Positions 1 to 64,000 of a DNA stretch of 64,000 bases are shown piece by piece (position 1 is the stretch's first letter; each line of letters starts with the position of its first letter). This stretch comes from Sphingopyxis sp. H115. Lineage in GTDB: Bacteria > Pseudomonadota > Alphaproteobacteria > Sphingomonadales > Sphingomonadaceae. Made by a program: the position numbers and the translations under genes. The notes under the pieces were generated by a model. It made no database searches, was not told the origin of the DNA, and saw nothing but the letters and a program-made list of their open reading frames with translations. The DNA lies in NCBI RefSeq assembly GCF_001468465.1, contig NZ_LNSA01000001.1, positions 1 to 64,000 on the forward strand. The letters run 5' to 3'.

Positions 1-92
1 CTCTTCGTCCAAAGCCACATCAATCCCCAAGCCAAATCACCAGCCGCCATCTTGGCGATCAGATCGACAGCGTCGAGGTGGGGTGCTCGCAT
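1..92 (-). CDS. Possible 5' end of a gene running off the left edge (partial)
   Basis: An ATG at 92 on the minus strand opens a frame that stays open to the window edge. It begins MRAPHLDAVDLIAKMAAG and continues with a Trp/Leu-rich stretch. Thirty codons are too few to assign a family. It overlaps the start of the plus-strand frame at 83 by ten bases, so at most one of the two starts is likely to be right. Confidence 0.2.
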   Translation of the reverse strand, partial: MRAPHLDAVDLIAKMAAGDLAWGLMWLWTK

Positions 93-289
93 CGCTAACG
101 GCCAAAGCGCAACGAATTCGAGAATTGATTGCGCATGTAAAAAGCGCAGCCGTGACAGCGAACGTTGATGTCTCAACTGAAGAATTGAGCGAGTGGGCGC
201 TCTGGGCTGCAGCTCACGCTGATAGTCTTGACCCTCTGATATCTGGGCAATTATTTGAACATCTTCGTGATCCCACGCAATCCGTTTGA
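83..289 (+). CDS. Small unknown protein or C-terminal remnant
   Basis: This is a 68-codon frame from a GTG at 83. The protein is alpha-helical in character, with an Arg/Lys/Ala-rich N-terminal half and an acidic stretch (STEELSEWALWAAAHADSLD) that reads like real protein rather than a shadow frame. The frame is also open upstream to the window edge, but that part (Pro/Arg/Ser-rich) does not look coding. It may therefore be the displaced C-terminus of a longer gene to the left, or a short gene of its own. The family was not recognised. Confidence 0.3.
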   Translation: MLASLTAKAQRIRELIAHVKSAAVTANVDVSTEELSEWALWAAAHADSLDPLISGQLFEHLRDPTQSV

Positions 290-455
290 TCGACGAGGCA
301 ACGCCGTCGCCGCGAGCGGATATCGCGGTTACCGAGCAACTCCTCCGCGGGCATTTCTGGCATCGCCACATTTGAGCGCGAGAAAGCCTGAGGGCAAACT
401 CTCACGCTATGGGATTTGATTGATCGACCGAGTTCCAAATATCATCAATCAAGAG

Positions 456-3113
456 TCATTTTTCGAGAGACAGCATTGGCGCGGTCGTCTTGCATTGGGG
501 GTAAAGCGAACAACCTACAATCGGCCGAAATCGAGCCTTGGGGCGAGCTCTCATCTCTCCTTTGCCGCATGTAGGGCAGCGTGAACCCGGCGACATTGGT
601 TCTTGAAGAGATACTCGGTCGGTTCCTTGGCGGTCGGCCACTTCGTCGGTGCGCCTCTTGTAGTCACACCTGTTGCAGCCGTCGAATACACCATATGGCC
701 CTTGCCGCCGCATTAGGGTGCCGTCTTTACACTTGGGGCAGAATTCAAGCTCGCGGCCCTGAGGGAGGCGTATCTCGATCAGGCCACCCTTGGCCATTTC
801 CGTGAGGAAGCGGGAAGGGTGATCGATGCTGGTGTAGATTCTCACCTGACGTTTCGCTCGCGTCAGCGCGACGTAGAATACGCGACGCTCCTCGGCCATT
901 GGATAATCGTCGCCGGTTGGCATTGCCAAGTGCAGTATCGGGTCGTCGGCGATCTGACTGGGGAATCCATATTCACCCTCGCACGCCGACAAGATGAATA
1001 CATAGTCCGCCTCCAGCCCCTTCGCACCATGTACTGTCTTGAATTCGATGCTCAACCGATCGCCGAAATCCGCTCGCCATTTATCTAGGGCGGCCGGCTC
1101 GTCGCGGCGATAGCGACCAAGTAGAAGCACGGTCACGGCATACTCCAATGCCTTTGACCTTGTGCCCCGATGAAGCTGTTTCAGGTGCCGATAGACGGCC
1201 CGATCACCTTCCTCAGATGAGCTGTAGGCGAAAGCAGCAATCGCCGGTCCGTTATGTCGATTGGTGGTCTGAACAACCTTTTCTAGTTGGCGGGGGTTGG
1301 CGGTGACGAAAGTGCTCGACGCCTCGCATAAGGCCGCGGGGCACCGAAAGGTGGTGGTGAGTTTCAGCTGCGAGGAATATGGAAACGTGGCTGAGAACTC
1401 GGACATCACCGAGATATCCGCTCCGGCAAATCGATTGATGCTCTGCCAATCGTCTCCGACGACACAAAGATGGCCTTGATGATCGGTCTGATCGAGCAGC
1501 GCTTTGAGCAGCCGAAGCCTCGCGTGTGAACTATCTTGGAACTCATCCGAAAAAATCATCATGAAGGGGCTCTTGAAACGGCCGCTCTCCAAATGCTCGG
1601 TCGCTTCGATGAGCATGTCATCGAAATCTATCGAGGAAGTCGCTTCAAGTTGGCGCTCCCATTCTGACGCGATCCGTTCGTATATGGCTATGAATCGGCT
1701 GATCCGATCCGAATTGGCAATTCTTTTGCCCGACGCTTCGATCCGGCGACGCACGTCGCCAATCGACTGAGCTCCACCTTTGATGTGCTGCTGGAATGAT
1801 CGCACAAGCCCTGCTAGATCAGTGTCGCTAATGGGCGCTCGGCCTTTGGCCTGGCGCAAGCCGTCATAGCGAGGCTCGAGGCCCCGCTTAATCAGTTCGG
1901 CTTTTAGGTTTTCAAACCCTTCTCCCGATCTCATCTGATATGATTTCGTTTCGATTAAATCGGTGTTGTGGCGGGAGTGACATTCCCGTTTCCATTCCAC
2001 GCCTTCTCGATAATTTCCGAAGCTTGGCGGCGGATTATCATGTTGATCTAGTGCGAAATGCTCATGGTAAAGCTGGATCTCCGGATAAAAGAAGTCCGGC
2101 CGATATTGCCGCCGATGTTCGGTTCGTGTGTCATGCTCATAATCGCGTTCATAGGCGTAATTCACGCCATGGTAGAAAAGCCAATCGGCGATAAGCCTCT
2201 CTTCCTCACTCTTAACCCATTCGCCATTGGCAGTAAAAATGCTTCCGGCCTTGCTATCGTTCAATTCACTTGCCGTTGGGCTGTCACCTATGTCCCGACC
2301 ATAAACCGTGCGGAAGAAATCCCACTCGATACCGAACCTTGGATCTTCTGTGCGCAATTGGGCCACGATTGAGAGGATTTTGGCGACTTCGCTTTTGTTC
2401 GTTCCGAGCCAGCCAGCGACGCTCGGCTTCTTGTCGTCATTGACTTGAGTGATAATGCTGGATCCGAAACTGTGAAAGGTCTCAACTCGTAATTCGCCAA
2501 TGTGCTCGAACGAGCTAAGCCGCGCTTTGAGCCTCGCTCGAAGCTCTTCGACTGCATCGCGGTTGAAGGCGAGCAGCAGGATTTGGTGCGGAGATGCAAG
2601 GCCTTCGTGCAGCACGTACCCGGTCTTGGCGACCATTGTGGAGGTTTTGCCGGATCCAGCGGCCGCGACAACCTGAACAGCATCATCCATGCAGATGCAT
2701 GCATCGGCCTGTTCATCCGTAAGTGGGTCCTTCTCGACGGTATCGAAAAATGACCTCAGCCTCTTCTTTTGGGCTGCCAGGAAATTGAGGTTATGTTCGC
2801 GAAACTCGTCCAGAAGGTCTCCTGTGAATGTCTGGGCGCTGCGGTCAGCTAATCCGAAACGGGCACTCATGGGATCCGGGGGGAGAGGAAACTCTTCAAG
2901 AATGCGGCTTGCTTTGCTGTACGGAATCCAGCGCTCGCGATCCACTGACGCTGACCATTGTTTTCGCCAAGCCTCCAATTCGTCTGAACGGAGTTGGCTT
3001 TGAGGAGGTAGGCTGATGTGGCCGGCGTCGGCGTTCTTGGTGCGCTTCTTATCTTTGGCGTCGAGCAAAGACCCCACGAGGACGGCACCACCTATAAAAA
3101 GCCACTCAATCAT
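456..3113 (-). CDS. UvrD/HelD-like superfamily 1 DNA helicase with inserted PD-(D/E)XK-like domain and C-terminal zinc ribbons
   Basis: The 885-residue protein carries all superfamily 1A helicase motifs: Walker A AAGSGKT at 151-157, motif II DEFQD at 523-527, motif III GDDWQSINRF near 553-562, motif IV TTTFRCP near 587, motif V KTVHGAKGLEADYVF near 692-706, and motif VI EERRVFYVALTRAKRQ near 741-756. A hydrophobic N-terminus (residues 4-17) could anchor it at the membrane. Between motifs Ic and II sits a domain with YRPDFFYP (337-344), EHF (351-353) and IETK (387-390), the nuclease-like insertion of helicase IV (HelD) proteins. Two Cys4 clusters, CPKC...CNRC (792-816) and CPTC...C...C (846-874), resemble topoisomerase I-type zinc ribbons. 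The Cys4 tail is not part of E. coli HelD and makes this longer than the usual 680 residues. A role in DNA repair or defence is inferred; no partner gene is visible. Confidence 0.88.
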   Translation of the reverse strand: MIEWLFIGGAVLVGSLLDAKDKKRTKNADAGHISLPPQSQLRSDELEAWRKQWSASVDRERWIPYSKASRILEEFPLPPDPMSARFGLADRSAQTFTGDLLDEFREHNLNFLAAQKKRLRSFFDTVEKDPLTDEQADACICMDDAVQVVAAAGSGKTSTMVAKTGYVLHEGLASPHQILLLAFNRDAVEELRARLKARLSSFEHIGELRVETFHSFGSSIITQVNDDKKPSVAGWLGTNKSEVAKILSIVAQLRTEDPRFGIEWDFFRTVYGRDIGDSPTASELNDSKAGSIFTANGEWVKSEEERLIADWLFYHGVNYAYERDYEHDTRTEHRRQYRPDFFYPEIQLYHEHFALDQHDNPPPSFGNYREGVEWKRECHSRHNTDLIETKSYQMRSGEGFENLKAELIKRGLEPRYDGLRQAKGRAPISDTDLAGLVRSFQQHIKGGAQSIGDVRRRIEASGKRIANSDRISRFIAIYERIASEWERQLEATSSIDFDDMLIEATEHLESGRFKSPFMMIFSDEFQDSSHARLRLLKALLDQTDHQGHLCVVGDDWQSINRFAGADISVMSEFSATFPYSSQLKLTTTFRCPAALCEASSTFVTANPRQLEKVVQTTNRHNGPAIAAFAYSSSEEGDRAVYRHLKQLHRGTRSKALEYAVTVLLLGRYRRDEPAALDKWRADFGDRLSIEFKTVHGAKGLEADYVFILSACEGEYGFPSQIADDPILHLAMPTGDDYPMAEERRVFYVALTRAKRQVRIYTSIDHPSRFLTEMAKGGLIEIRLPQGRELEFCPKCKDGTLMRRQGPYGVFDGCNRCDYKRRTDEVADRQGTDRVSLQEPMSPGSRCPTCGKGEMRARPKARFRPIVGCSLYPQCKTTAPMLSLEK

Positions 3114-3239
3114 TTCCTGTCAGCCGCTTTCCGTTACACTGAGCCGATACTGCCGAGAGGATCGGTCGCGACGAGGGTGAATGGCGCCATCGCTCAGAAC
3201 TCGTGCTCACCGGCTTGGTCTTTCTAATCTAGATTCTCG

Positions 3240-3671
3240 TCACTCGCAGCGATGCCCTCGCCAATACCGATCCCAGCGCGCCGCATAGCCGTCGCGGACC
3301 ATCGCGCAGGAGATGTCACCCGATTGCGGCGATACGCAGAAGGCGGCCGTTCGGTTTCCGCCCGCGCCACCGGCCGAACGACACCGCATCGTCGGGCCGG
3401 TGACCGCGACATGCCCGGTTGAGCGCGTGCCGGTGCGCTTGCCGACGAGACCGACCAAGTGATCGCGCGCTGCACGGGGATCGGCGGCGGCGCAGGGATG
3501 GCCGGGGCTGCACGTTCCGTCCATCTCGCGAGCCGCGATGCCCGACAGTCGGACATGCGGCCCTTCGGCGCACCAGATCGGGCCGTCGCCGTCCCATACG
3601 GCGGTCGGGGTGCAGTCGAACGACTGGCCCGACGGGACGATAGAGGCGAGGACTAGAGCTGCGGATAACAT
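3240..3671 (-). CDS. Exported staphylococcal-nuclease-like (thermonuclease family) protein
   Basis: The 143-residue protein has a hydrophobic N-terminus (LSAALVLASIVPSG), followed by the SNase signature region with VWDGDGPIW, VRLSGIAARE and a second half ending in GYAARWDRYWRGHRC. This matches the small secreted thermonuclease-like proteins common in sphingomonads. Several cysteines (CTPT, CAEG, CSPGHPC, MRC, FCV, SCAM, HRC) suggest disulfides, which fits export. The SNase catalytic Arg/Glu set is only partly recognisable, so nuclease activity is uncertain. It lies 126 bases from the helicase start with the same orientation. Confidence 0.65.
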   Translation of the reverse strand: MLSAALVLASIVPSGQSFDCTPTAVWDGDGPIWCAEGPHVRLSGIAAREMDGTCSPGHPCAAADPRAARDHLVGLVGKRTGTRSTGHVAVTGPTMRCRSAGGAGGNRTAAFCVSPQSGDISCAMVRDGYAARWDRYWRGHRCE

Positions 3672-3693
3672 GACGCCTCTATTCCAAGCCTGC

Positions 3694-4854
3694 TCAGATC
3701 ATGCAATCGCGGCGTGTCGCCGTGACCGAACCAAAGGCCGGCCCCTTTGCCTGACCCTTTTCGAACAGGTCGAGATGCACGGTGGCGCCCGCGCCGAGGA
3801 GCGGGCCATTGGTCTCGCAGATCTTGCGGACCAGCTGCCGGCGCCCGCTGTCGGTGAGGATGGCGCCCTTCTGATCGACCGACGCGGTAAGGAGGAGGCG
3901 ATCACCTTGCGCCTCGACCTTCGACACGGTGGTTTTGTCCATGAACGCGAGCGGCGTCGACGTGTCGCGCGCAGTCCTCGCTACTTCCGCCGGCAGATCA
4001 ACCGGCGCGGCAGGTGCGGCAGGTGCCATCGGAATGCCGGCATTGGTCGCGGCTACTTCTGGCGCCACAGGTGCGGCGGCGACCGCCTGTGTGATCGTGA
4101 ACGCCGGTGCGGGCGTCCCCGGCTTCACCAGCCGGAACGAGAAGGGATAGCGTTCGCCATTCCAGTCGAGGTCGATCGTCACGACCTTCGGCAGCTTCTT
4201 GTCCTTGATCTTGGCTAGGACGATCTTGCCGCCATAGCTGTCGTCGGGATCGACGGTCGAAAGCTGGACGACCGAGTTTGCGAGCTCGGCGCGCGTCCGG
4301 TCGAGGCGTTGCTGCACATTATAGATCGCATAGCCGGTACCCGCGGTGATGGCGGTTGCCTGGATCTGGCCGACGACACTCGGTGCGCTGTAATAGCCAT
4401 GATAGGTCGCCCGCGGCGTATAGAATGTGCTGTGATAGGTATCGCGCTGGCTGGCAGCGCCTGCCGCAGCAAGTCCGCCGAGCGCCGCAAGGCCGATCTG
4501 CGTCCACATCGCGCGGTTCTTCGCCTTCTTTTCGAGCTCGTGCCTCGAAAAGACAGGCAATGCTTGGTCGCCGGCCCTGATCGAGAAGTTCGAGATGTCG
4601 ATATTCGCGGGCACATGACCCGCATTATATACGCCGACATAGAAGGCGAGGCTCCCGTGGTCGACGGGCAGCGGCTGAATCTGCACAGAACCCTGGCGGT
4701 TGAAGAGCTCGACCGTCGCAACGCCCTGCTCGTAGCGAACGGTTTCCGCGCCGACCTGCACCGGCTGAACGATGAACTTTTCCTTCGCGGCAGCCTGGCC
4801 GGCTACAGTCAGTGCCATGCTGAACAGGACGATCCCTGCAATATTCCGAGACAT
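3694..4854 (-). CDS. Exported protein of unknown function
   Basis: The 386-residue protein begins with a clear signal peptide (hydrophobic core IVLFSMALTVAGQAAA, likely cleavage after residue 23, AAA-K). A mature beta-rich domain follows (VGAETVRYEQGVATVELFNRQ), then a short Ala/Gly hydrophobic segment near residues 122-133, a Tyr/His-rich stretch (YHSTFYTPRATYHGYY), a coiled-coil-like linker near 175-195 and an Ala/Pro-rich region before a C-terminal domain. The C-terminal RRQLVRKICETNGPLLG and VHLDLFEKG suggest a compact folded domain. No family was recognised. The start is chosen at the ATG with the signal peptide immediately after it. Confidence 0.72.
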   Translation of the reverse strand: MSRNIAGIVLFSMALTVAGQAAAKEKFIVQPVQVGAETVRYEQGVATVELFNRQGSVQIQPLPVDHGSLAFYVGVYNAGHVPANIDISNFSIRAGDQALPVFSRHELEKKAKNRAMWTQIGLAALGGLAAAGAASQRDTYHSTFYTPRATYHGYYSAPSVVGQIQATAITAGTGYAIYNVQQRLDRTRAELANSVVQLSTVDPDDSYGGKIVLAKIKDKKLPKVVTIDLDWNGERYPFSFRLVKPGTPAPAFTITQAVAAAPVAPEVAATNAGIPMAPAAPAAPVDLPAEVARTARDTSTPLAFMDKTTVSKVEAQGDRLLLTASVDQKGAILTDSGRRQLVRKICETNGPLLGAGATVHLDLFEKGQAKGPAFGSVTATRRDCMI

Positions 4855-5162
4855 TGTTACCCCTCCCCGACATCAATCAAGGACGGCGCACCTAGATCCA
4901 ATTGGTTACGGCGAAGAAAACGAGATCGCAGCACTTTCGACTATTTGATCCAAATTGGTGCAGTCCGATTTTGGCGCGACCAAAACTCTCTGCCGCAAAT
5001 CGTCCGGCATCCAGGACGATGTGAGCGGCGTGGTGCGATGCCGTGCCGAAGGTCCAAGGGAAGAGAAGGCGCAGGCTGGCCCTGCGAGAATGATGAAAAA
5101 CATCTGACGCCGGGGCTGCCGAGAGTCCCGGCCCACGGGCTCGCGCAACACGAGTAAGTCCC
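4855..5162. other. Intergenic region between divergent genes with two near-identical AT-rich palindromes
   Basis: This 308-base stretch separates the minus-strand exported protein from the plus-strand gene at 5163. ATCCAATTGGT at 4896-4906 and ATCCAAATTGGT at 4948-4959 are near-palindromes 52 bases apart (start to start). They could be operator half-sites for a regulator of either divergent unit. No convincing coding frame is present. Confidence 0.4.
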
Positions 5163-5762
5163 ATGACGATAATATATTCACCGGACGGCGCAATCGATCT
5201 CATGATCGAGCCGCGCCCGACCATGCTGGGGTGCGTGATCAAGGGCAGCGTCCCGCTGCCGACCGCAACGCGAACCGACATCAGGCTGATGCGCTACCTG
5301 GCATCGCTGATGCACAGTCGCGCGAGCCGCGACGTGCTGAACATGGCGGGCCTGCTTGCCGATAGCCTGTTCATCGAGACGCCTGGCGTCATCGTGCGGG
5401 CAACCGCTTGCGCTTCACCGCTGTTCCTCGGCGAGATGGAGGCCGAAGCGATCGCGACACGGCACCCGGTCCTGCTGCTGCGGCATTCGCAGGGGCAGAC
5501 GGACATTGACGTCACGGTCGACCTCGTTCTTCCCGACGATGGCGATTTGAAATGGTTTCAGGACTATAGGCTGTTCCGCGGCCTCTCGGGCGACAGTTGG
5601 CTCGTGCCCTCGGGCGACGGCTCCTCGGTTCGGTTGCTGCCTCACGGGCTGTTCCTGACGGAGCATGCGCCTTATGCCGACGATTGGGACCGGACCGCCG
5701 GCATTGAGCGCGCGAGCGCGCATCTCGACGCGCACCTTCGCGGAGGCTGGTCATGGCGATGA
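5163..5762 (+). CDS. Unknown protein, first gene of a small accessory operon
   Basis: The 199-residue protein has no recognised domain. A hydrophobic helix-rich N-terminal half (RYLASLMHSRASRDVLNMAG) is followed by an acidic beta-rich part (TDIDVTVDLVLPDDGDLKW) and a C-terminal SERASAHLDAHLRGGW-like end. Its last ten bases overlap the start of the next gene, so the two are probably co-translated. The start at 5163 is the first ATG after the intergenic palindromes. It is the first of a tandem run of small plus-strand genes that extends to about 8.3 kb. Confidence 0.55.
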   Translation: MTIIYSPDGAIDLMIEPRPTMLGCVIKGSVPLPTATRTDIRLMRYLASLMHSRASRDVLNMAGLLADSLFIETPGVIVRATACASPLFLGEMEAEAIATRHPVLLLRHSQGQTDIDVTVDLVLPDDGDLKWFQDYRLFRGLSGDSWLVPSGDGSSVRLLPHGLFLTEHAPYADDWDRTAGIERASAHLDAHLRGGWSWR

Positions 5763-6355
5763 AAAAGCTACCTGCGATCGACGGCCTGGATTTTGTGCCG
5801 GTAGAAGGCGGCAGCGATCCCAATCTCGTTTTCGGTGTGGTCCGGCGCCGGATTGGCAGCGGCCCACTCCAGACCGCTCCCCATTCCGTACACCGGCGCC
5901 TCTCGCCCGGGCGCAAGGCCGACGTCGCGGCGCCATGGGAGCCGTCCTGCTACCGCTGGGACGTGCTGCTCCCGCCGATGGCGCACGACGACTGCCTCGA
6001 TCCGAAGCGCCTCTGCGAAAAATATGAAGAGCAAGCCTTCGAAGGGCAGAAAGATTTGCTCGTCATGATGACGATCCGTTTTCCGGATGCAGACCGGATC
6101 CATGCCATCTGGGAAGACGTGCGCGCATTTGCTCGAGAGCGCCTCTGCCGCGAGCGCAATCTCGCCGTCATCGCCGCCTTCCACCTGCCGGTCCAGATCG
6201 GCTCGACCAATCCGCCGCATGTGCACCTGATGGCCTTGGCGCGTGAACTCAAAGCATACGGCTTTGCGGACTTTGTGCGGCCGTTTGCGGCCGATGCAGG
6301 CAAGGCGATGTTCGCTGCCGAATGGGCCGAATGGCAGGCGCGTCAAGGAGGCTGA
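5753..6355 (+). CDS. MobA/MobL-like protein (relaxase-related His triad), unknown role
   Basis: The 200-residue protein shows FHLPVQIG, PHVHLMALARELKAYGF and an EWAEW end. This spacing resembles the H...PHxH metal-binding core of MobA/MobL relaxases and their degenerate relatives. The N-terminal catalytic tyrosine region of true relaxases is not evident, and the protein is much shorter than a functional relaxase. It overlaps the upstream gene by ten bases. Either a domesticated HUH-type nuclease domain or a structural relic is possible. The assignment rests on motif resemblance only. Confidence 0.45.
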   Translation: MAMKKLPAIDGLDFVPVEGGSDPNLVFGVVRRRIGSGPLQTAPHSVHRRLSPGRKADVAAPWEPSCYRWDVLLPPMAHDDCLDPKRLCEKYEEQAFEGQKDLLVMMTIRFPDADRIHAIWEDVRAFARERLCRERNLAVIAAFHLPVQIGSTNPPHVHLMALARELKAYGFADFVRPFAADAGKAMFAAEWAEWQARQGG

Positions 6356-6488
6356 CGGCCTGCCGCCGACAGCGCGCCGGACCACCGGCGCCGAGAACAG
6401 ACCCGAAAGAATAACGCTCAGCTGTGGCTGGAGCGAATGAAGGAAAGCAGCGGCTGTCCAGCCAGCGCTGCCAAGGAATGGATTACAT

Positions 6489-6956
6489 ATGCCAAAATAC
6501 CCCAACGCGATCGACCGAGCCGAAGAAATGGAAACGCTGAGGGCGGCGCTCGCCATCGTCCGGACCGCCGGGATCGAACTCGACGAAAAGGCGCCGGTCC
6601 TGCCGGCGAAATGCGCGCACTATCTGATCGCGGCCGATGCCGATCTGCTGATCGTTCCTACCGAGTCCTCGGCCGTCGGCGATCATCACGCCGTCGAGGA
6701 CATCATGGGCCTGTCACGCTGCGACGCGCTGATGGTCTATGTTGCGCGGCCGGGGACCGGCAAAAACAGGGCCGTCGTCGACATCGGGATCCACGGTCTC
6801 GTTCCCGTGTGGCACCGCGAATACCGCCTCTGCCTGATCGATCGCGTGCTCCACTTCGTGCCCGATCGGGATGCGAGCAAACCCGCGTTCAAGCTGACCA
6901 GGCGTGGGCTGAAGCAAGCGGCCGATTTCGACGCGCTGAGCGCTGAAGGGATCTGA
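6489..6956 (+). CDS. Unknown protein
   Basis: The 155-residue protein starts MPKYPNAIDRAEEMETLRAA. It has an amphipathic N-terminal helix, a central segment with several hydrophobic strands (CAHYLIAADADLLIVPTESS, DALMVYVARPG), then a conserved-looking VWHREYRLCLIDRVLHFV part. There are no signal peptide or membrane segments, so it is probably cytoplasmic. It lies 133 bases after the MobA/MobL-like gene in the same direction and 43 bases before the next small gene. No family was recognised. Confidence 0.5.
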   Translation: MPKYPNAIDRAEEMETLRAALAIVRTAGIELDEKAPVLPAKCAHYLIAADADLLIVPTESSAVGDHHAVEDIMGLSRCDALMVYVARPGTGKNRAVVDIGIHGLVPVWHREYRLCLIDRVLHFVPDRDASKPAFKLTRRGLKQAADFDALSAEGI

Positions 6957-6999
6957 CCCGCGAAATGCCGGGTTGCACCGAAAATATGAAAAGGAAGAA

Positions 7000-7308
7000 A
7001 TGATGCTGGTAGTGAATATCGAAGTCTGGCCTTGGGGCCGTGAGGAACGGAAGTACAAGATCGGCGAGATCACGGCCGGGAATATCTCGAACGGCCGCAT
7101 CGCAACCTACGAGGTTCGCGTCCAGTGCGATGGTTACGAGCCGGAAGGCGTACCCGCGATCGATGAAGAATTTCTGCTCCGCGATCACGACCGCGGCGCT
7201 GGGTCGCTCGCGCTGATACGTGACGCGCTGCTCGTCGCCGTGCCTCTGCCCGATGGGGCCGCCGGTGGGTCCGACGCCGGCTCTGGGTCGGCCGGGCCGG
7301 ACCTGTGA
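7000..7308 (+). CDS. Small unknown protein
   Basis: Two adjacent ATGs at 7000 and 7003 follow a good ribosome-binding sequence (aaggaag, 6991-6997), so the start is placed here rather than at an upstream GTG-like start. The product of about 102 residues has a beta-rich body (LVVNIEVWPWGREERKYKIG; GRIATYEVRVQCDGYEPEG) and a Gly/Ser/Ala-rich tail. It reads like a small cytoplasmic single-domain protein of unknown family. The next gene begins four bases after its stop. Confidence 0.55.
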   Translation: MMLVVNIEVWPWGREERKYKIGEITAGNISNGRIATYEVRVQCDGYEPEGVPAIDEEFLLRDHDRGAGSLALIRDALLVAVPLPDGAAGGSDAGSGSAGPDL

Positions 7309-7312
7309 GAAA

Positions 7313-7843
7313 ATGGACAAGCACCCCGGTTCCTCGAACTCCAGCTCCGCCGCCAGGACTGCCATCGCACGGTTCGCGCCGGCGAACCGTCGCCGGCTGA
7401 GCGGGGCAAGTCTGCGCACCTTCGTTGTGATCGCCAATCATTGGGGACTGACCGAGAAACAGCGCCGGCTGATCCTCGGCAATCCGGCTCGATCGACCTA
7501 TCAGGGCTGGGTCAAGAAAGCTCGCGAGCATCGGGACATCACGCTGAGCAGCGATATCCTGGTAAGGATTTCGGCGATCTTCGGGATTCATTTAGGTCTG
7601 AGGACGCTCTTCGGCGAGGAGCAAGAAGGCGTCGCATGGCTTCGTCGGCCACATGGTGCTCGGGTTTTCGGAGGAGCAGCGCCCATCGATCTCATCACCG
7701 GCGGAACTCAAGAAGCGCTGATGACCGTACGCCGCTTCATCGATGCTGCACGCGGCGGGCTCTACATGTCCCCGTCCTCAGATGAGGGGGACTGGCCTCC
7801 CTATGACGATAGCGAGATCATATTCGTTGATAGGGAAGAGTGA
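7313..7843 (+). CDS. Xre/MbcA/ParS-type antitoxin (DUF2384 family)
   Basis: The 176-residue product starts at the ATG at 7313, which lies just past the preceding stop and removes an implausible Pro/Cys-rich leader. Residues 35-70 form a helix-turn-helix-like segment (NHWGLTEKQRRLILGNP). Residues 82-151 carry the MbcA/ParS/Xre toxin-binding signature, ending FGGAAPIDLITGG...VRRFIDAARGGLY. These antitoxins normally sit directly before a RES-domain toxin that degrades NAD. No RES-type gene follows here: only a 52-residue minus-strand frame and a 50-residue plus-strand frame come next. The antitoxin is therefore an orphan, or its partner is unrecognised. Confidence 0.75.
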   Translation: MDKHPGSSNSSSAARTAIARFAPANRRRLSGASLRTFVVIANHWGLTEKQRRLILGNPARSTYQGWVKKAREHRDITLSSDILVRISAIFGIHLGLRTLFGEEQEGVAWLRRPHGARVFGGAAPIDLITGGTQEALMTVRRFIDAARGGLYMSPSSDEGDWPPYDDSEIIFVDREE

Positions 7844-7882
7844 TGAGCGCGTCCGCAACGTCGGCCCACGTCCCCTCGTGCA

Positions 7883-8041
7883 TCATGCCGAATCGCGGCG
7901 GAGCTTGCGTGCCATTCGTTCGTGCCTGATCGCCGCTTCGCGAAGCCGGACCGCCAGAAACGGATCGTCGGTCGCGCTCGCTTTCAGGCGGGCGACACGG
8001 GCTAGCTGTTCGTGATAAATGGCGTCGCGTACGGGCTCCAT
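7883..8041 (-). CDS. Small Arg/Ala-rich helical protein (52 residues)
   Basis: This short minus-strand frame has an ATG at 8041 and a stop at 7883-7885. The protein reads MEPVRDAIYHEQLARVAR..., followed by FLAVRLREAAIRHERMARK and a basic tail. Heptad-like Leu/Ala spacing suggests one amphipathic helix or a small coiled coil, the type often seen beside mobile regions in sphingomonads. It lies convergent to the orphan antitoxin gene, 40 bases away. The function is unknown. It is not a simple shadow, since no plus-strand gene covers it. Confidence 0.5.
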   Translation of the reverse strand: MEPVRDAIYHEQLARVARLKASATDDPFLAVRLREAAIRHERMARKLRRDSA

Positions 8042-8122
8042 GTCCGCCCGATATCACAGGCAAATCAACAAATAGCTAAGTGGCGTGGGGTTCATCCTCA
8101 TCGAAGAAACTTGACGATTCAT

Positions 8123-8275
8123 ATGACAAAGATCCCGCCGAACCGTCGAAAGACAGCATATACATCTCTGCGCAAGATCGCCGAGAGGTTGGGCGTTCCC
8201 TTTATCGTCCGTCCACCGGCAAAACCGTCGACGCGAGTTGGAGACGAGGCTGAACTTGCCGATCCGAAAAGTTGA
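8123..8275 (+). CDS. Small basic unknown protein (50 residues)
   Basis: The ATG at 8123 gives a 50-residue protein starting MTKIPPNRRKTAYTSLRKIA and ending in an acidic tail. It is strongly basic in its first half. The upstream extension of the frame to 8012 overlaps the minus-strand gene and does not look coding, so the internal ATG is preferred. The small size and lack of homology make this a tentative gene. Confidence 0.35.
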   Translation: MTKIPPNRRKTAYTSLRKIAERLGVPFIVRPPAKPSTRVGDEAELADPKS

Positions 8276-8616
8276 TCGGCTTTGGTCGCTGTGACTGGTG
8301 CCGGTGATGCTTTCGAGGACGCGCCGGAAAGCCATCGGACATGATGCCTGATCTTCACCGGATGGTCATTGTCACGTCGTAACCACCGCTCAACCCCGCT
8401 GCGCTAGCGACCCAGCGCAGCGGGGCCATCTCAAAAGAGTGTCGGTCCCTCCGGCTCGGTCGACTTCCGCTTGAACCAAGGCTCATCCGTTCGATCGACA
8501 ACCAGCCTATCAGCCGGATATTTCCGTACCGTCCGTTGTCAGCGACGTTCGAAACCCTAAACGGATGCGGACCGTCCGCTAACCGGAACGAAGAAGAAGG
8601 AAGCGCCTAGATAGAT
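8276..8616. other. Intergenic region with a strong 12-bp stem hairpin
   Basis: There is no convincing gene in these 341 bases. A perfect 12-bp inverted repeat, CCCCGCTGCGCT at 8394-8405 against AGCGCAGCGGGG at 8414-8425 with an eight-base loop, forms a very stable hairpin. It has no T-tract on the plus strand, so it may be a factor-independent pause or a bidirectional boundary between the accessory genes and fixJ rather than a standard terminator. Confidence 0.5.
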
Positions 8617-9249
8617 TCAGCGCTGGTTCTGCGGCGCATCGAGCTGGGCGATCGTCGCCATCCGGACCAAATCGGACAACGTCTTCGCCTGCATCTTCAT
8701 CATGGCGTTCGCGCGATACACTTCGACCGTCCGCGCGCTGATCGATAGATCGAAGGCAATGGCCTTGTTCGCCTTACCCGCAACAAGGCCGTCGACGACT
8801 TCGCGCTCGCGTGCGGAAAGCCCAGCCATCCGGTCGAGGATCGATTGTCGTTCGGCACGTGCGTTTTCGCTTCCGGTTTGCTGCGCCAGCGCCCGCCGGA
8901 TCGCACTCAGCATGATTTCGTCGTCGAACGGTTTCTCGATGAAGTCGGCGACACCCGCCTTCATGGCCTGAATGGCGAGCGGAACATCGGCGTGACCGGT
9001 GATCACGATCACCGGGATTGCTACGCCGCGCACCTTCAATGCCTCGACCAGTTCGATACCGCTCGTGCCCGGCATCCGAACGTCGGTAACGACGCACGCG
9101 CCATCCAACGGCGGCGAGGCTTTCAGAAATACGTCGGCGGACGCAAAGCTCCGAACGCGAATTCCGGCACAATCGAGAAGAAATTCGAGTGAACTTCGCG
9201 CGCCATCGTCGTCGTCGATTACATAGACGATCGGATCACTCGGCATCAT
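8617..9249 (-). CDS. fixJ: FixJ-family two-component response regulator
   Basis: The 210-residue protein has an N-terminal receiver domain (acidic cluster DDDD at 12-15, phospho-acceptor Asp56 in TDVRMP, Lys in EKPF near 105) and a C-terminal LuxR-type helix-turn-helix (LSAREREVV...[19 protein letters not shown]). This is the full FixJ layout and length. Its start overlaps the end of fixL by 14 bases, so the kinase and regulator are co-translated. FixJ proteins are phosphorylated by FixL under low oxygen and activate target promoters. Here the adjacent divergent alternative oxidase-globin genes are the obvious candidate targets (inference). Confidence 0.92.
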
Positions 9250-10780
9250 TTAACTCCTCTTGGTTCATCCTCGGCAAGGTGAAGCTGAACCGCGCTCCGC
9301 CGTCGGGTACCGGATCGACCCAGATCTTTCCGCCATGCGCCTCGACGATGGTCCGCGAGATCGACAAGCCCACGCCCATACCGGTGCGTTTCGTCGTTAT
9401 GAAGGGCTGAAACAATTGCGCAGCGACGGCGGGGGCAATGCCGGGGCCGTTGTCGGTTACAGTCACCCGGGCCATGTCGCCATCGGCCTCGATTGCGATG
9501 GTCATTTCGCGGTTTCGAGCGGCCGTATCGGCAAAGGCATCGACCGCATTGCGGACGAGGTTCAGAACCACCTGTTGTATCTGCACCTTATCCACGAGCA
9601 CCAGATCGATGGCAGGATCGAAGGCGAAGTGAATGCGAATATCATGTTCGCGCGCGCCGACCAACGCGAGCGCGCTTGCCTCCTCGACCAGCTTGGGCAG
9701 GTTCTCGATCGCGCGCTCGGTCTCGCCACGCGCGACGAAATCGCGCAGCCGCCGGATGATATCCCCTGCGCGAAGCGCTTCCGCCGCGGCTTTTTCGACG
9801 GCTTCGGCCAGCCGATCGTGCGGGACGTCGTCGCGCGCAAGCAGCATTCTGCTGCCTCTTAGATAATTGGCAATCGCCGACAACGGCTGGTTGATCTCGT
9901 GCGCCAGCGCTGAGGCCATCTCGCCGAGACTCGTGAGGCGGGAGACGTGGACCAGTTCGTTCTGCAGTTCCTGCAATCGCGCCTCGGCCTGCTGGCGTTC
10001 GGTAAGGTCGCGAATGAAGCCGGTAAAGAAGCGCTCGCCGCCCGCCTGCATCTCTCCCACGGACAATTCGATCGGGAAGGTCGATCCGTCGCGCCGTTCG
10101 CCGACGACGATCCGCCCGGTTCCGATGATCCGCTTCTCGCCGGTCCGGTAATAGCATTCGAGATAACCGTCATGCGCCGCGCGATAGGGCTCGGGCATCA
10201 GCATCCGGACATTCTTGCCCACGGCTTCCTCCGACCGCCAACCGAACATGCGTTCGGCCGCCGGGCTGAAATCGCGTATTGTTCCCGCCTCGTCGATCAC
10301 GACCATGGCATCGGGCACGGTTTCGAGGATCGACCGCAAATGCGCCTCGCGACCCGCCAGAGCGGCAGCCCCATCCTCCGTTTCTACGCGGGCATGCTGG
10401 AACCACTCTCCACCCAGTGAGATTGCCAGCGAGATCACGAGGAACGAGGCGGCAGCTATCAGACTGCCGCCCTCGATGGGCCCGATACGGCTGTCGCACC
10501 ATAGGCCAGCCAACGCCCCGGCCAACGCCGCGAGGGCGCCGGCGCGAAGTCCCGAAAGCGCGCCGGCAACCACGACCCCCGGCACGAAGAAGATGAAGGT
10601 TGCGCGCTGACCAAGTTCGGCGGCGAAGAGAAGGCGAATCGCAACGCCCGCTGCCACGAAAAGCAGGGCGATTCCGACGGCGGCGAGCACCGGCAGGCGC
10701 GGAAGAAAACGGCTCGTCAGGCTCGCACGGCGGACCTCCGGTAAATCCCTTAGGGGAGATGCGGTAGGGACATCATCCAA
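9236..10780 (-). CDS. fixL: FixL-type membrane-bound haem-PAS oxygen-sensing histidine kinase
   Basis: No ATG fits. The TTG at 10780, preceded by GAGGAG, gives 514 residues and avoids overlap with the divergent oxidase gene; a longer frame to 11200 runs antisense to that gene and is rejected. Residues 28-125 contain about four membrane helices. A PAS domain at about 145-260 shows the FixL haem pocket: His203 in [11 protein letters not shown] is at the position of the haem-ligating His of Bradyrhizobium FixL, and Arg223 in [11 protein letters not shown] is at that of its oxygen-contacting Arg. The kinase core has the H-box [10 protein letters not shown] (His294), N-box near 407-411, DNGPG 443-447 and GMGVGLS 467-473. 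It should inhibit autophosphorylation when oxygen binds. Confidence 0.88.
10741..10757. promoter_or_regulatory. Candidate FixJ-type operator upstream of the alternative oxidase gene
   Basis: GTAAATCCCTTAGGGGA contains a near-palindromic CCCTTAGGG core (10747-10755). It lies about 105-120 bases before the oxidase ATG and inside the first codons of fixL. The T-A-rich half followed by CCCTTA recalls FixJ sites described upstream of rhizobial fixK genes. The similarity is from memory and the site is a proposal. Confidence 0.35.
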
Positions 10781-10861
10781 ATTTCCGCGCTCCTCGTTCC
10801 GGCCTATTTCGTCTCCATCGACGGCATCTTGAACCCCTGCCGCCGGAACGGAGATGTTCCA

Positions 10862-11551
10862 ATGACTGCACCTTTCATCGATCTCAGCGTCCATCACAAC
10901 CCCAAGGGCCTGTCCGATCGCGTCGCCTATGGCTTCACCAAGGTCTTGCGCTGGTGCGCCGACACCTTCTTCGCCGAGCGTTACGGCCACCGCGCTGTCG
11001 TACTCGAAACGGTCGCCGCGGTGCCGGGGATGGTGGGCGCCACGATCAACCACCTCGCCTGTCTCCGCCGCATGTGCGACGACAAGGGCTGGATCAAGAC
11101 GCTCATGGACGAGGCCGAGAATGAGCGCATGCATCTCATGACCTTCATCGAGATTTCCAAGCCTACCCTTTTCGAACGGGCCGTGATCATCGGCGTGCAA
11201 TGGGTGTTCTACGTCTGCTTCTTCGCACTTTACCTGATCAACTCAAAGACGGCGCACCGCGTCGTGGGCTATTTCGAGGAAGAGGCGGTGATCAGCTATA
11301 CGCATTATCTCGCCGAGATCGACGAAGGCCGCAGCGCCAATGTGCCTGCCCCGAAAATCGCGAAGGATTATTGGGGCCTGCCCGCCGATGCGACGCTACG
11401 CGATGTCGTCCTGGTGGTCCGCGCCGACGAAGCGCACCACCGCGATGTCAACCACGGCTTCGCCAACGAGCTTGCCGGTCTGCCGGTCGGCCCGGTGGCC
11501 GAATGCCCGCCGCATGTGGCGCTCGAACCCAACTGGAAAAAGGCGGCCTGA
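10862..11551 (+). CDS. aox: Alternative oxidase (diiron, cyanide-resistant quinol oxidase)
   Basis: The 229-residue protein is an alternative oxidase: it oxidises ubiquinol and reduces oxygen to water at the membrane without pumping protons. The diiron ligands are all visible: Glu49 in [12 protein letters not shown], Glu88 and His91 in ENERMHLM, the [12 protein letters not shown] glutamates at 139-141, and Glu190 and His193 in [12 protein letters not shown]. Two hydrophobic patches near 55-68 and 108-126 match the membrane-binding helices. The start at 10862 is chosen over an upstream ATG because the protein then begins with the expected short tail. It is divergent from fixL with about 80 bases between the starts, and heads a five-gene plus-strand unit. 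Bacterial AOX genes are uncommon and mostly alphaproteobacterial. Confidence 0.95.
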
Positions 11552-11577
11552 AAAGGTCCAAGCAAGGGAGCAAGGAC

Positions 11578-11922
11578 ATGGATCGCCCTGTGACAATCCT
11601 CGCGAGCGATCCTGCCCTTCTTTCCGCGCTCCGATTTTCACTGACGCTCGACGGGTTTGATGTTCGCGGCAACGCCGAACCTCCTGCGAGCCACATCTGC
11701 CTGATCATCGATCAGGGTTTTCGCGGCGACGGGTTTGCGTGGCTCGCCAGCCTCCGGGCGAACGGCAATACGGCACCGGCCATTTTGCTCGTGACGCATC
11801 CCGACCGCGTCGTTCGCGCCTCCGCCGCGGCGCTCGGTGCCCGGCTGATCGAGAAGCCGCTAACGGGCGACGAATTGACCGACGCCCTGACCGATATCCT
11901 GACCCATCGCCCCGCCGCGTGA
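11578..11922 (+). CDS. Stand-alone receiver-domain protein with degenerate acidic pocket
   Basis: The 114-residue protein has CheY-like topology: beta1 VTILASDP, beta3 ICLIIDQGF with a candidate acceptor Asp, beta4 AILLVTH with the conserved Thr, and beta5 RLIEKPLTGDELTDAL with the conserved Lys-Pro. The usual acidic pair after beta1 is reduced to a single Asp (ASDP). It therefore may bind phosphate weakly or act as a phosphorylation-independent partner. It sits 26 bases after the oxidase and 34 bases before the globin. A feedback or sink role for FixL, like FixT or a single-domain CheY, is possible but inferred. Confidence 0.75.
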   Translation: MDRPVTILASDPALLSALRFSLTLDGFDVRGNAEPPASHICLIIDQGFRGDGFAWLASLRANGNTAPAILLVTHPDRVVRASAAALGARLIEKPLTGDELTDALTDILTHRPAA

Positions 11923-11956
11923 CAGTCACGGCACCAACCAAGAAAAGGAACACGGC

Positions 11957-12406
11957 ATGCGCACCGCCTCTCCCCAAGCCATGGCCATCGTCAAATCGAC
12001 CGCGCCAGCACTCGAAAAGCACGGCGTCGAGATCACTACTGCCATGTACGCGCGGCTCTTTCGTAATCCCGCCATCGAGGCGCTGTTCGACAAGGCCGCC
12101 CAGAGCAGCGGCGAGCAGCCACGACGACTTGCGGGCGCCATCCTTGCCTACGCCCGCAACATAGACAAGCTCGCGAACCTCGGCCCCGCCGTCTCAAGGA
12201 TGGTCGCGCGCCATGTCGAAACCGGCGTCAGGCCCGAGCAATATCCCTATGTTGCCGAAGCCTTGCTTCCTGCGATTCGCGACGTACTCGGACCAGACGT
12301 CGCGACCGACGAGGTGCTGGCAGCGTGGGGCGAGGCTTATTGGATGCTCGCCGACATTCTCATGGCCGCGGAAGCGCGAGCCTATGAAGACGCCGTGGCA
12401 GCCTAA
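11957..12406 (+). CDS. Single-domain haemoglobin (Vitreoscilla/flavohaemoglobin type)
   Basis: The 149-residue globin corresponds to the globin half of flavohaemoglobin without the reductase. Key residues are visible: TyrB10 (Tyr31 in MYARLF), distal GlnE7 (Gln54 in GEQPRRLAGAI), proximal HisF8 (His86 in ARHVETGVRPEQYPYV) and the Tyr96/Glu139 pair that in this family contacts the proximal His. These residues suit oxygen binding and nitric oxide dioxygenation. No reductase domain follows, so it would need an external reductase. Its place between an alternative oxidase and a truncated globin points to low-oxygen or NO defence. Confidence 0.92.
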   Translation: MRTASPQAMAIVKSTAPALEKHGVEITTAMYARLFRNPAIEALFDKAAQSSGEQPRRLAGAILAYARNIDKLANLGPAVSRMVARHVETGVRPEQYPYVAEALLPAIRDVLGPDVATDEVLAAWGEAYWMLADILMAAEARAYEDAVAA

Positions 12407-12419
12407 CCGGGAAGACCGA

Positions 12420-12803
12420 ATGGAACCGCAACTATCCGAGCAGGACCTCGCGAAGCTCATTCCAGAATTTTACGCGCGGGTCAGGGCCGATCCAGTTCTT
12501 GGTCCGATCTTCGATAGCGCAATCGCCGACTGGGACGAGCATCTTGAAAAGCTGCAAGCCTTCTGGTCGTCGATCATGCTTACGAGCGGGCGGTATAAGG
12601 GTCAGCCGATGGTCGCCCATCTGCGTCACGAAGGCGCCATGACTATGGGCAATTTCGGCCGCTGGCTGGCGTTGTGGCAAAAAACTACCGGAGATGTTCT
12701 CGATCGGGACAATGCGGCCGCGCTTCAGGCAAAGGCAGCGCGGATCGCCGAGAGCCTGCAGCATGGCGTCCAGTTCCAGCGCGAACGATTGGCTGGATCG
12801 TGA
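12420..12803 (+). CDS. Group III truncated haemoglobin
   Basis: The 127-residue protein matches group III truncated globins (trHbP): N-terminal LIPEFYARVRADPVLGPIF, then AFWSSIMLTSGRYKGQPMVAH (shown without its last residues), with the proximal histidine candidate in the P-M-x-x-H segment at 64-67, and FGRWLALWQKT at 79-89. The ATG at 12420 is 11 bases after the globin stop. The family is linked to NO or microaerobic metabolism in Campylobacter (Ctb). Its stop overlaps the GTG start of the next gene, which indicates coupling. Confidence 0.88.
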   Translation: MEPQLSEQDLAKLIPEFYARVRADPVLGPIFDSAIADWDEHLEKLQAFWSSIMLTSGRYKGQPMVAHLRHEGAMTMGNFGRWLALWQKTTGDVLDRDNAAALQAKAARIAESLQHGVQFQRERLAGS

Positions 12804-13087
12804 CCGCTGTCCTGCCAGTCGGCGTGCAGCCCTATAAGCGAAAGGCCACCTTCACCGAAACCACGACGCCCGCGGCGTTGCTGGGCGATCATGCCACAAA
12901 AACGGGCGTCTGGGGTTTGATCCATGTCGAAGAGGGTAGCTTATGCTATCTCATAACAGACGAACGAAGACCGCTTTCCGAAAAAATACTGACGCCGATG
13001 ACCGGGCCTGGCATCGTCGAACCCACGATAGCACACAGGGTCGAGGCGAGAGGGCCGGTACGCTTCTATGTCGAGTTTCTACGCTGA
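12800..13087 (+). CDS. DUF1971 small cupin (TehB-N-terminal-like)
   Basis: The GTG at 12800 overlaps the truncated-globin stop (GTGA) and gives 95 residues: a DUF1971 domain with the ATFTETTTPAALLGDH and VWGLIHVEEGSLCY segments and the closing IAHRVEARGPVRFYVEF strand. This cupin-like domain occurs alone or fused to TehB methyltransferase, and often travels with haemoglobin and NO-stress genes. The ligand is unknown. It closes the oxygen/NO module. Confidence 0.82.
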   Translation: MTAVLPVGVQPYKRKATFTETTTPAALLGDHATKTGVWGLIHVEEGSLCYLITDERRPLSEKILTPMTGPGIVEPTIAHRVEARGPVRFYVEFLR

Positions 13088-13375
13088 GGCGAACAGGGCG
13101 AGTTGCTCTCCGATGGCTCGGAGCGCGACTTCTATAGTGCGGCCTGGCGTCTGGCGCGTGCCGACAGCTTCGAACTCCTAGTGTGAAGTCCTAAACAATG
13201 GTGCCTAGCCGCGAGGGCCGTTCCCGTCGCTGGCGCCAACCACCACGCCCGTGAAAAGCATAGCTGTTCGGCACTTCGTCGCGGATACCGAACGCTTGGC
13301 CGACCATTGGACGCAAGCTGTTGGAACATCGGCTTAATTCGGAACCGATCGCATGTTGGGAGCAGAGCCGAAAAG
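13088..13375. other. Intergenic region without a convincing gene
   Basis: A 33-codon plus-strand stretch right after the cupin stop (about 13091-13187, with LLSDGSERDFYSAAWRLAR) reads like a decayed gene end, but it has no start. Nothing else is recognised before the exported protein at 13376. Confidence 0.3.
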
Positions 13376-13732
13376 ATGCATGGATTTTCGCTTTCCTTGG
13401 CTGGGCTAGGCATCGCTACTGTCTTGTTTGCTTCTTCTTCGCCGGTTGCGGCCCAGTTGTCTCCGGCGCCGGCAGCTGAACGGGGTTGCACGTTCGAGAC
13501 CCTGACGCAGGAAGAAAAATCCCGATACCAGTCGCGCTACAAGCGGAGGGTTCGTGTGGATGGCCAAGCCTATGCGGACAAATGGCTATACGAACAGGTG
13601 TGCCTGACCGCTGCGGAGCGAAAGGCGCTCCGGCCGCCGGCAAAGGGAAAAAACTGCCGAGCGGTCTCGCGTCCAGTCACCAGCATGGACGGCTCCATGA
13701 CCGTTGGGATCGGACGCGTTTGCAAGAATTGA
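13376..13732 (+). CDS. Small secreted protein of unknown function
   Basis: The internal ATG at 13376 gives 118 residues with a clean signal peptide (hydrophobic core SLAGLGIATVLFASSSPVAA, cleavage likely after AAA/VAA near residue 26). The mature part is basic (EEKSRYQSRYKRRVRVDGQ) with four cysteines (GCTF, QVCL, NCRA, VCKN), suggesting two disulfides in the periplasm. The longer frame from 13307 lacks a signal peptide at its N-terminus and is not preferred. No family was recognised. Confidence 0.6.
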   Translation: MHGFSLSLAGLGIATVLFASSSPVAAQLSPAPAAERGCTFETLTQEEKSRYQSRYKRRVRVDGQAYADKWLYEQVCLTAAERKALRPPAKGKNCRAVSRPVTSMDGSMTVGIGRVCKN

Positions 13733-13737
13733 ACGGC

Positions 13738-13973
13738 CATCGCGCAAGATCGGGGCGGTCGAGCGTGTTAGTGAAGAAGAAGTGGAGTGCGGCGACGATG
13801 CTGTTCATTGTCGGAGCCGGAACGCCCGCTTCCTGTTGCTTGATCTGGAACTGCCGGATACCTTCGGCACCCGCGGTGTGAGGTGAGCGCCCGAGATAGG
13901 TCGCGAACTGCCCGACGTCGCTAGACAATCAGGCTGTGTCGATCAGGCACTGGCGCAGCGGCCCGATGCGCCA
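13738..13973 (-). pseudogene. Relic of a tyrosine recombinase (integrase) N-terminal domain
   Basis: On the minus strand a run reads WRIGPLRQCLIDTA, then an in-frame stop, then SSDVGQFATYLGRSPHTAGA, IRQFQIKQQEAGV, TMNSIVAALHFFF and TLDRPDLARW before homology ends. This is the SAM-like N-terminal domain of the XerD/IS91-associated integrase family. There is an internal stop, a gap, and no catalytic domain (no R...HxxR...Y part), so it is a truncated, dead copy. It marks this stretch as an old integration scar beside the SciP paralogue. Confidence 0.75.
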
Positions 13974-13998
13974 TGCCGGCGGCGGTTCCGTGCACGAC

Positions 13999-14301
13999 CT
14001 ATGAAGGCAGCGTTCCCGGTCGGGCCTCCTCGCGATAATGCTGAATGCGCGTCGTTCGCAGCCCAGGCACGCCGACGCGCGCGAACAGCCGCCGCCAGTT
14101 CGTCAGTTCCTCAAGGTCCATGCAATATCGCTTGCACGCCTCGGTCGGCGTCAACAATCCGCCATCGACCGCAGCCACGACCTGCGCTTTGCGCCGGCTG
14201 ACCCACCGCGTCGTCTCGGGCGGCGGTAGATCGGCCAATGTTAGTTTCTCGCCGAGCGGGCCGGCAACCGACACCACACGGATCTTCTGGTTTTCGAGCA
14301 C
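13999..14301 (-). CDS. SciP-like DUF1153 protein (paralogue of the CtrA inhibitor)
   Basis: The GTG at 14301 gives a 100-residue protein that begins at the family's usual position (LENQKIRVVSVAGPLGEKL). It carries the DUF1153 helix-turn-helix body (RWVSRRKAQVVAAVDGGLL, EACKRYCMDLEELTNWRR, GLRTTRIQHYRE). SciP binds CtrA in Caulobacter and blocks activation of CtrA promoters in G1. Substitutions such as CMDLEELTNWRRLFARVGV differ from the usual housekeeping sequence, and the gene lies beside an integrase relic. It is therefore more likely an accessory paralogue than the main sciP. Confidence 0.7.
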   Translation of the reverse strand: MLENQKIRVVSVAGPLGEKLTLADLPPPETTRWVSRRKAQVVAAVDGGLLTPTEACKRYCMDLEELTNWRRLFARVGVPGLRTTRIQHYREEARPGTLPS

Positions 14302-14494
14302 ATCGACTCTCCGTCGTGCGGCTCCCCGCCGCTTTGTGCCCCCCACTTTTGCAACGGAACAAGTCTCGCCGCATCAAGTTAACGAAGACTTGCCGGTCTC
14401 CCATTTTGCGACGAGCCGAGCGAATTCACCTCGCGGATGGCACCTTCTGTCGAACCACGCGTTTCTCGTCCGATATCGTACTACGCGGGAGGCA

Positions 14495-14755
14495 ATGATG
14501 GCGACCGAATGCACGGCTTATCGCGATACCAAGGGATCGCTTCATCCGACCCCCGAGAGGGCAACCCTCGCCGATCTCGCCGATGTGCTGGGACGCGTCG
14601 GCGAGGAGGGGGGGATGACCGCAGGCGTTGCCAAATTGCTTCTCGAGAAGCGCGAGGCAATAGAACGGGTCTTCGCTGAGCATGACATCATGCTTGCCAA
14701 TATCGAACCGAATGACGCAGCGGGCGAAGTCGTGCCCATCAAGGGCGGCAAGTGA
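14495..14755 (+). CDS. Small unknown protein (86 residues)
   Basis: Paired ATGs at 14495 and 14498 follow GGGAGG. The 86-residue protein is acidic and helical (LADLADVLGRVGEEGGMTAG, AKLLLEKREAIERVFAEHD), cytoplasmic in character and without a known domain. The longer frame from 14045 runs antisense to the SciP-like gene and is rejected. It may belong to the same accessory island. Confidence 0.5.
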   Translation: MMATECTAYRDTKGSLHPTPERATLADLADVLGRVGEEGGMTAGVAKLLLEKREAIERVFAEHDIMLANIEPNDAAGEVVPIKGGK

Positions 14756-15168
14756 CTGCTTAATCGCAAAGATGCCGGGAATGTTGCAACGAAATCATGC
14801 ATTTTCCTTAATCGGCCAGGCCATAGCCTAGCGCCATCGAGAACGCTTCGATCCGAAATCCCGCCCTTTAGGAGCCCCTGTACGGCCGCCTGTTACGGCG
14901 AGCCCAACATTCAAGACGATCGAGAACAGCGAGCTAAAGTGGATGGCCATGGTATAATCCATGGCATGGGCAGAAGTGTATGATATATTATAGAATGAAA
15001 ACAAAAAGATATTTGTTTGATTTGGCGGACTCCGTCTCCGCCACTTTCTCTTTATCTAACTCGATCGTTGGGCCCGCTTCGCGCGGATAGGCTTGGCGTG
15101 TTTGCACCCGCACTGTCGTTCCCGTCGAAAAACGGGCCGCGGGCGCGCGAAAGCGGGATTCATTATTG
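14756..15168. other. AT-rich intergenic stretch with palindromes, probable island boundary
   Basis: These roughly 410 bases contain no strong gene. They hold CCATGG-TATAAT-CCATGG at 14947-14964, an unusually AT-rich patch at 14975-15020 and a 7-bp stem hairpin at 15023-15043. A weak 44-codon minus-strand frame (14828-14962, starting MDYTMAIHFSS with a hydrophobic stretch) could be a decayed membrane-protein start. Confidence 0.4.
15023..15043. repeat. Hairpin whose right half matches a tRNA-Ser 3' end; possible att scar
   Basis: TGGCGGA (15023-15029) and TCCGCCA (15037-15043) are perfect inverted repeats around CTCCGTC. The 14 bases CTCCGTCTCCGCCA (15030-15043) look like the 3' acceptor end, including GCCA, of many bacterial tRNA-Ser genes, which are common integration sites. 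No tRNA body is present upstream. It may instead be a simple hairpin. Confidence 0.35.
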
Positions 15169-15193
15169 TAATTGAGAATCGTTCTCGATAATG
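15169..15193. promoter_or_regulatory. Fur-like box before the PepSY-DUF2271-DUF4198-ApbE unit
   Basis: TAATTGAGAATCGTTCTCGA and the following bases contain the palindrome GAGAA-TCG-TTCTC, a good match to alphaproteobacterial Fur sites. It lies 32 bases before the chosen PepSY start. Iron repression of the unit is inferred. Confidence 0.6.
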
Positions 15194-15224
15194 CCGCGTG
15201 CATCATCCTTTGCAGAATTCTTCG

Positions 15225-15869
15225 ATGCACGCACCCTCACCTCCGCGACCGGCGACCATGAAGAGCCGGAAAGCCTTTTGGCTGAAACAGTTGCACATGT
15301 GGCACTGGATGAGTTCGGCCGTCAGCCTGGTGGGCCTCTTGCTCTTTGCGGTCACGGGATTCACGCTCAACCATGCCGCCGATATCGAGGGCTCGCCCGT
15401 CGTTACCCAAAAGGCGGCACAGATGCCCCCGGCGTTGCTGGCCAGTCTGAACCGCGCTATCCCCGGCACGGATAAGGCGCCCTTGCCCCCGGCCGTCGCC
15501 GAATGGGTAGAAGCCAGCTTTCCGGTCAAGGCGTCGAGCGAGGCGGAATGGTCCGATAGCGAAGTCTATCTTCCCGCGCCGCGCCCGGGCGGTGACGCTT
15601 GGGTCGCGATCGACCTCGCGACGGGAGAGGCTTCGGGGGAAATCACCAGCCGCGGCTGGATATCCTACCTCAACGACCTGCATAAGGGACGCAATTCTGG
15701 CGGCGAATGGAGCCTGTTCATCGATATCTTCGCCTTCGCCTGCATCGTCTTTGCGGTCACCGGCCTGTTCCTGCTCCAGCTCCATTCGGCGAAGCGAAAG
15801 AGCACCTGGCCGCTCGTCGGGGTCGGGCTCGCGATCCCCGCCGTCATCGCCATCATCTTCATTCACTAG
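15225..15869 (+). CDS. PepSY-associated transmembrane protein
   Basis: The product of about 214 residues has a membrane helix near the N-terminus (MSSAVSLVGLLLFAVTGFTL) preceded by LKQLHMWHW, a periplasmic PepSY-like region, and two C-terminal helices (IDIFAFACIVFAVTGLFLLQ and WPLVGVGLAIPAVIAIIFI). Histidines at the helix ends (HMWHW, NHA, DLHKG, LHSA) are candidates for haem ligands, as in PepSY-type ferric or siderophore reductases. The start is uncertain: ATGs at 15198, 15225 and 15258 are possible, none with a strong ribosome-binding site. 15198 is too close to the Fur box. It heads a four-gene unit with DUF2271, DUF4198 and apbE. Confidence 0.8.
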   Translation: MHAPSPPRPATMKSRKAFWLKQLHMWHWMSSAVSLVGLLLFAVTGFTLNHAADIEGSPVVTQKAAQMPPALLASLNRAIPGTDKAPLPPAVAEWVEASFPVKASSEAEWSDSEVYLPAPRPGGDAWVAIDLATGEASGEITSRGWISYLNDLHKGRNSGGEWSLFIDIFAFACIVFAVTGLFLLQLHSAKRKSTWPLVGVGLAIPAVIAIIFIH

Positions 15870-15880
15870 GGAGACCGTTC

Positions 15881-16414
15881 ATGCAGCTTTCCACCCCGGC
15901 GCGTATCCTTGGCGGAACGATCGGCCTCGGTGCCGTCCTCGGCGCGCCCGCGATCGCGCTCGCGAATCCCGGCACGATGGATGTGACCATCACCATCCCG
16001 CGATTGAAGGTTGCCGAATATCACAAACCCTATGTCGCGATCTGGGTGGAAAAGACCGGCGCGCGGGCAAAGACGGTCGCTGTATGGTACGATTACGACA
16101 TGAAGGCGAACGAGGGCACCAAATGGCTGCGCGACGTTCGCCAGTGGTGGCGGGCGGCGGGGCGCTCGATGACCTTCCCCGCGAACGGTATCACTGGCGC
16201 GACGCGCGCGCCAGGCACACATAAAATCTCCTTCACGCGCGCGCAGCTCGGCGCGGCGGCGCCCGGCCAATACGTGCTGGTGGTTGAGGCCGCGCGCGAG
16301 GTCGGCGGGCGCGAGCTTTTGCGCGTTCCTTTCGCTTGGCCGGCAAAGCCGGGGGCGGGAGGGCGCACCGCCGGGACGAGCGAATTGGGTGCTGTTTCGG
16401 TCGCCTTCCGTTAA
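15881..16414 (+). CDS. DUF2271 exported protein with predicted flavinylation site
   Basis: The 177-residue protein has a signal peptide (to about residue 29, ALA-N) and a DUF2271 domain (MDVTITIPRLKVAEYHKPYV, WVEKTG, WYDYDMKANEGTKWLRDVRQ). NGITGATRAPGTH at 102-114 contains T-G-A-T (105-108), the type of [S/T]GA[S/T] motif that ApbE enzymes use to attach FMN to a threonine, here Thr108. An ApbE gene sits two genes downstream. It is therefore probably a covalent-flavin redox protein in the periplasm that takes electrons from the PepSY protein (inference). A good AGGGAG ribosome-binding site lies before the ATG. Confidence 0.85.
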   Translation: MQLSTPARILGGTIGLGAVLGAPAIALANPGTMDVTITIPRLKVAEYHKPYVAIWVEKTGARAKTVAVWYDYDMKANEGTKWLRDVRQWWRAAGRSMTFPANGITGATRAPGTHKISFTRAQLGAAAPGQYVLVVEAAREVGGRELLRVPFAWPAKPGAGGRTAGTSELGAVSVAFR

Positions 16415-16433
16415 AGCTTGAAAGGACAGGGAT

Positions 16434-17267
16434 ATGAAGACGCATATTTGGGGTTTTGCGGCCGCGGCCGCGCTGGCCGCCGCCGTTGCCGTTCCAGCAT
16501 CGGCGCATCGCCAGTGGATGCTGCCCTCGTCTACCGTTCTGTCGGGCGACGATGTCTGGGTAACAGTCGATGCCGCGATCTCGAACGATCTTTTCTATTT
16601 CGAACATCATCCGATGCGTCTCGATGCACTGAAGGCGTGGGCGCCCGACGGCACCGAGGCGGCGATCGAGAATCAGGCGACAGGGCGCTATCGCAGTACT
16701 TTCGACGTCCATTTGACGAAAAAGGGGACGTGGCGCATCGCATCGGTGTCCGACGGTGTAATGGGCAGCTATGACCTAAACGGTAAGACCGAGCGGCTGC
16801 CGCGGGGCACCACGACCGCCAATCTGTCCGAGCGCATCCCTGCTGGCGCGACCAACGTCCGCACCGCCGAAGCGAGCAATCGCAACGAGATTTTCGTGAC
16901 CGTCGGCGAGCCGACGACGACCTTGTTCCAGCCGACGGGAAAGGGGATCGAGCTGGTTCCTGTCACGCATCCGAATGATCTGATTGCCGGAGAGGCGGCA
17001 ACCTTCCAGTTCCTGCTCGACGGTAAGCCCGCAGCCGGGCTGCCCGTCACCGTTATTCCAGGTGGCATCCGGTATCGCGACCAGCTGGGCCAGATGGACC
17101 TCCAGACTGGCGCCGATGGCAAGGTCGAGGTCAACTGGACCGGCCCTGGCCTCTACTGGGTGAACGTGACCACGCCCCGCGCCGTGCGCGAAGAAGGCGG
17201 TGCGGCCCCCGCAGCGCCGCAGCGCCGGGCTAGCTATGTCACGACGCTGGAAGTACTCGCGCCCTGA
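16434..17267 (+). CDS. DUF4198 periplasmic protein
   Basis: The 277-residue protein has a signal peptide (FAAAAALAAAVAVPASAHRQW, shortened; cleavage after ASA near residue 24) directly followed by the conserved mature start HRQWMLPSSTVLSGDDVWVT typical of DUF4198 (NikM-like N-terminal) proteins. The body is beta-sandwich-like and ends GLYWVNVTTPRA and YVTTLEVLAP. Family members accompany metal-uptake genes and ApbE/PepSY cassettes, and a metal-carrier or redox-partner role is proposed. The His at the mature N-terminus could bind a metal. It is spaced 19 bases from DUF2271 with a clear GAAAGGA site. Confidence 0.82.
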   Translation: MKTHIWGFAAAAALAAAVAVPASAHRQWMLPSSTVLSGDDVWVTVDAAISNDLFYFEHHPMRLDALKAWAPDGTEAAIENQATGRYRSTFDVHLTKKGTWRIASVSDGVMGSYDLNGKTERLPRGTTTANLSERIPAGATNVRTAEASNRNEIFVTVGEPTTTLFQPTGKGIELVPVTHPNDLIAGEAATFQFLLDGKPAAGLPVTVIPGGIRYRDQLGQMDLQTGADGKVEVNWTGPGLYWVNVTTPRAVREEGGAAPAAPQRRASYVTTLEVLAP

Positions 17268-17359
17268 CCGATCGTATCCTGGTTCCGCAAGCGCTTACCC
17301 CCGCAGCGTTCGCGCGGCGCGACGCCGCGGCGGTAATTGAAACCTTCACCGGCGAGACG

Positions 17360-18226
17360 ATGGGGACGAACTGGTCGCTGCAGGCGGTATCGCCGCCCGC
17401 AACGACGGCTTGCGGGGTTCGGGCGGCTTTCGATCGCGTCGTGCGGCAAATGAGCCAGTGGGAAATCGGTTCCGACCTGTCGCGCTTTAACCGCGCCGCG
17501 CCGGGGGTCTGGCATGAGGTGGCCGGCGATCTTGCGCAGGTTGTCGAGGCGGCGCTTGGCATCGCGCGGGCGAGCGATGGCGCGTTCGACGCGGGAATGG
17601 GCCGCCTGACGGATGCGTGGGGTTTCGGCCGCGGCGGGCCTGTCGATCGGGTGCCGCGCGATACGGACGTCGCCGCCGACCGGTCGATCGAATTCGATGC
17701 CGCAACGCAGCGCCTTCGGCGCGGGGAGGGGGCCGCGCTCGACTTGTCGGGTATTGCCAAGGGCTATGCGGTCGATCTGGCTGCCGACTGGCTGCTTGGT
17801 GCCGGCGTTCGCCATTTCCTACTCGAAGTGGGCGGTGAATTGCGCGGCGCGGGATTGCGCCCCGACGGCCATCCGTGGTGGGTCGATGTCGAACCGCCGC
17901 CTCTTTCGTCTGCCGCGCCCTGGCGTGTCGCGCTCCACGACCTGTCGGTTGCGACGTCGGGCAATTACCGGCGCGGCTTCAGTGCCAGCGGCCAGTATTA
18001 TTCGCATAGTTTCGATCCCCGCACGGGGCGGCCGATCGTCAACGGTGTGACGTCGGTGACGGTGCTTCACCGCAGATGCATGATGGCCGACGGCTGGGCT
18101 ACTGCGCTGACGGTGCTTGGTCCGCAGGCGGCGCTTGCGCTCGCCGATGCGCAGGGGCTCGCGGCGTGCGTCGTTGCTTGCGATCGCGAACATATCTCCC
18201 GTGCGTGGCGCGCGATGCTGGATTAA
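17360..18226 (+). CDS. apbE: FAD:protein FMN transferase (ApbE)
   Basis: It transfers FMN from FAD to a Ser/Thr in target proteins such as the upstream DUF2271 protein. Motifs are clear: GETMGTNWSL at the start, FDAGMGRLTDAWGFG, DLSGIAKGYAVD, YSHSFDPRTGRPIVNG and MMADGWATALTVLG. The frame is open upstream to 17264, where a CTG overlaps the DUF4198 stop, and the residues between (FTGETMGT context) look conserved, so translation may begin there rather than at the ATG at 17360. No lipoprotein signal is visible, unlike many ApbEs, but the true N-terminus is unsettled. Confidence 0.9.
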   Translation: MGTNWSLQAVSPPATTACGVRAAFDRVVRQMSQWEIGSDLSRFNRAAPGVWHEVAGDLAQVVEAALGIARASDGAFDAGMGRLTDAWGFGRGGPVDRVPRDTDVAADRSIEFDAATQRLRRGEGAALDLSGIAKGYAVDLAADWLLGAGVRHFLLEVGGELRGAGLRPDGHPWWVDVEPPPLSSAAPWRVALHDLSVATSGNYRRGFSASGQYYSHSFDPRTGRPIVNGVTSVTVLHRRCMMADGWATALTVLGPQAALALADAQGLAACVVACDREHISRAWRAMLD

Positions 18227-18244
18227 GGGAAGAGCCAAGCTGGC

Positions 18245-18928
18245 TCAGCTATCCGCCCAAAGTCGCAGCAAATTATGATACACGCCGGTCAGTTCGATCA
18301 CCGACCGGTCCTTGCCGCCAAGTTCGCCGGTAAGCCGCTGCACCGCACGATCAAGGTCGAACAGGGTGCGGCGTTCCTCGGCATTGCGGACCATCGACTG
18401 GAGCCAGAAAAAGGATGCGACGCGCCGCCCGCGCGTGATCGGGGTGACGCGGTGCAGGCTCGACGAGGGATAAACGACGGCGTGCCCCGCGGGCAGCTTG
18501 ACGCGCTGGACGCCATAATGATCCTCAACCAGCAATTCGCCGCCCTCATAGCCGTCGGGCGTTTCGAGGAAGACCGTGATCGACAGGTCGCTGCGGATAC
18601 GGAATTCGCTGCCCCGCTTGATGCGGATCGCATTGTCGACATGGGTGTCGAATTCTTGACCCGGCCCGTATCGGTTGAACAGCGGCGGATAGATGCGCAG
18701 CGGCAGGGCTGATGCGAAGAAAAGCGGCGAGCGGCCGAGCGCCTCGAGGATCAAACGTCCCGCTTGCCGTGCGGCCTCGCCATCCTCGGGCAATTGCTCG
18801 TTATTCTTGGCAAGCGCGGCTTGGTGGCCCGACGTCGCATTGCCGTCTATCCATTCGGCGGCGTCGATGATCGTTCGAATCTCCGCCACTTCCGCGGGGG
18901 ACAGCAAATCGGGAACGGCAATCAGCAT
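18245..18928 (-). CDS. piuC: PKHD-type Fe(II)/2-oxoglutarate hydroxylase (PiuC family)
   Basis: The 227-residue protein matches PiuC/YbiX iron-regulated dioxygenases. The facial triad is His96 and Asp98 in EFDTHVDNA plus His159 in [10 protein letters not shown], and Arg169 in GRRVASFFW is the 2-oxoglutarate-binding position. The conserved N-terminal [14 protein letters not shown] and the [13 protein letters not shown] strand agree. It lies downstream of the siderophore receptor on the same strand (97 bases), a frequent arrangement for piuC, where it is thought to act on siderophores or during iron starvation. Its end converges on apbE with 18 bases between stops. Confidence 0.93.
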
Positions 18929-19025
18929 CGGCGGTCTGTTCCTTTGCGCTACCGCCCGGCGCTGCCACAGGTCGGAACCATGATCAATGCCGGGAGCGAC
19001 GCGGCGCCGCTCCCGGCATCGGGGA

Positions 19026-21392
19026 TTAGAGGCCGACTGTCAGGGTCAGAACTGCCGACCGCGCGTCGCCGGGGGTCGCCCAGCCATTGTTGCGGATACG
19101 GGTGAAATACAGCTTGTCGGTGAAATTCTTCACATTGAGCTGCGCGCTGATCCGGTCATTGAATTCATAGGCCAGATAGGCGTTGTGGACCCAATAATCG
19201 TCCGATTCGAACAGCACGGGATTGGCCGTTGCGGTCGGCAGGTTGAAGGTGAACTTGCCCTGGTAGGTCGCGCCATATCCGATCTTCAGACCGAACGGCA
19301 GTTCATAGGTGGTGAACAGGCTGCCCGAATGTTTCGGCGTGTTCTGCAACCGCGCGCCGGCGACGGGGTCGGGGAAGGCGACGCTGTTGGTGCAATTGCC
19401 CTCGCCGGGATTGGCAAGGCAAAAATCGGACACCGACTGCAATATCTCGCTGTCAAGATAGGTGTAGTTGGCGGTGATCGACCAGCCGGGCAGGATCTGG
19501 CCGACCGCGCTCAGCGCCAGGCCGTCGACACGCGAATGGCCGTCGAGCACCTGGTCCGGCAGCGTCGGGTCGCCCGAATTGACGCGGTAGCTGTCGCGTT
19601 CGTTGCGGAATGCCGCAGCGCTGAGCAGCAGGCGCCCGCCCGCGACCTCGGCCTTGACGCCGATCTCGTAATTCTTGGCGCCCTCGGGCTTGACGCTGCA
19701 ATTGCCGTTCGTCGCGGCTTCCGAGCAACTGCCGTTTACCGACGCCTGCGACGGCGTCTTGGAATTGCCGTAGGCGGCATAGAGGGTGACGGCTTCGACC
19801 GGCTTGTACACAAGGCCGATGCGGTACGAGAAGAGATTGTCGCTATATTCGGTCGGGTCGGGGGCGGCGAGTCCGTTGCGGTTCGACCCGCTGCTCTTTT
19901 CATAACGGACGCCGCCGTTGAGCTCGAACTTGCCGATCTTCATCGCGTCGAACAGATAGACGGAATAATTGTCAACCTCGCCGCGCTGGCGGCCGGTGTA
20001 GGTAAAGTTGACCGGCCCGTCGTAGACGTTGCTGCCATAGGTGAACCCGGCGGGGAGCGCCGGGCCGACCACGACTTCGTTCGGATTGGCGATGTTGACC
20101 AGCGGATAGCGGGTGTAGAAGGGCGTCCCGTCGGCGTTGCGCAGCGCATTGCCGCTGTTCAGCGTATATTTTTCCCATAGGGCCGACGCGCCGATGACCA
20201 GCGTATGTTCGATCGCGCCGGTATGGAACGTGCCGCGCAGGTCGACCTGATCGTACATCAGCTCGTTCGTCGAATCGCGCAGGTTACCGCGCGGGCCGCC
20301 GATATAATAATAGCCGTTGGGAACCGTGAACGGCGCGCCCGATACGGTGATCGTGCAGCTGCCGCCCGTCGGGGTCACGCCGGTCGACAGGCAATAGGTG
20401 CCCTGCGGCGGGCCGACGACGGTCAGCTGGCTGACCTTTTGCCAGCGCGCGAGGTTGCGGATCGACCAGCTATCGCTGAAATCATGTTCGAAGATCGCGG
20501 TCGCCTGGTCGACGGTGATTTCCTGCCGGTCGACGTTGCGATAACCGAAATAGTCGCTGCGGTCGGCGCCCGGGATCAGTCCGTCATAATAGGGCACACC
20601 ATATTGCGGGATATTGTCGTCTTCCTGGTGGAGATATTGCAGCGTCAGCTTGGTTGGACCGTTCATGCCGATGCTGATCGACGGAGCGAAGCCCCAGCGT
20701 TCGTAATTTTCGACGTCGCGGCCGGGAATGTCGTTCCGGTGCACCATGGCGTTGAGGCGGACGGCGATCAGGTCGCTCGCGCGGATGTTGGCATCGAGGG
20801 TACCGCGGTAATAATCGTCGGTGCCGATGCCACCGGTCGCGATGATGCGCGTCTCGTCGAGCGGGCGCTTGGTAACGATGTTGATTGATCCGCCGACCGA
20901 TCCGGCCCCGCTCTGGACCGAATTGGCGCCGTTGACAATTTCGAGCTGTTCGAGGTTGAACGAGTCGGAGCGATTATAGGCGGCGCTGTCGCGCACGCCG
21001 TCCTGCGTGATGTCGCTACTCGCCGAATAGCCGCGGAAGTTGATCGAGTCGGCCGGAGGCGAACCGCCCTCCGCCGCGCCGAAGGTGATGCCGGGGACGG
21101 TCGAGAGCATGTCGCGCAGCGTCAGAAGATTCTGCTGTTCGATCGTTTCTGCGGTGATGACGGTCACCGTCTGCGGCGTATCGCGCACCGGGCGCGTCGA
21201 TTTCGGCGATTCCTGTTGCGTCTGATAATGCTGCCCGGTGACGATGATCTGTTCGCGTTCGTCGCGGCGATCGCGTTCGGACTGCTGTTCGGACGATGTA
21301 TCAGCACTTGCATCGGCCGCCATGGCCGCGGTGCTGATCAGGCTGCCGACGCAGGAGAGCGCCAGGAAAGTGGCGGACGTCGTAGTCTTCAC
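19026..21392 (-). CDS. TonB-dependent siderophore receptor (catecholate type)
   Basis: The 788-residue outer-membrane protein has a signal peptide to about residue 25 (AMA-ADA) and a TonB box region REQIIVTGQ near 47-55. The plug domain ([58 protein letters not shown]) is followed by a 22-strand barrel with the closing motif [10 protein letters not shown]...[10 protein letters not shown]. The plug sequence resembles Fiu/CirA-like catecholate receptors. A TonB gene lies immediately upstream on the same strand (126 bases) and PiuC downstream, and Fur-like sequence precedes the start. The substrate is not determinable from sequence. Confidence 0.93.
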
Positions 21393-21427
21393 GGCTTTAC
21401 CCCTGTTGTTGTGATGGAGCGCCGCTA

Positions 21428-21473
21428 TTGAGAGTCGATTGCAATGTCAATTATAATGAGAACTATTCGCAAC
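21428..21473. promoter_or_regulatory. Fur-like site before the siderophore receptor
   Basis: The AT-rich stretch includes AATTATAATGAGAACTATTC at 21449-21468, which keeps the GAGAA half of the GAGAAnnnTTCTC-type box. A weaker TTGAGAGTC half lies at 21428-21436. It lies within 60 bases of the receptor start, where repression by Fur would act. Confidence 0.5.
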
Positions 21474-21518
21474 ACTGTCGCGAATTTGTGGCGATATGGA
21501 TGAGGCTCGACCGTTCGC

Positions 21519-22244
21519 TTATCGTCGTTGTTCGAGCCACCAGCTCTGCCGCCAGCCATATTGGCTCGCAACGGGCTGTCCCGCCGCATTGGTCGCAGGC
21601 CAGAATCGGAACCGCGCTTGGATAAGCCGGCACGTCGTCTCGTCGAGCGAGGTGTCGCCGCTGGACCGAGTGACGCGGCAACCGGTGACGCGACCGTTCG
21701 CTTCGATCGTGAACCGCACCTCTACCTCGCCGCCGGCCTTCGCGCGGCTCGCTTCGCGTGGATAGTCGCGGTCGCGGATCGCCCCGCTGTGCCAGACGGC
21801 TTTCTTGCCGCCGCCGGTCCCGCTTCCCGCGCCGCCCGCACCGGTCCCATCACCGCGCCCGCCCGCACCCGATCCTGGTCCCGGGTCGGGGGTGGCGCCG
21901 GCCGAGGGTGCGCTTCCCTCGCCGGGACGCGGTGCTGCGTTTATGGGCGGCGAGATGGGCGGAAGTTTTGGCGGAGGCGCGGCGACGGCCGCGGCCTTGG
22001 CAAATTTGTTGGCTGCCGATGCAGGGCCTTTCGCCCTTTCGCTCGGTGCCTTGGACCGCGTCATTTCCTCGCGCGGCAGCCGCGGCGCAGGGATCGCGAT
22101 TGCCGTAATCGCTTCGCTCGCCTTGCGAACGAATTCAAGGTCGAGGCCGCTTACGAGGCCGAAGCCGACGGCGGCGACGATCATCACGGCGCTGCCGCTG
22201 GCGAATGCCCTCTGTCGTGTCGATATCTGCCCGGTATAGGCCAT
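21519..22244 (-). CDS. tonB: Energy transducer TonB
   Basis: The 241-residue protein has an N-terminal membrane helix (AVMIVAAVGFGLVSGLDL), a long periplasmic linker rich in Pro/Ala/Gly (PPPKLPPISPPINAAPRPG and a poly-Gly segment) and a C-terminal TonB domain (REASRAKAGGEVEVRFTI, NGRVTGCRVTRSSGDTSLD, FRFWPATNAAG). It transmits the proton-motive force to the adjacent receptor. Compared with E. coli TonB the linker is glycine-rich near residues 122-148. The stop is 126 bases upstream of the receptor start, so they may be transcribed together or separately. Confidence 0.9.
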   Translation of the reverse strand: MAYTGQISTRQRAFASGSAVMIVAAVGFGLVSGLDLEFVRKASEAITAIAIPAPRLPREEMTRSKAPSERAKGPASAANKFAKAAAVAAPPPKLPPISPPINAAPRPGEGSAPSAGATPDPGPGSGAGGRGDGTGAGGAGSGTGGGKKAVWHSGAIRDRDYPREASRAKAGGEVEVRFTIEANGRVTGCRVTRSSGDTSLDETTCRLIQARFRFWPATNAAGQPVASQYGWRQSWWLEQRR

Positions 22245-22290
22245 CGCGCCGTCTCTCTTCGCGCGCAGCCACGCGCAGCCGGCCTTCTGT

Positions 22291-23160
22291 TTAGAGGAAT
22301 TCGTCTAGCGTGGACATGAACCGGTCGAACTGATCGTGGTGCAGCCAGTGGCCGGCATTTTCGAACTCGATGACCTTCGCGGTCTTGAAATGCTGCAACC
22401 GGCCGTCCCGCTCGGGGTTTGAGGCCCAGCTTTTCGCGCCATAAAGGAGCAGGGTCGGGCAGGTGATCGCGCCCCACAGCGCGGCGATATCGTCCTGCGG
22501 CAGGTCGAACGCGGGCCAGACGTTGAGATAATTGTCGAACTTCCAGCTCCATGTCCCATCTTCGTTGCGGCTGATGCCATGGATTGTCAGGTGGCGCGCC
22601 TGCGCCTCGGTTAGATAGGCGTTCTCGCTCATCATCCGGGCGAGCGCGTCGCCGAGCGTCGCGTAGCGGCGCGGCGTACGTCCCGCCGCCTGGCGCTTGT
22701 CGTCGATCCATTTGCGGAAGCGTTCGGCGTAGCTGGTCTTCGCGCGCTCGGCGATCACTTTGGGGGACGGGCCGAGGCCCTCGATCGCGACCAGCTTGCG
22801 AACATTTTCAGGATAAAGCCCTGCATAGCGTAGCGCAATATTGCCGCCCATCGAATGCGCGACGATCGACAGCGGCCCGAGGTCGAGTTGGTGGATCAGC
22901 TGCGCAAGGTCATAGACGAAGCCGTCCACGCCGTAGTTGCCGTCGGGCGACCAGGCGCTGTCGCCATGACCGCGCAGGTCGGGGGCGATGATGTGATAGC
23001 GATCGCGCAGCTTTTCGGCGACCCAGTCCCAGTTGCGACAATGGTCGCGGCCCCCGTGGACGAGAAGGAGCGGCGGCGCGTCCGGATTGCCCCAATCGAC
23101 ATAATGCAGCTTCAGCCGCTGCGAGATGAAGCTGTTCGAAGTGGGACCGGCACTTGCCAT
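22291..23160 (-). CDS. Alpha/beta-fold hydrolase
   Basis: The 289-residue enzyme from the ATG at 23160 (preceded by AAGGATG) has the standard fold: LLLVHGGRDHCRNWDWV (oxyanion region), APDLRGHGDSAWS, the nucleophile elbow VAHSMGGN (Ser in SMGG), an acid near TLLLYGAKSW, and a catalytic His in NAGHWLHHDQFD near the end. This is close to epoxide hydrolase, haloalkane dehalogenase and serine-hydrolase-like proteins. The substrate is unknown. The longer frame to 23364 has no convincing extra domain and overlaps the divergent reductase gene. Confidence 0.85.
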   Translation of the reverse strand: MASAGPTSNSFISQRLKLHYVDWGNPDAPPLLLVHGGRDHCRNWDWVAEKLRDRYHIIAPDLRGHGDSAWSPDGNYGVDGFVYDLAQLIHQLDLGPLSIVAHSMGGNIALRYAGLYPENVRKLVAIEGLGPSPKVIAERAKTSYAERFRKWIDDKRQAAGRTPRRYATLGDALARMMSENAYLTEAQARHLTIHGISRNEDGTWSWKFDNYLNVWPAFDLPQDDIAALWGAITCPTLLLYGAKSWASNPERDGRLQHFKTAKVIEFENAGHWLHHDQFDRFMSTLDEFL

Positions 23161-23265
23161 CGGATCATCCTTGCTGTCTGTTCCAGTTTCAAAAGGCGAC
23201 TGGTCTCGATCCGTCAACCCCGCATCGCGCGGTCGCCGAACAGACTGAAAGAGAGGATAACTGCC

Positions 23266-24057
23266 ATGTCGACGTTTCGCGATAATCTGCTGGCTGGAAA
23301 GACTGCCTTCGTCGCCGGCGGGACGAGCGGCATCAACCTGGGTATCGCGAAGCGTTTTGCCCAACTCGGCGCGAAGGTCGCGGTGGCCGGGCGTGACCCC
23401 GACAAGGCCGCGCGTGCGGCTGACGAAATCGGCAGCGGCGCGCTTGGCCTTTCCGGCGACGTTCGCGATTATGGCGCGATGCGAGCGGTGATGGAGCAGG
23501 TCGCGGGCGAACTCGGACCGATGGACATCGTTATTTCGGGCGCGGCAGGCAATTTCCTTGCGCCCGCGCTCGGCATGTCGGCGAATGCGTTTCGCACCGT
23601 GGTCGATATCGACCTAAACGGGACCTTTAACGTGTTTCGAGGCTGTCACGACCTGCTGAACCGCCCGGGAGCCTCGTTGATCGCGATCACGGCGGGGCAG
23701 GCGGTTAACGCCTCCGCATTGCAGGCGCACGCGTGCGCGGCGAAGGCGGGGATCAACCAGTTGATTCGCGTACTCGCGCTCGAGTGGGGCCCCGAAGTGC
23801 GCGTGAATGGCATCTCGCCGGGCCCGATCGCCGATACCGAGGGGATGAAGCGGCTCGCCCCCGATGCCGAGACACGGCAATCGCATTACGACCGGATCGC
23901 AATGAAACGCTGGGGCAAGATCGAGGAGGTCGCCGAATCGGCGGTTTTCCTCTGTAGCCCTGCGGCGGGCTATATTACCGGCACGATCCTCGACTGCGAT
24001 GGCGGCAGCCAGATCGGCGATGCGTCGCGCGGGGACTTGGCGCGCGGGATGGCCTGA
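23266..24057 (+). CDS. SDR-family 2,4-dienoyl-CoA reductase-like oxidoreductase
   Basis: The 263-residue protein has the NAD(P)-binding AFVAGGTSGINLGIAKRFAQ, then VSGAAGNF-like VISGAAGNFLAPA. At the active site the usual Tyr-x3-Lys is replaced by ALQAHACAAKAGINQL, so the tyrosine is missing while the lysine remains. That pattern, followed by LALEWGPEVRVNGISPGPI and TEGMKRLAP, is characteristic of 2,4-dienoyl-CoA reductases, which help beta-oxidation of unsaturated fatty acids. It is followed within five bases by a strong terminator. It is divergent from the hydrolase gene. Confidence 0.85.
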   Translation: MSTFRDNLLAGKTAFVAGGTSGINLGIAKRFAQLGAKVAVAGRDPDKAARAADEIGSGALGLSGDVRDYGAMRAVMEQVAGELGPMDIVISGAAGNFLAPALGMSANAFRTVVDIDLNGTFNVFRGCHDLLNRPGASLIAITAGQAVNASALQAHACAAKAGINQLIRVLALEWGPEVRVNGISPGPIADTEGMKRLAPDAETRQSHYDRIAMKRWGKIEEVAESAVFLCSPAAGYITGTILDCDGGSQIGDASRGDLARGMA

Positions 24058-24061
24058 AAGC

Positions 24062-24098
24062 AAAAACGCCGCCAACCCGTTGGGGTGGCGGCGTTTTT
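24062..24098. terminator. Bidirectional rho-independent terminator
   Basis: A 13-bp perfect stem, AAAAACGCCGCCA (24062-24074) with TGGCGGCGTTTTT (24086-24098), has flanking A and T tracts. It ends the reductase gene on the plus strand and the tRNA-Val transcript on the minus strand. Confidence 0.92.
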
Positions 24099-24100
24099 AA

Positions 24101-24175
24101 TGGTGGGCGTGGCAAGGATTGAACTTGCGACCCCTGCGATGTCAACACAGTGCTCTACCACTGAGCTACACGCCC
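24101..24175 (-). tRNA. tRNA-Val (GAC)
   Basis: The minus-strand cloverleaf has acceptor GGGCGTG paired with CACGCCC. The anticodon stem-loop CTGTG-TTGACAT-CGCAG gives anticodon GAC. The T-arm GTTCAATCC is present and the CCA is encoded. It is 75 bases long including CCA. Confidence 0.96.
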
Positions 24176-24246
24176 ATCCCTTGGGGTGACGCGCCCCCTA
24201 AAGGCCTCTGCGCGGCTTTGCAACCCCTTCGCGCAAGGCTGCGTCG

Positions 24247-24624
24247 TTATTGTTGGCTCGACCTGTCGGCGCGGCCGAACAGATTGTCGACCTCGCGAAC
24301 CAGATCCTTGAGGTGAAACGGTTTCGACAGCAGCTTTGCCTGCGGCACATTTTCCTCGGCACGCAGCGACACTGCCGCGAAACCGGTAATGAACATGACC
24401 TGCGTTTGCGGCGCGGCCTTCGCCGTATGCTGGGCGAGTTCGATACCGTCCATTTCCGGCATGACGATATCCGAAAGCAACAGGTCGAAAGTACCCGAAT
24501 CGATATAGGGCACCGCTTCGGTTCCCCGGTCGACCGCCGTGACATGATAACCGGCGCTGGTCAGCGCCCGCGCAAGATATTCGCGCATCACGTCATCGTC
24601 TTCGGCCAGCAAGATACGAATCAT
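24247..24624 (-). CDS. cpdR: CpdR-like single-domain response regulator
   Basis: The 125-residue receiver-only protein from the ATG at 24624 has an acidic triad (AEDDD at 8-11), phospho-acceptor Asp52 in SDIVMPEMDG, Thr in FITGFAA and Lys in LSKPFHLKDL. Length and sequence match CpdR, which in its unphosphorylated form primes the ClpXP protease to degrade CtrA-pathway proteins. The upstream extension of the frame (to 24696) adds a charged leader with no receiver features and is rejected. It is an ordinary alphaproteobacterial cell-cycle gene here, flanked by tRNA-Val. Confidence 0.88.
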   Translation of the reverse strand: MIRILLAEDDDVMREYLARALTSAGYHVTAVDRGTEAVPYIDSGTFDLLLSDIVMPEMDGIELAQHTAKAAPQTQVMFITGFAAVSLRAEENVPQAKLLSKPFHLKDLVREVDNLFGRADRSSQQ

Positions 24625-24763
24625 TTTGAAAAACTGTCCCCAGGTATCGCGGCGCTCCGGTTCCGGTCGTCGCGCCCTCATCAAGAAGTCCGTCATAGCG
24701 CCAGAGATTTAACAAATTGACGCGGCGCTGGATTTGTCGGACTTTTTTTGCCACCCGTCCATC

Positions 24764-25639
24764 ATGTTGTCGCACAGCATCCCGCCTGCCGCCATCGCTG
24801 TCAACCGGCCCGCGGCGAGTGGCCCGGTGGTCGTATCGATACCGCACGCCGGTCGCATCTACCCGCCCGAGATACTCGCGGCGGCACGCGTAGACCCCGC
24901 GGTTCTTGAACGGCTTGAGGATAGCTGGTGTGATCTGGTTGCAGCGCGCGCGGACGAAGCCGGCGCGGCGGTCGTCCAGGCGATATGGGCGCGCGCCGTT
25001 GCCGATCTTAATCGCGGGGAAGGGCAGATGGCGCCCGGCGAGGTCGCCATGCCGCTGCGCGCGCATTTTTCGGCGCCCGGCCGAAAGGAGCGCGCAGGGC
25101 TGGGCGTGGTGCCGACACGGCTTGCCGATTGCGGCCCATTGTGGAAGCGGCCGATCGATCATGCGGCGTTGCACTGGCGGCTGGAATCCTTTCACCGGCC
25201 CTATCATGCCGCATTGGCCGGGGAATTGTCCGCCGCGCGCGACCGATTCGGCCATGCGATATTGCTCGACCTGCATTCGATGCCACCGATTCCTCCCGGC
25301 CTGTCCGGTCATGGCGCCCGGATCGTCGTCGGCGATCGTTTCGGCGCGACGGCGGGTGAGGCGGTGGTCGACCGGGTGATGGCGCTGGCGGGGGAACTGG
25401 GTGTCGCCGTATCGCGGAACCAGCCCTATGCCGGGGGTCATATCGTCCGCACGCACGGCAAGCCGGGGCAGGGGGTTCATGCCATCCAGATCGAGATCGA
25501 CCGCAGCCTCTATCTTACCCCCCATCGCTTGCCCGATCCGGCGCCGGTGGCACGATTGGCGGCCTGGTTTTCGAATCTGCTGCAAGAGGTCGGGGCAATT
25601 CGACCCGAATCCGAAATATTCCCGCAAGCCGCTGAATAA
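24764..25639 (+). CDS. N-formylglutamate amidohydrolase-like protein
   Basis: The 291-residue protein is of the FGase family (PF05013): VVVSIPHAGRIYPPE at the N-terminus, VADLNRGEG, LDLHSMPPIPPG, QPYAGGHIVRTHGKPGQGVH and IQIEIDRSLYL. The family hydrolyses N-formylglutamate in histidine catabolism, but no hut genes lie nearby, so the substrate is unproven. The ATG at 24764 is preferred to a TTG ten codons upstream. Its stop is followed directly by the terminator of the opposing transcript. Confidence 0.85.
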   Translation: MLSHSIPPAAIAVNRPAASGPVVVSIPHAGRIYPPEILAAARVDPAVLERLEDSWCDLVAARADEAGAAVVQAIWARAVADLNRGEGQMAPGEVAMPLRAHFSAPGRKERAGLGVVPTRLADCGPLWKRPIDHAALHWRLESFHRPYHAALAGELSAARDRFGHAILLDLHSMPPIPPGLSGHGARIVVGDRFGATAGEAVVDRVMALAGELGVAVSRNQPYAGGHIVRTHGKPGQGVHAIQIEIDRSLYLTPHRLPDPAPVARLAAWFSNLLQEVGAIRPESEIFPQAAE

Positions 25640-25669
25640 AAAACCACCCCGTACCGAAGTACGAGGTGG
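25636..25669 (-). terminator. Rho-independent terminator for a minus-strand transcript
   Basis: An 11-bp stem with one mismatch, CCACCCCGTAC (25644-25654) and GTACGAGGTGG (25659-25669), has loop CGAA. The A-run at 25638-25643 becomes a T-tract on the minus strand. No minus-strand protein gene precedes it, so it ends either a small RNA or the tRNA-Pro transcript. Confidence 0.85.
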
Positions 25670-25760
25670 CCAGGGTCCAGGGAGGACGCATCCACGTCAA
25701 AGATGACGGGACACTCGCCGCGATGGAAAGGGGGAAAACCATGACGGCGTAAACTGGATT
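25637..25760 (-). ncRNA. Candidate small regulatory RNA ending at an intrinsic terminator
   Basis: Between tRNA-Pro and the terminator lie about 150 bases without a credible gene. On the minus strand this contains pyrimidine-rich single-stranded segments, including CGTCCTCCCTGGACCCTGGC (25668-25695 region), which is complementary to purine-rich ribosome-binding sites. That layout resembles the alphaproteobacterial suhB/mmgR (alpha-r14) sRNA family. The resemblance is from memory and the 5' end is a guess. A read-through tail of the tRNA is the alternative. Confidence 0.45.
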
Positions 25761-25821
25761 TAGGGGTTTGTGCGCCGACTTACAAGAAGAGACGGTGCAA
25801 AATGTGCAATATGCAAGAAAT

Positions 25822-25898
25822 TGGTCGGGGAGAGAGGATTCGAACCTCCGGCCCCTGCCTCCCGAAGACAGTGCTCTACCAGGCTGAGCTACTCCCCG
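25822..25898 (-). tRNA. tRNA-Pro (CGG)
   Basis: The minus-strand cloverleaf has acceptor CGGGGAG paired with CTCCCCG. The anticodon arm CTGTC-TTCGGGA-GGCAG gives anticodon CGG. The T-arm GGTTCGAATCC is present and CCA is encoded. It is 77 bases long. Confidence 0.96.
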
Positions 25899-26005
25899 AC
25901 CGATCTGCGCGCCGACCGGGGTCGCCGCGAAGGCAGGGCGGTCCTCTAGACGCGCAATCTGCGAACTTCAAGCGCCAATCGGCACAACGAAGATGATTGC
26001 TGGAA

Positions 26006-26434
26006 CTAGAGCATTTCGGCAGTCCGAAAACTGAAATGACCGCCAGCGACGAAAATCAGATGGTCGACCAGTTCGATGCCCAATGTTCGCAGGAAAATTG
26101 CGGCCTCCTGCGTCGTGCCGACATCAGCGGCGCTTGGTTCCGCGTTGCCGGACGGGTGGTTGTGCGCAATGATGACGGCGACGATCCGTTCGTCAATAAG
26201 GGCGCGCCAGCATTGCGGCGCGATGATGCAGCGTCCGCTGCTGTCGCCGTCGATCCGGATCAGCCCGATCAGCCGTTCGAATGCGTCGAACCCTGCAAGG
26301 ACCAATGCCTCGCGGTCGCCAGCGAACAGAGGCCGCAGCAGTTGGGCAGCAACCGGATCCTCGAACTGGCACGGTACAAAACCGGCGCGCGCCGGCGGCT
26401 GCGGCGCTCTGCCGACAGGTTCGAATTTGGTCAT
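26006..26434 (-). CDS. RadC-like JAB-domain protein
   Basis: The 142-residue protein consists mainly of the JAB/MPN metalloprotease-like domain of RadC: VLAGFDAFERLIGL, then the metal motif His91-Asn-His93-Pro-Ser95-Gly with Asp104 (HNHPSGNAEPSAAD), and the end LGIELVDHLIFVAGGHFSF. It lacks the N-terminal helix-hairpin-helix part of full-length RadC (about 220 residues). Such short RadC proteins occur as lone genes and in accessory DNA, and their role is unknown. It is divergent from thyA. Confidence 0.88.
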   Translation of the reverse strand: MTKFEPVGRAPQPPARAGFVPCQFEDPVAAQLLRPLFAGDREALVLAGFDAFERLIGLIRIDGDSSGRCIIAPQCWRALIDERIVAVIIAHNHPSGNAEPSAADVGTTQEAAIFLRTLGIELVDHLIFVAGGHFSFRTAEML

Positions 26435-26575
26435 TGGCGCAGCATGCGCGCTGGTCGAAGGATCCCCAATCCACGACTGCCCCGCATCGGACGCATTGTG
26501 ACGTCACACCCGCTGCTCCCTTGTCCGCATGCGGCGCGAGGCCTAGCAACGATGCGAGAAAACCGGGAGTGAGTC

Positions 26576-27511
26576 TTGCCTGATTCCATCCATTATGAAC
26601 TTCAATATCTCGACCTGATGCGGCGTATCTGGATCGAGGGTGACGAGCGCATCGACCGGACGGGCGTCGGCACGCGATCGCTGTTCGGCGAGACGATGCG
26701 ATTCTCGCTGAAAGATGACGCAATACCGCTGCTGACGACAAAGCGCGTTTACTGGAAAACGGCGCTGCGCGAGTTGCTCTGGTTCCTGACCGGCAACACC
26801 AATATCCAGCCGCTCGTCGCGCAGGGCGTCAAAATCTGGACCGATTGGCCGCTCGACAAATATCGCCGCGAGACAGGCGACGCGATCGACGCCGAAGCTT
26901 TCGAGGCACGTATCGTCGCCGACGATGATTTTGCGGCCGCCTGGGGGGACCTAGGTCCGGTCTACGGCCATCAATGGGTCAACTGGCCGCTTTATGAGCC
27001 GGCGGGTGATGGGCTGTTCCGCCGCGCCGAACAAGGGTACAACCAAATTGCTGCGCTAATCGAGTCGCTGAAAAGCAACCCGGGATCGCGGCGGCATATC
27101 TTCACCGGCTGGAATGTCGCCGATCTTCATCGCATGGCGCTGCCGCCGTGCCATATGACCTATCAGTTCCATGTTCGCAGGGACGGCGGTCTGTCGTGCC
27201 TGTTGTTCCAGCGGTCGTGCGATCTGGGGCTGGGTTTCGCCTTCAATGTCTTCGAGGCCGCATTGCTGACGCGCATGATTGCCGAACAGGCGGGCTTGCA
27301 CGCACATGAGCTCGTTTGGACCGGCGGCGATGTCCATTTGTACCTGAACCACGCAGCGTTGGTCGAACAGCAATTGGCGCGGGTGCCCGGCGGCGATCCA
27401 AAGCTTCGCATCCTTCGCCGGGCTGAAAGCATTTTCGATTATCGGTTCGATGATTTCGCAGTCGAGGATTATGCGCCCCAAGCGCATATTTCCGCGCCTG
27501 TCGCGGTTTGA
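26576..27511 (+). CDS. thyA: Thymidylate synthase (ThyA)
   Basis: It converts dUMP to dTMP with methylene-tetrahydrofolate. The 311-residue protein begins at a TTG after GGGAGTGAG and shows RTGVGTRSLFGETMRFSL, LLTTKRVYWKTALRELLWFL, GDLGPVYGHQWVNW, the catalytic cysteine in MALPPCHMTYQFHV, QRSCDLGLGFAFN and DVHLYLNH. It is longer than E. coli ThyA (264) because of an insertion near residues 95-125, common in sphingomonads. It is a single gene with a short divergent gap to the RadC-like gene. Confidence 0.95.
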   Translation: MPDSIHYELQYLDLMRRIWIEGDERIDRTGVGTRSLFGETMRFSLKDDAIPLLTTKRVYWKTALRELLWFLTGNTNIQPLVAQGVKIWTDWPLDKYRRETGDAIDAEAFEARIVADDDFAAAWGDLGPVYGHQWVNWPLYEPAGDGLFRRAEQGYNQIAALIESLKSNPGSRRHIFTGWNVADLHRMALPPCHMTYQFHVRRDGGLSCLLFQRSCDLGLGFAFNVFEAALLTRMIAEQAGLHAHELVWTGGDVHLYLNHAALVEQQLARVPGGDPKLRILRRAESIFDYRFDDFAVEDYAPQAHISAPVAV

Positions 27512-27571
27512 CCGCTACCGTTGCATTCGTATGGCGACCGTAATAATATGTCGTCACGTTGAAATATAACT

Positions 27572-27588
27572 AGGCGCGATTCGCGCCT
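27572..27588. promoter_or_regulatory. Perfect 8-1-8 inverted repeat before the branched-chain dehydrogenase operon
   Basis: AGGCGCGA-T-TCGCGCCT lies 14 bases before the E1-alpha ATG, directly upstream of the ribosome-binding GAAGGACGAGG. It could be an operator or a 5'-UTR hairpin that controls translation. An upstream TAATAAT (27541-27547) is a possible -10 element. Confidence 0.5.
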
Positions 27589-27602
27589 CGAAGGACGAGG
27601 AC

Positions 27603-28913
27603 ATGCCCGAAACGGACCCCGAAATGAATCTGGGGCGCCCGGCGAGCAATCTGCCGCCGCTATCGCTCCATATTCCCGAGCCGCGTTACCGCCCGGGCGA
27701 TAATCCCGATTTCGGCGATATCGAGGTTCCGGCGGTCGATGCGACACCGCGGCCGGGCGAAGCGACCAAACCCGATGCAATGCGCGACCTTTGCTACGGC
27801 CTTGTTCGCGTGCTCGATTTCGACGGGCAGGCAAAGGGGCAGTGGGATCCGAAGCTGTCGCCCGAACGGCTGCGCACGATGCTGCGTTACATGATGCTGA
27901 CGCGGGCGTTCGACGATCGCATGTTCCGGGCGCAGCGGCAGGGCAAGACAAGCTTTTACATGAAGTGCACCGGCGAAGAGGCGACTTCGGTCGCCTCCAC
28001 GATGGCGATCGATCGGGCGGACATGTGCTTTCCCAGCTACCGGCAGCAGGGCATCCTGATCGCGCGCGATTATCCGCTGATCCAGATGATGAACCAGATT
28101 TACTCGAATCGCGGCGATCATCTGCTCGGGCGACAGCTGCCGATCATGTATTCGGCGCCCGAGCACGGCTTTTTCAGCGTGTCTGGCAACCTCGCGACGC
28201 AATATCCGCAGGCGGTGGGCTGGGCGATGGCATCGGCGTCGAAGGGAGACAGCCGCATCGCGACCGTCTGGTGCGGCGAGGGGTCTTCGGCCGAAGGCGA
28301 CTTCCACTCGGCGCTGACCTTCGCAACCGTCTATAACGCGCCGGTGATCTTCAACGTCGTGAACAACCAGTGGGCGATCTCAAGCTTCTCGGGCTTTGCC
28401 GGCGGCGAGCGCACAACCTTTGCGGCGCGCGCGGTCGGCTATGGCATCGCCGGGCTGCGCATCGACGGCAACGACCCGCTCGCTGTCTATGCCGCGACGC
28501 AATGGGCCGCCGACCGTGCTCGAACCAATAACGGCCCAACGCTTATCGAGCATTTCACCTATCGCAGCGAAGGTCACAGCACCTCGGACGATCCAAGTGC
28601 CTATCGGGCGGCCGACGAGGCGACCGCTTGGCCGTTTGGCGATCCCATTGCGCGTCTTCGCCAGCATCTCGAGACGATTGGCGAATGGGACGCGGAACGG
28701 CACGAGGCGCAGGCGAATGAGCTCGACGATCTCGTCAAGACGACCCAGAAGCAATCGGAAAAGCTCGGTATTCTCGGCCACGGCATGCATCAGCCGTTCG
28801 AGACGATGTTCGAGGACGTGTTCGAAGAAATGCCCTGGCACCTCAAGGAACAATGCGATCAGATGCTCGCCGAGCAAGAGGCCAAGTTCGGCCCCAATTG
28901 GAAGCCCGAATGA
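27603..28913 (+). CDS. bkdA1: Branched-chain 2-oxoacid dehydrogenase E1 component, alpha subunit
   Basis: The 436-residue thiamine diphosphate enzyme subunit decarboxylates the 2-oxo acids of Val, Leu and Ile. It carries the E1-alpha core: RQGKTSFYMKCTGEEATSVA, FPSYRQQGILIARDYPL, YPQAVGWAMASA, and the ThDP/Mg motif WCGEGSSAEGDFH...NNQWAIS. The phosphorylation-loop-like TYRSEGHSTSDDPSAYR matches the family. It has a long N-terminal extension typical of bacterial BCKDH alpha. The next gene starts at its stop codon (TGATG overlap), giving strict E1 alpha/beta stoichiometry. Confidence 0.93.
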   Translation: MPETDPEMNLGRPASNLPPLSLHIPEPRYRPGDNPDFGDIEVPAVDATPRPGEATKPDAMRDLCYGLVRVLDFDGQAKGQWDPKLSPERLRTMLRYMMLTRAFDDRMFRAQRQGKTSFYMKCTGEEATSVASTMAIDRADMCFPSYRQQGILIARDYPLIQMMNQIYSNRGDHLLGRQLPIMYSAPEHGFFSVSGNLATQYPQAVGWAMASASKGDSRIATVWCGEGSSAEGDFHSALTFATVYNAPVIFNVVNNQWAISSFSGFAGGERTTFAARAVGYGIAGLRIDGNDPLAVYAATQWAADRARTNNGPTLIEHFTYRSEGHSTSDDPSAYRAADEATAWPFGDPIARLRQHLETIGEWDAERHEAQANELDDLVKTTQKQSEKLGILGHGMHQPFETMFEDVFEEMPWHLKEQCDQMLAEQEAKFGPNWKPE

Positions 28914-29950
28914 TGGCCCCCGAAATGCAGACGAACACCAAAACCATGAACATGATCGAGGCGATCAACAGCGCCATGGACATCATGCTCGAACGCGATC
29001 CGGCGACGGTCGTGATGGGCGAGGATGTCGGCTATTTCGGCGGCGTCTTTCGTGCGACCGCCGGTCTGCAGAAAAAACATGGTAAGACGCGCGTGTTCGA
29101 CACGCCGATCAACGAATGCGGCATCATCGGCGTTGCGGTCGGCATGGGCGCCTATGGCCTGCGCCCGGTGCCCGAAATCCAGTTTGCCGATTATATCTAT
29201 CCCGGGCTCGACCAGCTGGTCAGCGAGGCGGCGCGGCTGCGTTACCGCTCGGCGAACGACTATATCTGCCCGATGACCGTACGCACTCCTTTTGGCGGTG
29301 GCATCTTCGGTGGCCAGACGCATAGCCAGTCGCCCGAAAGCATTATGACGCACATCTGCGGCGTGAAGACGGTGATCCCGTCGAACCCCTATGATGCCAA
29401 GGGTCTGCTGATCGCGGCGATCGAGGATAACGATCCTGTCGTCTTCCTCGAGCCCAAGCGCATCTACAACGGTCCGTTCAGCGGCTATTACGACCGCCCG
29501 GTCGAGCCTTGGTCCAAGCATGACGCGAGCGCGGTGCCCGAGGGCTATTACCGCATCGATCTCGGCAAGGCCGCGACGGTACGCGAGGGCGAAGCGCTGA
29601 CGATCCTTGCCTATGGTACGATGGTGCATGTGACCAAGACGATCGTCGAGGAAATGGGCATCGACGCCGAGATCCTCGACCTGCGCACCTTGCTGCCGCT
29701 CGATATCGACGCGATTGAGACGTCAGTGAAGAAGACCGGACGTTGCCTGATCATCCACGAAGCGACGCGCACGTCAGGCTTTGGCGCCGAACTCGCCGCG
29801 CTTGTGCAGGAACGCTGCTTCTACCACCTCGAGGCACCGGTCGAACGCGTCACCGGCTTCGACACGCCGTATCCACATAGCCTCGAATGGGCCTATTTCC
29901 CCGGCCCGGTGCGCATCGCGACCGCGCTGACCAAGATTTTGAAGGACTGA
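28913..29950 (+). CDS. bkdA2: Branched-chain 2-oxoacid dehydrogenase E1 component, beta subunit
   Basis: The 345-residue subunit completes the E1 active site with transketolase-type pyrimidine and C-terminal domains. Visible segments are MGEDVGYFGGVFRAT, VFDTPINECGIIGVAVGMG, RPVPEIQFADYIYPGLDQ, TPFGGGIFGGQTHSQSPE and the C-terminal IIHEATRTSGFGAELAAL. ATGs at 28910 and 28913 both overlap the alpha-subunit stop. 28913 is used, and either gives the same protein to within one residue. The operon continues four bases later with E2. Confidence 0.93.
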   Translation: MAPEMQTNTKTMNMIEAINSAMDIMLERDPATVVMGEDVGYFGGVFRATAGLQKKHGKTRVFDTPINECGIIGVAVGMGAYGLRPVPEIQFADYIYPGLDQLVSEAARLRYRSANDYICPMTVRTPFGGGIFGGQTHSQSPESIMTHICGVKTVIPSNPYDAKGLLIAAIEDNDPVVFLEPKRIYNGPFSGYYDRPVEPWSKHDASAVPEGYYRIDLGKAATVREGEALTILAYGTMVHVTKTIVEEMGIDAEILDLRTLLPLDIDAIETSVKKTGRCLIIHEATRTSGFGAELAALVQERCFYHLEAPVERVTGFDTPYPHSLEWAYFPGPVRIATALTKILKD

Positions 29951-29954
29951 CGCC

Positions 29955-31241
29955 ATGGCCCGCTATTCATTCCGTCTGCCCGATATCGGCGAAGGCATCG
30001 CCGAGGCCGAAATCGTCGCCTGGCACGTCAAGATCGGGGAGCGCGTCGAGGAAGACGCGCAGCTCGCCGACATGATGACCGACAAGGCGACCGTCGAAAT
30101 GGAGTCGCCCGTCTCGGGCGTCGTCGTTGAACTGGCGGGTGAGGTCGGCGACCTGATCCCGATCGGATCGACGCTGGCGGTGATCGAGACCGACGGTGAC
30201 GGCGATGTAGAAGCGCCGCCCGCGGACACGCCGGTCGAGCAGGAAATCGTCGCGGAAACGCCGGGTGCCGAAGAGGTTTCGGTGGCCGAGGTTGCTGCGT
30301 CTGCACCCATCGTCGCTCCCGCGCCGACGCCCGCTCCGGCACCGGCCCCGGCGCCCGTCGCCGCTGCAGCAGATCATAGCCGCGCTGTGCTGGCGTCGCC
30401 GGCGGTGCGCGCGCGCGCCAAAGACCTCGGTGTCGACCTGTCGCAGGTTCAGGCCGAAGGCGACCGCGTCCGCCACGCCGATCTCGACGCTTTCCTGCGC
30501 TACAGCGGCGGGCAGGGCTATCACGCTCCCGGCGCCAGTCGCGCCCGCGCCGACGATCCGATCAAGGTCATCGGCATGCGCCGCAAGATCGCCGAGAATA
30601 TGGCGGCATCGAAGCGCGCGATCCCGCACTTCACCTATGTCGAGGAAATGGACGTCACCGCGCTCGAAGAGATGCGCGCCGATTTGAACGCCAACCGCGG
30701 TGGCCGTCCGAAGCTGACGATGCTGCCCTTCCTGATCGTCGCGATCTGCCGGACGATTCCGCAATTCCCGATGATCAACGCGCGCTATGACGACGAGGGC
30801 GGCGTGGTGACGCGCCATGGCGCGGTGCATCTGGGGATGGCGACGCAGACCGACGCGGGGCTGATGGTTCCGGTCATCCGCGACGCACAGGACAAGAATG
30901 TCTGGCAACTCGCGAGCGAGATCACGCGCCTTGCCGAAGCCGCGCGCACCGGCAAGGCGAAGGTCGAGGAACTGACCGGCGGCACGCTGACCGTCACCTC
31001 GCTCGGCCCGCTCGGCGGCATTGCGACGACCCCGGTGATCAACCGCCCCGAGGTCGCGATCATCGGCCCGAACAAGATCGTCGAACGGCCCGTGTTCGAT
31101 GGAGACGAGATTCGCCGCGCGAAGCTGATGAACCTCTCGATCAGCTGCGATCACCGCGTGGTTGATGGCTGGGATGCTGCAAGCTATGTTCAGGCGCTCA
31201 AGAAGCTGATCGAAACGCCAGTTCTGCTGTTCGCGGACTAA
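29955..31241 (+). CDS. bkdB: Branched-chain 2-oxoacid dehydrogenase E2 (dihydrolipoyl acyltransferase)
   Basis: The 428-residue E2 has one N-terminal lipoyl domain (residues 1-78, lipoylated Lys in MTDKATVEM), an Ala/Pro linker, a peripheral subunit-binding domain (LASPAVRARAKDLGVDL to RHADLDAFL) and an acyltransferase catalytic domain ending SISCDHRVVDGWDAASY with the catalytic His. The E3 (lipoamide dehydrogenase) gene is not in the next position and must be shared or elsewhere. It is the last gene of the operon, and a palindromic repeat element follows its stop after five bases. Confidence 0.94.
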   Translation: MARYSFRLPDIGEGIAEAEIVAWHVKIGERVEEDAQLADMMTDKATVEMESPVSGVVVELAGEVGDLIPIGSTLAVIETDGDGDVEAPPADTPVEQEIVAETPGAEEVSVAEVAASAPIVAPAPTPAPAPAPAPVAAAADHSRAVLASPAVRARAKDLGVDLSQVQAEGDRVRHADLDAFLRYSGGQGYHAPGASRARADDPIKVIGMRRKIAENMAASKRAIPHFTYVEEMDVTALEEMRADLNANRGGRPKLTMLPFLIVAICRTIPQFPMINARYDDEGGVVTRHGAVHLGMATQTDAGLMVPVIRDAQDKNVWQLASEITRLAEAARTGKAKVEELTGGTLTVTSLGPLGGIATTPVINRPEVAIIGPNKIVERPVFDGDEIRRAKLMNLSISCDHRVVDGWDAASYVQALKKLIETPVLLFAD

Positions 31242-31246
31242 GATTA

Positions 31247-31378
31247 ATCCTCCCTGCCGCGAAGCGGTGGGGAGGGGGACCGCCCGAAGGGTGGTGGAGG
31301 GGCGAGCAACGTTGCTTTCTTGCCCCTCCGTCAGCGCTTCGCGCTGCCACCTCCCCATGGCTTCGCCACAGGGAGGAT
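31247..31378. repeat. Long inverted-repeat element (57-18-57) in intergenic DNA
   Basis: The left arm at 31247-31303 and right arm at 31322-31378 are imperfect inverted copies sharing blocks such as ATCCTCCCTG, GCGAAGC, GGGGAGG and GGAGGGGC, around an 18-base core. It fills the space between two convergent genes. The arms look like a REP/MITE-type palindrome of GC-rich sphingomonads. It can also work as a bidirectional transcription boundary. Confidence 0.8.
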
Positions 31379-31384
31379 CGGTTC

Positions 31385-34300
31385 TTACAGCCCCAGTCCC
31401 TGAAAGCTCGTCTGGTCGAACTTCAGCTTGAAGGTCACATAGGCGCCCGAGCGCGAAAAGCGCGCGTCTTCGAAATCGCGGTCATGGAAACCGGCGAAAT
31501 TATAACCCAAGGTGATGTTGGCATTCTTCATCGGTGCCAGCGTCACCGTCGGGCCACCGGCCCAGCTCACGGTATCGGCATCTGTGCCGACGCGGACGGT
31601 GCCCGAGGCGCCGACGTCGACATGTTCGCCAAGGTTGAAGCGGAAGTCGGCGCCGATCAGGTTCGACCAGCCCTTGACGTCATCGGCGCCGAAGCGGTCG
31701 AAATTATAGCGCGTGCCCCAGAAGAGGCCGAATTCGGCGCGTTCATACCACATGCCATCCTGACCGCGTTCACCGAGCGGGGCCCAGTTCAGCGACAGGC
31801 TGTTGAGCAGACGGCGGCTCGTCGCATCGCCGTCGATCGTCAGCGCGCCGCCGCCGATCGGGCCAGGCTGGCCGGCGATCGCATCCCGCACCTTATCCGA
31901 CCGGAACTCGCTCTTGTTGAGCCACGACACGCGCGAGTCGGCAGGGCGGTGCGCCCAGCTCATTTCGAAATTGATCACTTCGGTCGTCGGCGTCGCCCCG
32001 CTGCCGCTTGCCTTGGTGTAGGTGAAGAGCGCTCCCAGCGCGCGGCCTTCGCCGAGCTGGCGAAGCCCGCCGAACGTCAGCCCGTACCGGTTGGTGAGTT
32101 CGCCGTCGCGATATTCGGCGCGACCGGTCAGCGTCCAGCGGTCGGCCCGATAGGTCGCGCCGGTGCTGATCGCGACGAAATCTTCGGTCAGCGTGCCGCC
32201 GTTGCCGAGGAAGCCGCCGGATGCCACGGGCTGGTCGACGTTGAGCACATCCTTCGCGCGCACGCCGCCGATGGTACGGTTACCATCGACCGACAGATCG
32301 ACCGACCAGCGTTCGCCGAGCTTCAGCGATTGTGACAGGCCGTAGGCCGCGAAGCTCCGCGGGCCGTATTCACCGATTTCCTGCTGGTTTGCGGTCGCGA
32401 GCAGGCGCGCGCCGGCCCAGGGCGCGAGGTCGAAGCCGAGCCGCGCGGTGCGCGCCTTGATCGTATCGCCGTCGGCAATCTCGTAGCTGCCGACCAGATT
32501 GACGTCGCGGGTGACCGCGAAGCGCGCGCCGAGGCGGTGACGGGTCGGAAAGTCGACGCTGGCATCCTCGCCGCCCAGCGCAAATTCGGTCTGAGCATCA
32601 AGTTCGAGCCGCTTGCTGAAAAGGCGCTGCGTCGCACCGAGCTGGACGATATTCGACCGGTTGCGCGTGCCGTCGGTCAGGCGATCGTCGGCGTGGGTCA
32701 GGCCGGCGCGGGCGACCGAGGTTCCATTGTCATATTCGGCGAGCATGCGCGCGGCGCGGCGGCGCGCTCCGGTGTCAAGATAATCTTCCTGCCACGCGCT
32801 GCCTGTCAGCGAAAGCGTGCGGGTAGCGCGCAGGCGGGCGTCGAAGCCGAACTTGCGCGTGCCATCCTCGCCGCGATTGAGCTGGCCGGCGCCGAAGCCG
32901 GCCTCGCGCTCGCGGACGTAGGCGAGGAAGTCGGCGTTGCTGCTGTGATGCTCGGCCTCGATCAGCCAGGCTTTTGCGGAGCCGGCCGGGGCCGCCCCGC
33001 CGTCGACGGTCTTGGCGTCGCTGACCGCCAGCTCGGCGCGGACTTCGGTGTCGATGTTCGGGCGATAACGCGCGTCGATGCCGCCAAGGTTGGTCTTGGC
33101 GTTGCCGTCCTCGTCATGAATGAAGGTCGCGCCGACGCGAATTTTCTCGTCGTTCGACTGATAGCTCACGCGACCGCCAGCGTTGAGCACGCGCTGGCCG
33201 ACGCCATCGACTTCATATTCGGCAACAATGAACTGCGGGTCGAGGTTCGACGAGCGGCTAAGCACCGGTTCGCGGAAGCGGATCGTGCCCGACAGATAAT
33301 CGATGTCGTAATCAACGTGGCGCGACAGGCTGATGCTCGCGATGATGCGTTCGCTGTGCAGCCGGTCGCGCGTCTCAATGAGAATCCGTTCGCTGTTCGG
33401 CAGGATGTCTTTTGCACCGAGCTGGTACGGCCCGGCCAGCCCGTTGCCCTGGATTTCGTCGCGGCGGAACCGGTACGGCGTATCGGCGGCGAACGCGGTC
33501 GCGGCGACGTTGCGGCCGCGATATTCGGCTTTGCCGCCATTGAGCGCACGCTGGTAGCGGGCGAGTTCGGGTTCGGAAATGCCGGTTTCGATATCGCCGA
33601 ACATCGCATAGAATTGCGGGCGTTCGAGCCGCAGATAGAGCTTGCGCACCGATGCGGCGTCATAGCGTGTCTCGTTGCGGTCGGCGTAGATCGTATAATA
33701 GGCGCGCGGGTCGATCACGCCGCCGAAACGGGCGTCGTCCTTGTCCTTGTCGCTGTCATAGGCCAGCGTCATCAGCCATTTTCCGCGAACGCGACCCTTG
33801 GCATAGAGTGCGAGGCGCGCGTCAGCGTTGATATCGTCGAGATTTTCAGCCACCGGCTCCATCCGGTCGTCGAGCGTGTTGTAGCCGAGCGTGCCCGCGG
33901 CAAAACCGACGATGGTCCACGGTCGATTTCCGGGGTCGAGCCAGGTTTCGATCGTCTGCTTGCGCGTGACCTTGTCGTCGCGGAAGTTGAAATCCATCGA
34001 CAATGTGCCCGACGCGGTCGTCGGCTCCAGCTCGATATAAGCGATGCCGTCGTCGCCATCGATCTTCCACACCGGCTGTGCGCGCTCGAGACCCGCGAGT
34101 TGGCGCGCCTGCTGCGCATCGGCCTCGACCGCGGGATAATAGGGGGCGGGGACGGCGAAGTCGCCCGTCAGGCCGGCGCGAACCGGCTTGCCGTCGCGGT
34201 CGGTGAGGCGAACTGCGATCACCGGGCGGGTGACGCCATCGGCGACCAGCACCGACTTTTCGCGGATCAGCGATGCACGCATAGGGGTGATCGAATAATG

Positions 34301-36475
34301 GACGCTGCGTTCGAGCGTTTCGACGGTAACGCCGTTCGCGTCCTTCACCTCGGCGACAAGGCGGTTCTCGCCTTCGCGGATTTCGAGGCCGCGCCACAGG
34401 CTGACGGCAACGCTGCCGTCGGCGGACTTGCTCGCGCCTTCGAACGTCAGTTCACCCGCGGCCTTGCCGTTGACGCGGAGCGACACGGTCTGCCCCGGGG
34501 CATGCTTCACCGCCGCGCGGATCGCCTTGGCGCGGGGATTATGATCGATTTCGGGGAACAGCCACCCGATACCCGGCGCCTGGCCGGCAAGCCAGTCGCG
34601 ACCGGCGCCTGCGGCTTCGGGATCGCTCAGCACCTTGGGTGCCTCGACGGCTGTCTTTTCGGGCGCGGCGCGCGGCATGCCGGCGATCGCGCGGAAGTCC
34701 GCGCGCTTCAACGAACCGCCGCGGCCTTCGACGAAGCGCGAGATCGGGCTGCCGGCGCTCTGCGTCGCACGGGCGCAATCCACGGCTTCGCGGTCGAGCG
34801 GCAGCGTCGAGGGATCGATCTGCACGACATGGATGCCGGGGCGCACGCCCTCGAAATGATAGCGGCCATCTTCGTCGGTGGCGGTGTAGCTGCCGTCCTG
34901 GAGCATCACGCGGACGCCCATGATGCCGTCGGCCTTGCCCGGATCGACGGAGCAGCCCCCGTCGGTGATGCGGCCGATGATCGTCATGCGGTCGCCGAGC
35001 TGGTCGCGCTTGATCGAAATCGTCGCTTCGGCGACGTTGCTCGTCGATCCGCGATTGTCGGTTGCGGTCGCGCGGTTGAGTGCATTGCCCGGCTGTGCCG
35101 ACACCACGACTTCGGCAAGATAGGTAAGCAGGACCGAACGCGATGCGGCAATGGTCGGGATGGAGACGGCAAAATCGCGGCCGTTGCCGGCGATATCGGC
35201 GGTCACCCGCACGCCATCGATGCGGACGGTATCTGGGTGCAGTCGCATGCCAACTGGCAGCACGTCGCGCACCGTGACGGCACCCGTGTTGCGGCGTGCG
35301 TCGCGATTGGCGACTTCTATGCGATACTGGATGACGTCGCCAGGCACCGCGACTTGCGTCGAAGTGGTCTTGCGCAGGACAAGCGGCAGACCAGGCTGGT
35401 CCACCGGGATGTCGACGCGAACGGGCGCAGGGCTGTCCAGGGTGAAGACATCGCCATAGCTTGCGCCGGTAATTTCGAACGGCTGGCCGTCGTCGGGGCG
35501 GCGCAGGCCGGCGAGGTCGGCCGGGCTCGACCGCGACGGCGCGGTAAAGGGCGCCGGCGGTTCGACGACAAGGCGATAACTGCCGGGCGCGACGAAGGGG
35601 AAACGATAGTCGCCCGGCGGGAAACTGTAGGTCGTTCCGCCGGCGTCGATCACGCTTTGCCCGGTGACGACGCTCGACGGATAGGCCGAGACGCCGTCGT
35701 CGCCGAAGACCTGCGCGGGCTGCCCGGTCGCGGCATCGACGATGGTGACCCGGCTGCCGGGAACTGCGGCCCCGTCGCCGCTGTCGAACACAATGCCGAA
35801 CGGATCGACAAGGAAATTGATCGTCGCCAGCGCAATGAGGCTGGCATTCGCCTGGTCGGTCACACGCAGCGCCAGCGGTGTGCCGGGATTGACCGACAGA
35901 CGGCAGTCGCCTGTTGCGACGGCGGGGGGGACGCCGATCGTGTTGATGATGCCAACGAATTCGCCGCTGTTATTGCCCGTTTCGGTCAGCGTGATCTGTT
36001 CGCGATCGCCATTTTCCAGTTCAAGCACGACGGCCAGGGCATCGCGCGCCTGCGGATCGGTGTTGGCGGACGCGAGCGTGACGCCGACGACCAGCACTTC
36101 GCCGGCACGAAAATTGTCCGTACGTTGCAGCGAGGCGGGCGCGGTCGAAATGCCTTCATAGACGCCGCTTAGCGAGATCGTGGTGCTGACGGTGCGAGCG
36201 GTCGCCCGGCTGCACTGGGTGGGCGCCAACGCCACTGACTTGTCGCCGCCGCCGCTGGTCAGGCGATAGGTTGCTATCGTCGGCCGTTCCGGCGGCCGTG
36301 GAGCCACCGTCACATCGACGCGATTCGACAGCGCCTGACCGGGCTGGCCGTCGTGGGTCCACTGCGCGGCCGCAGTGTTGGAAATGACCTGCGCGTTCGC
36401 CGCGGGAATCGCAGGCAGCAGCGCTGCCGCGACCAGGGCGGTCACGAAGCCGAAATATGGGCTGGTGTGTGCCAT
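31385..36475 (-). CDS. Giant exported DUF11/SdrD-like protein with C-terminal outer-membrane-type domain
   Basis: The 1696-residue protein has a signal peptide (cleavage after ANA, residue 28), then ISNTAAAQWTHDGQPGQALSNRVDV, the module shared with two other proteins of the operon (given here in shortened form). A beta-rich region follows, then a DUF11 domain (about 363-490, VPGDVIQYRIEVANRD to LNRATATDNRG) and a SdrD-B carboxypeptidase-regulatory-like domain (about 498-575, DEDGRYHFEGVRPGIHVV). The C-terminal half (about 890-1696) has alternating amphipathic strands with many Tyr/Arg turns (YRADRWTLTGRAEYRDG, FNLGEHVDVGASGTV), like an outer-membrane barrel. It could be a surface-anchored scaffold or secretion pore. 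The function is unknown. It is the last gene of a four-gene minus-strand operon. Confidence 0.8.
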   Translation of the reverse strand: MAHTSPYFGFVTALVAAALLPAIPAANAQVISNTAAAQWTHDGQPGQALSNRVDVTVAPRPPERPTIATYRLTSGGGDKSVALAPTQCSRATARTVSTTISLSGVYEGISTAPASLQRTDNFRAGEVLVVGVTLASANTDPQARDALAVVLELENGDREQITLTETGNNSGEFVGIINTIGVPPAVATGDCRLSVNPGTPLALRVTDQANASLIALATINFLVDPFGIVFDSGDGAAVPGSRVTIVDAATGQPAQVFGDDGVSAYPSSVVTGQSVIDAGGTTYSFPPGDYRFPFVAPGSYRLVVEPPAPFTAPSRSSPADLAGLRRPDDGQPFEITGASYGDVFTLDSPAPVRVDIPVDQPGLPLVLRKTTSTQVAVPGDVIQYRIEVANRDARRNTGAVTVRDVLPVGMRLHPDTVRIDGVRVTADIAGNGRDFAVSIPTIAASRSVLLTYLAEVVVSAQPGNALNRATATDNRGSTSNVAEATISIKRDQLGDRMTIIGRITDGGCSVDPGKADGIMGVRVMLQDGSYTATDEDGRYHFEGVRPGIHVVQIDPSTLPLDREAVDCARATQSAGSPISRFVEGRGGSLKRADFRAIAGMPRAAPEKTAVEAPKVLSDPEAAGAGRDWLAGQAPGIGWLFPEIDHNPRAKAIRAAVKHAPGQTVSLRVNGKAAGELTFEGASKSADGSVAVSLWRGLEIREGENRLVAEVKDANGVTVETLERSVHYSITPMRASLIREKSVLVADGVTRPVIAVRLTDRDGKPVRAGLTGDFAVPAPYYPAVEADAQQARQLAGLERAQPVWKIDGDDGIAYIELEPTTASGTLSMDFNFRDDKVTRKQTIETWLDPGNRPWTIVGFAAGTLGYNTLDDRMEPVAENLDDINADARLALYAKGRVRGKWLMTLAYDSDKDKDDARFGGVIDPRAYYTIYADRNETRYDAASVRKLYLRLERPQFYAMFGDIETGISEPELARYQRALNGGKAEYRGRNVAATAFAADTPYRFRRDEIQGNGLAGPYQLGAKDILPNSERILIETRDRLHSERIIASISLSRHVDYDIDYLSGTIRFREPVLSRSSNLDPQFIVAEYEVDGVGQRVLNAGGRVSYQSNDEKIRVGATFIHDEDGNAKTNLGGIDARYRPNIDTEVRAELAVSDAKTVDGGAAPAGSAKAWLIEAEHHSSNADFLAYVREREAGFGAGQLNRGEDGTRKFGFDARLRATRTLSLTGSAWQEDYLDTGARRRAARMLAEYDNGTSVARAGLTHADDRLTDGTRNRSNIVQLGATQRLFSKRLELDAQTEFALGGEDASVDFPTRHRLGARFAVTRDVNLVGSYEIADGDTIKARTARLGFDLAPWAGARLLATANQQEIGEYGPRSFAAYGLSQSLKLGERWSVDLSVDGNRTIGGVRAKDVLNVDQPVASGGFLGNGGTLTEDFVAISTGATYRADRWTLTGRAEYRDGELTNRYGLTFGGLRQLGEGRALGALFTYTKASGSGATPTTEVINFEMSWAHRPADSRVSWLNKSEFRSDKVRDAIAGQPGPIGGGALTIDGDATSRRLLNSLSLNWAPLGERGQDGMWYERAEFGLFWGTRYNFDRFGADDVKGWSNLIGADFRFNLGEHVDVGASGTVRVGTDADTVSWAGGPTVTLAPMKNANITLGYNFAGFHDRDFEDARFSRSGAYVTFKLKFDQTSFQGLGL

Positions 36476-36546
36476 ACAAGCCGCGAAGGGGGCAGCGGCG
36501 GAGCCCGGCTGTCGCCTGGTCTTCCGCTGCCCCGTCCGTTACCCGA

Positions 36547-37608
36547 TCAGTTGACGGTTGCGCGGAAAACGAGCGTGCGCGTTGCGCCCGCTGCCACCGT
36601 GGCGATCGTGCCTGACACGTTCGGCGCGGCATAGCTGCCACCTGCGGCGCCGTCGGCGTTGCAGGTGCCGCCCGTGACCGTGCCGTTCAGCAGGATCGTA
36701 CCCGCGTTGAACGTCAGCTGGCCCGGAACCGGGTCGTTGATCAGGACCGATGTCGCATCGGCGCTGCCGGTATTCGCGACTGCAATGCAATATTCAACCA
36801 CGGCGCCGGGGATCAGCTTCGGGTTCGACGTGTTGTTGAACGGATCCGAAATGACGCGGCTGGTCTTGGTGACGGCAAGCGTTGCCGTCTGGACCGTATA
36901 ATCGTCGTCGTCGCTGTGCGATGCATCGCGCGCGATGTCGCCGGCGACGCCCGCGATGTCGGCAAAGACCGTGTCCTTGCCAGCGGTATTCGCGCCGGTC
37001 GTTTCGGTGATCGCGCCGCCCTGCGTGCCGGCGAGGCCACCTTCACGCGCGGTCGCGCGCAAACTGACGCCGGCGACGGCGTTGTTGGCGAGGCCGGTCG
37101 GGATGTCGGCGACGACGAACAGGCGGATCGCTGTATCCGTCACCAGTTCGTCGATATAGGTGACGAGCGTGTCGCCCGCATCCCAGCTGCCGACGGTGCC
37201 GGTCGCCGTATTATCGCGGTAAACCCGCACATTGCTGGCATTGAAGGTGTCTGTCCCGCCGTGCGCAGCCGTGCCGCCGACGATCTGCGTCGCCGTCAGC
37301 GCGAAGTCGAGCACCTCGTTCGAACTGTTCGTCAGCTGGAACGTCGTGACGGCGTTCGCCTGGCCCGGCACGACATTGGTCGTAACCGTACCGACTTCTT
37401 CCACGAGCAGGTTGATCTTGCGGTCGACGACAAAATTGTTCGACGCGCTTTGCTGAACCTGGCTGACGCCCCCGACCTGAAAATCGACGGTGGCGGTATT
37501 AGTGATCGTGGTACCCGCGGTCGTACCCGCGGCAAATGCCGGGGCTGCGGCGACGCTCGAAAACGCCGCCAGACCGATGATACCTATATAAGTCAGCTTG
37601 CTGGTCAT
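36547..37608 (-). CDS. Exported DUF11-domain surface protein
   Basis: The 353-residue protein has a signal peptide (IIGLAAFSSVAAAPAFA, cleavage near residue 27) and starts with AGTTITNTATVDFQVGG, the same I-[ST]-N-T-A module seen in its operon neighbours. The middle is Thr/Asp/Gly-rich and ends in a DUF11 domain (KLIPGAVVEYCIAVANTGSA...GQLTFNAGTILLNGT). It is compatible with an extended extracellular protein held by the barrel protein encoded next. No sortase, PEP-CTERM or Type I secretion repeats are visible. Confidence 0.75.
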   Translation of the reverse strand: MTSKLTYIGIIGLAAFSSVAAAPAFAAGTTAGTTITNTATVDFQVGGVSQVQQSASNNFVVDRKINLLVEEVGTVTTNVVPGQANAVTTFQLTNSSNEVLDFALTATQIVGGTAAHGGTDTFNASNVRVYRDNTATGTVGSWDAGDTLVTYIDELVTDTAIRLFVVADIPTGLANNAVAGVSLRATAREGGLAGTQGGAITETTGANTAGKDTVFADIAGVAGDIARDASHSDDDDYTVQTATLAVTKTSRVISDPFNNTSNPKLIPGAVVEYCIAVANTGSADATSVLINDPVPGQLTFNAGTILLNGTVTGGTCNADGAAGGSYAAPNVSGTIATVAAGATRTLVFRATVN

Positions 37609-37682
37609 AGCTGAGCTCCTAGGCTTTATGTGGCCGCCGTTTCCCCACCGCTGGCAACCGTTAAGCGGTTTGTTCTAAAGGG

Positions 37683-38159
37683 TTATTTGACAACCCCCCG
37701 AAACATGAGCTTGCCCGTTCCGCCGACCGGGATCGGATTCTGGAACGCCCAGCGGATGTGCGTAACATCGGCGGGCTGCGCCGCGCGGCGCGTGCCGTCG
37801 CTCATCGGAACGGCGAGATCGGCAAGCAGTCCCCACTGCTTGCCGCCATCGACCGAAACGAGTGCGCGGGCGTCGCCAGCGTCGGCAAAGCGGACAGCGG
37901 CGGGCATCGGATTCGTGACGACGAACTTGTCGGCCGCTTGCGCGCCCGCGTTGCGATAGGCGAGCACGAATACAAGCCGGTCACCGGGAACGACGACCTT
38001 GGGCTCCTCGAGCAGGACCCGCTGCTTGCCGGCGGCGTCGGTCGTCACGCGTTCGACGAACACGCTGTTATCGAGCGCGACCTGGTTGGCGGCGAGGGCC
38101 GGTGCTGGCATCAGCGCGGCGAGCAGGAACAAAAGAGCGGTGCGCATGCGCATCTCCAT
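37683..38159 (-). CDS. Small exported DUF11-like protein
   Basis: The 158-residue protein has a signal peptide (LLFLLAALMPAPALA) and a single conserved-repeat domain: VVPGDRLVFVLAYRNAGAQA, VVTNPMPAAVRFAD and a THIRWAFQNPIPVGGTGKL end. It resembles the lone DUF11-like domain of sphingomonad operons. Its ATG overlaps the upstream stop (ATGA), so it is translationally coupled to the first gene of the operon. It could be a periplasmic adaptor or a minor surface subunit. Confidence 0.75.
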   Translation of the reverse strand: MEMRMRTALLFLLAALMPAPALAANQVALDNSVFVERVTTDAAGKQRVLLEEPKVVVPGDRLVFVLAYRNAGAQAADKFVVTNPMPAAVRFADAGDARALVSVDGGKQWGLLADLAVPMSDGTRRAAQPADVTHIRWAFQNPIPVGGTGKLMFRGVVK

Positions 38160-39160
38160 CAGTCAATCGTGGTTCGGAAGGTCACGGTGCGGGTCTGGCC
38201 GCCGGCGACGGTGCCGAGCGAGACGTTGATCCGCGTTCCGTTGTAATCGCCGGCATCGCCGTCGACGGCATCGGACAACCCGCTACCGCCGAGCGTTATC
38301 GAGCCGGGGACATAGCTTGTGTCGGCGGGAATATTGTCGGTGATCGCAAGACCGCTGACCGACCCGCTTCCGGCGACGGTCGCGACGATCGTGTAAGTGA
38401 TGGTTGCGCCGGGGATCGGATCGGCGGTGTTCAGCGAATTGGTCACCACAGCCGATTTGACAAGCGTGACGGTTGCCGCGGAAACAACGAATGCACCCGC
38501 ATCCTGGCCGTCAGCGCCGGTCGATCCAACGACGGCGTCGCCGCCGCCTTCGCCCTGACCCGCAAAACTATCGCCGGGATCGCCCGTGCCGGTTTTCGCC
38601 GCCGCGACGAGGCTGACAATGCCGCGATTTCCGTCGATCGCCGTTCCGGGCGTCGTCGCGAGGACGAAAACGGTGACGCTTTGGTCGGGATCGAGCGACG
38701 GATCGTTCGCGCCGGCTGTGTAGAGCGTGTCGGTGCTCGCATCGAAGACGCCGTCACCATTGTCGATATAGATTTGGGTGACGACCGGGTCGTAGTCGTC
38801 GCCGCCGGCGTTGGCGATCGTCGTCAGGCCAAAAGCTTCGACACCATTGCCGTTATTGGTAACTGAAAAGGTCAGCACCTGGGCGGTTGCGCCCGGGGTT
38901 GTGGGAACGTCGGCGGGGTTGCTCGAATCGACGGTGACGTCGAGCAATTCATCGACGAGTAGGTCAACGCGGTTCGAATCGACGGTCGTCGTGCCGCCAC
39001 CGGTATCGAAGCTTGCCGATGCGGTGTTGCTGATGGTCGAGCCGGCGCGTGTGCCGGCAGCCTCGGCCTGCGTCGGCAGCGCCAAGGCGGCCAGCACGGC
39101 GAGTATGGAACAAGAGGGAAGAAGCTGATGCTTCGCGCCCCCCACAGGCGCTTTCATCAT
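38159..39160 (-). CDS. Exported DUF11-domain surface protein, first gene of operon
   Basis: Paired ATGs at 39160 and 39157 follow TTTGGAG. The 333-residue product has a signal peptide (SILAVLAALALPTQAEA) and mature N-terminus AGTRAGSTISNTASASFDTG, the shared module, then VDLLVDELLDVTV. It has a Gly/Asp/Ser-rich body and a C-terminal DUF11 domain (DPIPGATITYTIVATVAGSG...DNIPADTSYVPGS). The longer frame to 39331 runs through non-coding leader sequence. The next gene is coupled by a four-base overlap. The promoter should lie in the 195 bases before the divergent transporter gene. Confidence 0.75.
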   Translation of the reverse strand: MMKAPVGGAKHQLLPSCSILAVLAALALPTQAEAAGTRAGSTISNTASASFDTGGGTTTVDSNRVDLLVDELLDVTVDSSNPADVPTTPGATAQVLTFSVTNNGNGVEAFGLTTIANAGGDDYDPVVTQIYIDNGDGVFDASTDTLYTAGANDPSLDPDQSVTVFVLATTPGTAIDGNRGIVSLVAAAKTGTGDPGDSFAGQGEGGGDAVVGSTGADGQDAGAFVVSAATVTLVKSAVVTNSLNTADPIPGATITYTIVATVAGSGSVSGLAITDNIPADTSYVPGSITLGGSGLSDAVDGDAGDYNGTRINVSLGTVAGGQTRTVTFRTTID

Positions 39161-39354
39161 CGCTGATACTCCAAAAGGTTGGTCCTTGGAGCCCTCAGTC
39201 GCGGAAAAAGGGTAATTTCTGGTTAAAAAGCAGGAAGAAAGACGCGTTCTGACCCAAATGGAGACATGTGGCCGCCCGCTTCGTCGCAAAACGGGGCGAC
39301 TGGCGCGACAAGGGAAGCTCGCGTAAGACAAGGCAATTGACGAGGAGATTTGGG

Positions 39355-40554
39355 GTGGCCGAGGACAGGGGGAGCAAAGAGCCGCGTTCGCTGCGCTCGA
39401 ACCCGCTGCGTCAAATCGAGATCGACGATTTCCGCCGCGATCGGCTGCTGGCGGCCCTCGCCCTCATCCTTGGCGCAGCGTTTTGCCTCGGGCTTCCTTT
39501 CGCATTGCAGGCGGGTGCCGAATTCTTCCTGCCGCTGACCGCCGCGATCGTTATCGCCATAGCGCTTGTCCCGCTGCTCGAATGGCTCGAACGTCGCGGC
39601 ATGCCGTCGGCCCTGGCTGCCTTCTTTGCGCTGGCGACCTTCCTCGCGATCATCAACGCGGCGCTCGCTATCATTGTGGTACCCGCGACGGGCTGGTTTG
39701 CGCGCGTTCCTGAATCGATCCCGCGCATCCAGAGCAATCTTGCACCGTTGATCGACTTCTATTCGACGCTGCAGCGCTTCGTCGATCGTACATTGGCATC
39801 GGTGGCGAGCGGGACCGAGGCAACCGCACAGGCGGTCGCGGCAACCGCGCCGACGTCGGTCGTCGACTATTTCATATCGTCGGCACCGGCGGCGGCGATC
39901 CAGCTTTTTTTTGCCGTGCTGGTGATCTTTTTCTTCCTGTCCAGCTGGACTCGGCTGCGCAAGGGGACGATTCGGCGGCGCGGCAGCTTCGACGGGGCGA
40001 TGCAGACCGCGCGTGTGATCCAGAACGTCGTCGATGCGACTGCCGACTATCTGGCGACGATCACGATGATCAACGCGATATTGGGCCTGACCGTCGGCCT
40101 CTTGCTCTGGGCGCTGGGCATGCCGTCGCCGTTCATGTGGGGCGGGATCGTCAGTATCTGTAATTTCGTGCCCTATCTGGGGCCGATCGTCGCGTCGGTG
40201 CTGCTCGGCCTTGGCGGATTGATGACCTTCGACGCCGTCGGGCTTGCGCTGTTGCCCGCGCTGATCTTCGTCGGCGTCCATCTTGTCGAGGCGAATCTGA
40301 TCACGCCACTGGTGCTCGGCAAGCGGTTGACGATCAATCCGCTGCTGATTCTCGTTTCGCTGAGCTTCTGGGGCTGGGTGTGGGGAACGCCCGGCGCGTT
40401 GCTCGCGGTGCCCTTATTGCTGATTTTGCAGACCGTTCTCGCCTCCACGGGCACGCCCGATCTGGCGGGTTTCCTGTTCGAGCATGGCACGCTGACGACC
40501 ACGGACGAGGTTCGCGATCGATTAAATCGCACGCAGGATGAAAGCGACGGTTGA
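39355..40554 (+). CDS. AI-2E family transporter (PerM-like membrane protein)
   Basis: The GTG at 39355 has GAGGAG seven bases upstream and gives 399 residues. Eight or so membrane helices follow the family plan: paired helices near 29-60 and 75-100, a soluble middle part (residues 110-175), then helices with GIVSICNFVPYLGPIVASVL, LLPALIFVGVHLVEANLITP and FWGWVWGTPGALLAVPLLL, the AI-2E transporter signature (PF01594). The substrate is unknown, and few members transport AI-2. An upstream ATG-less extension to 39268 is not preferred. Confidence 0.88.
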   Translation: MAEDRGSKEPRSLRSNPLRQIEIDDFRRDRLLAALALILGAAFCLGLPFALQAGAEFFLPLTAAIVIAIALVPLLEWLERRGMPSALAAFFALATFLAIINAALAIIVVPATGWFARVPESIPRIQSNLAPLIDFYSTLQRFVDRTLASVASGTEATAQAVAATAPTSVVDYFISSAPAAAIQLFFAVLVIFFFLSSWTRLRKGTIRRRGSFDGAMQTARVIQNVVDATADYLATITMINAILGLTVGLLLWALGMPSPFMWGGIVSICNFVPYLGPIVASVLLGLGGLMTFDAVGLALLPALIFVGVHLVEANLITPLVLGKRLTINPLLILVSLSFWGWVWGTPGALLAVPLLLILQTVLASTGTPDLAGFLFEHGTLTTTDEVRDRLNRTQDESDG

Positions 40555-40597
40555 CAGGTCGGGACAGGGGCCATATTGGCGCGGCTCCCAAGCGCAC

Positions 40598-40674
40598 GCG
40601 GGTGTAGCTCAGTTGGTTAGAGTGCCGGCCTGTCACGCCGGAGGTCGCGGGTTCGAGCCCCGTCACTCGCGCCA
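40598..40674 (+). tRNA. tRNA-Asp (GTC)
   Basis: Acceptor GCGGGTG pairs with CACTCGC (one G-U). The D-arm is AGCTCAGTTGGTTAGAGT. The anticodon arm CCGGC-CTGTCAC-GCCGG gives GTC. The T-arm is GGGTTCGAGCCCC and CCA is encoded. It is 77 bases long. Confidence 0.97.
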
Positions 40675-40753
40675 TTCCTTCGATTTTCGAACGGAATGGC
40701 CCCCGCCGCTTGGGACCTTTTCTCCTCTTAAACCGGGAATTCGCGGCGGCGCC

Positions 40754-40984
40754 TCAGGCGCGCCATCGTCCGAGTTCCATCCAGCGCAGCAGCGGCTTCA
40801 GCGGCGCGATCCAGACGATTCCGGCGACAAGATAAAATATCGCCTGCACCAGCACCGGCCAGGTTCCGACCCACGGCGACAGGTTGACGACGATCGCGGT
40901 CCAGCCGGCGATCAGCGCGAGGATCAGGAACATGCCCGCCGGCTTGCGCCAGCTCGGCTGCGGATTGGCTGGGTCTTGGCTCAC
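40754..40984 (-). CDS. DUF2842 small membrane protein
   Basis: The GTG at 40984 overlaps the fthC stop (GTGA) and gives 76 residues with two membrane helices (AGMFLILALIAGWTAIVVNL and VLVQAIFYLVAGIVWIAPL) and the conserved end LKPLLRWMELGRW. This is the DUF2842 family, regularly found after fthC in alphaproteobacteria. The function is unknown. Confidence 0.88.
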   Translation of the reverse strand: MSQDPANPQPSWRKPAGMFLILALIAGWTAIVVNLSPWVGTWPVLVQAIFYLVAGIVWIAPLKPLLRWMELGRWRA

Positions 40985-41574
40985 AAACGGTCTCCGCAAA
41001 GGATGAATTCCTGTTCGGTCAAAATCGCGTCGAGCGCGATATCGGTCGATTCGCGCGGCGTAGCGTCGATTTCCTGCACCGACCAGCCGATACCGATGCG
41101 CAGCGCGTCGGGGTGGGCCGCGAAATAGCGATCATAATGGCCGCCGCCCTGACCGATACGGCCTCCACGCCGGTCGAATCCGACCAGCGGACAGAAGATG
41201 ATGTCGGGGATCGCCGTCAAAGCGTCCCCGGACGGCTGCTGCGTGCCCCACGGCCCCTTTTCGAGCGGATCTGCTTGTCGCCAGATGCGAAAGTCCATGG
41301 TGTCGACTCGTGCGCCATGGTGGGGCAGGGCAAGCGCGCCGATCTCGCCAAGGCCTGCGAACATCGGAAGGATGTCGGGTTCGTCGCCCCACGCCACATA
41401 AGCTCCGACGACGGCGTGATCGGCGAGAAGGTCCGAAAGGGGCGCGGGGAGCGCGCGAAAGGCGGCAAGCCGAGCCACGCCGTCGAGATTCGCGGTGAAA
41501 TGCCTGCGCCGAAAACGCAATCTTTCGCGCAGTTTCCGTTTTGTCTGGACGAGGTCGGCGGACAGGTCGGTCAT
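40981..41574 (-). CDS. fthC: 5-formyltetrahydrofolate cyclo-ligase
   Basis: The 197-residue enzyme returns 5-formyl-THF to the active folate pool using ATP. Motifs are the N-terminal RKLRERLRFRRRHF, YVAWGDEPDILPMF, EKGPWGTQQPSGD and IFCPLVGFDRRGGRIGQGGGHYDRYF. It is the last enzyme gene of the zapA - 6S RNA - fthC arrangement that is conserved in proteobacteria, and it is coupled to DUF2842. Confidence 0.93.
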   Translation of the reverse strand: MTDLSADLVQTKRKLRERLRFRRRHFTANLDGVARLAAFRALPAPLSDLLADHAVVGAYVAWGDEPDILPMFAGLGEIGALALPHHGARVDTMDFRIWRQADPLEKGPWGTQQPSGDALTAIPDIIFCPLVGFDRRGGRIGQGGGHYDRYFAAHPDALRIGIGWSVQEIDATPRESTDIALDAILTEQEFILCGDRL

Positions 41575-41627
41575 CGCTTCCTCGGGGGCTTGGCGGGCAG
41601 TTTGGCGGGACCGCCGTAGTCGTTTGC

Positions 41628-41790
41628 CGGAAAATCCTCTGACGCCAGTAACGTCAGGTGGGGACCATGTGCGTCGGACCAGGGTCCGGGCAGGGACAGC
41701 CCCCTTGGATGATGTATCGCCTCAGGGATATTCGCAACGGCTCGTGCAGGGCAGTACCCGCCGCCCCCTATGTAGGAGCGCAGGCCGTGC
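41628..41790 (-). ncRNA. ssrS: 6S RNA (probable)
   Basis: The roughly 220 bases between zapA and fthC on the minus strand hold no gene and occupy the classic ssrS position. The sequence can fold as a long, interrupted hairpin: the GCCTGCGCTCCTACATAGGG end at the zapA side faces complementary G/C-rich blocks near 41640-41700, with an unpaired middle. 6S RNA binds housekeeping RNA polymerase in stationary phase. The ends are approximate. Confidence 0.75.
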
Positions 41791-41793
41791 GGC

Positions 41794-42240
41794 TCAAGGG
41801 AGTTGCTCGACTTTCGACGCGAGCGCTTCGATGCGGTCGGCAATTTGCAGAAGCGCGCGATCATGGGCCGGATTGCTGGACGTTGTGGCGGTCGGGGTAT
41901 GCCCGCGTATCGCTTCCAACTCCTTCAGCGCGGCCTGCTCGCGCGATACCGCCGCCTTCAGTTCGTCGCGTGCCGCCGTCTCGCGGCTTTCGGCCAGCGC
42001 GACAGCGGCGCGAAGTGAATCGGATTGCGGTTCGGCCTTGTCGGCCTTGGCGCGCGCCTCCTGGGTTTCGTCGGCCAGCATCAGCGCCGCGAAAAGCAGC
42101 TGACGTACCTCGGTCACCCCCGGCATGGTGCGGGCTTTTTCGTCGACGACTGCGGCGAGCCGGATCAACTGCGCTTCCTCGCCATCGGCGCAATGCACAT
42201 CATACGGGCGCCCGGCGATGGTTAGCTTGACGTCAGCCAC
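41794..42240 (-). CDS. zapA: Cell division protein ZapA
   Basis: The 148-residue protein has the ZapA beta-alpha-beta head (VKLTIAGRPYDVHCADGEEA, LIRLAAVVDEKARTM) and a long coiled-coil tail (ESRETAARDELKAAVSREQA). It binds FtsZ and bundles filaments. The tail is longer than that of E. coli ZapA (109 residues), as usual for alphaproteobacteria. Its start overlaps the stop of the preceding small coiled-coil gene by eight bases. Confidence 0.92.
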   Translation of the reverse strand: MADVKLTIAGRPYDVHCADGEEAQLIRLAAVVDEKARTMPGVTEVRQLLFAALMLADETQEARAKADKAEPQSDSLRAAVALAESRETAARDELKAAVSREQAALKELEAIRGHTPTATTSSNPAHDRALLQIADRIEALASKVEQLP

Positions 42241-42430
42241 GCTTGGCCTCCGCGATCAGGAGGTCGAGTTCGCCAATGACGGCGGCGACTTCTGCCTTGA
42301 GGGCCGATTGATCGGCGGCCGGCGCCGCGACAGGTCGTTTGGCGCGATCGGCCAGCGCCTTTTCGATGCGGCTCAGCGCGCGTTCGATACGGCCGATGGC
42401 CAGGCTGGATTCGTCGAGATCGAGTTCCAT
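42233..42430 (-). CDS. Small coiled-coil protein upstream of zapA
   Basis: The 65-residue protein (MELDLDESSLAIGRIERAL...) is nearly all one amphipathic helix with heptad Leu/Ile/Ala and ends LDLLIAEAKRG. It overlaps zapA and is probably a ZapA partner (ZapB-like in context, inferred from position and coiled-coil nature only). The much longer frame it belongs to continues antisense to tkt, so the internal ATG is used. Confidence 0.75.
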   Translation of the reverse strand: MELDLDESSLAIGRIERALSRIEKALADRAKRPVAAPAADQSALKAEVAAVIGELDLLIAEAKRG

Positions 42431-42598
42431 GGCGAAGAGGTAGCAGCGCCGGGGAAGGGGTGCAATCGCCTCTCCGCAGTATAAATGCGCCCGAAATTGC
42501 GCGCATTCATGCTGCTGGCGGTTGACTCCTGACCCCACCCCCGCAAAGGGCTGTCCCCACCGAATCCAGTCATCTTCACATCCTTTCCCGGGGGACTT

Positions 42599-44566
42599 AT
42601 GACACTGCCCGAACGTCAACTCGCCAACGCGATCCGTGCGCTTGCGATGGACGCCGTACAGGCCGCGAATAGCGGTCACCCGGGGATGCCGATGGGCATG
42701 GCCGATGTCGCGACGGTCCTCTATTCGGATTATCTGAAATTCGACCCGGCCGACCCGAAATGGGCCGATCGCGACCGATTCGTGCTGTCGGCGGGGCATG
42801 GTTCGATGCTTGCCTATGCGACGCTGCATCTGGCGGGTTATGCGCGCCCGACGCTGGGCGACATCCGCAATTTTCGTCAGCTGCACAGTCCGTGCGCGGG
42901 GCATCCCGAGAATTTCGAGCTCGATGGCGTCGAGACGACGACCGGGCCGCTGGGGCAGGGGCTCGCCACTGCGGTCGGCATGGCGATCGCCGAACGGCAT
43001 CTGAACGCGCTCTACGGGGACGACCTGGTCGATCACCGCACCTGGGTGATCGCGGGTGACGGCTGCCTGATGGAGGGCATCAACCACGAAGCCATCGGGC
43101 TCGCCGGGCATTTGCAGCTGGGCCGGATGACCGTGCTGTGGGACGACAACAAGATCACCATCGACGGGTCGACCGACTTGTCGACCAGCGAAGACATTGC
43201 GGCGCGCTACGCGGCGACCGGCTGGCACGTCGAAAGCTGCGATGGGCACAATCCCGCCGACATTCGCCGCGCGATCGACGCGGCGCTCGCCGATCCGCGG
43301 CCATCGCTGATCGCGTGCCGCACGATCATCGGCTTCGGCGCGCCGAACAAGCAGGGGACGTCGGCAACGCACGGCGCACCGCTCGGCGCCGACGAGATCG
43401 CCGCGGCACGAACGGAACTTGGCTGGACCGCCGAGCCGTTCGTCATACCCGCCGATGTTGCGTCGGCGTGGGCTGCGTTTGGCGAGAAGGGCAAGAAACT
43501 TCATGCCGAATGGAACGATCGTGTCACAACCAGCGAAAAGAAAAGCGATTTTGAGGCTCGTCTGAGCGGCAAATATGCTCCGGGTGATACCTTTAAGGCC
43601 TATATTGACGGGCTCGTCGCTGAGCCGCCGAAGGTCGCGACGCGCAAGGCTTCGGAGAACACGCTGACCGCGCTTACCGCCGATATCGCATCGCTCGTCG
43701 GCGGCAGCGCCGATCTGACAGGTTCGAACAATACCAAAACATCGTCGACCAAACCGCTGACAAAGAACGATTATTCGGGCCGATATATCTATTATGGTAT
43801 CCGCGAGTTCGGCATGGCCGCCGCGATGAACGGCATGGCGCTGCACGGCGGCGTCGTTCCCTATGGTGGCACCTTCCTCGTGTTCGCCGATTATTGCCGC
43901 GCCGCAATCCGCCTGTCGGCGCTCCAGCGCCAGCGTGTCGTCTATGTGATGACGCACGACAGCATCGGGCTTGGCGAAGACGGGCCGACGCACCAGCCGA
44001 TCGAGCATCTCCAGTCGCTCCGCGCGATGCCCAACCTGCTCGTCATGCGCCCAGCCGACGCCGTCGAGACCGCCGAATGCTGGGCGCTTGCGCTGGCGCA
44101 GGAGAGCCGGCCATCGCTACTCGCGCTGACCCGCCAGAACCTTCCGCCGCTGCGTCATGACGTCACGGAAAATCTTTGCGCGAAAGGCGGTTACCGCCTG
44201 CGCGGCGCCTCGGCCCCGCGCAAGGTTGTGTTGGTTGCGACGGGGTCCGAAGTCGCGCTCGCGATCGAAGTTGCCGACAAACTCGAGGCCGCCGGCCACG
44301 GCGCCGACGTCGTCTCGATGGTTTCGACCGAGCTGTTCGACGAACAGACCACGGCCTATCAGGCCGATATCCTGCCCGACGACGCGCTGATCGTTTCGAT
44401 CGAGGCGGGTACGACCTTCGGCTGGGAACGCTATACCGGCCGCCATGGCCTGCGCTTCGGCATCGACAGCTTTGGCGCCTCGGCGCCGATTGAAGACCTA
44501 TTCAAGCATTTCGGCCTTACCGCCGATGCTATCGCACCCCAGATCCTGGCAAAGCTCGGCAATTAA
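42599..44566 (+). CDS. tkt: Transketolase
   Basis: The 655-residue enzyme moves two-carbon units in the pentose phosphate pathway. It has ThDP and Mg motifs (GDGCLMEGINHEAIGLAGHL), ANSGHPGMPMGMADVATVLY at the N-terminus, LSAGHGSMLAYATLHLAGY, the pyrimidine-domain REFGMAAAMNGMALHGGVVP and THDSIGLGEDGPTHQPIEHL, and the C-terminal SIEAGTTFGWERYTG. It is the first gene of a tkt-gap-pgk-aldolase set with 36, 17 and 79-base gaps, a glycolysis/Calvin-like cluster used here for sugar metabolism. Confidence 0.96.
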   Translation: MTLPERQLANAIRALAMDAVQAANSGHPGMPMGMADVATVLYSDYLKFDPADPKWADRDRFVLSAGHGSMLAYATLHLAGYARPTLGDIRNFRQLHSPCAGHPENFELDGVETTTGPLGQGLATAVGMAIAERHLNALYGDDLVDHRTWVIAGDGCLMEGINHEAIGLAGHLQLGRMTVLWDDNKITIDGSTDLSTSEDIAARYAATGWHVESCDGHNPADIRRAIDAALADPRPSLIACRTIIGFGAPNKQGTSATHGAPLGADEIAAARTELGWTAEPFVIPADVASAWAAFGEKGKKLHAEWNDRVTTSEKKSDFEARLSGKYAPGDTFKAYIDGLVAEPPKVATRKASENTLTALTADIASLVGGSADLTGSNNTKTSSTKPLTKNDYSGRYIYYGIREFGMAAAMNGMALHGGVVPYGGTFLVFADYCRAAIRLSALQRQRVVYVMTHDSIGLGEDGPTHQPIEHLQSLRAMPNLLVMRPADAVETAECWALALAQESRPSLLALTRQNLPPLRHDVTENLCAKGGYRLRGASAPRKVVLVATGSEVALAIEVADKLEAAGHGADVVSMVSTELFDEQTTAYQADILPDDALIVSIEAGTTFGWERYTGRHGLRFGIDSFGASAPIEDLFKHFGLTADAIAPQILAKLGN

Positions 44567-44602
44567 GGACCGGCTTACCCCTCGCAGAAAGGACCCATCG
44601 AC

Positions 44603-45610
44603 ATGGCAGTGAAAGTCGCAATCAACGGTTTCGGACGCATCGGCCGCAACGTGGCGCGCGCCATTTTGGAGCGCACCGACCATGATCTCGAGCTGGTGTC
44701 GATCAACGACCTCGCCGACGCCAAGGCGAACGCCCGCCTATTCCAGCGCGATTCGGTCCACGGTCCATTCAACGGCACCGTCGAAGTCGACGGCAACGAC
44801 CTGATCGTCAACGGCAAGCGCATCCAGGTGACGGCCGAACGCGACCCCGCCAAGCTGCCCCACGCCGCCAACGGCATCGACATCGCACTGGAATGCACGG
44901 GCTTTTTCACCGACCGCAAGGGCGGCCAGGCGCATCTCGACGCCGGCGCCAAGCGCGTCCTGATCTCGGCTCCGGCCAAGGAAGTCGACCTGACCGTCGT
45001 CTATGGTGTCAATCATGACAAAATCGGTGCCGAGCATGTGATCGTCTCGAACGCGTCGTGCACGACCAACTGCCTCGCACCGCTGGCCAAGGTGCTGCAC
45101 GAGAAGATCGGCATCGAGCGCGGCCTGATGACCACGATCCACGCTTACACCAACGACCAAAAGATCCTTGACCAGATCCATTCTGACCCGCGCCGTGCCC
45201 GCGCCGCCGCGATGTCGATGATCCCGACCAGCACCGGTGCGGCGGTTGCCGTCGGCCTCGTCCTGCCCGAACTCAAGGGCAAGCTCGACGGCTCCTCGAT
45301 CCGCGTCCCGACTCCCAATGTCTCGGTCGTCGATCTGACCTTCACCCCCAGCCGCGACACGACCGCCGAAGAGGTCAACAAGCTGCTGAAGGAGGCCGCC
45401 GAGGGCGAGCTAAAGGGCGTGCTCGGCTTCACCGACGAGCCGCTGGTTTCGATTGACTTCAACCATGATGCGCACAGCTCGACGATCGACAGCCTCGAAA
45501 CCGCGGTCATCGACGGCAAGCTGGTGCGCGTGCTCAGCTGGTACGACAATGAGTGGGGCTTCTCGAACCGCATGATCGACACCGCGGGCGTGATCGCCAA
45601 GTTCCTCTGA
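44603..45610 (+). CDS. gap: Glyceraldehyde-3-phosphate dehydrogenase (type I)
   Basis: The 335-residue protein has the Rossmann start [15 protein letters not shown], the catalytic cysteine in [49 protein letters not shown] and the end [18 protein letters not shown] good ribosome-binding site lies upstream of the ATG, and spacing to pgk is short. It is canonical in length and motifs. Confidence 0.97.
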
Positions 45611-45627
45611 GCCAAAGGAAAACAGCG

Positions 45628-46824
45628 ATGACCGCGTTCAAGACCCTCGACGACATCGGTGACGTCACTGGCAAGAAAGTGCTGGTTCGCGTCGACCTCA
45701 ATGTCCCGATGATCGATGGTGCGGTCGGCGATAAGACGCGGATCGAGGCGGCGATGCCGACGATCCGCGAATTGTCCGACAAGGGCGCTATCGTCCTGCT
45801 GCTCGCCCATTTCGGACGGCCCAAGGGGGCGAAGAACCCGACGCAATCGCTGAGCCTCGTGATGGGCGGCGTCGAGGATGTATTAGGCCATTCGGTGATG
45901 TTCATCCCCGAAGCCGTTGGCGAGGGTGCCAAGGCCGGCGTTGCGGTGCTCGCCGCCGGCGATGTCGCGGTGCTGGAAAACACGCGTTTCTATCCCGGCG
46001 AGGAAAAGAACGACCCCGCCTTTGCCGATGCGCTAGCGGAAATCGGCGATCTTTACGTCAACGACGCCTTTTCGGCGGCGCACCGCGCGCATGGTTCGAC
46101 CGAGGGCGTCGCGCATCGCCTGCCAGCCTATGCGGGCCGTGCGATGGAAACCGAACTAAAGGCGCTCGATGCGGCGCTGGGCCGTCCCGCGCATCCGGTT
46201 GCGGCCGTCGTCGGCGGCGCGAAAGTGTCGAGCAAGATCGACGTGCTGCGCAATCTTGTCGGCAAGGTCGATCACCTGATCATCGGCGGCGGTATGGCGA
46301 ACACCTTCCTCGCCGCGCGCGGGGTCGATGTCGGTAAATCGCTCTGCGAGCACGACCTGGTGGATACCGCCAACGCGATTTTCGACGCCGCCGATGCGGC
46401 GGGCTGCACGATCCATCTGCCTTACGACGTCGTGGTTGCAAAACAGTTCGCGCCCAATCCGCCGACGCGCACCGTCAACGTCCACGAAGTCGCCGCCGAC
46501 GAGATGATCCTCGATATCGGTCCGGCTGCGGTCGAGGCGCTCGCCGACGTGCTCAAGAATTGCCGCACGCTGGTGTGGAATGGCCCGCTCGGCGCGTTCG
46601 AGACCCCGCCCTTCGACACGGCGACGGTCGCGCTGGCGAAAACCGCTGCGGCGCTGACGCGCGAAGGCTCGCTGATTTCGGTCGCGGGTGGGGGTGATAC
46701 GGTCGCCGCGCTCAACCACGCCGGCGTCGGTGGGGACTTCACCTTCGTTTCCACCGCCGGCGGCGCCTTCCTCGAATGGATGGAAGGCAAGCCGCTTCCC
46801 GGCGTGGACGCACTGAAAGCCTAG
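45628..46824 (+). CDS. pgk: Phosphoglycerate kinase
   Basis: The 398-residue enzyme makes ATP from 1,3-bisphosphoglycerate. It has [85 protein letters not shown] and [12 protein letters not shown]. The internal ATG at 45628 follows AAAGGAAA and is preferred over the frame's earlier start inside gap. Confidence 0.96.
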
Positions 46825-46903
46825 TTTTTCGCGCACATTTGCATCCCGGCTACGGGGTCGCTATGCGCACCACGACATACGTATGCAAACCACCGGAGAT
46901 CCT

Positions 46904-47791
46904 ATGACCGCCAATGCCGCCATGCTCGATCAGATCAAATCGGGGCAGGGATTTATCGCCGCACTTGACCAGAGCGGTGGTTCGACGCCCAAGGCATTGA
47001 AGGGCTATGGCATCGAAGCGGACGCCTTCTCGAATGACGAGGAAATGTTCGCACTGATCCACGACATGCGCAGCCGCATCGTCACCGCGCCCTGCTTCAA
47101 CGGTGACAAGGTGATCGGCGCGATCCTGTTCGAACGCACGATGGACGGCGAGGCGGGCGGCAAGCCGGTTCCGGCGCTTTTGTGGGAACGCGGTGTGGTG
47201 CCGTTCCTGAAAGTCGACAAAGGCCTCGAGGACGAAGCCGACGGCGTCCAGTTGATGAAGGCCAATCCCGGTCTCGATGACCTTTGCGCGCGCGCGGTTG
47301 CGAAGGGCGTGTTCGGCACCAAGATGCGCAGCGTCGTCAATCTTGCCAATCCAGCCGGGATCAAGGCAATCGTCGACCAGCAGTTCGCCGAAGCCGCGCG
47401 CATCGCCGCGCATGGCCTCGTCCCGATCATCGAGCCCGAAGTGAACATCAAGAGTGCCGAGCGGGACGCGGCTGACCGCCTGCTGCTCAAGGAAACGCTC
47501 GCTGCGCTCGATGCCTGGACCGGCGCGCCGGTGATGCTCAAGCTCTCCTTGCCGACGGAAGCGGGCCTGTTCCAACCGCTCGTCGATCATCCCAAGGTAC
47601 TGCGCGTCGTCGCGCTGTCGGGCGGCTTCGCGCGTCCCGAAGCTTGCGTCGAGCTGGCGAAGAACCCGGGCATTATCGCGAGCTTCAGTCGCGCTCTGCT
47701 CGAAGACCTGCGCCACCAGATGAGCGACGACGAGTTCAACGCCTCCCTGGGCGGCGCGATCAACGAAATTCACGCGGCCTCCGTGGCCTGA
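46904..47791 (+). CDS. Fructose-bisphosphate aldolase class I
   Basis: The 295-residue enzyme has the Schiff-base class I plan of bacterial glycolytic aldolases: GFIAALDQSGGSTPKAL at the N-terminus, FNGDKVIGAILFERTM, ANPAGIKAIVDQQFAEAARI and the lysine in PVMLKLSLPTEAGLF (Schiff-base candidate), then VVALSGGFARPEACVEL. The ATG at 46904 follows GGAGATCCT. It is the fourth gene of the central carbon set. Confidence 0.93.
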   Translation: MTANAAMLDQIKSGQGFIAALDQSGGSTPKALKGYGIEADAFSNDEEMFALIHDMRSRIVTAPCFNGDKVIGAILFERTMDGEAGGKPVPALLWERGVVPFLKVDKGLEDEADGVQLMKANPGLDDLCARAVAKGVFGTKMRSVVNLANPAGIKAIVDQQFAEAARIAAHGLVPIIEPEVNIKSAERDAADRLLLKETLAALDAWTGAPVMLKLSLPTEAGLFQPLVDHPKVLRVVALSGGFARPEACVELAKNPGIIASFSRALLEDLRHQMSDDEFNASLGGAINEIHAASVA

Positions 47792-47795
47792 AGTG

Positions 47796-48452
47796 ATGGG
47801 AGAGAGGTGGCAAGCTGTCGACGATTATATCGCCAGCACGTTGCTCGGCGAAGACGACGCGCTTGCCGCCACCCTCGCGAACAACAGCGCCCAAGGTTTG
47901 CCGCCGATCGATGTGTCGCCGACGCAGGGCAAGATGCTGTTCCTGCTTGCGCAGATGGCAGGGGCAAAGCGTATCCTTGAAGTCGGCACGCTCGGCGGAT
48001 ATTCGACGATGTGGCTGGCGCGCGCGCTGCCCGACGATGGCGAATTGGTGACGCTCGAGCTGGAAGCGCATCATGCGCGAGTGGCGCGCGAGAATCTCGA
48101 AAATGCTGGCATTTCGGATAAGGTCGATATCCGCGTCGGTCCCGCTGCCGAGAGCCTTGCCGCGATGGTCGATGGGTCTCCCTTCGACTTTGTCTTCATC
48201 GACGCCGACAAGCAGAACAACGCGCTCTATGTCAGAGAAGCGATCCGTGTCGGGCGCCCGGGCACGACGATCGTCGTCGACAATGTCGTGCGCGAGGGCG
48301 GAGTGCTGGAGGCCGATAGCGACGACGAGCGGATCGTCGGAACGCGTGCGCTGTTCGACATGCTCAGCGGGGATCCGCGCCTCGATGCGACCGCTGTGCA
48401 GACCGTTGGCGCGAAAAAATGGGACGGCTTCGTGCTGGCTCGCGTACGTTAG
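47796..48452 (+). CDS. Class I SAM-dependent O-methyltransferase
   Basis: The 218-residue Methyltransf_3 (COMT-like) protein has ILEVGTLGGYSTMWLARAL (SAM motif I), VTLELEAHHARVARENL, FIDADKQNNALYV (metal Asp) and TTIVVDNVVREGGVL. These proteins methylate catechol-like or small phenolic substrates using a divalent metal. The ATG at 47796, four bases after the aldolase stop, is preferred to a GTG three bases earlier. Its stop overlaps the convergent lipoprotein gene by four bases. Confidence 0.87.
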   Translation: MGERWQAVDDYIASTLLGEDDALAATLANNSAQGLPPIDVSPTQGKMLFLLAQMAGAKRILEVGTLGGYSTMWLARALPDDGELVTLELEAHHARVARENLENAGISDKVDIRVGPAAESLAAMVDGSPFDFVFIDADKQNNALYVREAIRVGRPGTTIVVDNVVREGGVLEADSDDERIVGTRALFDMLSGDPRLDATAVQTVGAKKWDGFVLARVR

Positions 48453-48847
48453 AGACCGCCCGCGAAGCGGAACGAGAAGCGATAGTCGCTCGGCTTGAGC
48501 GCGATATCGGTGCGCTTCTCCGGCCGCACCGACTCGAGCGTGAACTGACCGTCGGCGAGCGGGACGGGCTCGCCCAACGTCGCCTCGAACGGCTGCTTTT
48601 TACCGTTGCCGCGGATCCAGATCATCTTTACCCGCACGCGCCCCGCCCAGACGCAGCGCATGTTCATCGGGCAGCGGCTGTCCTCAATCACCTCGACCGG
48701 CTGGACCAGCGGGCCGTCGACATAGGCTTTCTGTCCCAGCGCGACGTCGCTGCCGTCGGAAAGCGGCGCGCTCGCGGTCGTCACGCAGGCGGAAAGAAGG
48801 AGTGTCGAGGGGAGGGCGACGGCGGCGAGACGAGCGATGTTCTGCAT
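48449..48847 (-). CDS. Small lipoprotein, unknown function
   Basis: The 132-residue product from the ATG at 48847 has a lipobox at LLLSAC (Cys about residue 21), so it should be membrane-attached. The mature part includes SRCPMNMRCVWAGRVRVK with two cysteines, a stretch typical of conserved beta-barrel-like small periplasmic proteins in sphingomonads, and ends DYRFSFRFAGG. The family has no known function. Longer starts add a Trp/Arg leader with no lipobox at the N-terminus. Confidence 0.7.
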   Translation of the reverse strand: MQNIARLAAVALPSTLLLSACVTTASAPLSDGSDVALGQKAYVDGPLVQPVEVIEDSRCPMNMRCVWAGRVRVKMIWIRGNGKKQPFEATLGEPVPLADGQFTLESVRPEKRTDIALKPSDYRFSFRFAGGL

Positions 48848-48882
48848 TTGCCCGCGTCTGGCGGGATCGCTATGAACGCGCC

Positions 48883-49521
48883 ATGAAAACACCCACCTGC
48901 CAGCTTTACCTCATTTCACCGCTCGGCGTCGGGGGCGATTTTCCCGCCCGGCTGGAGGCGGCCCTGTCCGCCGGCCCCGTCGCAGCCTTCCAGTTTCGGG
49001 TAAAGAATGTGGCACAGCATGAGGCGGCGCGGCTTGCCGAGCCGCTGCAGGCGATTTGCGCGGCACATGAGGTCGCCTTCATCGTCAATGATGATATCGC
49101 ACTCGCCAAGCGGCTGGCGGCCGATGGCGTTCACTTGGGTCAGGGTGATGGCGACCCGAAGGACGCGCGCCGCCAGCTCGGGCCCGAGGCGCAGATCGGC
49201 GTTACCTGCCACGACAGCCGCCATCTGGCGATGGAAGCCGGCGAAGCCGGCGCCGACTATGTCGCTTTCGGGGCCTTTTTTCCGACGGCGACGAAGGAAA
49301 CCCGGCACCGTCCCGAGCCCGAAATATTGACTTGGTGGCAGGGGCTGTTCGAACTGCCGTGCGTCGCTATTGGCGGGATCACGGTGGACAATGCGAAGGT
49401 GCTTGTCGACGCCGGCGCCGATTTCCTTGCGGTGTCCGGCGGCATATGGGCGCATCCCGAAGGGCCGGCGGCGGCGGTCCGCGCTTTTGCCGCGATCGTT
49501 TCAGATCAGCCGGCGGGATAA
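48883..49521 (+). CDS. thiE: Thiamine phosphate synthase
   Basis: The 212-residue TIM-barrel enzyme joins HMP-PP and HET-P. Motifs are LYLISPLGVGGDFPARLE, FQFRVKNVAQHEAARLA (where the usual R-x-K is present), FIVNDDIALAKRLAADGVHL, IGVTCHDSRHLAMEAGEAGA, YVAFGAFFPTATK and PCVAIGGITVDNA. The ATG at 48883 is used. The gene stands alone, with no thiamine riboswitch seen upstream. Confidence 0.9.
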   Translation: MKTPTCQLYLISPLGVGGDFPARLEAALSAGPVAAFQFRVKNVAQHEAARLAEPLQAICAAHEVAFIVNDDIALAKRLAADGVHLGQGDGDPKDARRQLGPEAQIGVTCHDSRHLAMEAGEAGADYVAFGAFFPTATKETRHRPEPEILTWWQGLFELPCVAIGGITVDNAKVLVDAGADFLAVSGGIWAHPEGPAAAVRAFAAIVSDQPAG

Positions 49522-49679
49522 TCACGTCCGGGCGCGGGCGGTTCCTTTCCCGATTGGGACGGCGGCGCGCCGTCCTTGCGCCAGCCAAAAAGGCCGGCGC
49601 AAGGGGCCCCGCGCCGCAAGGACTTCGCGGCTCCCCGCCCAAGGGGGGGCTTCAAATCGGAAAGGTCGATGTCCGTCAT
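49506..49679 (-). CDS. Possible small protein (57 residues)
   Basis: The minus-strand ATG at 49679 gives MTDIDLSDLKPPLGRGAAKS and a Gly/Pro/Ser-rich tail ending in GRDYPAG. It overlaps the thiE end by 16 bases (convergent). The Lys/Pro-rich composition could be a real small protein, but high-GC background makes this uncertain. Confidence 0.25.
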   Translation of the reverse strand: MTDIDLSDLKPPLGRGAAKSLRRGAPCAGLFGWRKDGAPPSQSGKEPPAPGRDYPAG

Positions 49680-49901
49680 GGCCGCCGATCTGCCATGGAT
49701 GTCGCACGGCATATTGGATCGATGCGTCAAATCGGTTTCGGTTCGTCGCCTTTTGATTGGCGCCGCGGCGTGGGTGGCTGCGTCGTTCCGACACACCGCT
49801 TGCCCTTCGGCGTCGGCGCGGCTAAAGGCGCGCACCTGATACCGGTACCCGCGTGGGCCGCCGGTCTGCTCTTTCCATCCTTGTCCAAGTGAGTGTGCGC
49901 G
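49522..49901. other. Intergenic region upstream of efp
   Basis: The 380 bases hold a few GC-rich frames that look like background apart from the doubtful 57-residue gene. The segment directly before efp (49870-49901) lacks a strong ribosome-binding site. Nothing else is recognised. Confidence 0.3.
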
Positions 49902-50465
49902 ATGAAGATCACCGGCGTTGAAATCCGTCCCGGCAATATTATCGAATATGAAGGCGGTATCTGGAAGGTCACCAAAATCCAGCACACCCAGCCGGGCAAG
50001 GGCGGCGCCTATATGCAGGTCGAAGCGAAGAATCTGATCGACGGACGCAAGCTCAACAACCGTTTTCGCAGCGCCGACACGGTGGAAAAGGTCCGCCTCG
50101 ACACCAAGGATTTCCAGTTCCTCTATGCCGAGGGCGACGATCTGGTGTTCATGGACAAGGACAGCTTCGAACAGATCAATATTTCGAAGGAAGTCGTCGG
50201 CGAAGCCCATGAGTTCCTGCAGGACGGCATGGACGTCGTGCTCGAGCTTTGGGAAGAACGCCCGATCTCGGTCGAACTACCCGAAACGATCGAAGCGACG
50301 ATCGTCGAGGCCGACGCGGTGGTGAAGGGGCAAACTGCTTCGTCGTCATACAAGCCCGCAATCCTCGACAATGGCGTGCGCGTGATGGTGCCGCCGCACA
50401 TCACCAGCGGCACCCGCATCGTCGTGCACGTGTACGATCGCGAATATGTTCGCCGCGCGGACTGA
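49902..50465 (+). CDS. efp: Elongation factor P
   Basis: The 187-residue protein is a standard EF-P: N-terminal KOW-like domain with [17 protein letters not shown] (Lys33 at the position that is modified in other species) and [16 protein letters not shown], and C-terminal OB domains ending [20 protein letters not shown]. It relieves ribosome stalling at polyproline. The ATG at 49902 is used instead of a GTG nine bases upstream. Confidence 0.95.
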
Positions 50466-50471
50466 TTAGTT

Positions 50472-50574
50472 CCCCTCCTGCTTGCGGGAGGGGTTAGGAG
50501 AGGGCTTGTCGAGGGACGGGCCTTCTTCCGAACGAAACATTCCCTCCCCCGACCCCTCCCGCAAGCAGGAGGGG
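50472..50574. repeat. Inverted-repeat element (33-base arms) between efp and the phosphatase gene
   Basis: The left arm at 50472-50504 and right arm at 50542-50574 are inverted copies, with the first 23 bases identical (CCCCTCCTGCTTGCGGGAGG and onward) and the remainder diverged. The 37-base centre is AT-richer. It is a different sequence from the 31.2 kb element but of the same general type: a GC-rich palindrome placed in a gap. Confidence 0.78.
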
Positions 50575-50580
50575 GGAGTT

Positions 50581-51405
50581 ATGACTATGGCCGTATCCGG
50601 CATCATCACCGTCATGGAACGCGCCGCGCGCAAAGCCGGCGCAAAGTTGCGCCGCGATTTTGGCGAGATCGAGCATCTGCAGGTCTCGCAGAAGGGGCCC
50701 GCCGACTTCGTGTCGAAGGCCGACCAAGCAGCCGAGCGTACGTTATACGACGAACTCGGCCGCGACCGTCCTGGCTGGGGTTTCGTTCTCGAAGAAGGCG
50801 GGATCATAGAGGGCGAGCCGGGCAAGCCGCGCTTCATCATCGATCCGCTCGACGGCACCTCGAACTTCCTCCACGCTGTCCCGCATTTCGCGATCTCGAT
50901 CGCGGTGCAGGAACCGAAACCCGGCGGCGGCTGGGGCGATGTGACAGCAGCGCTGGTCTACCAGCCGATCACCGACGAAAGCTATTGGGCCGAGCGCGGT
51001 CGCGGGGCGTGGCTGCATGATCGGCGTTTGCGCGTCGCGTCGCGCCGTAACCTTAACGAATGCCTGATTTCGACCGGCATTCCGTACATGGGCCATGGCA
51101 ATATGGCGCAGTGGAGCCGAATTTTCGGTGCGGTCGCGCCCGAGGTTGCCGGTATCCGTCGCTTCGGCGCCGCGAGCCTCGACCTCGCTTGGGTCGCGGC
51201 GGGGCGCTACGACGGCTTTTGGGAAAGCGACCTGCAAGTGTGGGATGTCGCGGCGGGCATGCTACTCGTGCGTGAAGCTGGTGGCTTCGTCAGCGATTTT
51301 CGTGGCGGCGACCGCGCGATCGACCGCAGCGAGTTCATCGCGGGCAGCGCCGCAGTCCATTCGAAGCTGCAAAAGCTGGTCGCGGGCGCGTTGCGGAACG
51401 CATGA
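50581..51405 (+). CDS. suhB: Inositol monophosphatase family protein (SuhB-like)
   Basis: The 274-residue phosphatase has the metal and substrate motifs of the family: the FVSKADQAAERTL start region, FVLEEGGIIEG, FIIDPLDGTSNFLHAVPHFA (the DPLDGT metal motif), and a C-terminal WDVAAGMLLVREAGG. The gene is SuhB-like in length. Its ribosome-binding sequence AGGAGGGGGGAG lies in the right arm of the upstream repeat element. A second ATG at 50587 is possible. Confidence 0.9.
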   Translation: MTMAVSGIITVMERAARKAGAKLRRDFGEIEHLQVSQKGPADFVSKADQAAERTLYDELGRDRPGWGFVLEEGGIIEGEPGKPRFIIDPLDGTSNFLHAVPHFAISIAVQEPKPGGGWGDVTAALVYQPITDESYWAERGRGAWLHDRRLRVASRRNLNECLISTGIPYMGHGNMAQWSRIFGAVAPEVAGIRRFGAASLDLAWVAAGRYDGFWESDLQVWDVAAGMLLVREAGGFVSDFRGGDRAIDRSEFIAGSAAVHSKLQKLVAGALRNA

Positions 51406-51429
51406 TAGGCGCTGACGCATCTGGGCGCA

Positions 51430-51741
51430 CTAAAGGATTTCGAGAACGCGCCCGGATGCGATCTGCTGCGGTCCGGCGCAGAGCCCGAATTGTTGACCGA
51501 CGGCGAGAGACAGGTTCCCGGTAAACGTCATCACTGAAAGCCTCACTGTTCCGGATTCTCCGAAAAATATCGGCTTATTGCAGGCTTTGATGCGTACGGG
51601 GTAAAAAACATTGCCCACCAATATGCTGGAGCCCCAATCGGCGGTGATCGGCCTGTCGCGATCGCCGACGCCCGGATCGGCGTCAAACGTGACAAGCGCG
51701 ATCAGGTCATATACCTTATCAAGATCTGGGGGCTCGCTCAC
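51430..51741 (-). CDS. Small protein resembling elongation factor Tu domain III
   Basis: The 103-residue protein has RPITADWGSSILVGNVFYPV, FFGESGTVRLSVMT and GQQFGLCAGPQQIASGRVLE, a layout similar to the third beta-barrel of EF-Tu (the end IASGRVLEIL resembles the translation-factor TVGAGVV-type ending). There is no GTPase domain. Its start overlaps the stop of the YbjN-like gene (ATGA), so the two are an operon. The role is unknown. Confidence 0.6.
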   Translation of the reverse strand: MSEPPDLDKVYDLIALVTFDADPGVGDRDRPITADWGSSILVGNVFYPVRIKACNKPIFFGESGTVRLSVMTFTGNLSLAVGQQFGLCAGPQQIASGRVLEIL

Positions 51742-52217
51742 TTCTCGAAAACATATTCGCGAAAGCTGTCCATCAGCGACGCCCAGGTGTTGAAGGTTTC
51801 CCCAACATTTTCGCGCGGAATACCCGCGAAATCGAGGTCGACGTCCATTTCGAGCACCGGGTCGCCTGCGTCGTCCTTATAGGCACGCGCGAAGCGCTTT
51901 TCCTTGTTCCACTGGTTGAGCCGGTCGAGCGTGACCTCTTTGGCGTCGCTGAACCCCATATAATATTGTAGCGTCTTGCAGCGTTCGCTTCCGTCGCAGT
52001 TCATGAAGAGCACGAGGAATTTTAGGCCGTTGCGATTGCTTTCGATATATGGGGCATCGCCTTTCTTGGCGACGATCGTCGCAGGCCAGCCCTGCGATTC
52101 GACGATCGCCCTGATCGCTTCCGGGTTCGCCGCATTGACCAGCTCGGCATGGGCAGGAGTCGCGAGGAAAAGCGCCAGCGGGGCGAAGGCAGCGGCGCGA
52201 AAGGTGATCGGTCCCAT
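51738..52217 (-). CDS. Exported YbjN-domain protein
   Basis: The ATG at 52217 is preceded by AAAGGGAG, and the product starts with a clear signal peptide (ITFRAAAFAPLALFLATPAHA). The 159-residue protein contains ELVNAANPEAIRAIVESQGW, YIESNRNGLKFLVLFMNCDG, LQYYMGFSDAKEVTLDRLNQ and WNKEKRFARAYKDDAGDP, the YbjN/T3SC-like fold common in sphingomonads. Longer frames to 52331 add a charged leader and are rejected. It is divergent from nuoA. Confidence 0.8.
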   Translation of the reverse strand: MGPITFRAAAFAPLALFLATPAHAELVNAANPEAIRAIVESQGWPATIVAKKGDAPYIESNRNGLKFLVLFMNCDGSERCKTLQYYMGFSDAKEVTLDRLNQWNKEKRFARAYKDDAGDPVLEMDVDLDFAGIPRENVGETFNTWASLMDSFREYVFEK

Positions 52218-52360
52218 ATAAGCTCCCTTTGTCATTCTACGCCCATGAAAGGCGCGACCCAGCGACCCCTTTTTATGTGCGGTATCACAGCGATAGTGCC
52301 GCTCGCCAGCGCCCATTATGCTTTTGGTCACATGCGAAGCGAAAATCCTGCCCGCAGCGC

Positions 52361-52389
52361 TTGCGACACGCGCCGCGCTGGCCTAAAGC
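52361..52389 (+). promoter_or_regulatory. Possible promoter of the nuo operon
   Basis: TTGCGA at 52361-52366 and TAAAGC at 52384-52389 are spaced 17 bases and lie 54 bases before nuoA. They are modest matches to sigma-70-type elements. The assignment is weak. Confidence 0.3.
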
Positions 52390-52442
52390 GCCCCCGATAA
52401 ACAGGTGCGCGACACCCTAAAACAACAGAACTGCGAGCTCCC

Positions 52443-52817
52443 ATGGTCGATCTGACGCAATATTTGCCGATTCTGATCTTTCTGGTCATCGCCCTCGGCC
52501 TGTCCTCCGCCTTCGTGTTCCTTCCGATGGGCGTCGCCCGGCTGACCGGGGCGCACAAGCCCGATCCGGCTAAGCTGACCGAATATGAATGCGGCTTTCC
52601 CGCCTTTGAAGATGCGCGCAGCCAGTTCGACGTGCGTTTCTACCTCGTCGCCATCCTTTTCATCATCTTCGACCTCGAAGCGGCCTTCCTCTTTCCTTGG
52701 GCGGTGAGCCTTGAGGAAATCGGCTGGGCCGGCTGGGCGACGATGATGATTTTCCTCGCCGAACTCACGCTCGGCCTTGTGTACGCGTGGAAAAAAGGCG
52801 CGTTGGATTGGGAATGA
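52443..52817 (+). CDS. nuoA: NADH-quinone oxidoreductase subunit A
   Basis: The 124-residue membrane subunit has the usual three helices (first at [19 protein letters not shown]), the conserved loop [20 protein letters not shown] and [13 protein letters not shown]. It begins an operon in which each gene overlaps or abuts the next. Its stop overlaps the nuoB start (ATGA). Confidence 0.96.
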
Positions 52818-53368
52818 GCACTTCCAGCATCATCATGCCCGGCCAGATGCCGGTCGCCCCCGGTACGAACCCCGATCAGGGTTTCTTCGACGATCTCAAC
52901 TCGGAGGTCGGCGACAAGGGCTTTCTCGTCACCTCGACCGAGGATTTGTTCAACTGGGCGCGCACGGGTTCGCTGTGGTGGATGACCTTCGGTCTGGCGT
53001 GCTGCGCGGTCGAGATGATCCACGTCAATATGCCGCGTTATGACATGGAGCGTTTCGGCGCCGCGCCGCGCGCATCGCCGCGTCAGTCGGACGTGATGAT
53101 CGTCGCGGGCACGCTGTGCAACAAGATGGCGCCCGCGCTGCGCCGCGTGTACGATCAGATGTCGAACCCGAAATATGTCATCTCGATGGGCAGCTGCGCC
53201 AATGGCGGCGGCTATTATCACTATAGCTATTCGGTGGTGCGCGGCTGCGATCGCATCGTGCCGGTCGACATCTATGTTCCCGGCTGTCCGCCGACCGCTG
53301 AAGCGCTGCTTTACGGCGTGATGCAGTTGCAGCGGAAAATCCGCCGCACCGGGACGATCGAACGCTGA
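52814..53368 (+). CDS. nuoB: NADH-quinone oxidoreductase subunit B
   Basis: The 184-residue subunit carries cluster N2 near quinone. Ligand cysteines are in [44 protein letters not shown] and [14 protein letters not shown]. The ATGA overlap with nuoA sets the start. Canonical. Confidence 0.97.
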
Positions 53369-54285
53369 TGGCCCATTCCGCTCCCCTCGTCGCGCCGCTA
53401 CCCTCGCTTGCAGCCGCGCTCGAAAAGCTGCTCGGCAGCGATCTTCTCGCGCATGATTTCGCAGCCGACGAAGACAGCATCACCGTGGCGCGCGAAGCCG
53501 TTGCCGGGGTGATGGTCGCGCTGCGCGATAGCCTCGAATATCAGCAGTTGATGGAAATCGCCGGGGTGGACTATCCCGACCGCGCCGAACGTTTCGAGGT
53601 CGTCTATCATCTGCTCAGCGTGACGAAGAACCATCGTCTGCGCGTGCGTGTGTCGACCGACGAGGCGACGCCGGTGCCTAGCATCGTTCCCGTCTGGCCC
53701 GTCGCGGGCTGGCTCGAGCGCGAAGTATTCGACATGTATGGCGTGCTGTTCGCGGGCAATCCCGACCTGCGCCGCATCCTGACCGATTATGGTTTCCAGG
53801 GGCATCCGCAGCGCAAGGATTTCCCGCTGACCGGCTATATCGAGCTGCGTTATTCGGAAGAGGACAAGCGCGTCGTGTACGAGCCGGTCAAGCTCGCGCA
53901 GGATTTCCGGAATTTCGACTTCCTCAGCCCGTGGGAAGGCGCCGACTATGTGCTGCCGGGCGACGAAAAGGCCGGCGGGACAGGCGAGGCGCCGGGCAAG
54001 GGGGCGCCGACCCCGATGACGTCGAAAGAGGTCAAGGCGGCCGACGACAAAGCGAAGGCGTCGCCGCCGCCGACCCCCAAAACGACGGAGAAGCCCGCCG
54101 ACACGGGCGCGGGCAACAAGGCGAACAAGGAAGCGGCCAAGCCGAGCAAGGACGGTGCGAAGGCCAAGGCTGACGGCGAGTCCAAGACGGCTGCGACCAA
54201 GAAGGCTGAGAAAGCCGCGCCCAAGGCGAAAGCCCCGGCCAAGCCCCGCGCGCAGCGCAAGCCGAAAACAGGAGGTGACGCATGA
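53368..54285 (+). CDS. nuoC: NADH-quinone oxidoreductase subunit C with long Lys/Ala-rich tail
   Basis: The core (residues 1-197) is a normal Nuo[60 protein letters not shown] and a [13 protein letters not shown] end. An unusual tail of about 108 residues (198-305) follows, dominated by Lys, Ala, Pro and Glu ([20 protein letters not shown]), with no hydrophobic segment. Such tails occur in a few alphaproteobacteria. They could bind acidic partners or membrane lipid, but no function is known. It starts at the nuoB stop (TGATG). Confidence 0.93.
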
Positions 54286-55538
54286 CCGACGCTCCTCAGG
54301 TCAAGCACCACGGCAGCGATATGTTCGAAGGCTATCCGGTCGACACCGCCGATACCGCGGGCGATCAGGCGGTCACCAACTACACGATCAACTTCGGCCC
54401 GCAGCACCCTGCGGCGCACGGCGTTCTCCGCATGGTGATGGAACTCGACGGCGAGATCATCGAGCGCGTCGATCCGCACGTTGGGCTGCTGCACCGCGGC
54501 ACCGAAAAGCTGATCGAGTACAAGACCTATTTGCAGGCTTTGCCCTATTTCGACCGGCTCGACTATTGTTCGCCGCTCGGCATGGAGCACAGCTATGTCC
54601 TCGCGATCGAGAAGCTGCTCGACCTCGAAGTGCCCGAGCGCGCACAGTACCTCCGCACACTGTTCGCCGAGCTGACGCGCATCTGCAATCATATGCTCAA
54701 CATCGGGTCGCACGTCATGGACGTCGGTGCGATGACACCGAACCTGTGGGTGTTCGAACTGCGCGAGGATTGCCTCAACTTCTTCGAACGCGCGTCGGGC
54801 GCACGCATGCACTCGGCCTATTTCCGTCCGGGCGGCGTCCATCAGGATGTGCCGGAGCGGCTGCTCTACGACATCGGCGAATGGTGCGAAAAGCGGCTGC
54901 CGAAACTGTTCGGCGACGCGATGAGCCTGGTCATCGACAACCGCATCTTCAAGCAGCGCAACGTCGACATCGCGACGGTGAGCAAGGAAGACGCGCTGGC
55001 GTGGGGCTTCTCGGGCCCGATGATCCGCGGCAGCGGCATCGCATGGGATCTGCGCAAGTCGCAGCCTTACGATGCCTATGCGAAGATGGAGTTCGACATT
55101 CCCGTCGGCACGCGCGGCGACTGCTACGACCGGTTCATGGTCCGCGTGCAGGAAGTGTATCAGTCGGCGCGCATCATCCTGCAGTGCCTGCGCGACATGC
55201 CCACCGGCCCGATCGCGAGCCTCGACCGCAAGGTCGTGCCGCCGAAGCGCGGCGAGATGAAGCAGTCGATGGAATCGCTGATCCATCACTTCAAGCTCTA
55301 TACCGAGGGTTTCCACGTCCCCGCGGGCGAAGTCTATGTCGCGACCGAAAGCCCGAAGGGCGAATTCGGCGTCTATCTGGTCAGCGACGGCACCAACAAG
55401 CCGTACCGCTGCAAGATCCGCCCGACGGCGTTTTCGCACCTGCAGGCGATGGACATGATGTCGAAGGGCCATATGCTCGCCGACACCACCGCGATCATCG
55501 GCGCGATCGATGTTGTGTTCGGGGAGTGCGACCGGTGA
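54282..55538 (+). CDS. nuoD: NADH-quinone oxidoreductase subunit D
   Basis: The 418-residue subunit of the quinone site has [21 protein letters not shown] (shortened), [18 protein letters not shown], the [18 protein letters not shown] region, [16 protein letters not shown] and the C-terminal [20 protein letters not shown]. It overlaps the nuoC stop (ATGA) and is followed by a coupled unknown gene. Canonical in length and motifs. Confidence 0.97.
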
Positions 55539-55975
55539 GGGCCGTGCCTATCGCTCTTTTTCTCGGGCTGGCGACTATAAGCTTCTCTGCAGCTGCCGAG
55601 GAAGTAACGGCGCCCAAGCCTTGGAACATGGTTTCGAGCTTCCTTGAAGTAGTCAAATCTGACCCTAGCAAGGCGTCTGAAATGGTGGCTGCTGGTCCAG
55701 CATTCAGTCTGGAATATGTCACTCATTTGGCACGCCACTGCTCGCATGGACCGGCGATGATCTCGCCACCCATAGGGGGCCTTACAGACCAGGGCTCGCA
55801 TATCCGTGTCCAGTGGACGTGTGAGTTGGCCGACGGAAACCAGACGGGAATATCTGGATTTGTGGTTAGCAACGGTAAAATCGTTCGGTTTTTTACAATG
55901 AAGCCTTTTCCCGAGATCGGATCTGTAGCGGACGATAATTCAGCCCAGGTCAAAGGAAACCGGAAGAATGGCTGA
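55535..55975 (+). CDS. Unknown exported protein inserted between nuoD and nuoE
   Basis: The GTG at 55535 overlaps the nuoD stop (GTGA) and gives 146 residues with a signal peptide ([18 protein letters not shown]). The mature part includes [50 protein letters not shown] and [16 protein letters not shown]. It is not a complex I subunit by any motif I recognise. Lower GC and a relaxed codon choice compared with the nuo genes suggest recent addition. Its stop overlaps nuoE by eight bases. Confidence 0.75.
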
Positions 55976-56636
55976 CGCACCCCAAATTCCCGATGAAGCC
56001 GAAACCCGCGCGCGCTGGGGCGCTTTTGCGTGGACGGCCGAAAATGCCGAGAAGGCGAAGCAGGTCATCGCGCGCTATCCCGCGGGGCGTCAGCGCTCGG
56101 CGGTGATGCCGCTGCTCGACCTCGCGCAGCGCCAGGTCGGCGCCGAGACGCAGACGCAGGGCTGGCTGCCCGTGCCGGTGATCGAATATGTCGCCGCCGC
56201 GCTCGATATGCCGTTCATCCGCGCCTATGAGGTCGCGACCTTCTACACGATGTACAATCTCGTGCCCGTCGGCCGCTATCATGTACAGGTCTGCGGCACG
56301 ACGCCGTGCCTGCTGCGCGGGTCGGACGACGTGATGGCCGCGTGCAAGAACCGCGGGATGACCAAGGGCAAGACGACGCCCGACGGGCTGTTCACGCTGA
56401 CCGAGGTCGAGTGCATGGGCACCTGCACCAACGCGCCGATGGTCCAGATCAACGACGATAATTACGAAGATCTCGATTACGACAGCATGACGCGCATCCT
56501 CGACGCGCTCGCCGCCGGTGACACGCCGAAGGCGGGGACGCAGGTGCCGGGACGCCATACGAGCGAGCCCGAGGGCGGGCCGACGACGCTCAAAGAGATG
56601 GTGTCGTCGAACCATGATTACCGGAAGGACTGGTGA
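55968..56636 (+). CDS. nuoE: NADH-quinone oxidoreductase subunit E
   Basis: The 222-residue subunit holds a [2Fe-2S] cluster: ligand cysteines are in [12 protein letters not shown] and [11 protein letters not shown]-terminal [20 protein letters not shown] and [20 protein letters not shown] agree with the family. The C-terminal tail is about 40 residues longer than in E. coli. It overlaps the preceding inserted gene. Confidence 0.95.
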
Positions 56637-56815
56637 TGGACTTGCAGAAAATCCTTCACCTGATCGTCCTGATCGTCTTCGTGATGATCGCCTTCGTCGC
56701 GATCGCCTTTGTCATGAAGGTCGCGTTCAGCGTCCTGCACTTGGCGCTGGTGGTCGCGGTCATCCTCGCGCTCTATTTTGGCGCCGAGGCCCTGTTCGGA
56801 AAGGGGCGCCGCTGA
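56636..56815 (+). CDS. Unknown small membrane protein inserted between nuoE and nuoF
   Basis: The 59-residue protein ([20 protein letters not shown]...) is almost all hydrophobic, with two membrane helices, and ends in LFGKGRR. Its start overlaps the nuoE stop and its stop overlaps the nuoF start (TGATG at both sides), so it is built into the translation chain. No complex I subunit of this size with these features is known to me. Confidence 0.72.
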
Positions 56816-58104
56816 TGCTCGCCGACAAGGACCGCATTTTCACCAATCTCTACGGGTTCCAGCCGTGGAACCTCAAATCCGCGCAGGCGCGCGGCGATTG
56901 GGACAAGACCAAGGATCTGATGAGCCGCGGCCAGGACGCGATCATCGAGGAGATCAAGGCGTCGGGGCTGCGCGGCCGCGGCGGCGCGGGCTTCCCGACC
57001 GGGCTCAAATGGTCGTTCATGCCCAAGGAACCGCGCGCCGACCGCCCGAGCTTCCTCGTCATCAATGCCGACGAATCCGAGCCGGGATCTTGCAAGGACC
57101 GCGAGATCATCCGTCACGATCCGCACAAGCTGATCGAGGGCGCGCTGATCGCGGGCTATGCGATGCGCGCGCGCGCGGCGTACATCTACATCCGCGGCGA
57201 GTTCATCCGCGAGGCCGAGACGTTGTTCGCCGCAGTGCAGGAGGCGTATGACGCCGGCCTGCTCGGCAAGAATGCAGCCAAGTCGGGTTACGACTTCGAT
57301 GTTTTCGTCCACCGCGGCGCGGGCGCCTACATCTGCGGCGAAGAAACCGCGATGATCGAAAGCCTTGAAGGCAAAAAGGGCCAGCCGCGCCTGAAACCGC
57401 CGTTCCCGGCGGGTGCGGGCCTTTATGGCTGCCCGACGACGGTGAACAATGTCGAGAGCATCGCGGTCGTCCCGACGATCCTGCGGCGTGGCGCAACCTG
57501 GTTCGCGAGCTTCGGGCGCGAGAATAACAAGGGCACCAAGCTCTTCCAGATCAGCGGCCATGTGAACAAGCCGTGCGTCGTCGAGGAAGAAATGGGCATC
57601 ACCTTCCGCGAGCTGATCGACAAGCATTGCGGCGGCATTCGCGGCGGCTGGGACAATCTGCTCGCGGTAATCCCCGGCGGCTCGTCAGTTCCGCTCGTCC
57701 CCGCAGCCGAAATCATGGACGCGCCGATGGACTTCGACGGGCTGAAAGCCGTCGGATCGGGCCTCGGCACCGCCGCTGCGATCGTGATGGACAAGTCGAC
57801 CGACGTCGTCCAGGCGATCAGCCGCATCAGCTATTTCTACAAGCATGAAAGCTGCGGCCAGTGCACCCCGTGCCGCGAAGGCACCGGCTGGATGTGGCGC
57901 GTGATGGAACGCCTGCGCACCGGCGACGCCGACATCAGCGAGATCGACACGCTGTTCGATGTCACCAAGCAGGTCGAAGGTCACACCATCTGCGCATTGG
58001 GCGACGCCGCCGCGTGGCCGATCCAGGGCCTGATCAAGCATTTCCGTCCCGAAATCGAGCGCCGTATCCGCGAGAACGGCGGCGCGCTGGAGGCGGCGGA
58101 GTGA
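56815..58104 (+). CDS. nuoF: NADH-quinone oxidoreductase subunit F
   Basis: The 429-residue NADH-binding subunit has [53 protein letters not shown] and the N3 cluster [16 protein letters not shown] with a distal [13 protein letters not shown]. Start and stop overlap the neighbouring small genes by one base each. Canonical. Confidence 0.97.
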
Positions 58105-58454
58105 TGGCCGCGTCGCATAAACCGCAAGGGCAGGGCGTCATCTGGACGATCGGAGCATTACTGTCGCTCGCCATGGCCGTGTTAAGCGTGCAGCTTTATG
58201 ACCGGTTTCCGGGTTTTCAGTCCTATTTCTGCGGCACGTCGGCTCCCAGCGGCTGCATGGAATGGTCGCTCGTTCTGGCTGGCCCCCTCTATCTGGGAGT
58301 CTGGATTCTCTATATCGCTTTTCTTGTTTCGCTGACGATGCTGCCGCTCGCTGTGGCGGGCCTGTTTGTCTTGTGGAACAATCGCTCACAGAGGCCGAAG
58401 CCATCCGCGCTGGCGAACTCCGTGCGCAACGAGGATAGTCACTCCGATGCCTAA
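58104..58454 (+). CDS. Unknown membrane protein inserted between nuoF and nuoG
   Basis: The 116-residue protein has three probable membrane helices (VIWTIGALLSLAMAVLSV, WSLVLAGPLYLGVWILYIA and SLTMLPLAVAGLFVLW) and a periplasmic segment with two cysteines (YFCGTSAPSGCMEW). Its start overlaps the nuoF stop by one base and its stop overlaps nuoG by eight bases. It is not a recognised complex I subunit, and the Cys pair may form a disulfide. Confidence 0.72.
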   Translation: MAASHKPQGQGVIWTIGALLSLAMAVLSVQLYDRFPGFQSYFCGTSAPSGCMEWSLVLAGPLYLGVWILYIAFLVSLTMLPLAVAGLFVLWNNRSQRPKPSALANSVRNEDSHSDA

Positions 58455-60459
58455 AGTAACCGTAGATGGCGTAGAACTCGACGTCCCGCAGGGCGCAACC
58501 GTTCTGCAAGCGTGCGAGCTGGCGGGGAAGGAAATTCCACGTTTCTGCTACCACGAACGCCTGTCGATCGCCGGCAATTGCCGCATGTGCCTGGTCGAAG
58601 TGTCGCCCGGCCCGCCGAAGCCGCAGGCGTCGTGCGCGCTGCCGACCGCCGAGGGGCAGGTGATCAAGACCGACAGCCCGATGGTCAAGAAGGCGCGCGA
58701 AGGGGTGATGGAGTTCCTGCTCATCAACCACCCGCTCGACTGCCCGATCTGCGACCAGGGCGGCGAATGCGACCTGCAAGATCAGTCGGTGGCCTATGGC
58801 CGCGGCGCAACGCGCTATGACGAGAACAAGCGCGCGGTCACCGAAAAATATATGGGTCCCATCGTCAAGACCGTGATGACCCGCTGCATCCAGTGCACGC
58901 GCTGCGTCCGTTTTGCGGAGGAAGTCGCGGGGGTCGAGGATATCGGCGCTATTTATCGCGGCGAGAATATGCAGATCACGTCGTATCTGGAGCATGCGGT
59001 CGCGAGCGAGCTTTCGGGCAATATCGTCGACCTGTGCCCGGTCGGCGCGCTGACCAGCAAACCCTATGCGTTCGAAGCACGTCCGTGGGAGCTCACCAAG
59101 ACGCTCGGCATCGACATGATGGACGCGGTCGGCACCAACGTCCGCATCGACAGCCGCGGGCGGCAGGTTTTGCGCGTCCTGCCACGCGTCAACGACGACG
59201 TGAACGAAGAATGGGCGAACGACAAGACGCGCCACCATGTCGACGGCCTGACCCGTCGCCGTCTCGACCAGCCTTATGTGCGCGTGAACGGCGCACTCCA
59301 GCCCGCGAGCTGGGCCGAAGCTTTCGCGGCGATCAAGGCGGTGAACGCCGGTTCGTCGGTCGCGGCGATCGCGGGCGACCTTGCCGATTGCGAGACGATG
59401 TTCGCGGCGAAAGCGCTGGTGAATGCGCTCGGCGGCAATCTGCTCGAAGGGCGGCAGACCGGGCTCGACTATGACGTCACCAGCCTGTCGGCGGTCAATT
59501 TCAACACGACGATTGCCGAGGCCGAAAATGCCGACGTGATCCTGCTCGTCGGCACCAACCTGCGCTGGGAAGCGCCGCTGATCAACACGCGCGTCCGCAA
59601 GGCGGTGTGGAAGAAGGGCGCGAAGGTCTTTGCCATCGGCCCCGAAACCGACCTGACGTACAAGACCGAGTGGCTCGGCGACGACGCCTCGCTCGTTGCG
59701 AAGCTGCCGAAGCATGTCGCCGACGCGCTGAAGGGTGCGGAGCGGCCGATGCTGATCTTTGGCGGCGGCGCGCTCTCGGTGCCCGGCGTTCATGGCGCGG
59801 GGCTTGCGCTCGCCAAGTCGGTGAATGCGGTCAAGGACGGCTGGAACGGCTTCAACGTCGTGCATTTCTCGGCGGCGCGCATGGGCTCGCTGATGCTCGG
59901 CTATGGCCTGCCCGGCGGGATCAAGGATGTGATCGCGGCGAAGCCGAAGCTCGCCTTCTTCCTCGGCGCCGACGAAGTCGATTTCGCGGCGCTGCCCGAT
60001 ACGTTCAAGGTCTATGTCGGCCATCATGGCGACAAGGGCGCGCACGCCGCCGATGTCATCCTGCCGGCCGCGGCCTGGACCGAAAAGGACTTCACCACGG
60101 TCAATACCGAAGGCCGCGTCCAGCGCAGCGAAAAGGCGGTGTTCGCCCCCGGTGACGCGCGCGAGGACTGGAGCATTTTCCGTGCTCTGGCCGACGCGCT
60201 GGGCGTGAACGTCGGGTTCGACAGCTTCGACCAGTGCCGTGCGGCGATGGTCGCGGCGGTGCCGGCGCTGGGGGTCGAAGGTCTCGCCGACTATGGCTGG
60301 ACGGTGCCGAAGCTGCCCACCAAGCCTGAAGCGCGCGCGATCCCGTCGCCGATCAAGGATTTCTACCTCACCAACGCCATCTGCCGCGCGTCGCCGACGA
60401 TGCAGCGTTGCTCGGAAGAGCTGGTGCATGGTGTGGATTTTGCGGAGGCGGCGGAATGA
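58447..60459 (+). CDS. nuoG: NADH-quinone oxidoreductase subunit G
   Basis: The 670-residue iron-sulfur subunit starts PKVTVDGVELDVPQGATVL. It has the [2Fe-2S] and [4Fe-4S] ligands RFCYHERLSIAGNCRMCLVE, HPLDCPICDQGGECDLQD and RCIQCTRCVRFAEEVAG, then SGNIVDLCPVGALTSKP and a molybdopterin-enzyme-like C-terminal domain. It overlaps the inserted gene upstream, and its stop overlaps the next start (ATGA). Confidence 0.96.
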   Translation: MPKVTVDGVELDVPQGATVLQACELAGKEIPRFCYHERLSIAGNCRMCLVEVSPGPPKPQASCALPTAEGQVIKTDSPMVKKAREGVMEFLLINHPLDCPICDQGGECDLQDQSVAYGRGATRYDENKRAVTEKYMGPIVKTVMTRCIQCTRCVRFAEEVAGVEDIGAIYRGENMQITSYLEHAVASELSGNIVDLCPVGALTSKPYAFEARPWELTKTLGIDMMDAVGTNVRIDSRGRQVLRVLPRVNDDVNEEWANDKTRHHVDGLTRRRLDQPYVRVNGALQPASWAEAFAAIKAVNAGSSVAAIAGDLADCETMFAAKALVNALGGNLLEGRQTGLDYDVTSLSAVNFNTTIAEAENADVILLVGTNLRWEAPLINTRVRKAVWKKGAKVFAIGPETDLTYKTEWLGDDASLVAKLPKHVADALKGAERPMLIFGGGALSVPGVHGAGLALAKSVNAVKDGWNGFNVVHFSAARMGSLMLGYGLPGGIKDVIAAKPKLAFFLGADEVDFAALPDTFKVYVGHHGDKGAHAADVILPAAAWTEKDFTTVNTEGRVQRSEKAVFAPGDAREDWSIFRALADALGVNVGFDSFDQCRAAMVAAVPALGVEGLADYGWTVPKLPTKPEARAIPSPIKDFYLTNAICRASPTMQRCSEELVHGVDFAEAAE

Positions 60460-60734
60460 GTTTTTACGCCAAATCCATGCACAAGGGGTCACTGATCCTG
60501 TTCTGGGTGGCCATTATCGTTGCTGTGATGACCTTCGCTGGCGTGCTTGGCAGCCAGTGGGACATGGTGTCCAGTGGCGTCGCTTCGCCCTATGAATCAC
60601 ATAGTCCGAGCGCAATTTTGGTGGTGCTTACGGCGCTGGCGTCAGGCCTATCGTCGGCTGCTTGGCCTTTCTTCGGAGCGGCGCTGTTGTGGCTTCTCGA
60701 CGCTCGGCTACCAATTAGAGGAGCAGGGGAATGA
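60456..60734 (+). CDS. Unknown membrane protein inserted between nuoG and nuoH (first of two)
   Basis: The 92-residue protein has two membrane helices (LILFWVAIIVAVMTFAGVLG and LTALASGLSSAAWPFFGAAL) separated by a polar loop (WDMVSSGVASPYESHSPS), and ends [11 protein letters not shown]. It is ATGA-coupled to nuoG and to the next small gene. The family is unknown, with no complex I motif. Confidence 0.7.
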   Translation: MSFYAKSMHKGSLILFWVAIIVAVMTFAGVLGSQWDMVSSGVASPYESHSPSAILVVLTALASGLSSAAWPFFGAALLWLLDARLPIRGAGE

Positions 60735-60955
60735 CCCCGGTGCATGCAATCGCCAGCGTGCTGCTGGTCGGGATGGGCTATTCGGTGTGGCGCGGGTTCA
60801 ATCCGCGCGGCAAGTCGGACAAGCCCGGGCCGCATAACGGTTGGCGTAACCAGGAACATGCCGCGCGCTCGACGGTAAAAGCTGCCGTGCACGACGGCTG
60901 GACGGTTCCTCCCCATCAGTCGGATATCACCGATAACGGAGGGGACGGGAAATGA
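60731..60955 (+). CDS. Unknown small protein inserted between nuoG and nuoH (second of two)
   Basis: The 74-residue protein has one N-terminal hydrophobic segment ([17 protein letters not shown]) and a polar, Pro/Gly/Asn-rich rest ([20 protein letters not shown]). It is coupled by ATGA overlaps on both sides, ending in the nuoH start. It may be a small membrane-anchored peptide. The function is unknown. Confidence 0.65.
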
Positions 60956-62004
60956 CCGAGACCTTCATTTCCTGGGGTATGGACCCGAATTGGGCGTGGG
61001 GCGTCGCGATCATTGCGGGCATCCTGCTCATCGCGCTGCCGCTGATGCTCGCGGTCGCGATGATCATCTATGCCGATCGCAAGATCTGGGCGGCGATTGC
61101 GCTGCGTCGCGGCCCGAACGTCGTCGGTCCTTTCGGCCTGTTGCAGAGCTTCGCCGACGGGTTGAAGGTGTTCCTGCAGGAAACGATCATCCCGAGCGGC
61201 GCCAACAGGGGCCTGTTCCTGATCGCGCCGATCATCACCTTCACCGTCGCGCTGCTCGCCTGGGCGGTGATCCCGTTCAATTCGGGCGCGGTACTCGCCG
61301 ACATCAATGTCGGATTGCTCTACATCCTCGCGATCTCGTCGCTCGGCGTGTACGGCGTGATCCTGTCGGGCTGGGCATCGAACTCGAAATATCCCTTCTT
61401 TTCGGCGATGCGCGCGTCGGCGCAGATGATCTCCTATGAAGTCTCGATCGGCTTCATCCTGATCGGCGTCGTGCTGTTCGCCGACAGCTTCAACATGAAC
61501 GAGATCGTCAAGGCGCAGCAGGGCCATGGGCTCGGCATCGTCAATGCTTTCGGCTTCAACCTGCTGCTTTTCCCGCTCGCGGTGATGTTCCTGATCTCGT
61601 CGCTCGCCGAAACCGCGCGCGCGCCGTTCGATTTGACCGAAGCGGAATCGGAACTCGTCGCAGGTTATCAGACCGAATATTCGTCGATGAGCTTCGCGCT
61701 CTTCTGGCTCGGCGAATATGCCAATGTGCTGCTGATGTGTACGCTCAACGCCGTGCTCTTCTGGGGCGGCTGGCTGCCGCCGCTCAACATCGACCTGATC
61801 CCCTGGTTCGACATCCCGGGCATCGTCTGGCTCTTCGCGAAGATCCTCTTCTTCTTCTTCGTGTTCAGCTGGGTGAAGGCGACCGTCCCGCGCTACCGCT
61901 ATGACCAGCTGATGCGGCTGGGTTGGAAAATCTTCCTGCCGATATCGCTGATCTGGATCTTCCTGATCTCCGGCTATCTGATGCTGACGAGGTATGGAGC
62001 GTGA
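60952..62004 (+). CDS. nuoH: NADH-quinone oxidoreductase subunit H
   Basis: The 350-residue membrane subunit forms the junction at the quinone chamber. It has [59 protein letters not shown] and [18 protein letters not shown]. Its stop is overlapped by the GTG of the next inserted gene. Canonical. Confidence 0.97.
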
Positions 62005-62486
62005 GCTGGCTCCCTATCATAGTTGCCGTGTTAAGTACGCAGGAGCCCGGACCAATGCGGGTGGTGCCTGAACCGCCGCTTGGCGAAGCTCGCCCGGCGA
62101 CGAGCTGGAGCTGCAATTTTTTCGACGCGACTGGTGAAAGCTTCACCGTTGAAGGTCGATTTCCCGAGGCCCCTGTCGGCTGGGATCCGTATACTGAGCT
62201 CGAGACTGTGGTGACGGGTCAGGCTCCTACAAATTTATTAGGTGCCAAGCGCGTTCGGCTGGCGAAGTCGGCACCAGAGGTGCGAGAATATTTGATGTAC
62301 GAAGTCACACCCGAAAGCGTACGATATGATTTCAATTTTCAGTTTGTCCGCGACGCTCGTAGTTTGGCCACTGTAACCCGCTACACGCCGCCATCGGGTG
62401 ACAAACTCGGTCAAATCGTGGCCTTCGCTACGGGGCACTGTCTCTCAAAATTTCACGCCGTCGGCGAAAAGGAAGCCGGGTCATGA
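62001..62486 (+). CDS. Unknown protein inserted between nuoH and nuoI
   Basis: The GTG at 62001 overlaps the nuoH stop (GTGA) and gives 161 residues. The N-terminus [16 protein letters not shown] is short and hydrophobic, perhaps a signal or anchor. The mature part includes [40 protein letters not shown] and [13 protein letters not shown]. The base composition is visibly less GC-rich than in the nuo genes. It is ATGA-coupled to nuoI. No family was recognised. Confidence 0.7.
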
Positions 62487-62965
62487 TTGCCCATCTCGTC
62501 AAAAGCTTCACCTTGTGGGAATTCGTGAAGGCGCATGCCCTCACGCTGAAATATTTCTTCAAGCCCAAGGCGACGATCAACTATCCGTTTGAAAAGAACC
62601 CGCTCAGCCCGCGCTTCCGCGGCGAGCATGCGCTGCGTCGCTACCCGAACGGCGAGGAACGCTGCATCGCGTGCAAGCTGTGCGAAGCGGTGTGCCCGGC
62701 GCAGGCGATCACGATCGAGGCCGAACCGCGCGACGATGGGTCGCGCCGCACGACGCGCTACGACATCGACATGACCAAGTGCATCTATTGCGGTTTCTGT
62801 CAGGAAGCATGCCCGGTCGATGCGATCGTCGAGGGGCCGAACTTCGAATTCGCGACCGAAACGCGCGAGGAACTGCTCTATGACAAGGCCAAGCTGCTCG
62901 CCAATGGCGACAAATGGGAACGCGCGATCGCGGCGAATCTTGCCGCCGACGCGCCCTATCGATAA
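62483..62965 (+). CDS. nuoI: NADH-quinone oxidoreductase subunit I
   Basis: The 160-residue ferredoxin-type subunit carries two [4Fe-4S] motifs: [16 protein letters not shown] and [16 protein letters not shown]. The N-terminus ([20 protein letters not shown]) fits the family. Canonical. Confidence 0.97.
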
Positions 62966-62977
62966 GGGCGCGCGCAC

Positions 62978-63589
62978 ATGATTCAGCTCTTCGCCTTTTA
63001 CCTCTTCGCGACCGTCGTCATCGCCTCCGCGGCGATGGTGATTTTCGCGCGCAACCCGGTCCACAGCGTCATGTGGCTGATCCTCGCCTTCTTCAACGCG
63101 GCGGGGCTGATGCTGCTCGCGGGGGCGGAGTTTATCGCGATGCTGCTCGTCATCGTCTATGTCGGCGCGGTCGCGGTGCTGTTCCTGTTCGTCGTGATGA
63201 TGCTCGACATCGATTTCGCGGAATTGCGTGCGGGTTTCGTGCGTTACCTGCCGCTCGGCGCGCTGGTCGCAATCATCCTTGCCGCTGAACTGGTGTTCGC
63301 GGTCGGTGCATGGAGCGCCGGCGGCGTCGATCTGGCCGCGCGCGCCGCACCGGCGGTGACCGACAAGAGCAATATCCAGCAGATCGGCGAGCTTCTCTAT
63401 ACGCGCTACATCTTCCTGTTCGAGGCGGCGGGTATCGTCCTGCTGGTCGCGATGATCGGCGCGATCGTGCTGACGCATCGCCAGCGCGGCGGCGTGCGCA
63501 CGCAGAATATCTCAAAGCAGAATCAACGCCGTCCGCAGGACGCGACGCGCCTCGTCGATCCGGGCGTCGGGCAGGGGATGGAATTGTGA
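62978..63589 (+). CDS. nuoJ: NADH-quinone oxidoreductase subunit J
   Basis: The 203-residue membrane subunit has five helices, with [20 protein letters not shown] (residues 25-44), the conserved [20 protein letters not shown] and [21 protein letters not shown]. Its stop overlaps nuoK (GTGA). Canonical. Confidence 0.95.
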
Positions 63590-63891
63590 TTTCGGTCGGC
63601 CACTATCTCGCCGTTTCGGCGGTGCTGTTCACGCTCGGCGTGCTTGGCATCTTCATCAACCGCAAGAATATTATCGTCATCCTGATGGCGATCGAGCTGA
63701 TCCTGCTGGCAGTAAACATCAACCTCGTCGCGTTCAGCGCGGCGCTGAACGATCTCGTCGGACAGGTCTTCTCGATGTTCGTGCTGACCGTCGCCGCGGG
63801 TGAAGCTGCGATCGGTCTGGCCATTCTCGTTATCTATTTCCGCGGCCGCGGCACCATTGCCGTCGACGATGCCAACCGGATGAAGGGGTAA
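63586..63891 (+). CDS. nuoK: NADH-quinone oxidoreductase subunit K
   Basis: The 101-residue subunit starts at GTG 63586. It has three helices with [38 protein letters not shown] (conserved Glu) and [20 protein letters not shown] (conserved Glu). The overlap with nuoJ fixes the start. Canonical. Confidence 0.96.
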
Positions 63892-63895
63892 GCCG

Positions 63896-64000
63896 GTGAT
63901 TCAGGCGATCGTTTTCCTGCCGCTGCTGGCGGCGCTTGTTGCAGGGCTTGGCCAGCGCGCCATCGGTCCCTTCGCATCGAAGCTGGTCACCACGGGCGCG
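63896..64000 (+). CDS. nuoL: NADH-quinone oxidoreductase subunit L, 5' end (partial)
   Basis: A GTG at 63896, four bases after the nuoK stop, opens IQAIVFLPLLAALVAGLGQR and continues to the window edge. The position after nuoK and the hydrophobic N-terminus fit NuoL. The gene is cut by the window. Confidence 0.85.
   Translation, partial: MIQAIVFLPLLAALVAGLGQRAIGPFASKLVTTGA

Follow-up and report, generated by a model that had tools for sequence, protein, structure and literature searches.

In the stretch of DNA analysed here, 64,000 nucleotides from Sphingopyxis sp. H115 (hereafter the window), a branch of the FixLJ system has probably been rewired, such that FixJ acts directly on the alternative oxidase gene aox, and not via FixK, to control an operon for nitric oxide (NO)-resistant respiration. 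In general, the oxygen-sensing pair FixL/FixJ exerts its effect through FixK as a second regulator.

Organization of the locus

The locus spans positions 8617-13087 and comprises seven genes, all of which are present and correctly placed (the check list of an earlier note on this DNA counts six). fixJ and fixL diverge from an operon in the order aox, receiver gene, Vitreoscilla-type globin gene, group III truncated globin gene and DUF1971 cupin gene. The earlier note had proposed a module of these components, and model searches and alignments confirm every gene of it:

8617..9249, minus strand: fixJ, response regulator (Pfam Response_reg and GerE; NCBIfam NF006900, 278.9 bits)
9236..10783, minus strand: fixL, haem-PAS histidine kinase of the membrane (start either at the TTG of 10783 or at a codon downstream of it)
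10736..10784, plus strand: FixJ-type element in the aox promoter (14-locus footprint, likeness to fixK promoters)
10803..10810, plus strand: possible -10 region (TA step near here, by eye)
10862..11551, plus strand: aox, diiron alternative oxidase (AOX), a quinol oxidase (Pfam AOX, 4e-85)
11578..11922, plus strand: lone receiver domain, FixT-like (NCBIfam FixT, 1.6e-9)
11957..12406, plus strand: single-domain globin of the flavohaemoglobin/Vitreoscilla type (Pfam Globin; 1vhb, 1.5e-34)
12420..12803, plus strand: group III truncated haemoglobin (2ig3, 9.4e-15)
12800..13087, plus strand: DUF1971 cupin (Pfam DUF1971, 1.6e-20)

The 3' end of fixL is overlapped by fixJ, and the cupin gene begins within the last 4 bases of the truncated globin gene. 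Since the promoter element includes the TTG at 10783, it is doubtful where fixL starts. The folds of the FixL PAS domain, AOX, both globins and the cupin are settled by solved relatives.

FixL and FixJ

FixJ, which joins a receiver to a FixJ-type DNA-binding domain (LuxR-type), exceeds the cut-off of its NCBIfam model (278.9 versus 255 bits). FixL features PAS, HisKA and HATPase domains (Pfam), and its membrane anchoring was judged by eye from hydrophobic stretches. The best NCBIfam model is that of rhizobial FixL, matched with 559.7 bits and thus under the model's cut-off of 850, and identity to S. meliloti FixL amounts to 50% over residues 33-504; judged by its sequence, the protein is a FixL in the broad sense and not the rhizobial equivalog. 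As the earlier note had it, the FixL of the window retains the histidine and the arginine corresponding to S. meliloti positions 194 and 214, which we take to be the proximal haem ligand and the oxygen-contact residue, respectively. Among the 77 FixLs encoded beside aox (linked FixLs), the histidine is retained in 76, the single exception being a gap in locus L100, and the arginine in all.

Distribution among relatives

The earlier note had held that a lack of fixLJ from most homologous clusters would speak against the unit. In close relatives such a lack is not seen: a divergent fixJL|aox arrangement is common, occurring in 61 of 80 named loci from Sphingomonadales and Caulobacteraceae, and within the family divergent fixL is found at all 13 aox loci whose AOX is at least 80% identical to that of the window. 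Over all family loci the figure is only 13/38, with none of the 25 loci below 80% identity carrying divergent fixL. Divergent fixL is missing from 20 of the 97 aox loci with at least 80% identity, one of which (L153) has only 168 bases upstream. The 126 loci of the pooled set are not fully independent of each other, since 8 of the 38 family loci are identical in their central 600 bases to a locus among the 80 named ones. The unit appears to be small, self-contained and sometimes plasmid-borne, as is the copy Swit_5293-5299 of Rhizorhabdus wittichii RW1.

The co-occurrence of all genes, which the earlier note had suggested checking, is not constant. Within 4 kb, a single-domain globin match is present in 28 of the 77 linked loci (8 of these 28 being full flavohaemoglobins), a truncated globin in 46 and the DUF1971 cupin in 41, and 22 have neither globins nor cupin; globin and cupin are also absent from 17 of the 25 diverged family aox loci. 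The globins and the cupin are variable add-ons. The notion that they are essential to the unit was rejected on the linked-locus counts, and NO defence is not obligatory, since those 22 loci lack these genes within that distance. Of the single unit described earlier, the association of fixLJ, aox and downstream genes is supported, as is a FixJ-type element at the aox promoter, while the constancy of globins and cupin is not.

The promoter element of the aox operon

Upstream of aox, the alignment of 14 loci contains a conserved footprint, the distal half of which (CCTCCGGTAA..CCCTTAGGG) lies at 10736-10755 and the proximal half (TAG-N8-TCCAAATTT) at 10765-10784. The architecture of 10736-10784 is that of FixJ-dependent fixK promoters, with TAAG/CTTA and a CSNAATWT box at FixJ spacing; the FixJ motifs given in PMC4999443 are CSNAATWT at -33 and TAAG near -64. 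A core regex was drawn up after the alignment had been seen. Of four rhizobial fixK-type promoters, only one, that of S. meliloti fixK, fits this regex exactly, and the other three are similar by eye.

The core is present in 67 of the 77 fixL-linked aox loci and missing from ten; 58 of the 68 distinct linked upstream sequences contain it within 200 bases. It occurs in none of the 29 loci with AOX below 80% identity and in 96 of 6300 shuffles, which were of the mononucleotide kind only. Moreover, 12 of the 20 close aox loci (AOX at least 80% identical) that lack an adjacent fixL possess the core, and a search of the genomes of seven of these twelve revealed a near full-length FixL elsewhere in all seven. 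In the window's own genome, two patterns gave a single match to the element, located at aox, and none in controls, while across 23 genomes there were 11 matches, ten of them at aox, and three in controls; a stricter composite pattern had no match in 13 of the 23. Because the core accompanies linked loci, is missing from diverged ones, persists at unlinked ones and has its sole own-genome match here, direct activation of aox by FixLJ, without FixK, is the most likely reading.

The idea that the conserved DNA merely represents the fixL start was rejected, since its frame against fixL varies and it survives where no fixL is adjacent (L083, for instance; 12 of the 20 close unlinked loci overall). 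Likewise, a role of FixJ in driving cbb3 or fixK through the same promoter in the window's genome was dismissed, as the patterns gave no second match; the ccoN gene of cbb3 adjoins a Crp/Fnr gene of its own.

A FixL tree of 106 sequences (118 minus identical copies and rows shorter than 340 amino acids) unites 71 in one group, consisting of 67 linked FixLs, three trans-encoded ones and one other family sequence, with an SH-aLRT value of 90 that falls short of the 95 mark. Among the trans FixLs of the seven tested core-bearing unlinked genomes, five fall into a neighbouring group and not into the aox-linked one. One genome, G186, encodes a FixL of this lineage and has no AOX. FixLJ and aox might be mere neighbours, with FixJ serving fixL or distant genes and aox obeying another regulator, as G186 and the fifth or so of close aox loci without divergent fixL would allow. 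However, the element points at aox and resembles fixK promoters, and both its retention at unlinked loci and its uniqueness in the genome render such a coincidence highly improbable.

No strict sigma-70 consensus promoter was found in 10600-13500. Visual inspection of the promoter alignment shows a TA step near 10803..10810 to be retained in the majority of its sequences; from this possible -10 region a start site near 10815 may be deduced, and aox transcription would start about 30-35 bases after CCAAATTT.

The lone receiver

A receiver open reading frame follows aox in 61 of the 77 linked loci. In the window it is a single domain beside fixLJ and behind the FixJ-type element, by which it would be subject to FixJ control. 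Its best NCBIfam match is FixT (1.6e-9; 37.8 bits, under the cut-off of 150), and the FixT model is matched at E 0.001 by all 13 receivers sampled from 52 distinct ones. What the earlier note termed a lone receiver therefore looks better described as a FixT-like feedback inhibitor, i.e. a putative FixL antikinase. Its designation as a proven FixT was rejected, since the cut-off is missed and the domain is nearer to the receiver of FixJ itself (66.6 bits against the window's FixJ receiver, 38.4 against S. meliloti FixT). This proximity, together with copies in Phenylobacterium that resemble canonical receivers, would also suit a phosphate sink or decoy derived from the FixJ receiver and devoid of antikinase activity. 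We consider this rather unlikely: the acidic pocket is decayed in the window's lineage and the acceptor aspartate reads glutamate in some loci, both unlike a phosphate sink, every sampled receiver matches the FixT model, and the FixTs covered by the published accounts drawn on here were not seen phosphorylated.

AOX, globins, cupin and nitric oxide

The earlier note's statements on ligands held for the oxidase and the globins alike. AOX aligns with a solved AOX in all of the motifs LET, NERMH, EEEA and RADE..H, which we take to be the diiron ligands. The single-domain globin has Vitreoscilla haemoglobin as its closest solved structure (1vhb, 1.5e-34) and matches the globin half of the NCBIfam flavohaemoprotein. 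The truncated globin, which has no Pfam or NCBIfam match, aligns to 2ig3 (9.4e-15), presumably Ctb, with the haem-pocket tyrosine, two histidines and tryptophan all aligned; we assume these to be the distal tyrosine and histidine, the proximal histidine and a further pocket tryptophan. The presumed proximal histidine is aligned in both globins. The cupin aligns to the TehB homologue 3m70 over residues 8-81 (2.3e-6), and a connection of the cupin to NO would be one of guilt by association.

These proteins could alternatively compose a plain low-oxygen module, in which FixL senses oxygen only, the globins store or deliver it, AOX spills reducing power and NO is irrelevant. Storage or delivery of oxygen has been proposed for Vitreoscilla haemoglobin, the nearest structural relative of the single-domain globin, and loci devoid of globins and cupin agree with this reading. 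On the other hand, AOX is not a high-affinity oxidase. AOX, globins and DUF1971 also occur beside an NsrR-like repressor in some sphingomonads of the same family; the combination is therefore not dependent on FixLJ, and its presence there points to NO. An NsrR-like box, the sequence of which is our assumption, was detected with up to three mismatches in three of eight such loci (L037, L067, L085) and not in L056, L058, L071, L072 and L089, nor anywhere in 1.03 Mb of fixL-linked loci. The NsrR assignment is not firm, since neither of the two repressors tested reached the cut-off of the NsrR model and RirA followed closely behind it; in the window's own genome the NsrR model gave two weak matches, likewise under cut-off.

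FixL is an established oxygen sensor according to published work, which favours the low-oxygen reading. Yet aox of S. granuli TFA is reported to be induced by anoxia and NO, the induction being ascribed to NO: about 5-fold by NO in air, and under anoxia 17-fold without nitrate versus 450-fold with nitrate. In Campylobacter, moreover, a pair of single-domain and truncated globins is described as governed by one NO regulator, NssR. A purely oxygen-related module is thus unlikely. The induction data stem from strain TFA; the S. granuli type strain carries fixJL|aox (L098), and S. granuli NBRC 100800 is devoid of receiver, globins and cupin. The portion of the published work on S. granuli aox induction available to us names no regulator of sphingomonad aox. 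In S. meliloti, a review has FixLJ taking part in NO sensing and in the induction of hmp. Low oxygen or NO as the signal for the window's system would fit the work on both organisms.

Proposed mechanism

We propose that FixL phosphorylates FixJ once its haem loses oxygen, either at low oxygen or possibly because NO reacts with or displaces the bound oxygen. Phosphorylated FixJ would then bind 10736-10784 and promote transcription of aox, the receiver gene, both globin genes and the cupin gene. AOX would accept electrons from quinol and sustain respiration when NO at low oxygen blocks haem oxidases, the two globins would oxidise or scavenge NO, and the receiver might act like FixT by binding FixL and damping the signal. 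More tentatively, and with some doubt on our part, this FixLJ lineage could constitute a local, FixK-independent sensor of the NO/oxygen ratio, running an AOX-globin cassette that is mobile among sphingomonads on conjugative plasmids. NO would then displace or destroy the FixL-oxygen complex even in air and free the kinase, and the same effectors under an NsrR-like repressor elsewhere would mean that an Fe-S repressor responsive to NO and a two-component system based on haem have replaced one another on a single gene set during evolution.

Comparison with known systems

If the proposal is correct, it provides a clear case of rewiring, in which a widespread FixLJ branch of non-symbiotic bacteria has AOX as a direct target, and a candidate regulator for sphingomonad aox, whose strong induction by anoxia and NO is on record. 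The unit also offers a direct test of FixL as an NO switch.

The window shares haem-PAS FixL, FixJ and a FixT-like receiver with the FixLJ-FixK-FixT circuit of S. meliloti and Caulobacter, and the spacing of its aox element is that of the FixJ-type promoter of S. meliloti fixK. In contrast to that circuit, aox and not fixK lies behind the FixJ-type promoter, cbb3 adjoins its own Crp/Fnr gene, and the receiver lacks the 4-Cys motif. AOX with or beside NO-defence genes, together with a presumed response to NO, is described for Vibrio fischeri, where NsrR controls aox, and is shared by the NsrR-like aox-globin-DUF1971-hmp clusters found in other sphingomonads. Both of these rely on an Rrf2-type repressor, whereas the window features a haem two-component system, and the sphingomonad clusters encode a full flavohaemoglobin in place of its single-domain globin. 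The Cgb/Ctb pair of Campylobacter jejuni resembles the window in combining a single-domain with a truncated globin, but is regulated by NssR (Crp/Fnr) instead of FixLJ, and the published account, as far as it was available, names no AOX. Finally, S. meliloti FixLJ is tied under NO to expression of an NO-handling globin, hmp, as would be the case in the window; according to the published description, however, the S. meliloti NO response encompasses more than 100 genes and is shared with NnrR, whereas that of the window would be confined to one local operon.

Gene arrangement of the module

The gene set described in the earlier note, fixLJ diverging from an alternative oxidase gene (aox) that is followed by a lone receiver, globins and a cupin, is present in the window. 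The closest FixL and AOX mark the strain as related to Sphingopyxis.

Genes of the module in the window
8617-9249, minus strand: fixJ, assigned to its family by profile models
9236-10783, minus strand: fixL, assigned by profile models and solved-structure relatives
10862-11551, plus strand: aox, back to back with fixL, first of five co-directional genes
11578-11922, plus strand: lone receiver, second gene of the row
11957-12406, plus strand: single-domain globin, third gene
12420-12803, plus strand: group III truncated globin, fourth gene
12800-13087, plus strand: DUF1971 cupin, fifth gene

The row from aox to the cupin is likely one transcript, because its gaps measure 26, 34 and 13 bases and the last pair overlaps by 4. 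An Xre/MbcA/ParS-type antitoxin-like ORF (7220-7843) adjoins the module. Among 126 pooled aox loci, 77 are linked, that is, have a divergent fixL within 400 bases of aox; the FixL haem His is retained in 76 of these (sole gap, locus L100) and the Arg in all 77.

A FixJ-type promoter element upstream of aox

Alignment of 14 fixL|aox regions revealed a conserved block (window positions 10736-10784), of which 11 regions carry both a distal CCTCCGGTAA-NN-CCCTTAGGG-like and a proximal TAG-N8-YCCAA(A)TTT-like part, while L036, L046 and L066 carry the proximal part alone. A comparative study places CSNAATWT at about -33 and a TAAG element at about -64 of fixK promoters and gives TAAGTAATTTCCCTTA as the S. 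meliloti FixJ site (PMC4999443). In an S. meliloti pSymA record, TAAGTAATTTCCCTTA is located upstream of a fixK-type gene, and a proximal box comes after it, spaced as in the aox block. The regular expression TAG-N8-YCC[AG]A, termed the core, yielded a single match over both strands of this 11.4-kb fixK-type region, at the fixK-type promoter. The comparison covered four rhizobial regions, a fifth, unannotated one from Ensifer (L235) being left out, and the core matched only the S. meliloti promoter among the four, with a background rate of 63 in 8000 random 160-base windows from the same regions. The promoters of M. ciceri, A. tumefaciens and Methylobacterium display, by eye, CCCTTA- or GTAGGG-like and GAATTT boxes; CSNAATWT occurs in three of the four and is absent from A. 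tumefaciens. In the pSymA record (L086), fixJ is unannotated and split over two frames, reflecting a sequencing error or a real lesion.

Within the 4.49-Mb genome of the strain, two patterns of the element each matched one place, the aox promoter, and the reversed-pattern controls gave no match. A composite pattern produced 11 matches in 23 genomes, 10 at aox and one stray, compared with three for its reversed control; this pattern is strict, and 13 of the 23 genomes were without a match. The proposed switch towards a resistant oxidase gains strength at the level of its wiring, with FixJ probably acting directly on aox; a fall in oxygen or a rise in NO would be the putative signal.

The conserved element goes with aox rather than with the fixL coding sequence. 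Its reading frame relative to fixL varies among loci, and a Sphingomonas sp. R1 plasmid retains it upstream of aox in the absence of any fixLJ within 5 kb. Among the 126 pooled loci, the core is found in 67 of the 77 linked loci, in 12 of 20 unlinked loci with an AOX of at least 80% identity, and in none of 29 loci below 80%; mononucleotide shuffling gave 96 of 6300. For the unlinked loci at or above 80%, a whole-genome FixL search covered 14 of the 20. All seven core-bearing ones have a near full-length FixL elsewhere in the genome (trans FixL), while the seven core-less ones comprise four with only partial FixL matches (L119, L120, L131, L148) and three with a near full-length FixL elsewhere (L122, L147, L151). 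In the FixL tree, two of the seven trans FixLs of core-bearing loci (L172, L173) cluster with aox-linked FixLs; the other five sit in a neighbouring group, a finding that does not fit a simple account. One Sphingomonas genome has its aox at a separate locus (L122); in this genome, a receiver gene instead of aox diverges from a trans fixLJ with a FixJ core in between (L171, 842-1504), which suggests that FixJ can target a receiver gene independently of aox.

Distribution and possible transfer

AOX is present in 38 of 199 Sphingomonadaceae genomes, that of the strain itself included. Across 38 further family aox loci, a divergent fixJL accompanies all 13 whose AOX is at least 80% identical to that of the window and none of the 25 below 80%; two of the latter (L048, L060) lie close to another fixLJ pair, arranged differently. 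In a species-genome scan, a divergent fixL was found in 61 of the best 80 of 535 AOX relatives, which span Sphingomonadales and Caulobacteraceae (Brevundimonas, Phenylobacterium). FixL-like matches at 1e-60 occur in 88 of the 199 family genomes. Requiring at least 62% identity over most of the protein leaves 15 genomes, and in 14 of these the FixL lies at aox; the exception, genome G186, lacks AOX. One FixL tree group unites 71 rows (67 linked, three trans and one other family row) with an SH-aLRT support of 90, below the 95 mark, under a midpoint root.

R. wittichii RW1, S. yanoikuyae, S. xenophagum and S. bisphenolicum carry plasmid copies; the plasmids concerned were typed as conjugative. 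Near-identity, in the FixL tree, of the FixLs from the RW1 plasmid, the S. yanoikuyae plasmid and a Sphingopyxis MAG (L124) suggests recent transfer. Genes annotated as cyclic-di-GMP enzymes come after the module on the RW1 (L082, 7336-9468) and S. bisphenolicum (L237, 6320-8469) plasmids. Two fixJL|aox loci per genome are found in S. turrisvirgatae, S. tagetis and B. alba (L115/L118, L116/L134, L139/L141), those of S. turrisvirgatae differing in downstream cargo.

Variable cargo and the receiver

Downstream of aox, 61 of the 77 linked loci have a receiver ORF. Within 4 kb, a truncated globin is present in 46, a cupin in 41 and a single-domain globin match in 28, eight of the latter being full flavohaemoglobins; all four occur together in 18, and neither globin nor cupin was detected in 22. 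The six-gene unit of the earlier note would be better described as fixJL|aox, a conserved core that is usually joined by a receiver and often by cargo for NO handling.

The receivers range from canonical-looking in Phenylobacterium to decayed in Sphingopyxis, and the acceptor Asp is replaced by Glu in L038, L042, L099, L109 and L114 (Croceibacterium, Altericroceibacterium, Erythrobacter, Sphingomonas sp. Ag1 and Pacificimonas). A scan of 13 among the 52 distinct receivers found all 13 to match the model of FixT, a known FixL antikinase (E 0.001), and 10 to match that of FixJ. The receiver profile scored the window FixJ receiver at 66.6, S. meliloti FixT at 38.4 and a truncated S. meliloti FixJ at 28.0 bits; therefore, descent from FixJ's own receiver is as likely as orthology with FixT.

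Nitric oxide and alternative regulators

In the diverged aox group, 17 of 25 family loci lack both globins and cupin within 4 kb, and in several loci the effectors of the module adjoin an Rrf2-type repressor. L037, L056, L058 and L085 combine the truncated globin (trHb3), aox, DUF1971 and a full flavohaemoglobin; in similar clusters the cupin (L067) or the flavohaemoglobin (L072) went undetected, and L064 and L089, taken as one plasmid, show another gene order. For two repressors scored, NsrR was the top model (136.2 and 129.9 bits, below the cut-off of 182), closely followed by RirA (123.0 and 124.8 bits). An NsrR-like palindrome, with up to three mismatches allowed, occurred in three of eight loci scanned (L037, L067, L085) and nowhere in 1.03 Mb of fixL-linked loci. 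Thus, a single effector set accompanies either an NsrR-like regulator or FixLJ. A distant aox (46% identity) on a Chelatococcus plasmid lies near nirK beside a Crp/Fnr gene (L088, 1994-5639), a third kind of adjoining regulator in a possibly NO-producing context.

According to PMC6472365, aox of S. granuli TFA rises ~5-fold (RNA-seq) or ~450-fold (induction kinetics) under anoxia with nitrate, 17-fold when nitrate is omitted or narG is mutated, 70-fold with NO supplied and no nitrate, and ~5-fold with DETA-NO in air. A fnrN/fixK mutant study lists aox among genes probably induced by NO and mentions FixLJ once, in the introduction (PMC7713065). A review ascribes to FixLJ of S. meliloti a part in NO sensing and in the induction of hmp. 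The S. granuli type strain (L098), which is not TFA, has fixJL|aox with the core and lacks receiver, globins and cupin.

Comparison with known systems

In the open-access literature searched on alternative oxidase, FixLJ, Sphingopyxis, Novosphingobium globin and RW1 locus tags, no description of the aox-FixLJ linkage was found; in PMC4123721, Swit_5299 is mentioned a single time and is labelled a putative hmp gene. Caulobacter FixT bears a 4-Cys motif, whereas the window receiver is devoid of it and has one Cys, which aligns with a Cys in the FixT of S. meliloti. The single ccoN (cbb3 oxidase) of the strain adjoins a Crp/Fnr gene, and since the element matches only at aox, the classical FixLJ-FixK-cbb3 chain seems to be replaced by FixLJ-aox in this genome.
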